From Phlyctochytrium arcticum (lineage: Eukaryota > Chytridiomycota > Chytridiomycetes > Chytridiales > Chytridiaceae), in assembly GCA_025602905.1 (NCBI GenBank), contig JAHLKI010000003.1, forward strand, positions 434,001 to 498,000: a stretch of DNA of 64,000 nt. The letters are read 5' to 3'. This document shows, piece by piece, positions 1 through 64,000 of this stretch (position 1 is the first letter of the stretch; every line of letters starts with the position of its first letter). The notes under the pieces were generated by a model, which searched no databases, was not told the DNA's origin, and saw nothing but the letters and a program-made list of their open reading frames with translations. Made by a program: the position numbers and the translations under genes.

Positions 1-3000
1 ACCTGTCGCTTAAAATTACTATTGTACTTGGACAATATTGAAAGAACGGTAGAACGTACTGCAAAATTTGGCGACGCGACTCCGTTTTGATTTCAAGATC
101 AGACGCCTTTTGTTGGGCAGTGGGAATAAGTTCATCAGGAAGATTGGCTAGCCTTGCGACATTCAATCTATCAAAAGAATGCTTTAAAAAAAGATTATTA
201 GTTTTCCCCATTGGGCGATAGCATACCCGTAAGACCGATGAGCTAGCCCCTCCGTCAACTTGTACGCAAACACAATCCCAGACTTTATGGAAGAATCATC
301 ATCCAGGGTTTCGTAAAATCCCATGTGGCAATTCCGAAGTTGTCCCATAAACTTGCGTTCCAACTGTCCAAGTAAAGGATAATGCGTCACAAATAAAGTC
401 TTGCATCCTACATCTTCCAAAAAGTACTGTAACGTCGCAAATGCGATTGCAGTACCGTCATGGGTTGATGTGCCACGACCCAGTTCGTCCAGAATGACAA
501 GGGATTGAGGGGTAGCGACTCGCATAATGTCGGAGGTTTCCTGGAGTTCTTTCATGAACGTCGACTGACCGCCGGCCAAATCATCCGAGGCACCCATTCT
601 GCATACGCAAAGCGGTAAGACTTTGTCAAAGAAAGCTTGGGTCACCAGACTTTACCTAGTATGAACGGAATCAAAGATGCCCAGTTCTGCTGAAGTAGCT
701 GGCACATACGATCCGATCTGGGCCATAATGACAGTCAAGGCCACTTGTCGTATATAACAGGATTTGCCGCCCATGTTGGGTCTGTGGGGAGTCAACATTA
801 GATCGGCCGAATATGACGTTCGTGTTCAATCATACCCGGTAATAAGCAAACAAGACTGGTCTGAGAGTAACGATGAGAAACCAGTGCAGCGAAATGATTT
901 CGGAATGGCGTACCTTGGCTAAAATCGATATGGTTTGGCACGAAATTGGACACAAAAGTTTCTACCATCGGATGTCGCCCATCCTCAACCACAATCGTCT
1001 GTGTATCAACAAAAGTGGGTTTACAATACCCAGGCTGCGACGCAACCGTTGCTAGAAAAATAGTTTAGTTCTCATGAACCATGAATTGTCAGTGAATTGA
1101 CGTTTCTAACCGAGCGAAAAAAGACAGTCTATTGTAGCGGCACTCTGGACCCCGTCACGTAGAAGTTCATAATGGGATGCCATCTCGCTTTGAAATAACC
1201 AAAATCAAGTTGGGAATCAAAAACTGGGTTTGGTAAGGGTACTCACCCAACAAAACTTGAAAACGCCCCCTCGCAAACGCCAAGAAGCTGCTCACGGAAT
1301 TGATCTCGCTCTTTTATCTTTTCTGTACCATTTTCAGTACATCAAGTCTCAACGCCGAAAAATTTCACCCTCACCAATCACGAATGGAGTGTGAAATCGT
1401 GCAGCAGCTTTTGTACTATATTAAATTCTAATTTAATATCCGGATTTGAGATTTTGCAAAAATGGTGTCTTCTTACTTGCTAATCTTGATCCAGTTTTTC
1501 GGAGCGGTAGACGCCTGACTGGTTGGAAGCTCCACAAGATACTAGTATGCCATTTTAAAAGTTTTTTAAACAAACAAATGAGGATAGAAGCGTACCTCAA
1601 CTCCTGCAACCTTTGTATACACCAGGTGTGGTTTCTTCAAACTTGTCCGCACTTGTTGAAGATGGTTGTCGAGGTCATCTTCTACCGCTGTTACACTCTA
1701 CGCCTCGATTATTAACATGATATACAACGAATATAATCTGAGAGGAAAAATCTTACTCGTTTCAGTTGACCAATCTCAGGCCATGGCTCTGTGCTCACAA
1801 ACAAGTTGATTTTATCATTTTCCCGGGCTGCATGCTCGTGAATGGCATGTTTGAATTTTGCGATAGTCGTTTGAATAGCAGAGCATGATTTGAAAATCTT
1901 AAGCAAGATGGGAGACTGAAAGGATTGCCACATCTCGGGGGACAAGTTGGAGGAGAGTTTATCCAGGGCAGTGACGGTATTGAATAATTCGGAAGGTGTC
2001 ACGCGGCCATAGTGGATCCGGCAAATCCCTCGTTCCAAGTCGGGTAATTGACACAGGACGGATTTCATTCGCTGCAAGCAAACGTTTCCTCGCGATTCTT
2101 CTAGAATCACTTCCTCGACGGTGTCAACCCGCTTGCGCAATTGCGCAGCATTGATGAGTGGTTTGGCGACCCATTTTCGCAATAGTCGCCGGCCAAACTT
2201 TGTTTTGGTATGATCCAAAACCCACATCAACGATCCTTGTTCGGTATAGTCTGTTTCATTCTTGAAGATTTCCAAATTTTTCAGCGCGTTGGCGTTTAAG
2301 ACCATATTCGCAATGGAGGAGAAGGGAGCAAAGAATTTCGTCAGTTTAAGAACATTTTGGAGATTGAAGCGGGTCAGGTACACCAAGAGTGCGGAAAGGC
2401 AAATGACTACCCCGGGTGGGAGAGAAAGGGTTTGACTAATGACTTTGGGATTGGTTAGAGAGTACAATCCCTAGCATTCATCCAGTTGACTTACCGGTCA
2501 TTGAAGCGCGTTGTTCATCATGATCGGACCCGAGGGTAGGAGGAGCAGTCTCGAAAAAGTCGGACAGGCTTTTGCACGCAACAGAGGGATCCACAAATGC
2601 GTCCTGCAACCGCTCTAACCGGATCGAGTCTCCTACTGCACGAGATCTATGCTGAAACGTCAAAATGTGGAGCCAAGCAAGCCATAAGAATGTGTTCCTT
2701 ACCCATCACAAAAGTGGCGAACCAATTTCTCTGTTAGGGAGCTTAATGGCTGCGCAGGCAGAATGATTTCGGTGGGTTGGATATGCGTCAACCGCGTCTC
2801 CAACTCTGTTCGCATATATGAATCGTCAAATTGATCAAAAATGACGTCCCCCGTGTGCAGTTGTACAGCCTAATAATAAGCTGTTTGTCAGAACCAGTCA
2901 ATTTACAAGGGAAAGAAACATACCACAATGCTGCACGTAACAGTATCTGCCTGCTTGACCTCTTCGTTGATACACAATAGATAGCTGGAGCGCAGTTCAT

Positions 3001-4280
3001 GTACCATGTCGGGGCCCGACATGTCGTCTACCATTGTTCCCTTGGTGTATATATTCGTGAGTTTTCGTACGAAAGGTGCATTTTTATTGTCTCCCGCAGC
3101 TGAACTTGATTCGTCAATGATACTGTCTGTCCATACTCGATTAATGAACGTACCCTTAAGAGCAGCTGTTTCCATTTGACGCACAATTCCAACTACGAAA
3201 CAAAAGTAGTGAGGTGAGGTCAACTGAGTAAAGCATCAGAGAATGCACACCTTTGTAACCCAAGTGCACCAATCTAAAAAAAAATTTAGTAATGAACTAC
3301 CAGCGATTGAGCCCAACACTCTTACTTTTGCACATGTACATGAAGGCGGTGTGTGGGAAATCCTGCAGTGCAAAAATTACGGTCTATATAGGCAACAATA
3401 TTCAACTCTATACAGCAACAATGTTGCTTGTTAACAATGGCTGAATGGATTATCTGCAACGTAAACCAACCTTTTGCCGCGACCTAGAGCAAGGTTTTAG
3501 CAAGATGGTGAACCACGTGTTCCAGTGACCGACCTTTGCATCATCACCAAACAGCCGGAACTTGTACCCGACTTCGACAACTAATAAACAATCCGGGTTT
3601 TGGCTCTTGATTTCCATAAACTGTTTCTCCAAAGGGGTATACGCTGACTTCTTTTTCCCTTGCGGCAGTCGCGGATTGGGGGCATCCCCCGCATCCTCAG
3701 TCTCAAGCGTATGTCGATTTGTCCGCTCATGAATCGTAAACTTTTCCAGAAATCGTCTCCGCCGCGCAATTTGGTCTTCCGAGACCCTCGTTCCGTCAAC
3801 AGCCAATTCGCCATCGCGACTCTTACGAGATCCATCATACCGGTACGTCCGAACAGAAAGTCTCTTTGAAGATGGCGTGTTGGTCGGTTCCTGTTCCTGG
3901 CATTGTCCTTCATCTTCAGTGTTCTCGCTTTCAGAATCTAAAACAGCTTTTCTTTTCAATCGCCTTGGCCGAATGACCGGTTCTGAGGGCCCGTCTGGCG
4001 AGGTGGCCAGACTCACGCTTTCTGTCCTCGGCGGTGTTGCAACCAAACTCGCTACAGTTTCCTGCTGAATGACAGGACCTGGACTATGCGATTGTTCAGC
4101 CATGAATCCATTATTGATCTGGGTATCGGGTTGCGGCACACAGTGGTCGTCGTCAGGTTGGGGGGCCGGTTTTCGGGCAAAGAAGCTGCTGATGGTGAGT
4201 TGCTGCGACGGCTGGCTTTTTATTTTTTTGGGACTCTGGGAAGTCGGTCCTCCACCACCAGCCTTGCGCTTACTCGACAT
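1..4280 (-). CDS. MSH3: DNA mismatch repair protein MSH3 (MutS homologue), spliced, 3' end beyond the window
   Basis: MSH3 pairs with MSH2 as MutS-beta, which recognises insertion/deletion loops in the nucleus. The start at 4280 opens a basic, disordered N-terminus with a PCNA-binding PIP box (QLTISSFF, residues 27-34). Next come the mismatch-binding domain ([14 protein letters not shown], then a segment ending [13 protein letters not shown] at 3223-3160), the connector and lever domains (2400-1750, 1690-1300) and the ATPase. The ATPase has a P-loop NMGGKS near 770, [13 protein letters not shown], the Walker [17 protein letters not shown] near 480 and the switch THYPLLGQL. The final visible exon (about 170-50) reads [13 protein letters not shown] and ends at a donor, so the gene leaves the left edge. 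At least ten short introns interrupt it, and exons join in frame at GT-AG sites. The P-loop is preceded by RPNMGGKS where GPNMGGKS is usual. MSH3 rather than MSH6 follows from the short N-terminus and sequence pattern. I saw no lesion. Confidence 0.93.
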
Positions 4281-4491
4281 TCGCCAGTTGTCCTAATTAC
4301 GTTGGGATTGGTATAGGAGTTTGCCAAGATTCTGTTTGCTAGGGATTCCTTAGAGAAACCGATGAGTTCTGTTTGTCATAGGGTTGCATGACTGTGCCGA
4401 GAATTGCAGCTCCAAGTGTCCATGCAAAAGTCAAAGCATTGAGGGCGCTTCTGGCGTACCCTTGGCCAAATTGAATCCCCTCCCACCAACC

Positions 4492-4824
4492 ATGCTCTCA
4501 GCCTTAAAGTTCCTTGTGCGAGAAGCAAGGCTCAGGCCAACCAGCTCCATTCTTGCTTCGAATCCGGTCACCCCTCCCTCGGCTCTTTTGCAATTCGTCC
4601 GTGGATCTAAATATTCTGCAAACGGGGGGAAGAAGCTGCCGGGTTACATTCTTCCCCGTCAAAGCCGAAAGACTGCACTCTTGAAGCAGCACTTGAAGGT
4701 ATCAACAGTTGATGCCTACTCACGGTCTGCATATTGCTTATCCTCGCATTTTTTAGATGAAGTGGTTCAGACTCAAAATTGGCACGTCTGGGCAACGGCC
4801 GGGCCGGCCTCGTTACGGTCGTGA
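4492..4824 (+). CDS. small hypothetical protein, possibly mitochondrial, divergent from MSH3
   Basis: This small reading frame lies head-to-head with MSH3, about 210 bp from its start. From the ATG at 4492 it begins MLSALKFLVREARLRPTSS, an amphipathic Arg-rich and acid-free stretch like a mitochondrial targeting sequence. A Gly/Lys-rich part follows (RGSKYSANGGKKLPGYILPR, then RQSRKTALLKQHLK). That style recalls small mitochondrial ribosomal proteins, but I cannot assign a family. A possible donor (gtatca) sits directly after KQHLK at about 4698, so the last 40 residues of the open frame may be intronic. The frame is open upstream to 4384, but the ATG at 4492 gives the more protein-like N-terminus. 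It could also be a chance ORF in the divergent promoter. Confidence 0.35.
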   Translation: MLSALKFLVREARLRPTSSILASNPVTPPSALLQFVRGSKYSANGGKKLPGYILPRQSRKTALLKQHLKVSTVDAYSRSAYCLSSHFLDEVVQTQNWHVWATAGPASLRS

Positions 4825-4963
4825 TGATTTCATTCTCAGCAAGATGAACCTTTGATTACATCTCAAGTCATGTACATAATTACTGATCCTACAAACGAAT
4901 ATTTATTTGAAATAAGACTGCCCGTTGAGCTCCCGAAAAGTCGTCAAAAATTCAACCGTTCCT

Positions 4964-6817
4964 TTATTTAGCTCCGGGTAACTCTTTCCGCCCAAAGGAC
5001 CCTCCGGTTCCCCGATGTACCCGTTCAGCATAATCCTTTGCCTCGTCTGAAATCATCACAAGACTATGCACCTTTTGCCCAAGATCCGAAGCGCTACGGT
5101 CTAGCCACTCCAGGGAAGAGAGGTGCTCGTTCAAAATACGTACAATCGATGCTACTGGATTTGGGTCTTCACCATCAGCGGCCCCCTCCCCCTCTGGCAG
5201 GTTTGGTTCATTTGCCGCTTTCGAGCTATTGATCTCTTCGACCAGAAGGGAAAGCTGCGACGACATTTCGTCCATTTGTGTGTTTAGGTGCTCAGCCAAC
5301 GAGTAGGCCTTCTCTCTTTCATCGTCCGCTAACGTATGTCTAAACATTTGGGAAGAATTATGAGGAAAACCGCTCATCGATTGCAAAGGAGGCTAAAAAA
5401 TTATACCTGTCCTGTGGTGACATTCTTTCTGATTGTATAATCTTCTGTAATTCATCATCAAACTGATTTAGGGTATTGTCCAACGAGGTTTGCTGAGAGT
5501 CAATATAGCTGAGGCTATCATCAATTTCTTTCTGAAGATTCTCAGCGCTGTTCAAGTCGGAGCAAAGTTGTGAAATCTGCAACGCTTTCGGTCAGCTCCT
5601 GCCTCGCCCCTACAAATGCACGCAACGTACTGCATAAGAATTCTCTAGAACAACATGATCCCATCGCTGAATTGTTGAGGCTTGACGATGGAATTCTTTC
5701 GTATACTGATCCAATTGTTGGTTCCATCGTTGAAAAATTTCTTCCAATGTTTTATTTTTCAGAGCTGACGTGTTCACAGCAGTAGGGGCTGGTGCTTTGC
5801 TGGCATCCGTTGGCGCCGTTCCCGCAGGTGTAGATGATGCGGATACCTTTGCCACGCTGGCTACCGAAGAAGGCGTTGTGGTAGCTGAAGACGCTCCAAA
5901 CAAGGATGAGCTTGCCGGGGGTGCAGTGGAGGCTGCAGCAGTCCCGAATAACGCTGCGGTAGTTGTTGTGGGAGGCTTGGAAATTGTAGATGGTGCAAAC
6001 AAGTTTGAAGCTGGTGTATTCGAAGCTGGCTTTTGGCCAAACAAGTTGGACTGGGGTGTAGCTTTTGCTGCAGGAGCTAAAATGTGTCGTTAGATAGCAG
6101 AACATTCATTCCTAACCAATTATCAGCCACAAACATTCAAGATCGCCCAATTTGAGCGGGCCAGGAGTTAAGGCTGGCGGATTGGAAGATCCCGCCGTAG
6201 GCTTTGCTGGCGTTGTAAACAATGATGATCCTGGGGCCGACGCCGATGTGCTTCCAAATGAAAATGCAGAGGTCGTAGCGCTGGCGGCTGATGTAGAAGT
6301 TCCAAAGAGAGATGGCCCTGTGCCAGCGGCGGTAGTTACAACAGGTACGGCAGAATTTGCTGTAGTTGTACTGGGTATAGCAGTAGGAGCCGCAAATAAT
6401 GATGACTGTTGGTTAGCAGCACTAACCACAGAAATCGGCGGTGCACCAAAGGTCAACGCTGGCCCAGATGTAGACGTTGCAGCAGGCTTGGAAAATCCAC
6501 CAAACGCTGGAGCGGTTGTTCCGGCCGATCCCGCCGTCCCACCCACACCTCCAAAACTGAAGCCACCCGCCGGTGCCGTCGCCGTGCTTGGCGCTCCAAA
6601 TGCGGGGGTGGACCCAGTATTCCCTGCGGTGGGGTTGTTCGTTCCGAAAGCAAAGCCGCCGGTCGTTGGACCAGATCCCGTTGTGGAAGGAGGATTGCCA
6701 AAAGTGAACCCTCCTGAGGATGCCGTAGGTGCACTAGAGAAATTGAAAGCTGCCAAACATGACATCAGTCAAACAGGCGACAATCACCGGACGCAGCTAC
6801 TGTTTCTTCTTACCCAT
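4964..6817 (-). CDS. NSP1: FG nucleoporin NSP1/Nup62, central channel of the nuclear pore
   Basis: NSP1/Nup62 is a central-channel nucleoporin. Its FG repeats bind transport receptors and its coiled coil anchors it in the Nup62-Nup58-Nup54 type complex. The first exon is four bases (ATG plus G at 6817-6814). A 58-bp intron precedes the exon starting AFNFSSAPTASSGG. Repeats of the GGFTFG, GGFAFG, GGFSFG, PAFG and SLFG type fill 6760-5860 within Ala/Thr/Ser/Gly-rich linkers. The conserved NSP1_C domain follows in three exons: LEEIFQRWNQQLDQYTKEF (about 5760-5650), LCSDLNSAENLQKEIDDSL (5570-5410), and a last exon with ILNEHLSSLEWLD. The gene ends at 4964. It is near full family length, with no stops or shifts. 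The long open frame on the other strand (6152-7129) comes from FG-coding bias. Confidence 0.9.
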
Positions 6818-7296
6818 GGTGTGAGTGAAATGCAATCTCGGCCACCTGGACGTGAAACGTTCAAACGGAGGACATTGGACAACCGCTGCTGCGCCTTTTG
6901 TGGCGCAGTCAGGAAGACAGCTGTACGTGGCTTAGACCTTGACTCGGCACCAAGTTATTCTCACGTCCAGCAACAGTCCTTCCTGAGTCCATCTATTCTC
7001 ATGAGAAGCCGAAACTATTCTCATCCAGTGCCGATAGATTTTGAAACTGATCGTGAGACCTTCCACCTCGACTTCCGTTGCGGGTGCAATCGAGTTACGT
7101 GGGATACCGAGGCACCACAAAGAAGCTAAATCTGCTCTCAGGTTCCGCGAGAAACAACATCTGGACCTCCGGCGAAAAGTTGGGCGAATCTGAATGGGAC
7201 GAATCTAAAGTATTGTATTCGACCATTCAGCCAATCTCCGCCATCGGCTGTTGAACCAAAGTCAGACGGACACGGAACTTCGGTCCCTGGGAACAA

Positions 7297-8859
7297 TCAA
7301 CCTCTGGGATGGGTAGGGGAATCGTGGTTGCCGACGACGGTCGATTCGCCAGCAAATTCCTCAAAATAGACGTTCGGGTTCACAATATCGGCCTCCACGA
7401 GGTTCAAGCAGACCTGTCCTGGGAGTGTTTCAGGGATATCGGTTGGCGCTTTTGGCATTCACCTCTCGCTTCGCCACTGATCTCTGTCAGTATTACTCAT
7501 CTAAACTATGCAGTAAGGCATCCGCAAACCACATATATGGATAATTATTAAGAACTAGATTCTGAGCCACTACTATGCGTGCCATCTGTGCGAAATTGAT
7601 GAGATTAGCATACACGAACGGATGGTACTTGGGGTCGACCCCTACCTTCCAGTGCGCTCAGCGATATAGGACCAGATCTGGGACTGGCTGCGTCTGCGGT
7701 ACTCCAAGCTGGGGACAAATCATGACATTGGTCAGCATGCCCATTCGGTTCCCGGGATTGGCTTTCAACTCTGACATCCACATCAGAAAGCTCCTCGTAG
7801 ACCACTTCAAGCGCTTCGTCCAAAATATCTTCCACATCTCCCATTATATCGTACGAAGGCGACACTATATTATCATGATTCGGTTCTCTGCATTTCTCAT
7901 CATCATCTGCACATGCCGGCTCCGAATGGGCATCGATATTATTCAACTCATAATACTGTCGCTCAGGAGTCGACGGATCGTCTATTCCATCTGCGCCCTC
8001 TTCTGCTGCATTGCGCATCTCGTTATGGCGGAATTTGTGTCGTTGCGGGGAAACAGGGGAACAAAGAGTTATTTCGGCTTCCTGTTCCTCCACCTCCAAG
8101 TGATGAAAGGCGGCCTCAAGTTCCGAGTCGAGATCAGGTAATGCATGTGTTATATTTGCAGTGTCGTTTACGTCGCCATTGCTGCCGATATCTCGATATG
8201 CTTGGCCCACGGCAGCTTTGTCGGTTCGCAAACGAAGGGCAAACTGCTGGTCAACTCTGTCAACTTGGAATACCTATGAGTACCTGATGAATATCAGTTG
8301 GTAAACTAACGATTTTTTGATAAATGCGACGGTGTACCTTGCGCGAAGAGTCCCACACCAGCAAATACGATAAATCGTCTCCTTCATGATTGGCAGCGAA
8401 ATGCCGTGGCTCTCCCGTCTGAAAAGGAATTGAGACCCTGCCAATGCGAGCCGGGCAACGTGATCGCGAACCTGAGTTGACGGGCAATGCTCCAGGAATG
8501 ACACCCTGCCTTTATGCGACCGCAAGATACCTTCAGATGATGGTGTTTCAAAGTCGTTACTGTCTGTTAATAGAAAGCCAAAAGTTAGTTTGAAAAAAAT
8601 GCTCCTTTTCCGTAACTCAGACTCTCGCACAATTCAAGCCTACGCAAGTTCCGATGCCTGTCCGTACGCCTTTTCCAAGCAGCACTTTGAACCTTCCTCG
8701 CACTGGCCATTCGAGAGACGAGAAAGACGGGGACCCATGTTTGGTATTTTCCATCTGTTGAAGCTGATTCTTTGCGTGAGGGGTTTTTTGACACCACGGT
8801 TTTTACGTAACAGCGATTTCCATTTCGCGTTCCGCCTGTCGCGTGTTGATGGACAGACA
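7297..8859 (-). CDS. acidic multi-exon protein, possibly EAF-like transcription elongation factor
   Basis: Several minus-strand exons join in frame. One segment ends LEHCPSTQ at about 8480. A 53-bp intron starting gttcgcgat and ending ttttcag follows. The next exon reads TGEPRHFAANHEGDDLSY, then LLVWDSSRKVHRRIYQKIV, to 8284. After another short intron an acidic, Ser/Asp/Glu-rich stretch runs from about 8260 to 7605, with patches such as DLDSELEAAFHHLEVEEQE. A last exon (about 7490-7297) ends FAGESTVVGNHDS and a TGA. The beta-rich N-terminus with a hydrophobic LLVWD segment, followed by an acidic tail, resembles ELL-associated factor (EAF), which acts with ELL on RNA polymerase II. That match is by eye and weak. 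The first exon is uncertain: a frame from 8859 overlaps the start of the divergent coiled-coil gene. Confidence 0.45.
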
Positions 8860-11800
8860 TGTCGTCCATCCGGAGCAGCCATGAGCATCCTCACCGTGAC
8901 CGCCGAGAAACCTCCAAGTCCAAGTCAGAACGATCAAGAGGCTCCTGCGGGGGTTTGTCAGAGTCTCAAGATGCCCAAACAACCTGTACTTCCGTTATTA
9001 TCAACCCCAGCCGCCTGAGTGAGCGCTCGCAGGACCTGGTTCGAGCAGCTGCTATGATATCCAAAACTCTCAAGGAACTCGAAGGAGGGATTTACGCGGC
9101 ATCACACCATACAGAAACCAAGCACCACAAATGCCACCATCATCAGCACCATCGTTTACCATCGGCACAACCTCCTTCGGGAGATCTGCATACGGCAAGA
9201 CACGAGACTGAACGAGCGCACCTCAAGTCTGCAAATGGCCACGTCGAAAATCCGACATCGATTTTCACATCCGGCTCACCTTTTGGGAATGCTCATGAGA
9301 AGGGTACACACCTAGTCACTCAGTATGACCCAAACCCCATCAAGCCCGCGACCCAAGTTTCATCATCAGGAACGAGCAACTCCGGTGACGATAATCAGGA
9401 CAATGGGGACTACCGATCTGTATCTCCACTAGACATTCAGCCACATCCAGAGCAACCGTTTGAAGGTACGGAGAAGGATGGCAATTTCACATCGATGACT
9501 ACGCCAGATGACGGCCCTTCTACCTTTACGCAAGAGAACCAAAGTGGAATGCCTGGATGCGACCCTAAATCGAGTACAGCAAAGCAGGCTGCCACTTCAC
9601 ACCATTCCAGGAGACGTCATGATTGCGACAGCAAAGTTTCTGAAAGCAGTGCAGGTGTTTCGGGACAAGAGAATATTCAATTTATGCGCAACGGCGCAAA
9701 GCAGAGTAGCAAAGTTCCGCACCGCTTTTCCACTACAAACGGAATATCCTCTTCCTCAGGATCTAAGTCGCACAATATGAAAATCGAGCATAGACTGAAG
9801 CAACTTGAGAATGAAAATTGGCATTTGAAAGCAAGAGTGCAGGCTCAAGAAAGTATCGATCTGACACTGGTAGCCAATCTTCAAAAGAAACTTTCAGCTT
9901 TAGAAGAGTTCAACAAGCGCACTGCTACCGACGAAATTCCGAACCAACACCTCCCAGCGCTGCATGAGCAAGATCCTACAATCAGTTTTTTAAAGCGTAA
10001 GATTCAACTGTTGGAAAAGGAGAACGCCAAGTCAATGAATACCTCTTCCAAAGAAGAAAAGCATCGCTTAAACCAAGCAAATCTTCGATGTCGGGCACTC
10101 GAGAGTGACAATCAGGATTTGCAGATGCGGGTCTCACGGCATCATATCGAGATAAAATCTTTGCTGGAGCAAAATGAGATTTTGAAACGAGAAAATAAGA
10201 GGTTAATTGAGCAGGAGATTGATTTGAAGGGAAAGCTATTACATTTGGAGGAGGCCAAGAGGGTCAGACCGGCTTCCGAAGGTGTCGCAACTCCTGAGCA
10301 CGACACCAGTGGAACACGCCACTTGACTGATTCAAGATCGCCAAGTCAGTCTCACCAGAAGCTTCGTGAGGATATTTTGCGATTGATTAACGATGAATCA
10401 CGACGAATCCGTGATCAAAAATATCAAGTCACGCTCAATAGGTCATCAGCAACATTCCCGGTGCGAAACCTTGACGCACTACTCGAGGTTTTGGAAACAC
10501 TTCGCGTACTTGTGACGTCCCCGAATCCTGGCGAAGCAAAACTACTGAGTATAGGCAGTCAATTGGTTGAAGCGGTTGGTGTCACGTCTCACGCTTACTT
10601 ATCTGCTCTCGATCAAGCGCTAGAGCTGGACCAACGTGTTATGCAAATACAGGAGGAAGGTAGCAAGATGCGCCAGGAAACCGAACGCACTGTCAAAAAG
10701 ATTACGAAAGTCTACGAACGTGATATGCGAGGGCTTCGAGCTGAGAACCAGGCATTGGCGTCGCAATTAGAGATCATGAAAGAGGAGGTCAGGGGGTTTG
10801 AGGTTGCCTACCTTGAAGAACAAGATCGTTGCATTGATGAGGTTGCCAAAGCTCGCGAAATCGGGCTTCGAGAACACTCTGAACTCCACGACGCCATTCA
10901 TGAGTTAAATAGGAAGGACCGACACCAAATTACGACCCAATCGCAGGAGCTTCTATTGCAAGAACAGCTTAAAAATGCTCAAAGTGAACGTATCATAGCC
11001 GAATTGACTGCACAGTCGGATCAAATCCGGTCGCACCGAACACATCTGGAAGACACAATTGAAAAATGGAAACGGGAAAATACCACGTTACAGGAATCAT
11101 GTGAAAAGTCCCGCACCGCCATGGAGGCAAGTCAACTAGAGGTGGGCCAAATGTCTGCAGTGATTAAAGATTTGGAAAGCCGATTGGAGGATGAGATTTT
11201 GCGCGGCAAAAATAAGGAGCAGATGCTGCATGTCATCGAGAAGGAGCTGGCGACCACCAGGCAAGATGTGGACATGAAAGCTGGCGAGGGAGAGTTCGTA
11301 GCAGAGAACGCCAATAGGCCGGGAAAGTGTCTCCAGGGAATTGAGAAAATATTAGCCACTCGACTTCAAGAGTTTACCAAAGTCAATTCCGGGCAGGGCC
11401 TGCCGTCCAATTCTGGTGGAGTGGCCGGGTTTGAAAATCTGGTCAGCGTTCTTGTTGAGAAACAAGAGTCTGGACAGGAGCTGGAACAGTTGCATACTAT
11501 GGTCGAGGGTAAGGGGTACTTTGAATGGCGTCCGCTATGATTGGATACTGATGACAGAAATCCTTAGAACATGTTCAACAACTCGATACACTCCGCCGTG
11601 AAAATACGCAGTTGAGGCAGCGATTGATGACACAGAAAGACGGATTGAAAACGCGTGAAGAATGCTGGGTGAACAAGCTCAAAGTCATACAAAGCTCGCT
11701 GGCCGAGTTGCAAGCACAACACCAAACTCTGGAATCCTTGCTGACCGATTATGAGAAACAATTTCAATACCTTAACACTCTCCTTCATCCCACTACAAGC

Positions 11801-12154
11801 TTGGCTACGTGGAGCAAAAGCGAGCACCCATTACCGTTCGCTCAAACCTTTTCCGATTTTTACAGCGATTATCTCGCGGTAAAAGAGGGGGCATGTGTAC
11901 TTACCCAAAAATTGGAAGCTACAACCACAAATGTTCAAACACGAACTTGTCAGATTGAGACATTGACATCACGTCTAGAGTCTGATCGTGATCGGATCAC
12001 ATCGTTAGAGAGAGCGTTAGAGAAAGAGCTATGCAAATCAAAGGAGGTGCAAGAGCGGTTACGGTTTGTTGAGCAACAAAAGACCGAATTAGAAGGTAAA
12101 ATGAATCGGATCATGGCGGGATTGAAGAAACTCTTTTACGGTCCTATTTTGTAA
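8859..12154 (+). CDS. long coiled-coil protein of unknown function, 1078 aa, one intron
   Basis: Two exons, 8859-11508 and 11568-12154, join through a 59-bp intron (gtaagg to ccttag). The join keeps the frame and gives 1078 residues. The first roughly 300 residues are disordered and rich in Ser, His, Gln and charged residues, with a His/Lys cluster (HKCHHHQHH). From about residue 305 (KIEHRLKQLENENWHLKAR) to the C-terminus the protein is almost continuous heptad-patterned coiled coil. A less helical part at about residues 500-620 carries regular leucines (NLDALLEVLETLRVLV). There is no signal peptide or membrane segment. Size and layout resemble centrosomal, basal-body or spindle-pole scaffolds, or a tethering protein, but I cannot place it in a family. 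It is divergent from the 7297-8859 gene, so the two may share a promoter. No lesions seen. Confidence 0.85.
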
Positions 12155-13405
12155 CATGTACTCTTGCTATTTCCCTCAATCCTCAATACATCAATATCAA
12201 CAGAGTATACCTCAATCGCAAAACACGCTCTGTTGATCCCCGTGACCTATCCTTGGTTCATTGTCTTTCGCTTTCTTGCTCTCTTTTTCGCACGCTGTCT
12301 GTCCTTCCCTTACCTTTCAAATTTGATGCTGATTTTTTGGCCGGCACTCTCGCTTCCTGTCTTTCCAACGAGCCTCTTGCTAGATTTTTCCTGTTTGACT
12401 GTCCTGTTCTGTCCACAAATATGTCATGGTAGCATATTTGTAGGAGGATGGATGGATGGATGAATGAAAAGGTAATGGACGTTGAATGCACCTTCCCAGG
12501 GTGCGAGAGTCGGGTAGTTGTGATTATAGCTTTAGTGCAGAGGAAGCCAAGCGTAAAGCGTATGAAAATGTAAAGTGTAAAGGATATACTAAAAGAAACA
12601 AAACATCATGTGTAATAAGGCACCGGGCTGCGCTACTAGCGCTACTACCATCGGGTACTACCGGCAAGGCCATGATACGTCCGTAATCTTCCGTACCGTG
12701 CTGTTACCAGTCAAATTATCCTGGGGTCCGTTGCGATGCGACAAACCAACAGTGCTGAGGGTTTACGAGTAAAGGTCTAGGTATAGCTACTGTACTTTGA
12801 GTTTGCTGTATAGCTACTTTGCGTTTGCAGCAGTCTTCAGTATCAGGAAGCAATATGTGGATTGAGAAAGATATGTAAACAATTGACGTTTTATTCCTTT
12901 CTTGTCATCTATCTTCTATAACTTTTGATCTCTCCATTGCACGCTGGTGTGCGTTAGCAACCGGTCAATCAGGCAGTTAGACGTACTGCTGTATTTTTCC
13001 CATCTTTGAATTTCTACTACGGAACACGCGCGCCAAGGGATGGGCTAGGTAGGGAAACATGCTCGTTGGAATGAGTAAAAGGCCCTACGCCGTTTGATGC
13101 GAACGGAGTGTACTCAGATATCGCAATACTCGGAGCAAATGTGACATAAAAGATGCTGACTTGATTCAATGTCAGTACTCATGAGGCAGGGGAGACCGCC
13201 GCACCCCCTTCCGAAGTTCAAAATCTTATCAAACTTCACATGGTTCAGCTTGTTCAAGATCATTACTCGAGTACTCATGAAGCAGGGGTCTTGGGCCAGC
13301 TTTTTCAAAGTCATCCCTCTTGCCTGCCGGCGGCCCTCGCAGGGGCGCAAACACTGCGGAAGATATGAACTGTGATAAACCACGCAAGGAATCACCAATG
13401 GTCAT
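12155..13405 (+). other. intergenic DNA without a convincing gene
   Basis: Only short, unrelated open frames occur here. A small GGAT microsatellite (four units) lies at about 12445-12462. Two copies of a short phrase (agtactcatga followed by gcaggg) at about 13172 and 13271 form a weak direct repeat. I see no RNA gene or promoter. Confidence 0.5.
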
Positions 13406-13962
13406 TCAGTTCACAGCTTGAAGAGGAATCCAAGGATGCCGATGCAATATGGGAAGCTGCACATTGGTATTTATCGTTGTTGCTTCTCTTTGTCCATTAT
13501 CGTTTGTCCTTTGCCTCCCATCTGTAACTTTTTGGGCTTCCTCTGTATTTCGTTTTTCTTCGTCTATTGTCTTTTGTGACGAGAGGGTAAACCATCGCTT
13601 CGCTCGGGTACAATGTAGGGAATTATTTTCATTTTGATCTTCACCAAATGAGGTGAAGAGACAGAAATAACAAAATGGAAATGTATCCGAGAAGAAGTGT
13701 CCGCACAGTGAATGACATTCAAGAGATCTGGCAAAAATGTAGGTATGATATACACCGATCCCTTCCTTGCTTGCCCATACAACTTGTGAATAGTAATTGC
13801 ATAGGTGATGGATGTGCATGTTGAATATCTTGACCCTGAATACTGCTCATCTTCACAGAGACCGGTGACAATATCTAAAAGTTGAGTATCGTTCTGAGAA
13901 TTGTTTGAATTTGCCAATTTGTCCTTGCTGAAGACATGGTAGAATGTAACTGCTAAAATCAT
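13406..13962 (-). pseudogene. possible PIF1-like helicase C-terminal remnant
   Basis: A 132-residue minus-strand frame contains the phrase ITYAITIHKLYGQ. It resembles the helicase motif (AYAITINKSQGQ type) near the C-terminus of PIF1 and Helitron helicases. It is followed by FHFVISVSSPHLVKIKM, which loosely matches the usual 'YVALSRV...L.I' ending. The expected Ser-Gln before the final Gly-Gln is altered and the flanking sequence needs frame changes. If real, this is the decayed end of a Helitron or PIF1 gene. A chance match is possible. Confidence 0.25.
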
Positions 13963-15461
13963 TTCACTGACAATAATCCCACTGTCTTCTTCGAGGTAAG
14001 TATGTCGAGATTTGAAGGGAATTCTTTCAAAATTGGCGTTTCATACAAAAGTTTCATTGTCTCCCAGACCATTGAAGGACCCTCAACCTGAACCAACAGT
14101 TTAGAACCGATGGTAGTCCAGTCACTTTCAAAAACATTATGATTGTATTCATTAGGGCGTCGGTAGATATCCAATGCTCAGCTGAATTAGGCACTTGTGA
14201 AAATCCCTCACAAAAACTACATGAGCATTTGCAAATTTGAGCCTACAGTTGTGCGTACTACTCCGTCAAGTTAATAAGACTAAGGTTTTCTCGCCCAAGT
14301 GTGGAAGGCAGCATGTACGAAAAATCACCGCCCAAGATAGCAACAGTGCCACCAACAGGTTCGTACATTTATATGCCGCATCATCTCCAATGGTAAAGCA
14401 TTTCTATTGGAGCAACTCACCAAGCGCATCTCATGGGGATTTTATGGTGCAAATGGAGTTGGCCAACATATTAGTTGGGACCTTTGTCTCACGTGTGCAC
14501 CGGGGCATTGAATCCGCGAAGAAGCTGACTTCGGTAGTTGAAGAAATCTGCCAGGCCAAAATCGCGGCTTAGTAATTGGATCGTGGGAAATTTCATGTTA
14601 GTGACCCAACGCAAGCGTGCAGAGTTTTGTATATTTCTTAGTTTAGCCAGTGTCCCTATTGCGTGAAATCATATAAAAAGGCAGTCTGGGTTTGTTTTGA
14701 AGAAGAGAATCCAGGACTGTCACCTACAACATATTGTACGCTTTCAAAAGCATCTAGTCATCCTGTTGTAGGCCTGTCTGCTCCTGTTTTCCTTTCCTAA
14801 AGAGCCAGCACCGGCAAGAGCAAAAAATGTATTTCTGCCACAACATTGTTCATATGAAATGACATGGCATTTTGGTGCAATGACTACTGCAAACTTTACT
14901 GTATGATACATTTTGTACTTCCTACTTCAGCACATTGATTGATCCTTCTCAATGATCAGCCAATACAGTATTACAGTCGAATGGCAAAGAGGGCCAGACG
15001 TTTGCTCCAAGGTAGGAATGGGCTGGCGGCTAAGAAAGGGTCGTTCCTGGACGAGACACAATTGATTTGGTTCAGTTTCTTCTTTAGGTAGGACGTACAG
15101 TAAATGGCATTGGAGTCACACCAATCTAACTGGCACTTTGTGATGCACGTAAGATGTCCCAATCTTAAAAGGATTACCCATTGACCCATCTGCTGGTAGG
15201 TCTACATGCACGTATACAGTAGCGCGCAGCGTTCAGCCGGGGGCCCCAGGTTTCCTCTACTACTGTATGTGGATTAAAGTCATGTAGAACAAAGGAAGGG
15301 CATAAGTATGGATGTGGGAAGATCAAAACTTGTCAAGATAATAGTGTCCAAAACCAACTGTGCCACTATAAAAAAACAATTCATGACTTTGCCACCTCTC
15401 GCCAAAGACTGTGCCACTTTCGAGCTTTTGTGGTGCCGCCAATCGTATCTTATTATATAGG
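13963..15461 (+). other. intergenic DNA, only short ORFs
   Basis: Two modest open frames lie here (minus 13959-14174 and plus 14237-14572). Neither carries a motif I recognise, and they lack clear intron or promoter context. They may be fragments of old transposons. No RNA gene seen. Confidence 0.4.
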
Positions 15462-15685
15462 GAGTTGGTAAAAAGACGCCCGGCATCTAATCTTAAAACA
15501 ACGCCCCCATTAAATTTGAAGAAATATGCCCAAAATGCCGATCTCCGCTCCTCGTCCAATCAGTCGTCCAATTCTGTGTCCCATTCTGTGGGGCATTTCA
15601 AAAGGAAAAAAAAGAGAGTTGGTAAAACGACGCCCGGCATCTAATCTTAAAACAACGCCTCCATTAAATTTGAAGAAATATGCCC
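15462..15685 (+). repeat. R-S-R repeat array, left part
   Basis: Unit R (about 70 bp, starting gagttggtaaaa and ending aaatatgccc) occurs at 15462-15531 and again at 15616-15685 with few differences. Between them lies unit S (15532-15614, containing gatctccgctcctcgtcc). S and R recur at 23110-23262 beyond the 7.4 kb inverted-repeat element, so an R-S array was split by that insertion. Confidence 0.8.
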
Positions 15686-16141
15686 TAGACCTGCCACCCG
15701 CAGGTAATGGACGGGTTGAGGGGCCTGACTCAGCGCAACCCAAGATTTTGGCGCCAAAAATTTACATAAGCAATGTCCGACAGCCCAAGCCATTTCCGCG
15801 AGAATGAAGGGATACCTGAAAGTGACCCAATTTCACCCAAACTTTATATAAAATAACGAAACCGAGTAAACGAGAATGAAGGAAACATATCTAAGAAGCT
15901 AAGGAAAACGTGGCCGCTACCTCAGACTATATAAAGGATAGAGTTTGACCCGAAAAACCAACAGTCTAAGCGCATCTAAGAATTTGATGGGGTACGTGAA
16001 ATGCGTAAGCATGGTGAGATACACGAGCTACTGAGTTGATGTTGAAACTGATGATTCTAAATAGTGTTAGAAAGAAGGTTGTTAATCGCTCATAGCCGGG
16101 AAAAGGACGCAACTCGCGAGACACTGAGCGGTACCTCTGGC

Positions 16142-18905
16142 TTAATTACCTTCATCATCACGCACAAGTTCCTTGTCAATGTTGTTTGAAAAATGCTTCA
16201 GGGACTTGGTTGCAATCCACTGGTACATTGCTGTACATTGGCAGTTGAAGATCACGCAACCGCAAGCGGTCAGATCTTGCTTCAGCGAGTCTGATTTTAA
16301 GAAATCTCGCACTGTGACTTTTTTGGCCTTACTGGGAGATGGCCCATTCGTAATGTCAGCAAGAGGGGTCTTCGCGACCGGCATTGGAACACTTTGAAAC
16401 CCTTCAACATCGATGTGGTTGCCGAGATTTACGAAGGGTTGACGGCGCAGCGGCAAAGGCAGAAGTGACTCCCGGATGGTAGCTAAGACTACCACGGGGA
16501 TCTCTTCTGCGCTGGCTGGAGGGAGGTTTACCGTAGTGTTCTCTTTGTTGGTTGTAGCTGACCCGGAAGAGAGTACAGGGTTGGTGACGGGTGGGGCTGG
16601 AGCTGGAGGGCGGAGAATCAGGTTGTAATGCGGCAGAGCAGACGCATATGGAATCTTATCATGTTGTCCAACGACGTCAAAAGTGAACTGAGAAAGGGTG
16701 GAGAACAGGTCCTTGAGATACGCAACCATCCTCGGGACGACATCATCGGCTGCCTTTTCTAGCGGGGATAGGGCGGGAGTACGGGCCGGACCAGAGGTAC
16801 CTGGCTCGACTTTGATTGGCGAAACTGGTTGTCCACGTAGCGCCAACTCCCTTTCTGTCATAGCCGCAAGCTGCTTGATGGCAGACTCACCCCTCATGGC
16901 GGTTATCAACATTGCCTTTCTTGAGACCTGCGCATTAGTATCTTGAAAGCGGATGGCGGCCCGGAGGATGGAGTGAAATACTTCCAAATCCTCACTTGAG
17001 AAAGTGGAGAAAAGGAAAGCCATTGCACATCTTTTGGTAGGTGGGAGGGAAGCTTTTCTAAGAGACCAAGCTGGTAGAGGACAATGTTCACGTAGTTTTT
17101 CTTTCCCAAAAGAGTGAACAACGGGAACAGCCGCTTGAGGCACATCTTGATCTGTTCGAGATCCCCACTAGACAGTAAATACGGACAATCCACCGCAAGA
17201 GGAATGTGATCTTCGAAAAGCGAGATGATCGAATCCACCATCGCCTTGCGGACAGGTGTTGCCTTTATATTGCTGGATACCGCCGCCTTGTAGGAACGCA
17301 AGACTTCCTTACGGCACTCTTGCCAAGCGGTCATAGAGAGGGCCAACATTGCCGTCCTGCGCTTTGGCCGCATGTTGATGGGAGCTGTGTTTTCCACGTC
17401 CGGATACCCGGCAACCCACAGCCGGTGTATGATTGTCCAACCATGGACAAGGACTGCCTCCTGTATGTTCAGGGCTATATGCATATTGTCCGGGACCGGT
17501 AGGACGTGAGGCCTGAGATTACTATACTTGGCTGATCGCAGCAATTTGCTAGCGTACATCCAAACATAGTAATCGCCGGCCAAAACCACAGACTTACTAA
17601 ATGAACCGTCTTTGTCAGGATAGTTGACTTTCGCCAAGAATGTCTCGATATTGTCCATCACTGGTTCCAAATCGAGAGCGGACTTCATAGGGTTGTTGTC
17701 GCTGCCGATAATGTGGAAATCCTCTTGCGATCCGGCCTTGGTAGCCATACTGTAGGCGTACATTTTTTTGGACAAAACTTCATCGTTACGTAGTTCCGCA
17801 TACGTCTACGTTGCGGGAGCACACAGGACTGAGGGAATCCATGTTGTGTCCTGCAACACAGAAGCTAGAACATCGGTGATTGCAGGAGGAAGAGGTGGCA
17901 GTTCCCTGTGAAGCTTTACCGCATAGTTGGCGGTGGTCCTCGCACTCGTAAACTTTCCGGGTGCGTTTGCGGCATCTGGTACAGGGCGGACTTGACACCA
18001 ATGGAAGTCATCAATGGTGATGACCAAGAGTGGGTCATTCTCCAAAATATCTTTCACAACGCGCTCGTGGGCCGTCATGATCATGTTGTTCATCCGCGTA
18101 ATCGATTTTGACGGATGATAGCCCAGATTCACCCGTGAAAGAAGCCGTTGGTCTGTGTGGGATCCCGAGATGAAGACAGATCCGATATATCGTTTGACGT
18201 AATCAGTCTTCCGGTCCATACACTGTCCCTCATAGCATATGGCAAAGATCAAGTGCCGCTTCATTCGATCGTTGTAGAGAACAGAATACCGGCTTTCGTC
18301 ATGTCCGACCCTGAGTGACTTGAGCTCATATAGGCGGGGATACTGAGCGACAAATTCATCCATCTCGACGAACGGATTTCCTCCGAACGGATGAGCAATG
18401 AAGTTGCGCATTTCTTGGTGAAAATCAGCAAGAGTCGCAGGAGATGGTCCTGATGTTTCAGAAATATCAACATCATCGCCTTCAGGTTCCGGAAGCTCGA
18501 AGTCCGTCATCAAGATGACACTGCCATTCGCAACCGCATCGACAACGTTGTCGTCACTGACTTGAGCGTTCACTGCTGCATCCACCACATTGTCGGTACT
18601 GATGCTGGCTTCCTGAATGGCCGCAACCTCATTGGGTTGAGCAGGGATGATGGGCCTGACGGCGGGCTGTCGAATGATCCCTGCTTTGTACCAGCGGGTT
18701 CGACACGCATTGCAAGCATACGGATCAGCAGCTCCTGGTCCAACCTGGGGCCTCAAACGTGCCGCCCGAAGGCTGTCAAGTTCAGCCCAAATGAACTTGT
18801 GAAATCGGGTTGAGCTCTTGGTCCCGCAGCCGATGCATCCAGGGTTATAGCCATATTTGTTACCCCTCTTACCGGGTACCTGATCGTACCAGCTAAGTCC
18901 GTCTG
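16142..18905 (-). pseudogene. large transposon-associated protein, broken by one stop and one frameshift; DUF6589-like guess
   Basis: One minus-strand gene of about 900 codons can be followed through lesions. An upstream zinc-finger part (GCIGCGTKSSTRFHKFIWAE, then CNACRTRW) begins near 18905, after a possible acceptor. The frame runs to 17806, where a TAG interrupts it. It continues in the same frame (TYAELRNDEVLSKKMYAY) to about 17040, then shifts frame before AMAFLFSTFSSEDLE and ends at 16142 with a Cys pair region (CGCVIFNCQC). The middle has acidic hydrophobic motifs, VITIDDFHW and VVLAGDYYVWMYASKLL, then LPVPDNMHIALNIQ. These recall the spaced Asp residues of RNase H-fold transposases and the fungal transposon-linked DUF6589 domain. 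That assignment is tentative. It lies inside the inverted-repeat element, so a transposon role is likely. Confidence 0.5.
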
Positions 18906-19214
18906 AGACCTGGCGCTATAATGGTTGTAATAAGAGGAAGTAAAAGAATGAGTGAACTGACTCCTACAGCCGGATAAAGGCTTGTTTTCGAGATCATGAA
19001 GATGCCCATCTCACCTTTTGGGCGGCATCCTGTCACTTGCGCGTCGTAATTCTAAAGATCCTGTGAGAGAGGTTCAGATAAAGTCACACAGTTGAAAAGA
19101 TCGCGTGGAAATGGACAGATGGTGAACAAATGTTTTGCAATAACGTACAGTAAAACGGCGAGGTCGGATCTGCTTACTTAATGCCACAATGACTGTGCCT
19201 CCCTATAGTAAAAG

Positions 19215-19290
19215 TCGGGTTGCGCTGGGGCCTGACCCAGTCCATACCCGTTACCCGTCCTTTTACCCATGTGGCTATGCAGGTGGCTGT
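19215..19290. repeat. degenerate internal copy of the element's terminal motifs
   Basis: The stretch contains gggttgcgctggggcctgac, then tacccgttacccgtcc and acccatgtggc. Read on the other strand it parallels 15690-15745 (cctgcc, then ggtaatggacgggt, then cagcgcaaccc). It could be the right end of a separate 3.6 kb element covering 15686-19290. Confidence 0.4.
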
Positions 19291-19731
19291 GTATGTGGCT
19301 TGGTCTGAATCCAAAAAAGGGTTCTATTGGACCAAATTGGGATTAACAAAGCATGTCTGCCTTTAGTACCAATATCACTGCAAGTGAGAAGTGCCTTTGG
19401 AGTGAGTGTGTTTCTTCTTGTTGAAAAGAGCCACGCAAGAAGGTCCTTCTTTTATAAAACTTGGAGTCCGGAACAATGCGCTGGAAAAAGTGCAAAAGTA
19501 CTTGATCAAAAGATGAAAGGCGGAGGAATTTCGAGTCAAAATCCATTGGAGGAATGATAAGTTACAAGTACTGGATTCTCGTGAACGGTGAAGCTGGGAT
19601 CAAAACGGTTGAGAAAACCTCGAGGTAAGACTATGGGGATTTGATGCCAGATATAGCTCAAGGGCATGTATGTCAGGGGCACAAAATATGTGAAGTATGA
19701 GATAATTATTATAAGAGAGTCAATGGGTCTT

Positions 19732-19835
19732 TTAGTCTAGTGGTCTTGACGACGGAGGCCGGCCATCGGCATGCCCGCGCCTCCGAGTTTGACCTGCGGG
19801 ATGCAACAACTCCGAGCCTTTTATTTTTTGCACCT
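19732..19835 (+). other. tRNA-like pol III unit, possibly a SINE head
   Basis: The phrase TTTAGTCTAGTGGTC matches an internal tRNA A box. About 45 bases later GAGTTTGACCTGC is a weak B box. T-rich sequence (tttttattttttgc type, near 19820) could terminate pol III. Arms do not fold into a clean cloverleaf by eye, so I do not call it a functional tRNA. Confidence 0.25.
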
Positions 19836-20416
19836 GCTGAATTTAACACAGAAACGGCAACAAATCCCCCATGATACACCTTTCCAAAATATGATTGAAT
19901 GCATCGATAATTGCCATTAGAATTATAAAATTTCTGACGCTTGACGGTCTGTAGTGACTATTGGTTAGGTTGCAAAACTGAATGCAAACCTGATCTTGTG
20001 TTGAGAACTTGAGATCGACTTGAAAGTTCAGGCTGACGCGGCTGACACTCTGGCTGGCTGACAATGACAAGCTGACAGGGCTGACAGCAGTCACAACTGT
20101 TGACACAACACCTGCCATGCTGTGGCATTCTGTGGGAATTTCCCCCAAAACCTCGACTTGATCCAAATTTGCAATTGAAAAATCGTACAATACTGTATGC
20201 TAACTATAAAAATAAAAACGAGGCAGGCTAAATCCTGGCTGGGGTGTTTTCTCAGCCGATCCAGCCATAATAAAGACATCACAGCCTGAGAAAAAATTGG
20301 CTGAAGAGAGAGTCAAAGATCTAAAATATAAAAGGAGAGGTCCTTGGGATCCCCCAGAACACTCTAGCGATCACAGCATCATAGTTCCCATCACCCATGA
20401 CCAAGCCTGCGCACAT

Positions 20417-22824
20417 ATGTCTTCACGAACCTATTCAAAGCTGGACGACAATTACGACAGTCAAGAAGGCCCATCCAATGCCGCACAACGTCGTCGCCTG
20501 GACCTTGATGAGCAGAGCGAGCGCAACTCCGAAATTGCACCCGAAGACAGCAGGAGCGAGATCTCCGCCGTCACTGTTACTTGCCAGAAAAGACAACGGA
20601 GCTGGGTATGGAGCCACTTCAAATCCACCGAGGAAAAGTATATGGCAAGATGCTATATCCAAGTCAAGAAGTGGGATCCCACCACCAAAGAGTATCGGAT
20701 GCAAGATTGCGGCTATACTGCCACCCACCATCCAAGACACGGACTGAGCAACTTGTCCCGGCACATAGAGGACAAACACAACATCGACAAAAATGGGCCC
20801 ATCCAAACAGCCAATGGTCAGAGACAACTGAATTTCGGCTCGGGCAGTGCGGTCAAACTAAAGGTGATTTTTCTCAAAGCAAAACATTCATCCACCAACA
20901 AATACTTATATTTTATTTCTCATTAGGAAAACTTCAACCTTGAAGGGCTGCGCAAACGCATTATCCTATTTGTTGCCGATTGCGATCTGGCGTTCTCTCT
21001 TGCCGACCGCCAATCTTTCCGCCAAATACTCGAATTCTGCAATGAAGAAACCAGATATGTGGGACTGGGAAGAACCTCAATCAGCGACTCTCTCAACAAG
21101 ATTTATATCAAGTATCAGCGCCATGTCGCCACCATCCTCAACAGCGCCGATACCCAAGTCCTACACATTTCAACTGATTGTTGGGCATCCAAGTCGAAAG
21201 ACGATTACATGGGCTTGGCCGCTCAATATGTTGACAAGAACTTCAAGATGCAGACAGTCTTTTTGGGACTCAAAACCATCTACAAAATTGGTAGGTATCT
21301 GCTCTCTCAAACAATCAGAAAACAGATTCAACTAATATTGACAAAAGGCAGGCACACAGGAGAAAACCTTGCTCCCATTTACTTTTCTGTCATGCAGGAG
21401 TATGGCATCCTTGGCAAACATGGCACCATCACCACCGACAGCGGCTCTAACAACCCAACCATGGTGCGCGACGTGGCAACTCAGCACCTCCCAGACTTTG
21501 ACGACAGGCAGCACCATATTCGCTGCTTCGCCCACGTTCTCAACCTGGCAGCAAAGGATGCCATCAAGCAGTTCGGGGGTGACTTCGATCCAGAAGAAGT
21601 TGCAGGTGATGAGGCACCACGCGAGAACCCAATGGACTTGGGAACGATCCTACAACCACGAGACATCGGGCAAGGACGAACCGGGGCCAAGACCATCAAC
21701 AAGCGCATCCACAGTCTCGTCATTGCAGTCCGGGGTCCAACCAAAGAGTATCGGGACCAGTTCCGTAAATTCATCGAATGTTATCAGCCGGAAGCGCACA
21801 CCCACAATCTGGTGCTGGATGTTGGGACCCAATGGAACTCCACATTCTTGATGTTCGAAAGAGTGCTTTTCTTTAAGTAAGTTATGACTCTTCTCCAATG
21901 ATTGGTGGTGCAGGGGCTGATTCTTCTTGTTCCTACTCTAGAAAAACCCTCAAGAAATTGGCCACCGACGACAATACCAAAGAGCTCTTCTCCGAGTTCG
22001 AGCTTACCGAACCTGAGTGGGCCCAACTGGAGCAGCTAGCCAAATTTCTGAAGCCTCTCCACGCGCTGACCGAGGAGGTTTGTGTTGCGAAAGGGGCCAC
22101 GTCCAATCTGGTAATCCCCATTTTCCTACAACTTGTGAAGCATCTAAATGAGGTGAGTTTGAGTGTGTTTGAGAGTCCTGGGCTCCTACGGTTGGTGCTA
22201 ACTCCATCAATGCCCCAGCTACAATTGAACATCGACTACCAAGACCTCCAGCCATCCACCATAGCGATGATTGACAAGCTCCGAAAATACTTGGCCATAT
22301 CCATCAAGCAACGTCCCTTGATAGCAGCTACCATCCTCGACCCCCGCCGTAAGCTCTTCTTCTTCGAGAAACATGAGCAGCAATTGATGGACCATCACCT
22401 GACGGTTGCAACAATGCGATATGATTTCGAGAACCTGGCTTCCCAGTTTGACAAGCACGAGCATACCACTCCCACCGCCCCCTCCAACCCAGATGCCATG
22501 GGCTTTGCCCTGTTCGACGACCATGACAATCCCTCCTTAACCGGTCTACGAGAAGAGATCACGAGCTACTTGGCCGCCCCCTGGAGCAACACAAAGCAAG
22601 ACCCCTTGACTTTCTGGGCCGCCAACCAGTCAACATATCCCTCCCTGGCAGCAATGGCACAATACTATCTGGGGATTCCCGCAACTAGCGTTGAAACAGA
22701 GCGGGCGTTTTCGAAGGGCCGGTGTATCTTGCGCTGGGACCGGCAATCTTTGGGTGTGGACACTGTCGACAAACTCCTCTCGGTGAAAGAATGGTATCGG
22801 GTTTTTGGCCAACATGTACTGTAG
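20417..22824 (+). CDS. hAT-family transposase with BED finger, spliced and apparently uninterrupted
   Basis: hAT transposases cut and paste their element through an RNase H-fold catalytic core. The start at 20417 (MSSRTYSKLDDN) is chosen because upstream frame sequence looks non-coding. A BED-type zinc finger follows (WVWSHFKSTEEKYMARC ... HLSRHIEDKH type, about 20595-20790). Introns of 60-100 bp at about 20862-20927, 21291-21348, 21876-21941 and 22151-22218 join exons in frame. The core shows HISTDCWASK, then TTDSGSNN, the RCFAHVLNLAAKDAI region and LDVGTQWNSTFLM. The C-terminal dimerisation region includes YPSLAAMAQYYLGIPATSVE and AFSKGRCILRWDR. Total is about 690 residues, the family's usual size. 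I found no stop or shift, which is striking next to its broken neighbours, so it could be recent or active. Confidence 0.85.
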
Positions 22825-23109
22825 TCTGTAGTTCAGCATTAGCTTAGCATTGTTTAGTTTGCAGCCATATATCCCTACTTCTTGTTCTAGTTTTAACACA
22901 TCAAAGTTGTTCAGACAAATCAGTCCCGGAGCATCCCGGATCAATGCGGAAAGCCCCGGGTGAGGCTTGGCAACCCTAACGGGTAAAGTATGGACAACCC
23001 ATGGGTCAGCACCGGCTGTCCATTACCCGTCCATATCAACGGGTAATGGGTAATTTATGGACGGGTCATAGAACGGGTGGCAGGTCTACCCAAAATGAGG
23101 ACTAATCCC

Positions 23110-23262
23110 CTCTGCACAGCCACCGATCTCCGCTCCTTGTCCAATCAGTCGTCCAATTCTGTGTCCCATTCTGCGGGGCATTTCAAAAGGAAAGTAAAAG
23201 GGAAATCGTAAAGCGACGCCTGGTGTCAAAACTTAAAACGACACCCCCACTAAATTAGGACA
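23110..23262 (+). repeat. R-S repeat array, right part
   Basis: A second S copy (23110-23197) is followed by a diverged R copy (about 23205-23262). They continue the array seen at 15462-15685 and mark the right flank of the inserted inverted-repeat element. Confidence 0.75.
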
Positions 23263-23267
23263 AATTA

Positions 23268-23339
23268 CACAAAATAGGACGGTTTCGAACCGAAATTCAC
23301 AAAATAGGACATTTTTTCACAAATTCACAAAATAGGACG
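23268..23339 (+). repeat. short tandem repeat with CACAAAATAGGAC core
   Basis: Three copies of CACAAAATAGGAC occur at 23268, 23298 and 23327, spaced 29-30 bp. They lie just upstream of the MULE transposase and may be its subterminal repeats. Confidence 0.7.
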
Positions 23340-23518
23340 GTTTTGGAACTTTTGGCAGTTGTAAATTAACATTGAGGGATATAAACTCTTATTAAGTACA
23401 AAATGGGTTAATTGGACCAAAAAACTCGACTCGGGTGCAGACTTGGGTTTGGGTTGTTGTTTCTTGAATACTTTGCTCAAGGATACTCAAAAAGACACGA
23501 CTTCAACGAATCACAAAA

Positions 23519-24516
23519 TGACCACTGCACTTGGGAGACTCCCAGCAATCGCCGAAGGACAGATATATGGATCGATGGACGACGCAATTAATGCCGCACG
23601 CGAACATGCAAGGGAAAATCTGACATCATTCAAGGTGGCAGAGCAAAACAAGCAACGAGCCTACTTGAAATGCAAGGGGACGGACTGTAGCGCTTACATC
23701 AGAATCCAGTGTTCCCTCCGAACCCAGCAGATTGTCGTGAGCAGATTCTATGATGTTCACAGTTGTCAGGGATCCCTCGGCAAGGCACGCTCCAGTCAAA
23801 CAGATCATGAATACCTGCTGGCACTTATTGAGGCCAGATTTCCTGTGAATAAGGACACCAAGGTCAAAAGTGTCCAAGAATTCTTCCAACTTCAGCTCGG
23901 ATTGACTGTACCGTATACCACCGCTCACAAGGCATTAGAAGCAGTATTGAATGAGACAGCCGAGGATGAAAGAAAGCAGTTCACACTTATTAATTTGTAC
24001 GTTCAGAATCTCACACATGCGGACCCTCTGGCCATTGTCAAATTGAACACACAAGCGGTCACAAGGCAAGATCCAAACGTACGTCGGTTCCACAGTATTT
24101 TCATCGCTACGGGTGCGGCCCGGAATGCTTTTCAACACATGCGGAAGTTTGTAGCCATTGATGGTACCTTCACAAAGAGCCGCTTTATCCAGACGTTGCT
24201 ATTGGCGGTGGGTATGGATGCAAATGATAACCTTTTGATCCTGGCGTGGGCTGTTGTACCGAGCGAATCTGAGGATACCCGGACTTGGTTCTTGACGGCC
24301 ATGAAAGAAGCACACCCCTATGTCGACTCTACAAGTTGTGTTGTGATTAACGATCGGGAGAAAGGTCTCATCAATGCAGTTGCCTCCGTCTTACCCGATA
24401 CTTTCAATGCATTCTGCTGCTGGCATATTGCTTCCAACGTGCAGACCAAATTCGGCTTGGCCGCTAAACAGTACGTCTCTGTTTCTTCATGGCTCCGTGG
24501 TGACAAACTGAGCTAA
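23519..24516 (+). pseudogene. Mutator-like (MULE) transposase, 3' truncated
   Basis: MULE transposases move Mutator-type elements. The ATG at 23519 begins MTTALGRLPAIAEGQ. A FAR1-like zinc-binding N-terminus follows (YLKCKGTDCSAYIRIQCS, then DVHSC). The catalytic domain shows VAIDGTFTKSRF with the first Asp, LILAWAVVPSES, then INDREKGLINAV with the second Asp and CCWHIASN. The reading frame stops at 24516. A donor-like GT near 24472 suggests that the true exon ends there and coding continued after an intron. Sequence from 24579 onwards is LTR remnant and Copia DNA, so the C-terminal third, including the expected Glu and any SWIM finger, is lost. Truncation makes autonomous function unlikely. 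Confidence 0.82.
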
Positions 24517-24578
24517 TTTTGACTTCATTTTCATTCTGTAAGCAAATTTTGGCAGTGTGCGTATACGGACACACGAAC

Positions 24579-24629
24579 TGCGGCGGGCTCGTGGTTTGAT
24601 GAGCATTGACCGCACGACTGCGCTAAGGC
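24579..24629 (+). repeat. 51-bp LTR remnant identical to the start of the LTR at 33804
   Basis: This stretch starts TGCGGCGGGCTCGTGG and ends cgctaaggc. It matches 33804-33854 base for base. The Copia LTR begins directly after it, so Copia appears to have inserted into an older LTR of the third element family. Confidence 0.75.
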
Positions 24630-24793
24630 TGTTGAAAATCGGTACTAGGTACAGTAGTCATTAAAGGGAAAGGGTATACATGAGATGCCTTATGTAGGTT
24701 TCAGTCCCCAATCTATCCTAAACAAATGTGGTTCTGCGGCCTATGGCCGAATAGCGCAGCATTGGATGTGGCTGTGAATCCTGAATCCTAACA
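24630..24793 (-). repeat. Copia 3' LTR
   Basis: The sequence starts TGTTGAAAATCGG and ends CTGAATCCTAACA, with TGTT/AACA termini as expected for an LTR. The first 117 bases recur at 29264-29380 with a few substitutions. The element is transcribed leftwards, so this is its 3' copy. Confidence 0.75.
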
Positions 24794-25112
24794 CACCCCC
24801 GCACGGCTACAGTCCAATGCTTTGAGGATAATGTGTCGGTCCAGTAGTTGAAATCGTTCTTGAGTTGTTCTCAGAAATCGAAGAATAAATACTGTCTTTC
24901 AGGTTGAAGTTGTTTGACTGAAGTCGTGCCCCCCTTGTCCTTCTTTAAGCCGGGTGTATCCACAACTCTCCGCATCGGTCCACCCATCATTTGTGAGCTG
25001 CAGAATCGTGTTCTAGTATCGCGCAATGTCAGTCTCGATGATGTTTGTGGCCGTGTGGTAGATGTTGTTCCGCTCTAGATAGGATCGAGTAGTGCTCCGC
25101 TCCGCCTTCATG

Positions 25113-25248
25113 GATGACAAAGGTCGTTGCACTGTCTTTCAGATTCGATGACAAGTGTCGTTGCACTGCCTTTCAAGTTCGATGACAAGTGTCGTTGCAC
25201 TGTGTTTCAAGTTCGATGACAAGTGTCGTTGCACTGTCTTTCAAGTTC
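25113..25248 (+). repeat. tandem repeat, four units of 34 bp
   Basis: Units start GATGACAA at 25113, 25147, 25181 and 25215. Each contains GTCGTTGCACTG and ends ttcaagttc or a variant. It lies between the Copia 3' LTR and the end of pol, that is, in the untranslated tail of the retrotransposon. Confidence 0.85.
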
Positions 25249-25341
25249 GATAAATTGTTGAAGAATATTTCTTTGTTGAACAGATACAGATTTGTGATCT
25301 TGATTCAAAGCTATACATAAATTCGTTACTGCTAATGCTAA

Positions 25342-27995
25342 TCATAATTCGACAAGTCCTATGCAACGCCTTAACTTTTGAAATTGCCCAATAGGGAGAG
25401 GTTTGGTAAAAATGTCCGCGATGTTGTCGTTTGTTGGAACATGCTGAAGTGTAACATTTTTTGTCTCAACCGCCTGTCGTATGAAATGGTGTTGACTATC
25501 CATATGCTTTGTCCTCGAATGGTTGATGGGATTCTTAGCTAAGCGTTCGGCTGGTTCATTATCGATCATAATTGCTGAGGGTGCTTTTGGCGGGAGGTTG
25601 ATCTGAGACAATATTTGCCGGAACCAGTAAGCTTCTTTTGTAGCCTGCGTTGCAGCCATGAATTCCGCCTCGGTAGAGGATAATGCCACGGAAACTTGAC
25701 GCTTGCTCTGCCACAACAAGCAGTTTGTCATTTGGTAGTCCGAAGAAATGTCTCCCAAAAAGAACACGTAACCAGTCCTTGATCGCCTTGTTTCCTTGTC
25801 TGACGCCAATCCGAGTCGCAATACCCAAGGACAGACCGAATCGCGGAAGGATCTAATTTGCTGAAGCTTAAACCGAGATTTCGTGTCCGCTTCAAATATC
25901 TCAAAATGCGAACTACAGAACGCCAATCGCCGACTGTGGGTGAAGCCATTTTCTGAGCAGCGACAGAAACGGAATATGCGATATCTGGTCTTGTACTGGT
26001 CATAGCATACATTAGTGCTCCGATTGTCTCCCTGTATGGCGTGTCTGCGGGAGCCGGTTGCATATCTTCTTTAGTTGGTGGTGGTGCTGAGGCTAAAGCC
26101 GGTGTGTCGTGCGTACTTCGAGCATTGAGCCGAGGACCGAGATATCTTTCCAAGAAGGTGTCAATGTAACCTCGTTGATCCAGCGTGAATCCAGAGGCCG
26201 TTCTTGTCACCGTTATGCCCAGTATGTAGTGAACTGGCCCGCTGTCGGTCATTTTGAACTCTGCAGTCAGTTGGGCTTTCACCCCTGCAAGGACAGCCTT
26301 TGGGGCAGCAACCAAAATGTCGTCCACATAGACAACTAAGAGCACGGCCGGTACCCCGTTTTCCAGCTTGACATAGAGAGATGGATCCGCTTGACTGGCA
26401 ATGTATCCGATAGACAGCAAATACTTGTGAAGGCGACGGTTCCACTCGCGCGGCGCTTGTTTTAGGCCATAAATGCATCGTTTGAGACGGCACACAAATC
26501 CAGGAGGAGCCTCTATACCATCGGGAACCGTCATGTAAACTTCTTCCTGCAGGAGCCCGTTGAGAAAAGCGGTGACTACATCCATTTGGTCAACATCAAA
26601 ACCCAAAATCAACGAAAGCGCCAAGACAAATCGTAAGGTCTGGATTTTGACAACGGGCGAAAATGTTTCCACGAAGTCAATGCCGTATTCTTGTTCAAAG
26701 CCGCGAGCCACGACTCGGCCTTTGTGTCGCGATATTTGTCGATTCGCGTTACGTTTCCTCTTGAAAACCCATCGACAAGAAATAATGCGCCGGCCCTTAG
26801 GTCGAGGAACTAATTCCCAGGTGTCGTTCTCGATTAAGGAGTCCAGCTCCGATTTGACGGCCGCTTGCCATTGTTCAGCTTCCGGATTTGTAGGAGCAAC
26901 CGCAGAAGCGTATGTCTTTGGTTCAGGGGTTTCGTCCACCAGCGAGAGCAGTTGTTCAATTTGATCTACAGAGTGAAGTTCCTGCAGGTCTTCGCGTCGG
27001 ACAATTGCTGGAGAGATGAATTTGAAGTCGCGAGTCACTTCAACTTTCTTGGTGGCTTCATCCAGAACGTAAATACCGTCCTGTCGTGGGGCGTACCCGA
27101 GAAAACGGCCTCGTTGCGCGCGTGGTGTGAATTTCTTGAGATCGATTCCGGCGGATTGATAATACAGAAAGCTGCCAAAGGTGTGGAATCGAGTTAGGTC
27201 CGGTTTCGTTCCATGGAAGGCCTCGTATGGAGTGATGCACTTGGGAAGAGCGGAATGTGGGCGAGCGTTGTATAACTCGCAGGCATATGTTGCGGCGTAC
27301 GACCAAAATTCATGCGGGAGGTCACTGGCGTGGTGTAAGAGACAACGAACGATGGTCATGATGGACCGATTGAAGCGTTCGACTACTCCGTTCTGCTGGG
27401 AGGTGTCGGTCAATGTCTGCTCGTGACGGATGTATTTCTCTTCAAGGGTTTTCTTCCAGAGTCCGTTGTTGTATTCTTTGCCACCGTCGGTCCTTAATAT
27501 CATGATTTTTCCATCCTTGGGAGCGACCACATCCGTATAGTAGGAAATAAGTGCGCTGTGGGTTTGCTCCTGTGTCTTGTGCGTTAAGGGAGCCACGAAC
27601 GCATATCGAGAGTGTCTGTCGACAAAAGATATCAGACATTTGTGGGGCCCAGGTGTACTTCGTGGAGGGAAAACTAGGTCTGATTGGACAACTTGCAGGT
27701 TGCCTGATGTCTCGCGCTCCGCGATGCCAAACGGTTTCTGGGATAGTTTTGCCTGCGCACACACAAGGCAATCCGCTTGCTCAGGAATGCTGGTAGGGTC
27801 AATATCCGGTAGATTAAGACCTTGGTCAATCATGCAAAGTAGTGATTTTTTGCTGACATGTCCGAGACGAGTGTGTACTTCGGTAAAGGTTGTGAGGGCC
27901 ATAGCTGTCTCAATTGTGGGGGCTGCCGTTGTCGTAGGTAGTGGATAAGTGCCCGCATCGTCCATCGGGTAAGAGGCGAGTTGATAAGAATCCAA
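25342..27995 (-). pseudogene. Ty1/Copia pol: integrase, reverse transcriptase, RNase H, frameshifted
   Basis: Domains occur in Copia order. A pre-integrase zinc motif (HTRLGHVSKKSLL ... CLVCAQAK) is followed by the integrase core with VVQSDLVFP, ILRTDGGKEY and NGVVERFNR, the three catalytic acids. The RT includes SCRWVFKRK, DQMDVVTAFLNG and the catalytic YVDDILVAAP. The RNase H has ALSSTEAEFMAATQATKEA, and the frame ends at 25342. A frame change near 25800-25900 separates the last domain (25342-25926 frame) from the rest (25728-27995 frame). The YVDD box and the acids of the integrase are intact, so decay looks modest. Confidence 0.88.
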
Positions 27996-28001
27996 GATCT
28001 G

Positions 28002-29295
28002 TTAAGCAAATTCTGGCAGAAAGGATTTGGCATCAAGAAGTATGGCAGCACGGTTGGTGAATAACGTAAAAATGCCTGCTCTGGCAAGTTTTGAGACGGA
28101 GATCAGGCGTGCACCCAGTTCGTTGGATTGTAAGGTGGTGGGCAGATTTACAATGTTTTTGGTGCCCGGAAGAGTAAGGGTGAGGTCGCCCTCTAAGCAT
28201 TTTTGAACAATTTGATTATTACTGACACGAATGCGTTTACAGGATGTTTTTAGGTTTGTTAAATCACTTTTAAAATCGTAGTTGCGCCAGAATCCAGAAG
28301 CCATGGTTGTGTAACGTCTGTGGAGCAGCCATGTAGTCAATTGCTGTCTGACTCGATCGCGGCGCCGTTGTCATCTTGGTGGTTGGCCTCTTCTTGAGTG
28401 GAAATGTTGTGTGCTTTTCCATCTCAGCGCGGGGTCGTTTTTTGTTGATAAAGTCTTGAGCCCGCTCGATGCAGTAGCATTGGTCTGCCGAATGTCCAGT
28501 GCGTCTGCAAATTTGGCACACAGCAGGGTTGTTGGTGTTGTTGTTGTTGAAGAAAGGTTTAACTTTGTTGCAGCTTGTGTTAGGCTTAAATTTAGTGTGT
28601 GCTGTTGCGTATTGGAGTTGTTCGACGGGAGGCTCGTAAGTCGTACTTTTTGAGCCCTTGGAGTCAACTTCGTAAGTATCGACAAATTGCTGAACTTGGT
28701 CGAGTGTATAAATCTTTCCCTGCTTGACTTTGTTCAGTGTTGGAATTTTGATGTTGGTCCGGAGTCCTTGCAAAAATAGAGCAACGGTTGTTGTAGGTAA
28801 GAGTCGCTCCTCTCTTTTTTGTAGTAGCTCGTTAAATTTTTGTTTATATGCCGAGATTGTTGATACTTGTTTGAGGTTACAGAGTTGAAAGAAAATCGAG
28901 TAGTTCGTCCCTTTTGCAGCGTATGTATCCTTCAGAATGATAATAATTTCCGCCGCGGTGGTGTAGGTGTTTCTTCGTAGGAGGTTGCTGGCCTCGCCGT
29001 CCAATTTGGATTTAATGAGTGCACATCGGGCTCCGTCGTGGTCGATGGCCATGGGAAGCCAGTTTTCGATATGTCGAAGCCAAACTTGTAGGTTGTAGCT
29101 GACATCCTCAGCGGTACCGACCGTGGACAGAGTCGGAATGTTTCTATAGAGTTGTTTGCTGACTTTCTCAAGTCGAATGGACGTAAGGTCCGCATCAATA
29201 TGATTGGTAGTGTTGTTCGACATAATTGCAGAAGTATTGTTAGTGCTAACAGTGCTCAGAACCTGTTGAAAATCGGTACTAGGTACAGTAGTCAT
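28002..29295 (-). pseudogene. Ty1/Copia Gag and protease, frameshifted
   Basis: The frame from 29295 begins within the LTR and encodes a UBN2-like Gag (about 29220-28650, with LQVWLRHIENWLPMAID). A zinc knuckle of the CX2CX4HX4C type (CQICRRTGHSADQC) lies near 28510. The protease active-site stretch, readable as WLLDSGATT near 28300, lies in a different frame from both flanking frames. At least two frame changes are therefore needed to connect Gag to protease and pol. The true Gag start may be ATG at about 29222 (MSNNTTNHID). Confidence 0.82.
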
Positions 29296-29380
29296 TAAAG
29301 GGAAATGGTATACATGAGATGCCTTGTATAGGTTTCAGTCCCCAATCCATCCTAAACAAATGTGGTTCTGCGGCCTATGG
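29264..29380 (-). repeat. Copia 5' LTR, cut short
   Basis: This copy matches the first 117 of 164 bases of the LTR at 24630 and then stops at cggcctatgg. Base 29381 begins the Gypsy LTR. The missing 47 bases are not seen on the other side of the Gypsy element, which is itself truncated. Confidence 0.75.
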
Positions 29381-29550
29381 TGAAAGGTAGAGTAGAGTCA
29401 CTATATTGTATTAAGCCTGTCTGGGATGTGGCTTAGCCTAGGCAGATCTCGTGAGGCTGCGCCATACCACCCTGGGATTACCCGGTCTCCTCCTTCCTGT
29501 AAAGTAGTCGCTAGGCTTAATACAATATAGTGACTCTACTCTACCTTTCA
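29381..29550 (+). repeat. Gypsy 5' LTR with 38-bp inverted termini
   Basis: The 170-bp sequence begins TGAAAGGTAGAGTAGAGTC and ends with the reverse complement of its first 38 bases. It starts TG and ends CA and is followed at 29551 by TGGTAGCACC, which resembles a tRNA primer-binding site just before the Gag gene. Such long inverted ends are unusual for an LTR. Alternatively it is a small hairpin transposon that landed at the LTR edge. Confidence 0.6.
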
Positions 29551-29706
29551 TGGTAGCACCACCGTGAGAGTTTCGATCCTTTCACATAGTCACATCCTCC
29601 ACGGCAGGAAGGCTATTTGTTCAGGCGGACTTCTCCGGACCCAGCAAAACATTTCCCAACATTGAAATTTACCCAGACAACTCCCACCCGATCTCAAGAT
29701 CTCAGG

Positions 29707-31566
29707 ATGGCCGAGGGGACTCAAGCGGTGACCTTCGAGCAGCTCCAGGCTTTGATGCAAGAGCAGCAGCAATCCTTGCTCAATTCTTTGAATCAGTCCG
29801 TACACGAGGCCATCAACGCAGCCATCGCCCCCATTCGCCATGAAGTGCGTGATCTCGACGAAAGGATTATTGAGGTCGCTGGAAATCTCGCCGTTGTCCG
29901 CGACCATGTCGATACTGTGCGTAGTGATCTCAGCTCGGTTCAGATATCTCAGCAGCAGCAGCAATCCCAGCGTCGAAATGCCTTTCCTGAGGACCGCAAC
30001 TCGGATCTCCCAACACCTTTCACCGGCACCGGGCGTTACTTCCGCTGTTATCAATATAAAGGCCTGGCCGGCGAGGACGTTGATAGTTGGCTGATCTCAG
30101 TGGAAATGGATTTTCGAAAAGACCGTACCGCGCCGCAAGAACGACTTACCATCATCATGGATGCCCTGGACGGTATTGCTCGCACTTGGTATCTTAGCAA
30201 GATCAAACAACGAGATGCGTATCTACTACGTCTCCACATGACTGTCGACACAATCAACGCGGCGGAACGCGTACGTATTGCCAGCACTGAACAGGATCCG
30301 TTGATCATTGACTGGGAAACCTTCGTTCGAGCGTTCAAACAGCGTTTTGTTCGTGTAAACAACGAGGAACATCTTTATGAAGCGCTTTTGACCTTGACGC
30401 ATACCTTTGGACAAATTGAAGATCATATCTACAAGTTCACTGCGTTAGAAGGGCAAATGAAGGATCTGCCCGAGACGCAAAACATTTACCTGTTCAAACG
30501 CAAGCTCGACATCGAGATCCGCCCCATTGTCGAACAACGCGACCCAAAAACCTTGAATGATGCTATTCGTTACGCCCAGTTGGCGGAGTTTTCGCTCAAT
30601 CCCGCCGTTAATCGCGCCCCGTTGATCCCCACTATTCACACTGCGTATTCTTACAATCCTTCCTCCACTCGCGATCGGGACCTTCCAGCCCCTGTGTTTC
30701 CGCCTACAGACGTCCCCGTCCCACCCGCGGATCACATGGAAGTGGACCACCTTCGCCTTCAAGCTTTACGAAATCAGCCCAACCGTGACCGTACCCTGGA
30801 GACTTGTTGGTACTGTCAAAAGCCAGGTCACAAACTGTTTGAGTGCCGAAAGCGACGGAGTGACATCAAAGAAGGCAAACTCAAGCGTTGGACGCGCAAG
30901 CAGGGTGATTTCAAACCTCGCCTGCATTTCATGATGGATGAGGCTGAAGATTCCGACGACGAAGGAGTCAACAACAACTCAGTTTTCTCTTACTTGCAGT
31001 ACGATGAGACCACTACCACCGTCACAAGTACTTCCAATGGACCCCGCGCGTTGGCGATTACCCCCGAAGCGACGCAAGTGGTTTTGGATACCTACCCTGT
31101 GCTTGATTACATGTTGCCTGCCGACCCGTTTCCAGCTGCTATGGTCAGTTACCCTTTGCCTTCAATCGGGAATTGTCGCAAAGAGCCCACCGCTGCGGAA
31201 TGCCTCCAGGTCATTTCCCGCTCCACCAGCAACTCTCCACGCATGACTTTCGTTGGTTCTCTGACTTGTGGCGACGGCAGCCCCATCGCATGTAATTTTT
31301 TCATGGATAGCGGTGCGACTCACTGTTTCATTTCCGAGCGTTTTGCTAAGCTTGCCGGCATTGATATTACAGAGACCTCGGGTACGGTTACCCTTGGCGA
31401 CGAACATACCGCGCAGTCCCGCGGCAGAGTCTCTGTCAACGTTGAATTTGCCGGATTCCGCGATCACCTGTTCGCCACTGTCCTCCCCTTCACGCATGCC
31501 GACGTTATTCTCGGTCTCAATTGGGCTAAACGGAACTATGTCACGACTAATAGTCAACCGGACTGA
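29707..31566 (+). CDS. Ty3/Gypsy Gag-protease polyprotein part
   Basis: The ATG at 29707 (MAEGTQAVTFEQLQALM) starts a Gag with an N-terminal coiled coil. A retrotransposon Gag domain follows (YKGLAGEDVDSWLISVEMDF, then TWYLSK, WETFVRAFKQRFVRV). The zinc knuckle CWYCQKPGHKLFEC lies near 30810. The aspartic protease active site FFMDSGATHCFIS is near 31300 and VILGLNWAKRN near 31510. The frame ends in TGA at 31564-31566, before RT. In related elements protease and RT are usually one frame, so this TGA probably separates pol by mutation. No lesion is seen upstream of that stop. Confidence 0.85.
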   Translation: MAEGTQAVTFEQLQALMQEQQQSLLNSLNQSVHEAINAAIAPIRHEVRDLDERIIEVAGNLAVVRDHVDTVRSDLSSVQISQQQQQSQRRNAFPEDRNSDLPTPFTGTGRYFRCYQYKGLAGEDVDSWLISVEMDFRKDRTAPQERLTIIMDALDGIARTWYLSKIKQRDAYLLRLHMTVDTINAAERVRIASTEQDPLIIDWETFVRAFKQRFVRVNNEEHLYEALLTLTHTFGQIEDHIYKFTALEGQMKDLPETQNIYLFKRKLDIEIRPIVEQRDPKTLNDAIRYAQLAEFSLNPAVNRAPLIPTIHTAYSYNPSSTRDRDLPAPVFPPTDVPVPPADHMEVDHLRLQALRNQPNRDRTLETCWYCQKPGHKLFECRKRRSDIKEGKLKRWTRKQGDFKPRLHFMMDEAEDSDDEGVNNNSVFSYLQYDETTTTVTSTSNGPRALAITPEATQVVLDTYPVLDYMLPADPFPAAMVSYPLPSIGNCRKEPTAAECLQVISRSTSNSPRMTFVGSLTCGDGSPIACNFFMDSGATHCFISERFAKLAGIDITETSGTVTLGDEHTAQSRGRVSVNVEFAGFRDHLFATVLPFTHADVILGLNWAKRNYVTTNSQPD

Positions 31567-33803
31567 GATGTTATTGTTTGGCCTGATGCTCGGACTGGCC
31601 GCCTTCACACGATCACTATCCCTACCAATTCCTCAGCAGACCGTTCTTCGCGTCTACTTAGCATCGATCCACAGCGAAAACGTCCCGACTATGACGTCGC
31701 TCCACTGTACCTGTCCGCCAAGCAGTTTGACCATCTCTTGAAGCGCCAGCCGGATGAGTGTTATTTGGCGTTTGCCGTTTCCGACCGCCCAGCCGCTCCA
31801 GTATTACGTTTGCAGTCCTTGGTGACATCGGCCACAAACCAACTGTCCGGCCCCCCACCACAGCCGCTCAAATCCGCTGCCGGTCCCTCGCTGTCTTCTG
31901 ATTCCTTCGATGCCAGCAAACTGCCTGAGGACCTGCGCCCCGTTGTCGGCAAGTACGAATCGCTTTTCGCTGACTTTAATGCTGTTCACCCACACGACCA
32001 GACGGACCAATTCACGGTACGCATTTCGACAACCGATGACAGTCCCGTCCAGTCTACACCCCGCCGAGGAAGCCGAACTGCGCACCCAGCACGACCTCTT
32101 TTTGCGCGCTGGATTTATCAAGGAAGCCCCGCCGGATTGTGAATAGGCATCTCCCATCCTGTTTGCTAAGAAGCCGGGTGGTGCAGGATTGCGCTTGTGT
32201 ATCGATTATCGCGCGCTGAACAAGAAGACAATCCGGGACCGTTTTCCTATTCCGCACATCGGTCGTATCCTCTCAGCTTTACAGGGCGCACAAGTTTTCA
32301 CGTCGCTCGACCAGCAGAAAGCGTTTTATCGTTTGCTCATGGATCCTGAAAGTCGTTTGAAGACTGCATTTACCACGCCATTGGGAAACTACTATTGGTT
32401 GGTCCTTCCCTTCGGTCTGACCAACGGCCCTTCCTCCTGTCAACGATTCATAAATGCCGCACTGAAGGATATTCTGGGGACATTTGTCTTTGCGTACCTC
32501 GATGATATTCTTATTTTTAGCGGATCTCTGACCGAACACGTGGTTCATGTAGAGGAAGTGCTGTCCCGCCTCGCTGCAGCTAAGGTGCATCTACGTTTCG
32601 AGAAGTGTAAATGGGCCCAAGCTTCCTTGAAATATCTAGGTTTCATCATCGAACATAGTGGAATCAAACCCGACCCAGAAAAAATTGCAGTCATAAAGGC
32701 ACTGCCCACCCCGACCTCTTTGTCCGACTTGCAATCATTTTTGTGGATGTGCGTTTACTTTCTGCACCATATTAAGGATTTCCCTCGTCTCGCCGCCCCA
32801 TTGTACGAAGCCACTAAGGGTGGTCGCCTGGTCTGGACGCCGCAACAGGATTCCGCTTTTCATTCCCTTAAAACGGCTTTGAGCACTGCCCCCGTCCTGG
32901 CCCATCCAGATTTTTCCCGGCCATTCATTGTTGATGCTGATGCCTCCGACTGGGCCCTCGGTTGCGCTCTCCTTCAGCGCAACGCTCAAGATCAAGAACA
33001 CGTAATCGCTTATCATTCCCGGAAGCTCAATGCCCACGAACGAAATTACCCCATTCACGAGAAGGAGCTGCTGGCGATTATTCATTCTCTTGGCATCTGG
33101 AGACACTACCTTGAAGGCCCGACTTTTCTGATTCGTACGGATCACAAATCGTTGGAACACTTACTAACCCAGAAAATTCTCTCCCGCCGCATGGCTAGAT
33201 GGGTCATGGTCCTCACCGAGTACGATTATGTGATCCAATACCGCAAGGGTAGTCAGCAAAAAATCGCCGATGCCCTCTCACACCTACTCTGGAAAACTTG
33301 ACTCGCCGAAAAAATTGGAACTGGCCCCCCGCTTGAGCGCTCTGCAAGACAACCCTGGCAACAAACCCCCATCCCCGCCATCCTGGGAATCTGAGTGGCC
33401 TGAGTTGATCCAGCAAGTCTTACTCCAGGCCCGCCTCAGTACGGGACAAGTTGACTACCAACGTGCCAAGCAGTATATTCGCCATCTGCCCGTCGAGGAG
33501 TCTATTTGCAATACTTGCAGTGCTAAAGTGGAACGTTTCTCTCTCGACGCGGATGATTGTCTCCTCTTTAACGACACACCATATGTCCCTCTGGCTTGCC
33601 GTGCCGACACAATCGTGAAATTCCACAAGGACCTTGGCCACTTGGGTGGTAAAGGGTTACGTGATATTATATCGGCTCGTGTCTAGTGGCCAGGACTGCC
33701 CGACTCGCTGCGATCTATTACGAAATTTTGTCCCAAGTGTCAGGTTCGCGCCCCTCGCAACCTAACGGCTAACGCCCCGCTTCACCCTTTGACCCGCCCC
33801 GCA
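31567..33803 (+). pseudogene. Ty3/Gypsy RT-RNase H and start of integrase, broken and truncated
   Basis: The linker frame (31738-32142) leads into RT after a TAG at 32142-32144. RT reads LCIDYRALNKKTIRDRFPIP, DQQKAFYRLLMD, LPFGLTNGPSS and the catalytic AYLDDILIFSG. RNase H has VDADASDWALGCALLQ and HEKELLAIIHSL, then TDHKSLEHLL. A frame change near 33290 leads to the integrase zinc domain (HKDLGHLGGKG, then FCPKCQVRAP). A TAG at about 33684 and the LTR of another element at 33804 end it before the catalytic core. Loss of the integrase core makes it immobile by itself. Confidence 0.87.
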
Positions 33804-34109
33804 TGCGGCGGGCTCGTGGTTTGATGAGCATTGACCGCACGACTGCGCTAAGGCGCATCGTCACGTGTATATTTCTTGTTTTCTTCTGTATATCATTCCC
33901 TTGCACTGTACATTTTACTCTTCACGCTTTTTCTCTTCCTCTGCGCTAAAGCTAATAACACTACCCCGACTCTCGCACCCTGGGAAGGTGCATTACTGTC
34001 CATACCAACTCTTAACCGAAAACGCTACATAGTAGCACCAACCCTAACCCTCTTCGACCTACTAACCTCAACTCTATTTTCAACTTAACCTTATTCTTAC
34101 TTCTTCACC
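33804..34109 (+). repeat. LTR and leader of a third retroelement
   Basis: It starts TGCGGCGGGCTCGTGG. The first 51 bases match 24579-24629. Pyrimidine-rich leader sequence follows up to the Gag ATG at 34110. I cannot fix the LTR's right border. It replaces the rest of the Gypsy integrase. Confidence 0.55.
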
Positions 34110-34980
34110 ATGGGTTCTGGATCCAAGAAGAGCAGCCGCAAGCCCACCAAGGTTTCCGAGGACAGCCCTGTCAGGAGCGAATTGTCCTCCAAACCTATGG
34201 ATGGAGCAAACTCGGACGTTGAGGAGGGACAGCATTCCGCTGCCTCCGACTCCGAGCAAGAAAACCCTCTCGCTAGAGATAGCAGCGAGCAGGGCCGTCC
34301 CAGCGCTAGAGATAGCGGCGCTGAGGGCAACAACAAGGGAGAGGACGGCGGTGTCGTACCTATGGAGGTCGACAAGCCTACCCCCCAAGAACCTTCCGGC
34401 GGTGCAACGTTGTCCCTTTCGGGCAACGCTCACCCTGCTGGCCAGGTTCTCGGAGGAACTCCCTTTGTTGCGACCAACACCGGCCCGGACGTTGAAAGAC
34501 TCGAAACCCTCACGCAAGAGGTTGAACAACTGAAGCGGTTGATTTCGAAGGCGGGCGTCCCCCTAGATGGTAGTTTCTTTCAAAACTCCATGCTGAACTC
34601 TATGCAGCGCGGGGCGGATGAGGCCACTTTCAATGGCGACGGCACGGACGAGGATGCCCACAAGAGAATTCGGGACTTTTTGGACCGACACTTTCTCTTT
34701 TTGGACAACTCAACCGATAATGCCGACCAGCAATACGGCCGCAAGTGTGTTGAGTACCTCAAAGGCTTTCTTGAGGGCACGGCCAATGCTTGGTTCAAGT
34801 CCTTGACCTTCGCCAACGAGCCCAAGACCCGCGACAAGTTTGTGTCGATGTTGCGCGAGTGATTTGAGGCTCATAACTCCCGCGATGGCATTGTGGCGAA
34901 GTTGAATCAGCTTGCCTGTGACAACTATGCCGCCTTTCTGTCTGGCTTCAACCGGTTGACCAGAGAACTGAGGTGGCAGT
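34110..34980 (+). pseudogene. retrotransposon Gag fragment with internal stop
   Basis: The frame from 34110 has a charged disordered N-terminus (MGSGSKKSSRKPTKV), a short coiled coil (VERLETLTQEVEQLKRLIS) and a Gag-like helical part (KRIRDFLDRHFLFLDN, then YLKGFLEGTANAWFKSLTF). A TGA at 34861-34863 interrupts it. The same frame continues FEAHNSRDGIVAKLNQL up to about 34980, where the oppositely oriented Gypsy fragment begins. CGA to TGA would explain the stop. No pol remains. The element type is probably Gypsy-like, judged only from the Gag pattern. Confidence 0.65.
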
Positions 34981-36060
34981 ATAGTCAGAGTAGGTATGTA
35001 TTAGCTGGGCAGTAAGAGGGTGTCCCGGGGAGGACTATACAAGAGGTAGGGAAGTGGCGTGGGTATGGCGCAGGGCCAAGCCACATCCAGGACATGCCCC
35101 CATACAAATAGGAAAGGGAGGTCATAATACAACATAACAGGGAAGGGGATAAAGGACACAAGAATACGCCGAGAATACGCAGTAGTAAGCCATCGAAACT
35201 ATACCGGATTGTTGCTATTGTCGCTCTTCTCCGTCTTTGGTTGATAGACCCAGGGGACTTGGCCTTGCAGCAGTCGTTGCAGCTCTCCATCAGCAAGGTT
35301 CGCCCGGCGCAACTGATTAACATGATATTGAGCCTTCAACTGCTGTCCAGCGAGGTCCTTGAGGACGTAAGAATCGGGGAAGGTGCCGGGGCCGACGACA
35401 ATGACAGGACCGTAGCAATTGACTTGAAACTTTTTGGGCTTGGGGACTTCAATAGTTTCCGGGAGTGATATGCGACCACACGTTCTAACCCTTTTGCGTC
35501 CACTTGAAGCAATGCGCAACCGAGAGCCCAGTCAGAGGCATCGGTGTCCACGATGAACTGTTTGGTAAAATCTGGATGAGCTAACACCGGTGCGGTCGTC
35601 AGGGCAGTCTTAAGTTCGTGGAAAGCTAAATCCTGTTGCGTAGTCCAAAGGAGGCGAGAACCCTTAGTAGCCTCATAAAGGGGAGCGGCGAGTTGGGCAA
35701 AGTTTGTTATGTGCTGAAGGAAATAGACGCACATGCCTAGGAAAGTTTGAAGCTCGCCAAGAGTGGTCGGGGGAGGGATAGCCTCACTCGCTGCGATCTT
35801 GGATGGGTCAGGTTTAATCCCATGAGACTCAACAATAAATCCAAGATATTTCAACGATGGTTGGGCCCATTTACACTCTTTGAAGCAAAGGTGGACTTTG
35901 GCTGCTTCGAGTCTTTGCAAAACGAGATCAACGTGCTGGAGGTGTTCTTCCATGGAGTTGCTCAAAATAAGTATGTCATCCAGGTACGCAAAAGCAAACT
36001 TTCCAATCAGATCGCCCAGGGCATGGTCGATAACAGTGTGCCACATACTGCGCAGACCTC
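34981..36060 (-). pseudogene. internally deleted Gypsy copy: RT/RNase H joined to integrase C-terminus
   Basis: Read on the minus strand, RT starts within the palm (VIDHALGDLIGKFAFAYLDD at about 36040-35980), continues through KYLGFIVESHGIKPDPSKI and RNase H DTDASDWALGCALLQ, and stops making sense after VVAYHSRKL near 35490. The next conserved part is the integrase C-terminal tail (VVGPGTFPDSYVLKDLAGQQ, then YHVNQLRRANLADGELQ) ending near 35200. RNase H connection, integrase zinc finger and catalytic core are deleted. Downstream, 35060-35100 (gtatggcgcag, then aagccacatcc) resembles part of the Gypsy LTR at 29381 read in reverse, as expected for a 3' LTR in this orientation. It is related to the element at 29.4-33.8 kb but not a copy of it. 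Confidence 0.8.
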
Positions 36061-37518
36061 TTCACGCATGTTCCCATCTGCAAGCGCGTCGCGTGTTTCT
36101 TGGTATACTCTTGTGATGGTGTCCTTGGCTATTGGGCCCAGTATGGGATGTTGCTCCATCTCCACTAATTCTGCAGCCGTGTAGAACTGCGGATGATGTC
36201 GGTCTGCTGGCGTCTGTCGTTGCCTTCTTCTGGCTTCATTTCTGCGGCCCCGTTGTTCTTTTGTCCTGCGTTCTTGCGCAGCAGTTTGTATGCTGAAACC
36301 GGCTCTGTATTACATATTAATATCTCACTTAATACATATGCGTTTTCTCATACGCAAGGGTTGTGACGCTGTGCATGTAGGCGTCGCATGCTTATTGCCG
36401 CCGGCGTACTTGCTCGCGGCATGGTGTTGTGGTTGGTCCTGTTGCTTTGCTGTTCGTTGTTTACTGGGGTGTCGCTGGGGGTGTCGGGGGGGACGCGTGA
36501 TGCGGATTTCACTGGCAAGAGTCTTGTACTTTGTGTCGTTCTTCTAGCTGGCCCCCTGATCTCAAATACGCTTGTGGGTTCTGTATTCTCTTTCCACAAA
36601 GGAGTTGATGCCGTTTTAACTTAACCTTTTGACGGCTAACCGTTTTGGACGTCATTTAAGTTTACGACTAACTTTGCCCCCGCCTAACCGAATCTGATAT
36701 TTCCCATTATTCATTTGTTTTTGTGCGAGACCTTGTTCTGGCTTTCCCGTTACATAGTACATACTCCTTCTAAATAATGGACATGTTCTCCTTTCGCCCC
36801 CTGTGTTTTTCAACTTGCTTTCCCCCTCCGCTTGCCATGTTCTGCGTTGTTGCTTTTCATTCAACTACGACTTCATGCCGTTTACGCTTAACCTTGTTAA
36901 TGACTTTCCGTTCTGAGTTCATTCAGGTTTGCGGCTGACTTGGCCGCTGCCTTGCGTTAATTTTGGAGTTACGTTAACGCTTCCCTTTCCACACATACAT
37001 GCATTCCTCATCACACATATCCTTCTTACTTCCTTTCAAGTTGACTCTCGCCGTTGAAGGTTGACCGCTCTTCTTTCCACTACGGAGGCAACTAGCCGCT
37101 TTACACTTACTGTTGGACGGTGGCCGCCTGTGCTTCCGCGTCCCGTTCCATTTGAGCTTCTCTCCCCTTACGCCCCGTTTTTCGCACGCTTCTGGACGCT
37201 TGCCTCTACTCCTGAGTTCAATCGAATATACGCGTATCCTTTCTCCGCTCAGCGTTCCTCAATCGTTCCTAATAGGTTGCCGCTTCTCTTTCTGCTGCCC
37301 GCTTTGTTGTGTATGAGGTCTGCCCTTTCACGTAATTACGCCATATTTCTAAGTCCTTGCCCTGTCCTGCCTGCCACCTATAAAAAGGTCGCTGCCCGTC
37401 GGACAACCCACAACAACATCCCTCTGTTACACCCACTGCACATCCCTGCTTCAGCATCTTCCACTCTCTCTTGCTTCCTCCAACCACCCTTGCAACCCCC
37501 CCACCCCCCTTCTTCTCC
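36061..37518 (+). other. pyrimidine-rich noncoding region upstream of the OB-fold/AT-hook gene
   Basis: No convincing gene. Phrases of the type ttaacctt, tgacggctaacc and ggctgacttggccgctg recur at 36613-36690 and 36880-36950, suggesting diverged internal repeats. A TATAAAAAG lies at 37379-37387, about 130 bp before the next ATG. The left end of the putative Helitron must lie here but I could not locate it. Confidence 0.45.
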
Positions 37519-38429
37519 ATGCTTGTCATCACCTCTGCCGTGAAGGTGCTGTCCATCGTCAGCAACGACCACAAGAAATGGGACGTTATTCTCGCCGGAC
37601 CCACCGCCGATGGGGCTTTCGTCGAGCTTCCCGCAAGCGTTTGGGTGAAGCCTAACCGGATTGTCGAACCTGAGGAGGACGGGGGGTACTTCTGCGTTGC
37701 TGCTATTATGGATGCTAAGTCGAGTGACCTTCAAGTTTACACCTTTCAACCTCTCCCAGACTGGACTGAACCCTGCCCTGCCCAAGTCTCCCTAACAGGC
37801 ATCATTTCCACTGTTCAAGAAGACTCCGCCAAATTGGGCTACCGTGTTTATCGGGACGGCGTGGAAGTCCATCGTTCAGTTAACATCACCCGTCCAGGTG
37901 GATGGAAAACCCGGCGTTCCGTTCTCGTCAAAGGTGCTGTCTTGGAAGTCGTGGGTGAACTGCTCTCCCTGGACGAGGTGGAGCCGGTGCTACCGCTAGG
38001 CTCCCTACCATCACTAGTGCCGCTAGCACCTCCCGTGCCCAAGTCTGGGGGCGCAAGCCGCAATCAGCAGCTGACAGCCCTGTGAGGAAACATCGTTCTG
38101 CCGGTTGTGACTCTGCAACAGCACTGGATAGCTCCGCCACGTTCTCCTCGCCCTCCTCATCCTACTCGTACCCTTCCAGATCGCCCGAACCAAGCCGCTC
38201 GCCACCAGCGAAATTGCCTGCTCTAAGCGCGAACGGGAAACGTCGAGGCCGCCCACCCAAAGCCAAACCCGCGGAAGAAGCGCATCTTGCTCCCTCCAAA
38301 AAAACTCGACTGTCGCCGCCGGCACCGCCCACCACGCGAGTGGTCGAGTTAAGCGACAACGACTCAATCTCCGATGACGGCGTGCCCTATAAGAGCAAAC
38401 GTTCCCTATTGCGAACGTACTTGGAGTAG
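37519..38429 (+). pseudogene. Helitron-associated OB-fold (RPA-like) and AT-hook protein, frame change inside
   Basis: The ATG at 37519 (MLVITSAVKVLSIVSNDHKK) opens a beta-strand-rich domain ending about LVKGAVLEVVGELLSLDE. It is laid out like the single-strand DNA binding OB-fold proteins that accompany many Helitrons. The coding sense then passes to the +2 frame near 38000 (TITSAASTSRAQVWGRK). A Ser/Pro-rich tail with an AT-hook (GKRRGRPPKAKP) follows and ends at 38429. The first frame closes at 38085. Either an intron near 38000 or a frameshift connects the parts. The gene at 54184-55160 has the same domain order. The OB-fold call is from pattern only, with no close motif. A Helitron 3' end lies 230 bp downstream. 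Confidence 0.5.
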
Positions 38430-38654
38430 GATTATTGTCCCTGTATATAATGTAGATAGTCTTATTTTTCTTCCTGTCTTGATTTCATGAACGGTTCTTG
38501 TGTATTTTCCTTTTGAATTGATGTTGTCTGCCAATATGTCTTCTGCGGCTCTAACTATCCTTATGCGCGTGGTGTCTTCCCCTACTCCATGAGTCCAATC
38601 TGCTACTCGGACACGCTAAACTGCTTTGCTTGCCCATTATATACCAGAGCTAAT

Positions 38655-38678
38655 CCCCGCAACTTCGTCCGGGGCTAC
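38655..38678 (+). mobile_element. Helitron 3' end hairpin, left copy
   Basis: CCCCG (38655-38659) and CGGGG (38670-38674) form a stem followed by CTAC. The next base is T, the start of virus-like DNA. This fits a Helitron 3' terminus (hairpin then CTRR) inserted before T, although CTAC departs from CTRR in its last base. Confidence 0.45.
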
Positions 38679-39023
38679 TGTTCCTATAACTATAATTCCA
38701 AGCTACATGTTAAACGAGAAACGATGTACTCAAGAGGGAGCGATTACAATTTTGAAATGCCCCTTGAGGCAGTTCACGCTCTATTAGTTCAGGACTTTCA
38801 TAGAATACAAAAGATTGACGAAAAGAAGGAGTATATCTTGGATATAAAAAAATTGGCAGATGTTGAACAAGACACGATCAAATACTTGGAGCTATGCATA
38901 AAACTGGATGAACTGAGGGTAAAATACAAGGAAAGCTTCAAAAAGAGAAGGTCAAAACGAAACAAGTGTTTGTCACGGACGACAAGCAGGATGATTAGTC
39001 GACCCGCATTCACATACGGGTAA
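38679..39023 (+). pseudogene. virus-like gene X, 3' part (5' end replaced by Helitron DNA)
   Basis: Coding sense begins at the junction: YNYNSKLHVKRETMYSRG, then FEMPLEAVHALLVQDFHRI, followed by a lysine-rich helical C-terminus (IKYLELCIKLDELRVKYKES) to the stop at 39023. The first 165 bases recur in reverse orientation at 60818-60992. There the 5' part of the gene is preserved and the 3' part is missing. I do not recognise the family. AT-rich composition differs sharply from the Helitron DNA to its left. Confidence 0.6.
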
Positions 39024-39107
39024 AATAGGGGTCGGACCTGTCTCAATTGAGACACTCATTGTTTTTTCACATCTTTACAATAAAGGAACACACGAACCAC
39101 GTGACAA

Positions 39108-40105
39108 ATGCTCAAGGTAGCAACAGACTGCTCCGGCCTTGAATGTCCACTAGTAGCTTTACAGAACCTCGGAGTGGAATATATTCATCAATGGAGCTCT
39201 GATATAGACAAGAATTGCCGCAAAATGATAGCAGCAAACCACCAACCCAAGCTGATATTTGAAGATATCACAACTCGAGACTTACAAGATTTGCCTGAAA
39301 TAGACTTGTATGTAGCTGGATTCCCCTGCCAACCATATTCATCTCTGCGGCACATGGGAAAGAAGACAAAGAGGATCCTAGAAAAGATGTTGCCGCACAC
39401 TGTATCGCGACGATTCTCCATACAAAACCGGCAGCATTCTTGTTGGAAAATGTCCCCCTCCTTGTGTCATATGACAAAGGACAGACCTTTGCGGATATTC
39501 TAGCAGCTTTAAATAAAACCAATGAATATACCATATCACATTCCGTATTGAACACAATGCATTACGGAATCCCGTAACACCGGAGACAATTGTATATCGT
39601 TGGAATTCGCAAGGATCAAGAGAACCGGATATTCAAGTTTCTCACACCCCATGATACAATACCCAAACTCAGTGAATTCTTGAAACTAAGAGATCGCCAT
39701 GAATATCAACCAGAAAGATATTCTTCTAGACTCATAGCGCGAATGCCTGATGATCATACTGAGAAATGTTATACTGTCAAACACCGCGGGGGAAATGGCC
39801 GATATGTGGAATGTTCCCCATGTATTACAACAAACACTAGCATATTCCTCACACAATACAATAGAGACCTTAGTACCTTGGAGAAACTTGAGTTACAAGG
39901 ATTTAACAAAGATCAGATGAATATAGTTGTTTCGGATTGGATACAAGCAAAACAGGTGGGAAATGCAATGAGTGTCAATGTGTTACAAGCCATATTCGTC
40001 GAGATATTTGCATCAATGGGAAGTTATATATACAAGAACTATCTGAAATATTACATCTTATTGTCCTCAGAGAATCTGAATGCATCAATAGCATTATTCT
40101 TATAA
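39108..40105 (+). pseudogene. C5 cytosine DNA methyltransferase, one frameshift and one nonsense codon
   Basis: These enzymes transfer methyl groups from AdoMet to cytosine C5. The order of motifs is complete: motif I (DCSGLECPLVAL), motif IV with the catalytic Cys (AGFPCQPYSS), motif VI (AFLLENVPLL) near 39438, motif VIII (RRQLYIVGIRKDQ) near 39585, motif IX (LEKLELQGF) near 39880 and motif X (QVGNAMSVNVLQ) near 39955. The frame must change at about 39372, and TAA at 39575-39577 sits where CAA (Gln) would be expected. The length of about 330 codons fits small viral or bacterial enzymes, not fungal maintenance methyltransferases. It has no introns. The AT-rich block and the recombinase next to it suggest a viral or mobile origin. 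Confidence 0.85.
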
Positions 40106-40234
40106 ACCGCGGGCCAAAATGCGCCTATTTTAACTTATTGCACTTAAGTAAAGCCCCATGGATACAGTATCTTAAAATACCTCAAGACTTTTGCCGCGTC
40201 CTGATATGGTACGGGCGAAAAGCTTGCAACATTA

Positions 40235-41480
40235 TCTAGTGATAACCCCGTTGAACCAAAGATTCTATTTGAGTTAATCTTCGCAAATGTACCGTACTTG
40301 CCACAAACACTCAGAGAATATGTGATTAGCCAAATCGAGTCACGTGATTTGGCTGAATTGGCAGAATCAGAAAAAGTTGATTTGGCTGATTCAGAAGAAT
40401 CATATGACTCGGACAATGACATGAATATCGAGGCACCACCAGAACCAGAACCATTGAAGATTACCAAGGACTTTGTTATGGAAAAGTTTCAAGCTGCCAT
40501 CATAGCAAAACCAGAATCAAAAGGAACACTAGTCACAAACAAGAACAGAATGCTCAACAAGTTTATGCCACATTTCAAACTGGACCAGAATATTGACTAT
40601 GACACTATTGAGGGTGAATGTTATGAATATCTGGAGAATTCAATGGTTCGTGGACCTCTTGAAAGGATTCAAAGCGTTTTTCAATCTTCTTACAGAAGAA
40701 GAGAGACACAAATTGATTGAGGATAACGACAAGATGTTTGGTACAAAAACTGGACAACTCATCACATTCCTCAACAAACAAATTAGAAGCGCAGAGACAG
40801 AGCAAGAATTCAGCAAGAAACAATCTGAACAATATGTTCCATATGACGAATTATGGACCCGAGTTGATACCAAATTGAACACCTTAGACAAGACAAATAT
40901 TCAAGAGATACAAAAAGGAATCGTTCTCTCATTATATGTCCACTATCTGCCCCGTCGCAACCCATATGCAACTCTGACTTATCGGACCGGTCTAAACTCA
41001 TATTCAAATGGTGTCATTACTTTGCGGGATTACAAGACTCACAACGTATATGGGGACTTTAAAATTCAATGTAATGACATTACAATTGACTTGATTGAGA
41101 CTTATCATTCACTAGCGGGTGACATGGCTATATTTCCAGAACATCAAGATTCTTCAAAGTGGAGCTCATTTGTCGCATCAATATTCAAGGAGATTATAGA
41201 TGTTCCATTGACCTTGACAAACTTGCAACAAAATTTCATTTGCTGGAATGTCAAAGAGGGACGTTTGAAGTTTATGAAGGAAAAGATTGAACTAGCCGAT
41301 GCCATGGGTCATTCCGTCACAGCACAAACCAGGGCCTACACCTATCGAACAGAGACCACTGAGGAAACAAATACGCGGAAGGTCTGGGATCAAGATGAGA
41401 TCGAACGTTTGAGAGATCTTAGTGCTGAATATGATTCTTTGGCGCCAGAAGAGAAAACAGTATCGAAGGAAGCTTTATAA
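40235..41480 (+). pseudogene. virus-type tyrosine recombinase (integrase), one frameshift
   Basis: Tyrosine recombinases integrate DNA by a covalent tyrosine-DNA intermediate. The open sense begins near 40235 (PVEPKILFELIF), with an acidic linker (ESEKVDLADSEESYDSDND). The core-binding part runs to about 40680, where the frame changes at a T5 run. The catalytic domain has YLPRRNPYATLTY (first Arg), VITLRDYKTHNVYGDF (Lys) and a C-terminal ELADAMGHSVTAQTRAYTY with His and the nucleophilic Tyr. This pattern resembles integrases of Polinton-like viruses, virophages and giant viruses more than fungal Cryptons. Where those have an LRH-type motif this one reads TNLQQNF, so the second catalytic Arg may be lost. 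The gene ends at 41480. The true start is unclear. Confidence 0.72.
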
Positions 41481-42376
41481 CAGTAACAGGGACGGATGAC
41501 TCGCTAGTTCAGGGGATGTGTAATTGAGTAGAAGTAATCCTATTGATCAAGGTCAGAGGCCGGTTATCATGTACAGAGGGGATGAGGCAGAGCCTCGCTT
41601 TTATAGTGTTTCTACAACAATTCCTACTTAAGGAAGGGGGATTGCAATGGGGCATCTTGGCCCCTACTTCTGCCAACCTTCCTTTCCTTGCCTTGGCATC
41701 TTTTCTGCCACAGTGTTCTCGACCAGGCCCCATGTCTATGCGTGCGGTCTTTCTACTGGAGGGAGTGAGATAGCCGCTAGGCCGCATCTCTGGCCACGCG
41801 CGACGCGTCCTGGCAGCTTAGCTTGCTGACACATTGGTTCGAGAGCGCGCTGGGAGGAATGTCCGAGAAATGCCTAAGTCCCCTCGCTCACTACTGACAC
41901 TACCCAACTACAAGGTTATCCTACAAGAGCATATATACAAAGATTGGAGCTGAGAACCGGGGGGGTACGATGGGACTATTTACAAGACAAACAGATGACT
42001 ATCTGTTACAGATGCCGTGCGCTATGGGTCGATCACTCCGAGGTCGAAGGTGAAATCCGCGGTAGCGCTGGACAATCCCCCTGACTCGTAGATGATGCCC
42101 CAGGACGTTCACTACTTTCATGCCCCAACACGTTGAGATCGACCGCCAAACCAGTAGAAGACGAATCCGCGATGGAGCGCTGGACAACGCTTCCAAGGTC
42201 ATGCGGTGCCCCGACGCGTCGCGTGCCTTGCGTAACATTGTGTGTGGTATGCGATATGAATGGACGTTTTCACTTGTGCAAGAATGGTTGGTGAGGCAAG
42301 CAAGAGGAAGAGATAGGCATAGTATCAGTAAATGAAATTGATGAAGAAAAAGTATACAGAATCCTGTAACTACACA
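41481..42376 (+). other. no convincing gene; boundary between virus-like DNA and retroelement
   Basis: AT-rich character ends about 41490. A related phrase (tccgcg, then agcgctggacaa) occurs at 42056 and 42167 and could belong to split repeats of the tyrosine-recombinase retroelement, whose 3' side this is. I could not define terminal repeats. Confidence 0.4.
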
Positions 42377-43771
42377 CTACCCCAGCGGTCCCCCATCCCA
42401 AACTCCACTACGTCTAAGTGCTTCGCCAACAGGGATATTTCTCCTAATATACCGCAAGAATACGTCAGGTGAGGACCAACGTCCGGCTCCCATAATCCTC
42501 ATAATGGATGCGCCAATGCTCGCCAGCCATGTTGCCCCCCCTGCCCGCAGCGAATGCCCAGAGAAAGAATCTCCAGCTAAGAGTTTGAGTCTGCGTACGA
42601 ACCATTTTCGTGTCGGCACCGTTCCATCTCGAAAAACAAATAGCGGAACAACATTGGCTCCGTGCACTTGGTCCCTCCATGTCGTGTAGTCGACCATCGC
42701 TTCCCAAGGCCGGCATGGTGCCGGGATGTCTTGGGATTCCTGGCGAAAAATGCACACAAAGGAACCTTGATATAGCCGATCGTTCTTCCGGTAGTGTTGC
42801 TCAAACGTGTATCCGGTGCTAGTCATGTGCATGGTAGTGTGCTGTTGTATCTTCAAGATGGATTGCTTGTCAGGTTCGTCAGGCCAAACCAGTTCACCAA
42901 GTCAACACAGTCCGAAAAATCCAGAGGTGGCGATGGCCATAAACAATGCGTGATCATATCCAGCCCTATCTGATGCGTGGCAGAAGTTGGCAAGGTGTGA
43001 AATCTCGAGGGCCGGTTTTCGGGTCGTGGTACGCTTCGGATTCCGTTTGGCTATGACCTTCTGAATTGCAACCCTCATGTTCTTGTAGTCTCTGTCTTCT
43101 TCAATATCCTTCCACTGCTGCTCGTGTCCGTTCTCGATCATCCATGATCGCACTCCTGACACGTAGTTACTCACGGTCCCGTAAGTGTAGTTGTGCAGAC
43201 CCAAATGCGCCATAAACTGCATGACCGATTCCTTGTCCGGCCCGTCATCCAACCCATACATGTTAACAAATCTTCTCCAGCTCTTTACCCCCGACCCATG
43301 GCTATCCTTGGTTCCGGGTTCCAAGCGATGCTGAAGCACCGCGCTGCAAACCCTTGCCCAGGACTGCTCATTGAAAAGGCGCCGCTGCGGGCGCGCCGCC
43401 TTACATTGCTCCCGGGGCATGAGCCAGGTTGTACGCGCTGGAAGGTGCGGGAATTGGCCAGTGAGGCGGGGGCAGGAGTTTCGTACGGACGGATGATGCA
43501 AGGCGGTTTGTCGCCAGAGTGTTGCCTCTGGATATTGGGTCGACGGGGTTGTCGATACAGTACCAGGAACGTGCAGTACGCGCAGGCTACACTGGGTGCG
43601 TAGCTCGTAGAGAGCTACGACTTCAAGCAGGAGTGCAGAACGGGTGGAGACAGTAGAAAGGGTATTGAAAGCGGCAACGGAGTTTGCTGAATCGGACCAA
43701 ATGACGATGCGTCGACCAGCGGTGGAGAGGAAGGGTTCCAACCAGGTAAAACCAACCCAGATAGCCAGCAT
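42377..43771 (-). pseudogene. DIRS/Ngaro-type retroelement: RNase H and tyrosine recombinase
   Basis: The frame from 43771 starts in RNase H (RRIVIWSDSANSVAAFNTL, then LRVLHVPGTVS) and continues into the N-terminal domain of a tyrosine recombinase (LEPGTKDSHGSGVKSWRRF, then YTYGTVSNYVSGVRSWM). It ends at 42902. The catalytic part is in a second frame (42856-42377) and carries HSLRAGGATWLAS (His-x-x-Arg), then GAGRWSSPDVFLRYIRR with Trp and the nucleophilic Tyr. A frame change near 42880 separates them. Instead of a DDE integrase this element class inserts its cDNA with the recombinase. Confidence 0.82.
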
Positions 43772-43815
43772 TTCGAGCGAGAAAATGTCCCATCCGGTGA
43801 AAGCGGGTGCGCCCC

Positions 43816-45232
43816 TCAGATCGACGGCGATAGCCAGAGAAACACCCGGAACCCAGACACCAAGGCCCCAACTGGTGCTGGCGTCGACGTAAAGAACGTG
43901 GTGGGCACCATCCGTAGGCCAGATATTTGCCAGAATATAGTAGACTCCCTATCGCTCTCCGAAGATGGAACGGAAAAATGCGATCGCTTGCGAAGGTTGA
44001 TATGAACGGCGCGGCAATCCGCCTGCCACGGTCCCAGTTCGTTGTAGAGGGGGGTCAGGAAAGGCCGTGCCACTGGGACCACCATGAGAAACCAGTTGAT
44101 CCAGCCAATAAGTTTCCGCAATTCGCCCATACGCAGACGCGACAAGGCGAGCCAAGAATCCAGTTCGACCACGAGGCGCTCGACCTTTTTGTCAGAGAGC
44201 CGAAACTGCTGGGCAGGCAAATCGACCAAGATGCCAGTGATCTCAAGTACCGGGCCCCATACCGTTTTGTGCTGGGCTACTGGGAAGTTAAGGGCGGCGC
44301 ACGTGGCGAGAAATCCTTGGCACATCTCCGGGGGTTGACCTGCGTTTGGGAAGGGGCGATCAACCCCATAAAAGTCGTCGACATATGCGAGCAGGAAGTG
44401 AACGCCGAAATGTTTCACTGCGACCCATCCCAGGAGTCCCCGCACCAAATACGAGCGGAGGCGCCACCGCCAAAAATCATGCAGCGGTCGTAGTGGAACA
44501 GGCCATCAATCTCGATAAGTTGCCACAGCATCCATAGCACATGCATGGGTAAAAGCCGGAAGGCGCCCTCGATGGCACCCTTCCATAAGTGCATCTCGTG
44601 CGTCACGATGCCCCGAGATTCCAGAAAGCGCAGCATGCGTGCATGGTCTTGGACTGTGTCGTACTGGACCTTGCGCTCGTGGACGGGGATCGTGTCGCTA
44701 ACCGAGCGGCCGCGGGGGAAGCTATGGTCAGATATCAGGCGGAGCTTGTGGGGTTGGTGTGGTTCCGGGGCGAGGCGAGAGGGGATTGGCGGGAGAATGG
44801 TAGCGGCATGGCGATGCCCGATGAGAAGCGACCAGTGGCAACCTCGACGTCGCGCTTGGATAAGAGGTCGTGGCGGTTCGCAAGTGCCGATTGATGGTTC
44901 TCACAAGTAATGGGGGCTTCCTGCCACAGGCCACTGACCTCCGCAAAAGGCCAGAAACCATTGTTGAGACCGTCCAGGACAGAGCGGCACAGGGCTAGGT
45001 TCGGGTGCGGGCATGTGGGCGAGAAAAGATAATGTTCAAAGGCAGCAATATTGATGGGCGAGACGATGGTAAAGAGCTCAGGATGGTTATCGATGACGGT
45101 ATGCATGATGTGCTGCTCGATCGGGCCCATGGGCGCAGAAGGGAGGGGTCGGCGGTATATAGGCATTCGATCGACGGCATCCGAGGGGGCACGTTGGAGT
45201 TGACCTCGGGAAAGAGCATCTTGCGAGTCCAT
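43816..45232 (-). pseudogene. DIRS/Ngaro-type reverse transcriptase, frameshifted
   Basis: From 45232 the N-terminal RT region reads LDGLNNGFWPFAEVSGLW and later KRDVEVATGRFSSGIAMPL. The sense then moves to another frame at about 44735 (KLRLISDHSFPRGRSVSD, a motif typical of this RT class). It moves again to the 44448 frame with the catalytic HFLLAYVDDFYGVDRP and SRLRMGELRKLIGWINWFL. At least three frame changes are required, so the gene is dead. It follows the Gag region and precedes RNase H/recombinase in normal order. Confidence 0.82.
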
Positions 45233-46218
45233 CTAGGCGCGGGAGCGGGAGTTGCTGGATCCAGAAGCACCGCCGGGAGTGTTTTGAGCGGGTGCCTGGG
45301 GTGCGTTCCGGGACCTTCCGCTGTTGCGCTGGCAGTTGCGGCCGGGGTGGTCACCTCCGCAATGTTCGCATTTGTGGACGTGTTGGCAGAGCTGTCGGGT
45401 AAAGGGGCAAGACCCAGTATTGAAGTGGCGGCAAAGTTCCCGGCGCTGCGCCAGGTCAACGATAGTCTTGTCCTTGGCCGAGGGTCGGGGGTCGGCAACT
45501 TGGCCCGTTGTGAGGTAAAAACCAGCTTTGCTGTTGAGGAATTCGTGGTCCAGTAAAGTACAGAAATGATTGCTGTGATAAGCCATGCGGTAAGCTTTCT
45601 CAAAGCATAGGAACAAGCGCAGAGCGCCTTCAGTAGTTGGTTCAGTAGTGGTACAAAAATTCCAGCGGTCTCCCAGGAAGTCCAGGGAGTCTGTCCACAT
45701 CTTGCGACATACAGTAACTGACCAGCCTCCTCACTACAATAGGCTGTCACGGCCGCGCTGTGGGCAGCACGAACGCTACAAATGTTTTGCGAAAAAACGT
45801 GAAAATCCCGGACCGGAGCCGTGGAGAGGTTGAAAGATTTTCCGTTCCCGAGTTGTTCAATGCTGTTGACGTCACCCTCTTGTTCGACGTTGAAGCAGCC
45901 TGCTGGGACATACTGGTTCGTATGAATGAGGAGGTAAGCGGGGCCGGGCAGTCTCTCATCCCAACTTGCGTTCTCCAATCCAATGGCCCAGGCTCTGTGG
46001 TTGGATATGATCTTGCGGGCGGTAAGGGCGAAAAAGGCGCAAAGCGGGTGGACGGGTCGCGAACGAAAGCGTAAATCGGCAGCCATGGACTTAAATATGA
46101 CGGTATGGTGCTCGGTTTGATCAAGTGTAACAGGGCCAGTGGGACTGAAACCCTCGAAAAGGGGGTGCGTATCGGGCGTAGAAGAACCAGTGGTTTGATC
46201 CAACTCATTTCTTCCCAA
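45233..46218 (-). pseudogene. DIRS/Ngaro-type Gag with Cys/His finger
   Basis: The upstream frame (46218 down to about 45750) includes VHPLCAFFALTARKIISNHR and WDERLPGPAYLLIHTNQ. The next part lies in the 45700 frame (ALRLFLCFEKAYRMAYHSNH) and ends with CRHFNTGSCPFTRQLCQH and CEHCGGDHPGRNC, a CCCH finger followed by a knuckle-like motif. This arrangement is common in tyrosine-recombinase retroelements. One frame change near 45720 joins the two parts. The order Gag, RT, RNase H, recombinase along the minus strand supports a single element at 42.4-46.2 kb. Confidence 0.72.
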
Positions 46219-46461
46219 AACGTGAAATGAAGCGGACTTTGGTTTTGGAAATTTGGATTTTGGATCTTGCCCAGGATCTTGCCAGTCGCGTTGAGTGAGT
46301 TTTGCGATACTCGACGTTCAAGATCGCGCGCCCGTATTACCCCCAGACACCCTTGCACTTTGCTACTCACTCACAAAGAATCAGTTTTACTCAATATCTG
46401 TCATGCACTGTGCTCTTTACCAACTTCTTCCCTATTTTAACATTGCCGACTCTTTAGAACC

Positions 46462-48494
46462 ATGTCCGCACAAATCCGCGCGAATGCTCTTAGAGCAGAG
46501 GACTCCAGTATTGGGCCACTACACCAGCGTTTGTTCAATCCAGGTCAACCCTTCACTTTACGTCTTCACGATTTCAACGAACAATGGAAGCTGGGCGACA
46601 ACTTTTGGAACGTATACGGCACTAACAAGCGCGCCGACGGCGTTTGAACAACTAGCTACAAATGCAAATTGAAGAAACATCGAAAGTCGTCCGGGCCTCG
46701 TGCCGACAAGGAGGGAGAACCTTCAAAGAAGAGACGCATCACGTCTGTTTTCAACAGTGTCGATTGTGCGGCTCGTCTGCTAGTGGTCAAAAATCCCGCA
46801 AACGGGACCGTTACTATTCAAATGCACCCGGATTACAGTACCCATTCCGCTGGCCACCACATATCAGATGTGGATGACGTTACCCTGTGCTCCCAAGCTA
46901 ACGAATTCATCCAGAAAGAAGCCAATCAACCATATGCGCCTTGCCAGATTGCTGACGCTTTGCCAGAGATTATTGCGCGGTCCACCTCCCCTTGCAGAGC
47001 TGCGGCCCTTGGGCTTAGTCGCATCACGGCTCGAGCCGTTTGGAACAAACGATGGAAGGCGCGTAAGGTTGCAGCTGCACCCCCTTCATCGCTTGACGAG
47101 GACGTCTCCCAAGCAATCTCAGATCTTCAAGGTGCAGGCTATGAAGTTAAGCGGTTTTTGATTGCATCCGACGAGGGGAATGTCCCGGAGGGATTTGCTT
47201 TTGCAACTGATCCTGGCCTCGAGACTTTGGTGTCGAGTAGCTATCTGGTACAGCTGGACTCAACCCACAAGACCAACATCTACGATTGGCGTCTCTTCAC
47301 GGTGATGGTCCGCGACAAACACGGCAGCTGGATTCCTACCGGCCAATTTTATACTAGCGTTGAAAATGCTTGCGCGGTTAATGGGGGCCTTCAGACATTG
47401 CGCGATATGATATCTGCTGGTGGATTCGGCACCTGGCAACCACGCTAGTTTTTGATTGATCAATCGCATGTGGAAAAGAGCGGAATCCACAAAACCTTTC
47501 GGGGAATGGAGGCTGGAGAAGAGGAGGTATACGTGATCTGTTTTGAGTTACCTTGGAATTCAACTTGTTGAATGATTCTTAGGTGCATTTAATTCGGACA
47601 TTGATGAGAAAAACATCAACACACCCGTCAACGTTCCGAAAGATGTTACATGCCATGAACAAAACCACTCGACTTGGGGCACGTCAATTGGTGGAAGAGG
47701 CAATTGCCGGCGCACCCCAAACGATTAGTACCTATCTCACCACGTACTGGTCGAAATCGACCGATATCGAGAGCTGGTTATTGGCCGCAAGGCACCACTC
47801 GCCTGTTCTACTGCAAATCACCTCTACAAATGCCCTCGAGGCATACCATAGATTGGTGAAGGCCCGGGGGAAATGCACGAAGCGATGCAGTCTTTTGCGA
47901 GCAGCCCGCGCTCTGGTGAAGGTCAATAAACAACGCTGGCTAGAGGCCGACCGTACAGCGACTGTATTTCGTACCAAGACCTTGAAACGCCTCAACGCCT
48001 ACCCCGAAATCGGGAAGTTTCCGTACCCCATCCAGAGACTCCTGATCGATCAGTATATGGCGGTGGAGAAGCGTATCGCTAAAGGAAAACCCATCCCTCA
48101 ACTGGAGGGTGATTGTCACTGCTTGTTTGCGCGACAGTATCAGCTACCATGTAAGCATGTGTTCCATGCAGACAGTTGCAGCGACAGTCGCATATTGACA
48201 CCCGAGCAATGGGAAAGTTACGCCATTATGTTCGAAAAGTGTGGGTACGAGGTTTACGAAGGAAGGGAGACAGTGTCTGTACCGGTCGTACGGCCCGAGA
48301 TTGATGTTGCCCGTGACTCTAGAAAGAGAAAGGTTAAAGCCGCAGGTGAGGAGATTATGAATTTCTATTTCCGTCTAGAAGATCAAGTGAAGGATCAAGA
48401 TCCGCTGGCCTGCGGCAAGTTGGACAAGTTTATTGCGGACCTCTTGAGCTTTACAACCACCAACACTATCTACACTTTCCATCAGGAAAACTAG
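46462..48494 (+). pseudogene. MULE transposase with SWIM-like zinc finger, one nonsense codon
   Basis: A first exon starts at 46462 (MSAQIRANALRAEDSSIGPL). After a small frame change or intron near 46647, coding continues LKKHRKSSGPRAD and runs to 47448. The catalytic core shows LVQLDSTHKTNIYDWRLF with the first Asp, then a TAG at 47446-47448 where Trp would fit. The same frame continues FLIDQSHVEKS with the second Asp and GMEAGEEEVY with acidic residues. A short intron ending ttcttag leads to the exon beginning near 47582. The C-terminus has TNALEAYHRLVKARG and the SWIM-like GDCHCLFARQYQLPCKHVFH, ending at 48494. Apart from the single TAG it looks almost complete, so it may have died recently. 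Confidence 0.78.
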
Positions 48495-48710
48495 ACTAGA
48501 ATCAGGATAGCATCGGGATCTTTTGCCATCATTACTTCCAGCAGATAGACTTATTGCGGGTAGCAAGGTTGTATATGTTTTGCCAATTATTACAGTGGTT
48601 CTCGTCCGTTCTCGGGCTCGCGTCCATTTTTCCTGCAGCACGTTGCGTTGCGTCTGTTGAATAACTTGAATTCCTTCGGACCTTCGCGTCAAAGGCTGAA
48701 TTTTGATCAT

Positions 48711-49207
48711 TTAACTAATTTGGGAACAAATTTCAACTGGTTCGATTTCTGGTTCTTCTACGCCCGATACGCACCCCGAAAAGGTTGTCACCGTCGAGCT
48801 TGGCAATAGGACGCTTGCCGCTGGTGAGGGAACTGCCAGTCGTGCGTAGCTCATTGTCCAACCTGTCGAGAAAGTTGAGGGCTTCATTGGTGGCAGTGGA
48901 TCATTCCCAGCACCGGGGTTGGGTGCGGCATCTTTATTGCTACCAGGTGGGGCGACGGGAGAGTCTTTATGGCTTCCAGAAGCCTGGCCGGCGGTGTGGT
49001 CTTCGCCTCTGATGCTGTTGCTAGCAGGTTTGTCAAAGGATGGAATACCCAGGCGTTCCACCCAACGGTGGTGTTGGTCTTTGGGGACGAGGCGAGCAAT
49101 CTTCTCATAGCCGGCAACACGTTCGGTAAAGGGTTGTTCCTCGCAGGCAGAAAAAATTTCGGCGGCTTTCTTGGATGCGGCCAGTTCATCGTTGCGGTCG
49201 CTGTCCA
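48711..49207 (-). pseudogene. Gag-like ORF of unknown element, copy 1
   Basis: The ATG at 49207 begins MDSDRNDELAASKKAAEIFS and continues CEEQPFTERVAGYEKIARL, then QHHRWVERLGIPSFDKP. A Gly/Ser/Pro-rich segment follows. A second copy begins at 63963 in the same orientation and diverges after the first 60 residues or so. The conserved N-terminal helical domain suggests a Gag or capsid-like N-terminus of a retroelement, but no zinc knuckle or polymerase accompanies either copy. The open frame continues upstream of 49207, but the other copy supports this ATG. Confidence 0.5.
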
Positions 49208-49505
49208 TAAATGCGGAGAAAAAACGAATGGGTGAGAACAAGGATGAACGCCCGATGGATGGATCGTGTGAAGAGTAGACCAACTGGCGAGTTTCTTTGG
49301 CTTGGAAGGGGACCCCGGTGGAAGAAAAGAGGCTACGCCCGTCCGGGCGCTTGTGGGAGATTGGATATTGCGCTTGCGCAGTCAGCGCAGCGCGGGGTGT
49401 CATTAGGCCAAAGTGGAGATCACGCGCGCCTGCATCGGCGGGGATAGATCCTCAAAACGCTGCTACCGTATCATCCAAGCACCTTGCGTTTTTCAAAGGA
49501 CATAT

Positions 49506-49901
49506 TTACAATTTAAATATAGTCTTTAAAATTTGTTTAGTTATGGGTTTGCAGAGAAACTCGTCTGCCCCAGCTTCTGTTGCAAACTGCTCCATATTCG
49601 AATCAGAAGAGATGGCTATGATGTGAATAGCATCTTCACCTGAAATCATAGACTCTTTCTCGAATGTGCGGACACCCATAATGAAGTTTAAACCGTTTTC
49701 TTTGTATCATGAGATGGGAATTATCTCTCCACCTAGTTTGATGTCAACAAATGCATGTGTAATATCCTCGTGAATTCTAGTAAACTCTCCTGCATCCAAT
49801 AAGGTAGTGAATAATAGAACACATGCATCAGGTATCAGGGTCTTGATGTGTTTCTTTAGAATTCTACATGTTAGCAAATTGTCATCCAACACTATGATCA
49901 T
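49506..49901 (-). pseudogene. stand-alone CheY-like receiver protein, copy 1, nonsense codon
   Basis: Receiver domains accept a phosphoryl group on Asp from a histidine kinase or phosphotransfer protein. The gene begins MIIVLDDNLLTCRILKKHIK with the acidic pair DD, then HAFVDIKLGG with the phospho-acceptor Asp. A TGA at 49707-49709 interrupts it where the partner copy at 51934 has CGA (Arg). The rest continues in the same frame: IHIIAISSDSNMEQ (conserved Ser) and EFLCKPITKQI (conserved Lys) to TAA at 49506-49508. The full length of 131 residues equals a bare receiver domain with no output part. It is the mirror copy of 51934-52326 within the large palindrome. Confidence 0.82.
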
Positions 49902-50032
49902 GATACTTTACTTAAAAGAAGCCATAAGATCCAGCCCCTCCGTCTCATTAGGTAAAAATACCCCACGCGATCCAAAATATTGCAGCGAGGGCTATCTGCG
50001 CTTCTTGCAACTTACTCAACACATTGCCATAC

Positions 50033-50109
50033 GAAAAAGTGGTGAAATACCTAGATTCAGGAATATGCCTTAGAGTAATAACTGATATTAGGTATTTCAC
50101 CACTTTTTC
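50033..50109. repeat. hairpin 1 of the virus-like block
   Basis: A perfect 19-bp stem (GAAAAAGTGGTGAAATACC and its complement) encloses a 39-base core. The core is the reverse of that in hairpins 2 and 3. Flanking sequence (caacacattgcc, then gcagcgagggc on its left) is also conserved. Confidence 0.85.
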
Positions 50110-50231
50110 ATGATACCTCTGTATACCACGACGCATCAAGTAGTCGGACGTTCCATGAAGTTCCCTAATGTACCATACACGAACCATACAGACCGCTTCT
50201 CTATCGCTAGAAAGCAAAGGAATCGTGTGAA

Positions 50232-50239
50232 TATAAAAG
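50232..50239 (+). promoter_or_regulatory. TATA box before ORF Z copy 1
   Basis: TATAAAAG lies 67 bp before the ATG at 50306. The mirror copy keeps a TATAAAAAG on the minus strand near 51588-51596, and sequence between TATA and ATG is well conserved in both, which supports a promoter. Confidence 0.5.
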
Positions 50240-50305
50240 CGGACGTCCCAGGCCGATTCCCCCAGCTTCACCACACCACACAAGCTACACACAAATCACA
50301 CAGCA

Positions 50306-50659
50306 ATGGACTACCTTGAAAAGAAGATGGAGCGTCTAATTGACCTTGACCAATCTGAATAATTCAAAAAGGCAACAAAGTTGATAAAGGAACACACTGA
50401 TCTACTAGCCACCATCAAGAAAACAAAGAAGTCAAAGAATATATGGACATGGCAGGTCAAGAGAGGGACACTAGTGAAGAAGTTAAAGTTCAAGATCCAA
50501 ACATGTTGTTGTGTGGATACATCATCAATGTCAGAAGAAGTGCGTGATCAGTACATGGTAGAGACAGAAGTTTGGGTGCAAAACGTGGACAGCATAGACA
50601 CAGTCGATCAGATCATAGCGGGAGATCCAAGTGGTGATGACGTCATATCAATAGATTAG
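50306..50659 (+). pseudogene. small virus-like ORF Z, copy 1, internal stop
   Basis: From the ATG at 50306 the frame reads MDYLEKKMERLIDLDQSE, stops at TAA (50360-50362), and continues in the same frame as FKKATKLIKEHTDLLATIKK to 50659. The N-terminal half is helical and lysine-rich. The C-terminal half has alternating residues (GTLVKKLKFKIQ) and an acidic end. The minus-strand gene at 51122-51515 is its diverged mirror copy. I do not recognise the family. Confidence 0.6.
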
Positions 50660-50793
50660 TTTGCACTTAGTTATGTATTGATAGAGTGGTTTGCACTTAA
50701 GTGGTTATGTGCTACTATATTACTGTATAACAAGCTTGCCTTATATGCAGCATTTTGTATCCTATATTCTCAAACTCTATACGATACAGGGCC

Positions 50794-50983
50794 GTGCACT
50801 TAAGGAGATCCCTACCACCCCAAATATGACCCTATATAAACCCCTAGTGTCACAATGCATATGTTTGTATACCACCAGATAGCCTCGCAAGAGGCTATCT
50901 GGAGGGTATGCACTGTGACACTAAGGGTTATATAGGGCCATATAGGGTCATATTTGGGGTGGTAGGGATCTACTTATGTGCAC
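50794..50983. repeat. centre of a large imperfect palindrome
   Basis: CCAGATAGCCTC (50875-50886), loop GCAA, and GAGGCTATCTGG (50891-50902) form a perfect 12-bp hairpin. Outside it, GATCCCTACCACCCC (50807) mirrors GGGGTGGTAGGGATC (ending 50970) around the same centre, 50888.5. Symmetry extends outward through ORF Z, hairpins 1 and 2, and both receiver genes. Confidence 0.85.
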
Positions 50984-51121
50984 GTGCTTTATTGTATAGA
51001 GTATAGAGTAGAATGTGGTCACAGAATTGAAAATATAAAATACAAAATACTGCACATAAGGAGAGCTTGCTATATAGTTATATAGATATATCGAAAGAAT
51101 CTTCACACTTAAGTGCAAGCC

Positions 51122-51515
51122 CTAATCTATCTCTATCGTACATATTCGCTGTCTCACTCGTCGCATATTCTCCTCTGGCTCATACAAATCTTCTGATTCA
51201 CTCTCCACCATTGGCTCTACTTTGATACACTTGGTCCACACTTCTAACACTTTGGTATACATCTCTCGTATGTCCATTGGTAAAGCTCCCGTATCCACAC
51301 GATGCTGCTTTCCTATGTTGAATGATAATGTCTTCTTATCTGTTCCCTCTTGTACGGTGATTGTCTGAATATCTCGTTTCTTCATCTCTGCCTTGATACA
51401 GTATAGGCAAGTCCCGCTTCGTACAGTACTTCTTCACCAATTTACTTGCTTCTTGGTATTCTTTTGATTGATCTAAGTTGATCAGGTCGAGAACTCGTTG
51501 GTCTAATTGATCCAT
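51122..51515 (-). pseudogene. small virus-like ORF Z, copy 2, frameshifted
   Basis: The start at 51515 reads MDQLDQRVLDLINLDQSKEY, parallel to copy 1. A frame change near 51390-51410 leads into the downstream frame (TVQEGTDKKTLSFNIGKQ, then LPMDIREMYTKVLEVW) ending at 51122. Copies 1 and 2 share order and spacing but have clearly diverged in protein sequence, so the palindrome arms are no longer being kept identical. Confidence 0.6.
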
Positions 51516-51704
51516 ATTGTAGCTTGTGTGATTTGTGTGTAGCCTGTGGGGTCTGGTGAACCTGGGGGAATCGGCATGGGACGTCTGCTTTTTATATTCC
51601 GATTCCTTTCCTTTCTAGCGATAGAGAAGCGGTGTATCGTTCGTGTATGGTACATTATGGAACGTCCGACTACTTGATGGCTCGTGGTATATAGATGTAT
51701 CATC

Positions 51705-51779
51705 AAAATCCGGCAAAATACCCCAGATCAGATATTACACTAAGACATATTCCTGAATCTAGGTATTTTGCCGGATTTT
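51705..51779. repeat. hairpin 2 of the virus-like block
   Basis: A perfect 18-bp stem (AAAATCCGGCAAAATACC and its complement) encloses the shared core (AGATCAGATATTACAC, then TAAGACATATTCCTGAATCT). The mirror of hairpin 1 within the palindrome. Confidence 0.85.
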
Positions 51780-51933
51780 ATGTGTTGCATTTTATTGAAT
51801 TGTGGGGCAATGTGTTGGGTATGTTGCAAGTGTGAAGCGTTGGTCCTCGCTGCATCTTATGGATCGTGTGGGGGTAATTATGCCTTATGAGGCGGAGAGG
51901 CCTGGATCTTATGTTTCATATAAGTAAAGCATC

Positions 51934-52326
51934 ATGATCATAGTGTTGGATGACAATTTGCTAACATGTAGAATTCTAAAGAAATACATCAAGAGCCTGA
52001 TACCTGCTGCATGTGTTCTATTATTCACTACTATATGGGATGCAGGAGAGTTTGCTATAATTAACGAAGATATTACACATGCCTTTGTGGATATTAAACT
52101 TGGTGGAAAGATAGATCCCATCTCACGATACAACGAAAACGGTTTAAACTTCATTATAGGAGTCCGCACTTTCGAGAAGGAAAGTATGATATCAGGTGAG
52201 GATGCTCTTCATATCATAGCCATATCTTCTGATCCGAATATGGAAGAAATTGCAATAGAAGCTGGATCAAACGAGTTTTTCTGCAAACCCATCACAAAAC
52301 AAATTATACAAACTATATTCTTGTAA
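51934..52326 (+). CDS. stand-alone CheY-like receiver protein, copy 2, intact
   Basis: This 130-residue protein has all hallmarks of a receiver domain: DD at residues 6-7 (IIVLDDNLL), the phospho-acceptor Asp in AFVDIKLGGK, the conserved Ser in IIAISSDPN and the Lys in FFCKPITKQI. No histidine kinase, HPt or DNA-binding partner is visible in the window. It could divert phosphoryl groups from the host's own phosphorelay, or signal by itself. This is inference. The reading frame is open from the ATG at 51934 to TAA at 52326, one of the few undamaged genes in the virus-like blocks. Fungal response regulators are normally larger and fused to other domains, so a bare domain supports a mobile or viral origin. 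Confidence 0.82.
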   Translation: MIIVLDDNLLTCRILKKYIKSLIPAACVLLFTTIWDAGEFAIINEDITHAFVDIKLGGKIDPISRYNENGLNFIIGVRTFEKESMISGEDALHIIAISSDPNMEEIAIEAGSNEFFCKPITKQIIQTIFL

Positions 52327-52387
52327 TTCAATAAAGTAAATTTGAAATTGTAAAAAAATGGGTGATGAATATGTCTGAGGTGGTTGT

Positions 52388-52612
52388 ATGGGAACCTTCA
52401 AAGCAGATGGTGTTGTGTGTACAACCTGTAAGCGCACATATTGCAAAAAATGTAATAAAAAGTTTCAACCGAATCGATCTGATTGTAAAGGTTGTAGAGC
52501 AGAAGAAAAAGTTTATGTACTAGCATTTGACACAAAACAATATGATAATCATGAAGGATGGGAAGATTTGGATGAAACTAGACAAATTTTAAAAGCTATA
52601 TTAAGATTGTAA
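52388..52612 (+). CDS. small Cys-rich zinc-binding protein, probable RING-like
   Basis: The frame encodes VVCTTCKRTYCKKCNKKFQ, then SDCKGCRAEEKVYVL, giving three CX2C pairs spaced as in the second half of a RING or related finger. A stretch upstream (MGDEYV, then TGA, then GGC) suggests that the true start lies at about 52358 and that a stop cut off the first part. The tail is acidic (NHEGWEDLDETRQILKAIL). Its place just after the receiver gene, with only about 60 bp between, is typical of compact viral spacing. Function unknown. Confidence 0.5.
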   Translation: MGTFKADGVVCTTCKRTYCKKCNKKFQPNRSDCKGCRAEEKVYVLAFDTKQYDNHEGWEDLDETRQILKAILRL

Positions 52613-52614
52613 AT

Positions 52615-53474
52615 ATGACATTTCAAAAGCGCAAGGTAATAGCTAAGACTTCACGGGAACAGTACTATACCAACAAAGAACTAATACAGTAGATTCTCTT
52701 GTGACTGACATGGTGCCGTTACTCATCAAGAATGATATTGAGTGGTTCATTGACTCGTCTGCAGGTGATGGCTACCTCGTGTTCAAGCTTAAACAGATCT
52801 TACCGAATGTCAACTATGTCTCATATGATCTTCACCCATCAGATGATATATATTCTGATGTGATTTCACAGGATTTCTTATAGACTAAAGGAGACATGAA
52901 TAACGTTGCTATAGGGTTCAATCCGCCTTATGGTGTGGGTTGTATGTTGTCTGTCAAGTTCATTAGACACGCTGTGAAAAGCTATAATGCAAATTTGATA
53001 TGCATGATTCTCCCTCATCGCGCTACTGTTGCCCGTTATGATGGATTCAAATTGTCTTATAAAAGAATTGTCCCAAAGGGATCGTTTTACAAACACGGGA
53101 TAAAGAAAGTATTTCACTATTATGCATTCTGGTCTGTCTTTGAAAAAGGATCACCATCACCAATAGAGAAGCTTGGAACATGTATCCCTCAACGCAATAT
53201 TCTTGGCATTCAACGATTCAAACCACATGCCATGTTATTAAAGAATATCCTGTTGATCGGAAGATATTATACAAAATTCAAATGGCATTGGGTCACGGAT
53301 ATTCAATTTGATCATATACCTGCACATACGGAATATATTGCAATCTATCTTGAAGAATATGTTGGTGAAAAACAAGTAAATGATATTGTGAATACAGTGG
53401 AAAATTATCGCTCTGAGGTCGTATTCTACAAAAGATCCATCTGTATACAAGATGTCGTGAAGGCTCTTGTTTGA
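52615..53474 (+). pseudogene. N6-adenine DNA methyltransferase, frameshift plus nonsense
   Basis: These enzymes methylate the exocyclic amine of adenine in DNA. The gene starts MTFQKRKVIAKTSREQYYTN (52615). A frame change near 52688 leads to VPLLIKNDIEWFIDSSAGDG, motif I, which binds AdoMet. A YDLHPSDD segment follows. TAG at 52881-52883 then interrupts the frame. It resumes in frame with NNVAIGFNPPYGVG, where NPPY is catalytic motif IV. The C-terminal part (LICMILPHRATVARYDGF, then WVTDIQFDHI) reaches 53474. The length of about 285 codons suits viral or phage-type orphan enzymes. Together with the C5 methyltransferase at 39.1 kb, the block encoded two DNA-modifying activities. Confidence 0.75.
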
Positions 53475-53527
53475 ATATGCGGATTGAAAATATTTCATGA
53501 TAAAGAAAAGCTTTGTTTTAAAACGAA

Positions 53528-53890
53528 ATGCATCGAGTCATGTCTTTGCGACCAAACAAACCAGCTATTCAGATTCAACTCGAGGATTGTCGTGTACTTA
53601 GGTTGTTTGTCAATAATGAAGAGGAATTGGCCAAAGTTTGCCTCTCATTGATTGGTAAAGACTTGTATATCTTTGTCCCGATTTCACCCTTGAATCATGA
53701 CATGTTTAAAAGGCTCATTTCTATTTCAAGCAGATTGAAAGTATCGGGGAATATCAAATTGCGGAGGTCCTTCTTAAAGCGTGGATATCTCATGCTGGGT
53801 AGTCACAAAATAGCGTTCGGGTGCGATAAGAGGACTTATGTTGAGCATTATGATCAGAAAACCAGATTTAAACTTCAAAATGTTTCAGAA
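53528..53890 (+). pseudogene. virus-like ORF of unknown function, 3' end cut by Helitron
   Basis: The ATG at 53528 begins MHRVMSLRPNKPAIQIQLED and continues LRLFVNNEEELAKVCLSLIG and DLYIFVPISPLNHDMFKRL up to about residue 120. After 53890 the open frame enters GC-richer Helitron sequence that reads as low-complexity Ser/Pro/Leu, so the rest is a chance extension. I do not recognise the family. It follows the adenine methyltransferase by 53 bp on the same strand. Confidence 0.5.
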
Positions 53891-54183
53891 TCAACCCCCG
53901 TGACTGGGAACCCTACCTTCACCCCGTATTCCGTGTCCTCGGTTCTGCTTTTTCCTTCCCCTCTTGCTTCATCTGCATCGGACTTGGCCTTTCGGACTTG
54001 GCCCGTTTCGACACTGCATTTCACCTTACACAGCTCCTTAACCTGCACCTTTGCCCCTGTCGTTCCCATCCCCGCTGCCCTTTGCCTGTATACACGGACC
54101 TGTATCGACTTTGTAAAAGCTTCGCTACGAAATTGTAACTATCTCATTCTTATGAACATTTATTTCAGATATTTCAGAACTAT

Positions 54184-55160
54184 TTACATATCACTGTCTT
54201 CGTCATCTGTCTCCGCTACGGCTTTCCCTTTGCCTTTCCCGGTTCCCTTCGGCCGGTTCTTCGATCCCTTAGGGCGGCCGCATTTCCTTCGAGGTGGTGT
54301 CACCGGTTCCTCCAAGTCCTCGCCGACAGCACTGGGGCCGGCTTGGCTGCTGGTTGCTGTCGCGAACATGTTGTCCTCCACCTGCACCATGCCAGTGTTG
54401 GCCTCCTCTTCCGTCCTCAATCCTTTGGGACTGAGCCTTTTTCCAAAGTAAGATGCCACCGCTTCTCCCGCCGTCGAGGTTGGTGTCGCCGGTGCCACGA
54501 TCAGCCGGTCCACATCTGACTGCCCAGTGGGGATCCAGAACAGCTCCGATTTCAACACCCCTCCGTCCCCCAATGTTCCAATCACGTTCACGATCAGCCC
54601 TGCCTTCACTTTGTTCTTCCTTTTTTCCCAGTACTTTCCCGACAGCAGCGCCGCTTTATCTCCCGCCGATCCACGTCATGCCATACGTTGTACTGGACAA
54701 CAACTGTGTCCCCCTGTACTCCGGACACTTTCCCTGTGAGGTTGAAGGTTGCTGCCACGGCATCTAATATGCCGCTGTCGTAGTCATCCATACAAATCTT
54801 GCTGCCGCTGAACGCGCTTGCTTTGAAGGTGTTGGGCTCATATGCCGCGCTGGCTATCAGATAGTAGTTGTCCCCGATGATAGGTTTCTGGAGCTGGCGC
54901 CATGCGAATACATTGACAACAACTTCGGCGGTTTCCACGTTTCCGATGGGGATGATGACACTAATGTCGTATGAGAGTCGGTCGATCTTGATGATGTCCG
55001 TGACAAAACATGTGCTAGTGATGCTGTACATTCCGAGTTGTGTGTGCTTCAAGTGGTGCTTTGCGGTGATTGTTGTTACTGTCTTTTGTTGAAGATGTTT
55101 CGCTAGGAGGGCCGCCCGACAGTGCCTTCTTTTATACCTTTTTCCGTCCCTCCCCTTCAT
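54184..55160 (-). pseudogene. Helitron-associated RPA-like OB-fold and AT-hook protein, frame change inside
   Basis: The upstream frame (from 55160) has an OB-fold-like strand pattern: TDIIKIDRLSYDISVIIPIG, VVVNVFAWRQLQKPIIGDNY and LTGKVSGVQGDTVVVQYNVW. The coding sense then changes frame near 54680, reads ALLSGKYWEKRKNKVKAGLI and enters the second frame (KAGLIVNVIGTLGDGG). A tail with an AT-hook (RKCGRPKGSKNRPKGTGKGK) ends at 54184. RPA-like single-strand binding proteins are known companions of Helitron helicases and likely coat the transferred strand. The gene has the same layout as 37519-38429. The frame change could hide an intron. The true start may be an internal ATG near 55030. Confidence 0.6.
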
Positions 55161-55179
55161 TTCTTCATGACTCTGTTTG

Positions 55180-56230
55180 TTGTTTCTTTCTTTACCACTT
55201 GGGGGCTGTTTCGGTCAATTTCCCACCAAATCTGCAACGCCTTCACGCGTGTGAGCCGGTATCTGATTACCTTCTTCATTTCTATCTTCCTCCTCATTCT
55301 TTTGATGACATTGACCCACTTGGCGTTCGGGTTCCATTCCTTCTATTGCATTTTTCCCCACTACTTCACGCCCATTGATTTGATTTGAATGTGTGGCTCT
55401 TTACTTTAGATGAACCTATCTCCGCCGCGTTTCATTCTGTTTCTTTCTACTGCATTTTTCCCAACACCATTTCCTTCACGCCCCTTGATTTGATTAGCGT
55501 TCGCTCCATATTCACGTTGAATGTGTGGCTCTTTTAGGCGTTCTCTCCTTATTCACTTTGGTTTTGTGGCTCTTTACTTTCCGATGATCCTATCTCCGCT
55601 GCGTTTCATTCTTTCATGTTTCTTTCTATTGCATTTTTCCCGAAACTATTTCATTCTCATAAACACACTACGTCTATACATTGCCGATCTTATCTCTGCT
55701 CTTTACTCCTTTTCAAACTTCAATATGGTTGTCGTCCAATTCCCTTGACCTTCATACCATCTGTTGTGTTTCCATTCGTCCTAATTATCTATCTCGCTCC
55801 TCTCCTCTCATTTCCTTCTTCCTTGCTTTTTATCTTATTACCCAAATCTGCTTTCTGAATGCTTCTGTCCACTCTGTTTGTAATATCTTTCTCTACCACT
55901 TGGGGGATGTTTCCGTCAATTTCCCACTAACCGTGCGACGCGTGTTTGCCGGTATCTGATTACCTTCTTCAATTCTATCTTCCTCCTCATTCTTTGGAAG
56001 ACTTAACACATTGACCCACTTGGCGTTCGCGTTTGTTTCTTTATATTGCATTTTTCTCAACGCCATTTCTTTCATGTCTCATAAATTTGATGAGCGTTTC
56101 GCTGTTGTTTCCATGTAAATTTTATGAGCGTTTCACTGTCACGTCCATGTTCATTTTGAATGGGTGGCTGTTTACTTTCCGATGTACCTATCTGCGCTGC
56201 GGTTCATTCTGTTCTTTTTCTTTCATGCTT
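55180..56230 (+). repeat. long imperfect direct repeats in the Helitron intergenic region
   Basis: A segment starting ccacttgggggctgtttc at about 55196 and running to gacccacttggcgttc at about 55330 recurs at about 55896-56030 with small changes, a spacing of about 700 bp. A second phrase family (ttgcatttttccc, gaatgtgtggctcttta, cctatctccgc) recurs at about 55345, 55450, 55560, 55625 and 56160. No gene is convincing here. Confidence 0.7.
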
Positions 56231-56341
56231 AACTGTCCAGTTACGGCCTCTCTGTTCCCTGAACCCTTTAAAATGGCCACTCCCTTCTTCTTCCCCCGCA
56301 TCCATCTGTAGCCCCCCCTTCCCCCCCCTCCTCCCCCCACC

Positions 56342-59300
56342 ATGGACGCCCAAACTTACCTTGCCAAGCGCCGTGAAATCCATCGTAGGGCTTCCGAAAC
56401 ATGCCGGTTGAAGAAACAACGCATGATTTCATCTGTCCTTCAGTCCGTATGTATTTGTTTCCTCCCCACGGTCTGCAGCGCATCACTGACTCTGTTACAG
56501 TCTACATCTTCCTTGCAAACCTCTGTTTCGCCTCCGTCGGCCTTTGCCGCCCATTCTCCTCATTCGCTTTCCTCTTCCGGGATCCATGCGCCTTCCCACA
56601 CATCTACTGCGCAGGTAAATATTACTCATCTTCTTCACTGCACACCTCCAGATTTTAAGTATACTTCATCCAGGTCCAATGTCATTCTCCAGCTCGCATT
56701 CCCCAATGGTGGTCCGCACATTGTGTACTTCATTTACCTTCGCGCCACAACGCTGTCTGGAATGTGTTGCCCTGCTCATTCTGCGGTGTCTTCCTGCTGT
56801 CCTCGGAACGGAAAGCTTTCTGTTGCAACGCTGGTCGGTGGACTCTTCCACGTCTCCCTCCCTATCCTCCACCTATCGCCAGCGTACTGACTACCGCCAA
56901 CGTCTCACAAATGTCCCGCCGCCTTAATAACCTCTTTTCCTTCACGGCAATCGGTGTTACGGGCAAATTCGCAAATTTCCGGAGTCCTTCTTCAGTGTGC
57001 ATATCTGGGAGGGTTTACCACCGCATGCTACCGCTCGCTTCTCCGGGGCATTCAATACATTGGTTTCTGTATGATGCGGAAGAGCGCTACTCTGTCGCCA
57101 GCAACTACAGTACAATGTGCCTTCAAACATTGTGGCGGTCTTTGAAAACCTTCTGGACGATGTCAATCCATACGTGTCCCAATTTTCGCGTGCCGTTCAT
57201 GTTGCGGGCAACGTCCAGCAACTCCGTCCGGATTACTCAATTCATTTAAATGAAGACACTCACAACTCTGAAATCGCGGCTGTCATTGGCACTCCCGACT
57301 CGGCCTCTATGGTGGATCGCAACATTGTAGTATGGATGCACTCTGATGCCACTCCCACATTCGTGCCAATTTTGAGCTCTCATTACGAACCATTGCAGTA
57401 CCCGATTCTCTTCCCCCATGGCACCCCTGGCTGGACAATGGACAATTCCTTTGGGTTTTCTCAGATTATTTGGTATCGCATCAGACTATTGCAAGAACCG
57501 CGCTTTTCTCTGTTGTGCCGTCTGGCCGGCGAATACCTGGTGGACATGTTCTCCAGGACTGAGGACCAAAAACTCAATTTCATCTTCAACAATCGCCATT
57601 CTATGAACGATGATGTAGATGGTGGACCCCAGGAAGAATCACATCTCTTCCTTCCCAAATCCTTTCACGGCTCTCAGAAATGGTGCAGTGACCAGGTGGC
57701 CTGCGCTTTAACTCTGGCTCGAAAATTCGGCCCTCCCTCCTTCTTTGTGACAATGACCGCCAACCCCAAATGGCCGGAGATTACTTCGAAGTTGCTCCCC
57801 GGCCAAACAGCGTTCAACCAGCCTGCATTGGTGGTACGTGTTTTCAAATCAAGACTTTCCAGATGCATCTCTCTTCTGCGGACTGTCTTTGGCCAAGTCG
57901 TCTACATCGTCTGGGTCGTCGAGTTCCAAAAGCGGGGTCTTCCCCACGCACACATCATCATAAAAGTGCAACCCCGAACTACCTCCCTCCTCCATCAACT
58001 CCGTCATCTCAGCTGAGCTTCCCACAGGTACCGACCCTGCCTGTGTCCTACTCGCGGCGAAGGTCAAACAGTTCATGATCCACAGTTCCTCCCATTCTTC
58101 GAGATGCCTCAGGGATGGTAAATGCATCTACGGGTATCCGAAACCTGTTAATCCGGTTACCTGGGTCGACGATCGAGGGTACGTTCAGTACCGTCGCCGG
58201 TCTGTCGCGGACGCTTGCGTCGTTCCCCACTCACCGCTGCTTCTGTTGGAATTGGACTGCCACGTCAATGTCGAAATTGCCTCCACAGTGCACGTGTTTA
58301 TGTACCTGTACAAATATTTATACAAAGGCCCGGACAGAGTCAAGTACAACATTTCATCCGACTGCACAAGGCCCACTGATGAAATTGACGATTACCTCAA
58401 TGGCCGTTACCTTTCCGCCCCTGAGTGCGCTTGGCGGATTTTTCAGTTTTCTGTTTCTCAAAAAATTCCGGCGGTTGAAACTTTAGTCTGTCATTTGGCG
58501 GGTGCGAAATTCTATAAGTACGGCTCTAACAAAGAGTCTTCCACCTTTTCTTCCCTGACTCGCTACCTACTATTCCACCCACCAGAGGACCTTTTCGACA
58601 ACATCACCTATCTGGATTATTACGAGAGGTTTACCCACAAGCCTTGGTCTGGAGAAGCGCTTTCCAACAACCAGTATCTAGAGTCCCCACACCCTGGCTC
58701 TCGATGGGTCATCTCTACCCGTACATCTCAATCTCCTCATGTGTGCAGGATTCAGACCATTGGTGCCAAATTGGGGGAACTTTTCTATCTTTGTTCCATT
58801 CTACAAGGTATGCCCGGCCGTTCGTATGAGAACCTTCGCACAGTTGCCAATGTCATTTATCCTACCTTCCAAGAGGCCGCCTACGCCCTGAATCTTTTTA
58901 GCAACGACTCGGAACCCACAGTGGCCATGGAGGATGCCATTGCAGATTTGCGCTTGCCTTCTCAGCTGCGCTTCCTTTACGGACAGTTGGTTTTGAACGG
59001 TGCTCCTGCTCCATCACTCTGGATGCGTTTCAAGGATGATTTGGCGGCTGACTATCTGGAATTGCATCACCGAAATGTTCGAAAATGGTACAATCTCGCT
59101 CTCCTGGACATTAACAAGCACTTCGCTGCAAGCTCCCAAACATGCGCTGACTTCGGCCTACCACTACCCAATATTGTTTCTCGTGACTTGGAAAACGAGC
59201 GAGACGCTTTTGAGGGACGTCAGCCTGACCTCCTGCGTGAGGTTTCCCTCGCCCTTCTAGCTTTGAATGGCGAGCAGCGCGATTTTTTTGATCGGATAGT

Positions 59301-60639
59301 CACTGGAGTGAACGACAGCTCCGCAAATAATCTTCATTTCCTGCAAGGCAAAGCTGGAACCGGGAAGACATACCTACTTAATCTCATCGCCAACCATCTG
59401 CGGGCTGCCGGGCACATTGTTCTAATCGTTGCTACCACGGCAATGGCCGCTTCGAACTACGAACGGGGTCGCACCGCTCATTCTTTGTTCAAGATTCCCA
59501 TCGAGGCCGACTCTGGTGGGAATTTGTGTTCCTCGGTGGGGCTGGAGACGAACCGGGCAGCTCTGTTGAAGGCCGCAATGCTCATTATTTGGGATGAACT
59601 TCCCATGGGTTCGGGACCCGTTGTCGAGTGCGCCGATAACCTCATGAGATCAATCAAGGGCTTGGATTTGCCGTTTGGAGGCTGCGCATTCACTGGGGTT
59701 GGCGATTGGCGTCAGGTTGCTCCTGTTGTACCTAATGCCGGCAGGGCTCAGGTCGTTGCATTGAGTGTGCGGAACTCCCATTTGTGGCCCCTTTTCCAAA
59801 TCTCCCACCTTCGACAAACCTTTCGCGCCGCAAATGACAAACGATTCGATCGTTTTTTGGACCATGTCGGCGTTTCTCCTTCCGAAAATCTCGACCTGTC
59901 CTTCTTGGCCCACACTGATGATATAGAGGAATGTAAACAGTTCTTTTTCCCATCCCTTTCACCCGACGTTTCCACCTCCGCCGCTCCCTCCCAATGCTCC
60001 TTTCTTTCTTGCCTTAACATCCACGTCGACGAATTTAGCGATTTGCTTTTTGATGCCTTCCCCGGGGAGCCCAAACACTACTATTCTTTCAATGATGCCG
60101 TTGAAAATGAACACCTGGCTGATGATCATCCCATCTGTAATCCGGATTACATTTCCGCACTCCGTTTTCCTGGTGTTCCGAGTCACTGCTTGTCTTTCAA
60201 AGTGGGAATGGTAGCTACTTTGATGCGTAACATTTCTGTTGAGCTCGGCTGGTTCAAAAATGCTAGAGTCAAGATTCTTGCCATGTTCCCCCACACTGTC
60301 ACCGTTTCCCTTCCCAATCCAAATCCCAATCACCGGGCATCCACATACTCTATCCCCAGATTTGTTTTCATTTTCAAACCGACAAGCTCCACCTACTCCA
60401 TCAAGCGGAAACAATTCCCTTTACGCCTGGGATATGCTTCAACATTCAACAGTTGCCAAGGACTGACGCTGAACCGGATCGTTGTAGATCTTCGCACTTC
60501 TGTTTTTGCACACGGTCAGCTCTATACGGCTTTGTCCCGCGTAAGGGCCTCGTCTGATATCCTACTCTTATTCGAGAAGGACGCTCCTCCATTTACACAT
60601 AATGTTGTCTTTACTGAACTTCTTGACAACTTAACCTAA
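56342..60639 (+). pseudogene. Helitron Rep-helicase (RepHel), frameshifted
   Basis: RepHel nicks and unwinds DNA in rolling-circle transposition. Early exons from 56342 (MDAQTYLAKRREIHRRASE) resemble Helitron N-termini and need splicing through about 57110. The Rep domain includes QYPILFPHGTPGW, EYLVDMFSRTEDQKLNFIF and FFVTMTANPKWPE. The HUH motif GLPHAHIIIKVQ is near 57945, and the catalytic tyrosine motif YLYKYLYKG is near 58320. A one-base change at about 57972 shifts frame before the CVLLAAKVKQF region. The PIF1-type helicase has QGKAGTGKTYLLN (P-loop, 59344), LIIWDELPMG (Walker B), FTGVGDWRQVAPV, YASTFNSCQGLTL and ALSRVRASSDILLL. It ends at 60639. The long 58075-60639 frame is undamaged, so decay seems recent. 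Confidence 0.88.
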
Positions 60640-60782
60640 CTTATCAACTTATAGAAAACTCAACTTACTGTTAGACCACATATTCTAGCTTATTAGTACC
60701 TCTGTTCTTCTGTTCATTTCTACATGTTTTTTCTCTCCTGTCTCCGTTTGTCCTGTCTTCTTCTTTTGTGTTTTCTGTGTCT

Positions 60783-60813
60783 TTGACAACAGCGCAGAAG
60801 CGCTGAGGTCAAA
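60783..60813 (+). mobile_element. Helitron 3' end hairpin, right copy
   Basis: TTTGAC pairs with GTCAAA and, inside, AGCGC pairs with GCGCT around loop AGAA. It sits within 5 bp of the Helitron's right border and differs in sequence from the hairpin at 38655. Confidence 0.6.
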
Positions 60814-60817
60814 CTTG

Positions 60818-61138
60818 TTTTTTTATATGCAAGATATACTCCTTCTTTTCGTCAATCTTTTTTATTCTATGAAAGTCCTGAACTAATAGAGCGTGAACTG
60901 CCTCAAGGGGCATTTCAAAATTGTCATCGCTCCCTCTTGAGTACATCGTTTCTCGTTTAACATGTAGCTTGGAATTATAATTATAGGAACATATAACAAC
61001 TCGAGACGCATGTTGTCCATTGATCAAATTCGTGACATTGTTAATCAATGTGGTTATGTTTTCATTCCCTCTGACACTGATGCTAATATGGAAACAATGA
61101 ACAACTTGGAGAAGAGAACTCTCTGATAGAAGAATCAA
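60818..61138 (-). pseudogene. virus-like gene X, 5' part (3' end replaced by Helitron DNA)
   Basis: On the minus strand the frame starts near 61138 (MILLSESSLLQVVHCFHISI), continues VRGNENITTLINNVTNLING and reaches the part shared with 38679-38853 (YNYNSKLHVKRETMYSRG, then FEMPLEAVHALL). It ends at the Helitron border with poly-A-like codons. The two copies overlap by about 165 bases. Together they outline one protein of roughly 210 residues with no recognisable domain. Confidence 0.6.
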
Positions 61139-61277
61139 AAACTGTGTTTACTCACATATTAGTGGAAATCAAGTAGGCAATCTTGGAAATCTCTACTTTA
61201 GCAATGGTGATCTTTATAATAAAATGAATTTGAAGGAATGATTAACCGCTCCATCCCTTTGTCAAAGCATTATTACT

Positions 61278-61470
61278 ATGGGATGCCATGAAGATGCTAT
61301 CTGCCCTCTGTGTTGTGAAAAACTTGCTGACAAGAATACATGGGGGTCTTGTTCATATTGCACTTTTGAATTCTGTATGTCTTGTAGGGAAAAGGGAATG
61401 GCAGAATGTATGAAGAAAGATATATTTTCGTTGCCCTGTTTGTAGAGAAGTTCAATTTCAGATGGTATGA
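61278..61470 (+). pseudogene. RING-finger-like protein, frameshifted
   Basis: The frame from 61278 shows ICPLCCEKLADKN, then SCSYCTFEFCMSCREKG and, after a frame change near 61425, FRCPVCREVQF. The order CX2C, CX2C, CX2C, CPVC with a Tyr/Phe-Cys core matches a RING-type finger. Such small finger proteins (putative E3 ubiquitin ligases) are frequent in large DNA viruses. Upstream sense (SHISGNQVGNLGNLYFSNGD, about 61150-61235) may be part of the same gene, with a stop near 61240. Confidence 0.5.
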
Positions 61471-61584
61471 ACTTGTGAAAAAACAATGAGTGTCTTTCAA
61501 GGGTCTTTTGAGGGTCATTTCAGGGTGGATCCGTCTCAATAGAGATGGGCCTTTTTCGCTGTGTCTTGCGCGGGACATTGGAAC

Positions 61585-62190
61585 TTATCCGTAGGTCTGT
61601 TCCCAGTAACATTTTGTACATACTGTTCTCCATGAGTCAGTCTTGGGAATTGTCCTTCTACATTTCACTGTCTCACACGGAATATCTGTTCGGCCCGGAT
61701 ACATATCAGCCTTGGTCTTGCATGTTACTTTGAGTCCTTTGCTTTGTTGCCAACACGAATGCAATTCTCTCTCCAGCGTTTTGTTGGCGTGACGGCAAAG
61801 AATTTGTCGCATGTTTGACACAAATTGTTACATTCTGAACATGGGTGACATAGTTTACTTGTATCGTTTCCTGCATATTTACTTTGACACATTTTGATAC
61901 TTGCATTCTCACCATACATTTCTTTAAAACGTGTATCTTCTTTCAGTTTCCTCTTTATCTCTTTACTCTGCTTTATATGTTCCTCTTTCATGAAGCGTTT
62001 GACACATGTATTCCCTACTATGAGTTCCATCATATTCAGCCTATTCCATATGTGACAGTTTTCTAATATTCGATGTGTACAGATACAATGATTATCCTTT
62101 TCCGTTACACCGACAACGTCCCATTCATCGAGGGCTGATTGGAATTCATCGGATTCAGAATATGATAGAAGCGCCTTCTCAAACTTTGCT
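61585..62190 (-). pseudogene. Cys-rich protein of a type seen in large DNA viruses, frameshifted
   Basis: Minus-strand sense begins near 62190 (FEKALLSYSESDEF) and reads EWDVVGVTEKDNHCICTHRI, then MMELIVGNTCVKRFM. That CxC...NELxVGNxCxxRF-like pattern I associate with uncharacterised zinc-binding proteins of giant viruses. A lysine-rich segment follows, then CHPCSECNNLCQTCDKFF. After a frame change near 61745 come CKTKADMYPG and CTKCYWEQ, ending at 61585. An ATG at 62033 lies inside the conserved part, so the real start is upstream. The family link is from memory of the pattern and unverified. Confidence 0.5.
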
Positions 62191-62213
62191 TGTAACTAAA
62201 CATATCTCGTGGC

Positions 62214-62462
62214 TTATACTTCAATCATCAGAAATTCATTTTCTCTGTTTTTTGGTGCGTTTGGGCCTGAATGCATTGGCTTCTCTTGTTTTGTTATGGT
62301 AATGTAATTTGACCAGTGTGATTTGCCTCCCTTCAAAATATTGGTGACCGTGGCCCTGTCCAGGTTGAGCTGTTTGGACAATTGTCGCAGCGATGAGGCT
62401 TCAAAGTGCTGTTCGGTACCGAATCGATTCACTGTTACTTGATAGGTATAATATAAAAACAT
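62214..62462 (-). CDS. small helix-turn-helix protein, possibly partial
   Basis: The frame contains ASSLRQLSKQLNLDRATVTN followed by ILKGGKSHWSNYITI, which fits a helix-turn-helix. It is similar in style to the NUMOD-like repeats found with homing nucleases and in giant-virus proteins. The 82-residue length suggests a domain remnant. Minus-strand sense further upstream to about 62560 is in another frame. Function unknown beyond probable DNA binding. Confidence 0.4.
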   Translation of the reverse strand: MFLYYTYQVTVNRFGTEQHFEASSLRQLSKQLNLDRATVTNILKGGKSHWSNYITITKQEKPMHSGPNAPKNRENEFLMIEV

Positions 62463-62580
62463 CGTGGGACTTCAGTCTGTGGTTCATATTTAGTACATGA
62501 TATTTTTCTTTTGTTTGATGCATTTGGAGACTTGATGTTCCGAATGTTTCTAATGTTTCGTAATGTATAGATGTATCATC

Positions 62581-62655
62581 AAAATCCGGGGAAATACCCA
62601 AGATCAGATATTACACTAAGACATATTGCTGAATCTAGGTATTTCCCCGGATTTT
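62581..62655. repeat. hairpin 3 of the virus-like blocks
   Basis: A perfect 18-bp stem (AAAATCCGGGGAAATACC and its complement) encloses the same core as hairpin 2 with one or two substitutions. Arms differ from hairpin 2 at matching positions on both sides. Downstream, ggcaatgcggtgagtaatg, then ttgcaag and ccctcgctgcat, parallels the flank of hairpin 2. Confidence 0.85.
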
Positions 62656-62792
62656 ATGTGTTGCATTTTTTGATTCGTATGGCAATGCGGTGAGTAATGT
62701 TGCAAGAAGCACAGTTAGCCCTCGCTGCATCATAATAATCGTGAGGAGAAGAGTGACATCACAATGATATCCATTGATATCAAGATCAGCCC

Positions 62793-62800
62793 TATAAAAG
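62793..62800 (+). promoter_or_regulatory. TATA box before the 62864 ORF
   Basis: TATAAAAG stands 64 bp before the ATG at 62864, the same spacing as for ORF Z. A second TATAAAAG occurs at 63141-63148. Confidence 0.45.
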
Positions 62801-62863
62801 GACCAATGCGTTTCGATTATTTCCGGAGGAAAAAAGATATTCTCAGTAGTTGAAGTATAAGCC

Positions 62864-63145
62864 ATGACAGCGGCCCTCAAGAAAGTAGAATACAAGGGAA
62901 TCACCTGGTTCAAGAATATCAGCAGCAAAGGAGGAGCACAGGACCATGTCATTGAGAATTTGAAACCAGACGAACTACCTGCTCTGACCACGGACCACGG
63001 AGGCAGAGGCCATACTTTTGAGAGGACAGGAAAGACATTACGGCGCATTCCGTCCACGGGTCCAGTGGGAAAGTGGCAAATGCAAAGAACGGGAAGAAAA
63101 GTATCCCACACATACGCGAGGACACGAGATTTTCGGGAAGTATAA
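62864..63145 (+). CDS. small hypothetical protein of the virus-like block
   Basis: The 93-residue frame starts MTAALKKVEYKGITWFKNIS and is rich in Lys, Arg, Gly and Thr (GRGHTFERTGKTLRRIPS, then QMQRTGRKVSHTYARTRD). It is basic enough to bind nucleic acid. A TATA box lies upstream at ORF Z-like spacing and another directly at its stop, which points to a following transcription unit that I cannot resolve. The 199-codon frame on the opposite strand over this region is probably a shadow. No family recognised. Confidence 0.45.
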   Translation: MTAALKKVEYKGITWFKNISSKGGAQDHVIENLKPDELPALTTDHGGRGHTFERTGKTLRRIPSTGPVGKWQMQRTGRKVSHTYARTRDFREV

Positions 63146-63554
63146 AAGGACATCCGTTCAATTCTTGACCAGACACCGCAACATTTACACACACCATCAA
63201 CACCGATTCTAACATCCACCTGTATCAACCACAATGCTCGTCATCTCTTCCGAAACAGCAACGTGAAGTTGACCATGCGCAAAGACGGGAGTTGGTAGGA
63301 AGAGTCCGACATGTATCATGGTCTGCCCTTGACACACATAGAAAATTGTTGTCGTTTGAGAATGAAGGGCATGTCTCCCTCATTGGTTGTCATCAGGATC
63401 CGGGGGATAAAGACAATCGAAACGATATTGGTGCCCGTCAAAATTTGTGCCTTTATCACTTTTTGCCCGAGACACTGAACAATAAGGGGTGTTCCATTGC
63501 AGAGGCCGAAAGAAGGGTTGAGACTATGGAGGAGGATGACAGGGACTCCCGTCT
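63146..63554 (+). other. junction of virus-like DNA and Gag-like sequence, no clear gene
   Basis: After the TATA at 63141 an ATG at 63232 opens only ten codons before a stop. A longer plus frame (63292-63729) overlaps the minus-strand Gag-like gene and is doubtful. The border between AT-rich and GC-richer DNA lies roughly at 63250-63500. Confidence 0.35.
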
Positions 63555-63582
63555 TCAGTCGCAGATTTGGTTTGCCAGACCA

Positions 63583-63963
63583 CTACTCTTGACTAAATTC
63601 AGGAACTCTACTGGAAAGCGAGCCTCTTGCAGCCTCATCGTGGGCTGTAGTGCCCTTGTTGGTAACTGCGCAATTGCCTCCAGCGCCAGGGTCCGGTACC
63701 AAACCGGAAGCAGTCTGCTCACTGCCTGAAGTCTGGCCAGCAGCGGCGTCGTGAGAGGCGTGATCGCCTCTGGAGCTGGTAGTCTTGTCGAAATAGGGGA
63801 TGCCAAGGCGCTCAGCCCACCGCTGATGTTGATCTTTGGGGACCAGGCGAACGATTTTTTTGTAGCCGGCGACACGTTCGGTAAAAGGTTGTTTCTCGCA
63901 TGCAGCAAAGATCTCGGCAGCTTTCTTGGATGCAGCTAATTCATCGTTGCGGTCGTTGTCCAT
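63583..63963 (-). CDS. Gag-like ORF of unknown element, copy 2
   Basis: The ATG at 63963 begins MDNDRNDELAASKKAAEIFA and continues CEKQPFTERVAGYKKIVRLV, then QHQRWAERLGIPYFDK. The first 60 residues match copy 1 at 49207 closely. Beyond this the Gly/Ser/Thr-rich tail (GSEQTASGLVPDPGAGGN) diverges, and a PGAG phrase is retained in both. It ends at 63583. Unlike copy 1 no lesion is obvious. Its role is unknown. It may be a Gag N-terminus or a domesticated gene. Confidence 0.5.
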   Translation of the reverse strand: MDNDRNDELAASKKAAEIFAACEKQPFTERVAGYKKIVRLVPKDQHQRWAERLGIPYFDKTTSSRGDHASHDAAAGQTSGSEQTASGLVPDPGAGGNCAVTNKGTTAHDEAARGSLSSRVPEFSQE

Positions 63964-64000
63964 ATAGGCAAAGGAAAAACAGAAGTGAATGAACGATGGT

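Follow-up and report, generated by a model that had tools for sequence, protein, structure and literature searches.

We interrogated a 64,000-nucleotide stretch of DNA (the window) of the chytrid Phlyctochytrium arcticum (Chytridiomycota), which belongs to contig C3; other C-numbers denote other contigs of the same assembly. Positions 49516-52319 align with their own reverse complement in one alignment at 72% identity, with the axis at 50888/50889. This bears out the palindrome reported in a preliminary description of this DNA, and the mirrored receiver gene, ORF Z, and stem-loops named there are indeed found in both arms, around an apex with a GCAA loop (Table 1). The layout is viral arm, one hairpin, viral arm, with neither a target duplication nor host DNA in between. 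Both arms represent the same end of an element, the receiver end, whose gene order (110-128-aa gene, receiver, ORF Z, hairpin) is common to C6, C26, C41, and C18. The outer ends of both arms are lost, and within the window the 110-128-aa gene is present in the right arm only.

Table 1 Features of the palindrome and of related fragments in the window
Feature	Position	Strand	Match or remark
Further fragment with C5-cytosine methylase pieces, probably PLV interior	38860..41600	.	PF00145; 70% DNA identity across 224 bases to interior points of the C26 and C23 elements
Left viral arm, receiver end, ORF Z allele 1	49481..50847	-	85% to C6:412827-414247; 88.6% (746 columns) to the C25 mini-element
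Receiver-like gene, left copy, frame broken by one in-frame stop	49512..49901	-	44% aa identity to the receiver of element C26:370323-395460
Stem-loop, left, in the divergent intergenic region between receiver and ORF Z	50033..50109	.	Inverted repeat; related copy at 62512-62729
ORF Z, left allele, reads towards the hairpin, frame interrupted	50306..50659	+	94-95% DNA identity to C6/C25
Shared terminal palindrome TG...CA, long left half, short right half	50848..50920	.	Apex CCAGATAGCCTC-GCAA-GAGGCTATCTGG
Right viral arm, receiver end, ORF Z allele 2, outer limit approximate	50921..53854	+	Matches to C26, C4, and C6
ORF Z, right allele, reads towards the hairpin	51122..51515	-	98% to C26:11.4k
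Stem-loop, right, between receiver and ORF Z, 18-bp perfect stem	51705..51779	.	Inverted repeat
Receiver-like gene, right copy, intact, 130 aa	51934..52326	+	PF00072, E 0.04, below cut-off
74-aa cysteine-rich ORF, in a stretch missing from the left arm	52388..52612	+	
Two ORF pieces, the second with an NPPYG motif	52701..53474	+	phrog_5172, E 6.9e-6, function unknown
Homologue of the 109-110-aa gene adjoining the receiver in the C26, C41, and C18 elements	53594..53845	+	43% aa identity
Further fragment with a copy of the stem-loop region	60990..62900	.	Related stem-loop copy at 62512-62729

The left arm borders repeated sequence, probably a retroelement, at about 49480; copies of this repeat reach 49480, which is the end of the query used. 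At the amino acid level, the left ORF Z is 63-65% identical to its counterparts in the terminal inverted repeats of the C26, C41, C18, and C1 elements. The right arm matches C26:11406-12125 at 86% in its centre-proximal part, the C4:1364k locus at 87% in its distal part, and C6 at 81% as far as 53854. ORF Z has no Pfam match above any cut-off, and the C41 homologue of the right receiver matches PF00072 above the cut-off (E 1.1e-7). A search of a viral contig collection with the receiver protein gave two pattern matches and confirmed no relative. No Pfam match was obtained for the second ORF piece at 52701..53474; its NPPYG motif is presumably of the N6-adenine methylase type, and the two pieces are a possible methylase remnant. 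The window also contains transposon-like genes and more fragments of this kind of virus, at 38.9-41.6 and 61.0-62.9 kb; relatives of the latter fragment are found near those of the former at C5:1146-1151k. Neither a tRNA, by a scan, nor a match to a D5-type primase-helicase was detected inside the window.

Palindrome-capped elements in the P. arcticum genome

Using 50034-52326 as the query against the fungus's own genome, we obtained 65 matches, the window itself counted. The best single-arm copies end at the central hairpin, which is where the preliminary description had proposed to look for such ends: those at C6, C25, C26, and C5/C4 reach the hairpin, stop there, and continue into other DNA, and C36 holds a short end piece that stops at it. 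C8 carries a lone hairpin. The stop of the C6 arm at the apex, beyond which lie long open frames, may or may not mark an opening there. ORF Z matches occur as inverted pairs, and in each of the five pairs that were compared the members form the terminal inverted repeats of an element of 19-33 kb.

Nineteen elements of 8.6-39.3 kb are bracketed by TG...CA palindromes that face the right way; 17 of them measure 15.8-39.3 kb, and the other two 8.6 and 9.1 kb. This number includes C1:1308257, without which there would be 18 elements, 13 with the primase-helicase and 13 with the capsid match described below. An earlier tally of 20 had included C45:20147-39570, which was rejected because both of its palindromes are right ends. 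At the complete element ends that we read, the palindromes are mostly 60-68 bp long, start with TG, and finish with CA. The palindrome set comprises 38 distinct sequences matching one motif in the stretches covered, with three exact duplicates dropped and other types (for example, that at C4:1370k) uncounted. Most of them (35/38) lie 0-6 edits from their own reverse complement. The palindrome of the window lies 28 edits from its own, the left half being similar to the long C6/C26 class and the right half to the short C25/C8/C5 class; C26:12112 (30 edits) and C36:185253 (24 edits) are uneven as well.

Exact 5-bp duplications are present at 14 of the 15 independent insertions for which both flanks were read, namely 13 bracketed elements, the C25 mini-element, and the lone C8 palindrome; C1:1308257 was left out of this count, being the same insertion as C3:1361088 in duplicated DNA. 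The exception is C6:103483-127749, whose flanks are inverted copies of each other. Asymmetric loops, without which a palindrome is uninformative on flip/flop, were found in seven insertions and are direct between the two ends in four and inverted in three. Relative to the flanking repeats, the loop is turned over in C26, C41, C18, and C3:1.36M and not turned over in C23, C6:0.78M, and C25. These insertions thus show a flip/flop terminal hairpin next to inverted repeats, as poxviruses and asfarviruses do. The terminal inverted repeats measure 1.04-1.16 kb and are 88.7-99.8% alike in four of the five elements compared, and the fifth has a 5.99-kb repeat at 99.97%. In the four elements compared in detail, the palindrome is followed inwards by the inverted repeat of about 1 kb with ORF Z.

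Because single-arm copies stop at the hairpin and such palindromes cap 19 integrated elements, the sequence comparisons support the view that the arms of the window are virus genome ends and the central hairpin their terminal structure. The viral end with a hairpin telomere suggested in the preliminary description gains the same support, from the palindromes at both ends of the 19 elements, the 5-bp duplications, and the flip/flop loops. From these integrated copies we infer covalently closed ends.

The bracketed elements on C18 and C2 each have two different telomeres and intact duplications. The lone palindrome on C8, with its duplication AGCTG, is what recombination between the two terminal palindromes of one provirus would be expected to leave. 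Together, these three cases suggest that telomeric ends may have been exchanged between lineages and recombine with one another. The telomere motif pair was also encountered in two viral contigs (L074 and L075); neither has a tblastn match to element proteins, and we took these occurrences as chance. By its open frames, L075 reads as a tailed-phage contig.

In the element pieces that we read, the encoded proteins are a candidate capsid protein, an A32 ATPase, a chromodomain-bearing rve integrase, the receiver, and a long, fibre-like protein. A D5_N/DUF5906 primase-helicase (PF08706 or PF19263) is matched in 13 of the 19 bracketed elements, D5 being the poxvirus type of primase-helicase, and the capsid is matched in 14. 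PolB_2 (PF03175), the protein-primed polymerase expected of a Polinton/Maverick, has no match in any bracketed element (0/19) and 14 matches elsewhere in the genome. In a family search that covered element C26 only, the A32-type packaging ATPase scores above the cut-off (Pox_A32, E 7.8e-10). The 416-aa capsid candidate matches Capsid_N below the Pfam cut-off (E 6.7e-4); it has 57 genome matches and relatives in Spizellomyces, Powellomyces, and Gaertneriomyces, and is 43% identical to S. punctatus SPPG_02195, a locus that may be the published S. punctatus PLV. The predicted structure of this S. punctatus homologue is poor (mean pLDDT 48.7); most of the named entries among its 50 listed fold matches are virus major capsid proteins (best E 4.7e-10), with TM scores by query length of only 0.17-0.28, and we took these matches as no more than a hint. 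A solved-structure search with the capsid candidate gave only weak dUTPase matches (E 0.06-0.07), and searching the viral contig collection with the capsid alignment yielded 41 pattern matches, none of them confirmed. On account of the candidate capsid, the A32 ATPase, the rve integrase, the inverted-repeat ends, and the relatives in chytrids, we file the elements as polinton-like viruses (PLVs), the capsid fold being weakly supported by sequence and model. The inverted repeats of four of the five compared elements and the lengths of 17 of the 19 agree with this filing, passages of PMC12220804 giving PLVs a size range of 14-40 kb.

Ancestry of the arms and origin of the junction

The ORF Z alleles of the two arms belong to separate clades, the left with C6/C25 and the right with C26:11.4k, and the ORF Z tree rejects the sister arms that a one-genome concatemer junction calls for (AU p 1e-4). 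Sister arms are not rejected by the receiver tree (AU p 0.18). Hairpin class is uncoupled from ORF Z class, C25 combining a left-type ORF Z with a short hairpin and C26:11.4k a right-type ORF Z with a long one, indicating that ORF Z and hairpin may each have their own history. Differences between the receivers (dS 0.31, dN 0.091) are enriched at synonymous sites (p 3e-4), and much of the arm divergence therefore appears to have arisen while the genes were functional. Since the receiver tree leaves sister arms open, gene conversion could have replaced one ORF Z once the junction existed. Later indels could account for part of the difference between the hairpin halves; two other palindromes are uneven too.

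We consider it probable that the palindrome represents the fused receiver ends of two different PLV genomes of P. arcticum with a single terminal hairpin. A fusion of two viral ends is preferred to a fresh one-genome concatemer because the arms are of different lineages and the hairpin halves unlike. Among the genome matches and palindromes listed, no second arm-hairpin-arm junction was seen, so the fusion event is represented by one case. C36:185253-185318 was considered as a second heterologous junction and rejected, its palindrome being uneven and neither side holding a recognised viral arm.

The sequences show that such elements sit in the chromosomes as complete linear units flanked by 5-bp repeats. 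In the proposed course of events, two ends of different lineages would meet in the window at one hairpin apex, each arm and each half keeping its own ancestry. A two-genome concatemer or recombinant could form in a co-infected cell and then be inserted. By another route, two resident proviruses could recombine at their terminal palindromes, and an inversion between two palindromes would give exactly arm-hairpin-arm. After the fusion, the arms would decay and other repeats would cut them.

The preliminary description had read the locus as an integrated concatemer junction, and this holds in so far as a junction of two different genomes is possible. Its one-genome form, in which a junction was integrated with identical arms that diverged later, we regard as unlikely, even though two like ends around one hairpin are its expected geometry, the receiver tree allows it, and a 45-bp block near the central hairpin is 96% alike between the arms. 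Against it stand the hairpin halves of different classes and the ORF Z alleles of different clades, each with 94-98% relatives elsewhere; moreover, neutral divergence would be expected after integration, whereas the receiver differences show an excess at synonymous sites. A narrower form of the fusion, in which proviruses recombined or were break-joined at their palindromes and no replication intermediate was involved, is a serious possibility, though one to which we give somewhat less than an even chance. Palindromes pair in both orientations, the solo palindrome of C8 with its target duplication fits palindrome-palindrome recombination, and more viral fragments, along with transposon-like genes, lie nearby. 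However, neither a reciprocal product nor a matching flank was identified, and the two-telomere elements with intact duplications suggest that exchange also took place before integration.

Wrong joining of two viral ends during assembly is very unlikely. Such repeats are hard to assemble, and a 100% identical copy of 38860-41600 on contig C72 shows duplicated or haplotypic sequence nearby, but a fold-back would give identical arms, whereas these arms differ by 28% and the hairpin halves differ too. Even less credible is that a host gene pair underwent ordinary inverted duplication or that two unrelated elements were inserted next to each other. Gene pairs in inverted orientation are common, and at C4:900156/900741 two palindrome-bracketed elements do lie head to head about 585 bp apart. 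Adjacent insertion, however, leaves two hairpins with DNA between them, as at that C4 locus, and the window has one hairpin and no DNA between; its genes, moreover, match viral elements.

Relation to known viruses and implications

In the main texts, mostly open-access, that our literature search covered, PLVs in a chytrid (PMC7805220) and hairpin telomeres in large DNA viruses are already known, and we found no report of palindromic or hairpin ends in PLVs, nor of palindromic flip/flop telomeres, rve integration, and a D5-type helicase together in PLVs. The main text of Bellas and Sommaruga (2021, PMC7805220) describes the S. punctatus-group PLVs as chytrid-integrated, with terminal inverted repeats, target duplications of 5-7 bp, a capsid of the double-jelly-roll lineage, an ATPase, and an rve or tyrosine integrase. 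The P. arcticum elements are like them in chytrid integration, terminal inverted repeats, an ATPase, an rve integrase, and short target duplications, but 'hairpin' occurs 0 times in that main text, whereas the complete P. arcticum ends that we read are palindrome-capped and flip/flop.

Passages of PMC7909422 describe linear genomes with hairpin telomeres in flip and flop forms for poxviruses, asfarviruses, and Kaumoebavirus, concatemeric intermediates for poxviruses, and a 102-bp hairpin adjoining a 1032-bp repeat for Kaumoebavirus LCC10. The P. arcticum elements share with this group an inverted repeat of about 1 kb capped by a flip/flop hairpin and a D5-type primase-helicase. They differ from it in being 8.6-39.3 kb long and chromosomal and in having 5-bp duplications and, as seen in C26, a gene for an rve integrase. 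Stems of poxvirus-type telomeres are incompletely paired, whereas those of P. arcticum are nearly perfect, and their closed ends are deduced from integrated copies.

Polintons/Mavericks are integrated and carry an rve integrase, a capsid gene, a packaging ATPase, and inverted repeats, according to passages of PMC12220804 and PMC12747079. The P. arcticum elements likewise are integrated and have an rve integrase, a packaging ATPase, a candidate capsid gene, and inverted repeats, but none of the 19 matches PF03175, and their duplications are 5-bp, not 6-bp; protein-primed ends would presumably need no hairpin. Parvoviruses also have terminal palindromes with flip/flop orientation, and their rolling-hairpin replication yields head-to-head junctions. 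They are, however, small ssDNA genomes with an HUH initiator, whereas the P. arcticum elements carry dsDNA-virus genes and a D5-type helicase.

PLVs are widespread, and most of them, according to passages of PMC12747079, lack the protein-primed polymerase that would explain end replication. The chytrid copies offer a readable record, with palindromic caps, flip/flop loops, a solo cap, and one fused junction, and most of the elements have a D5-type helicase. We see about an even chance that in this PLV lineage, which lacks a protein-primed polymerase and has a D5-type primase-helicase, poxvirus-like closed hairpin telomeres solve the end problem and a retrovirus-type integrase inserts the genome with both telomeres intact, the chromosomes keeping fossils of flip/flop, solo telomeres, and, in the window, a two-genome head-to-head replication junction. 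If true, PLVs that are small and integrate would have hairpin telomeres in common with the large poxvirus/asfarvirus group, and the end-replication problem would be testable in the fungus itself.

Repeated sequences in the window

A stem-loop recurs in the window, and may be an origin or promoter element. The stretch at 38860-41600 has a copy of 100% identity on another contig of the assembly (C72:32945-35681), which represents either duplicated sequence or an alternative haplotype.

Copies of the recurring stem-loop in the window
Copy	Position	Location
1	50033-50109	One arm, between divergent receiver and ORF Z
2	51705-51779	Other arm, between divergent receiver and ORF Z
3	62581-62655	Elsewhere in the window

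Internal repeats and ends of integrated elements

Several integrated elements elsewhere in the assembly, filed as polinton-like viruses (PLVs), stand out by their repeats or ends. In the C41 element, a sub-stretch (L051, C41:135001-145000) contains open frames repeated with a period of 2617 bp in at least three copies, each comprising a fibre-like start and a 292-aa ORF. The element at C1:1324343-1343380 carries a terminal inverted repeat of 5.99 kb (99.97% identity), by which its capsid end is duplicated; the hairpin is absent from the right copy of this repeat. It looks as if one end was recently copied onto the other.

The C6:103483-127749 element lacks a target duplication, its 27-bp flanks are mutually reverse complementary, and a 601-base stretch in its middle (L073) contains sequence coding for the candidate capsid protein. 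Two bracketed elements, C18:177965-203194 and C2:1321699-1340540, have terminal palindromes that differ between their ends, with the 5-bp duplication intact; in the C18 element, one end matches the C26 type and the opposite end the C41 type. The palindrome C36:185253-185318 (L072:753-818) is uneven, and its halves start like different telomere types (TGTCATAG versus TGTCACAG).

A lone palindrome and the PLV load of the genome

On contig C8, a single 61-bp telomere palindrome (C8:569203-569263; L039:5203-5263) has no partner and is flanked on both sides by the 5-bp duplication AGCTG. It looks like a solo telomere, the remnant left after the two ends of a provirus recombined, and is comparable to a solo LTR. 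Across the whole P. arcticum genome we found 57 matches to the candidate PLV capsid protein, with 20-100% identity to the query and representing several divergent lineages. This fungal genome is heavily invaded.
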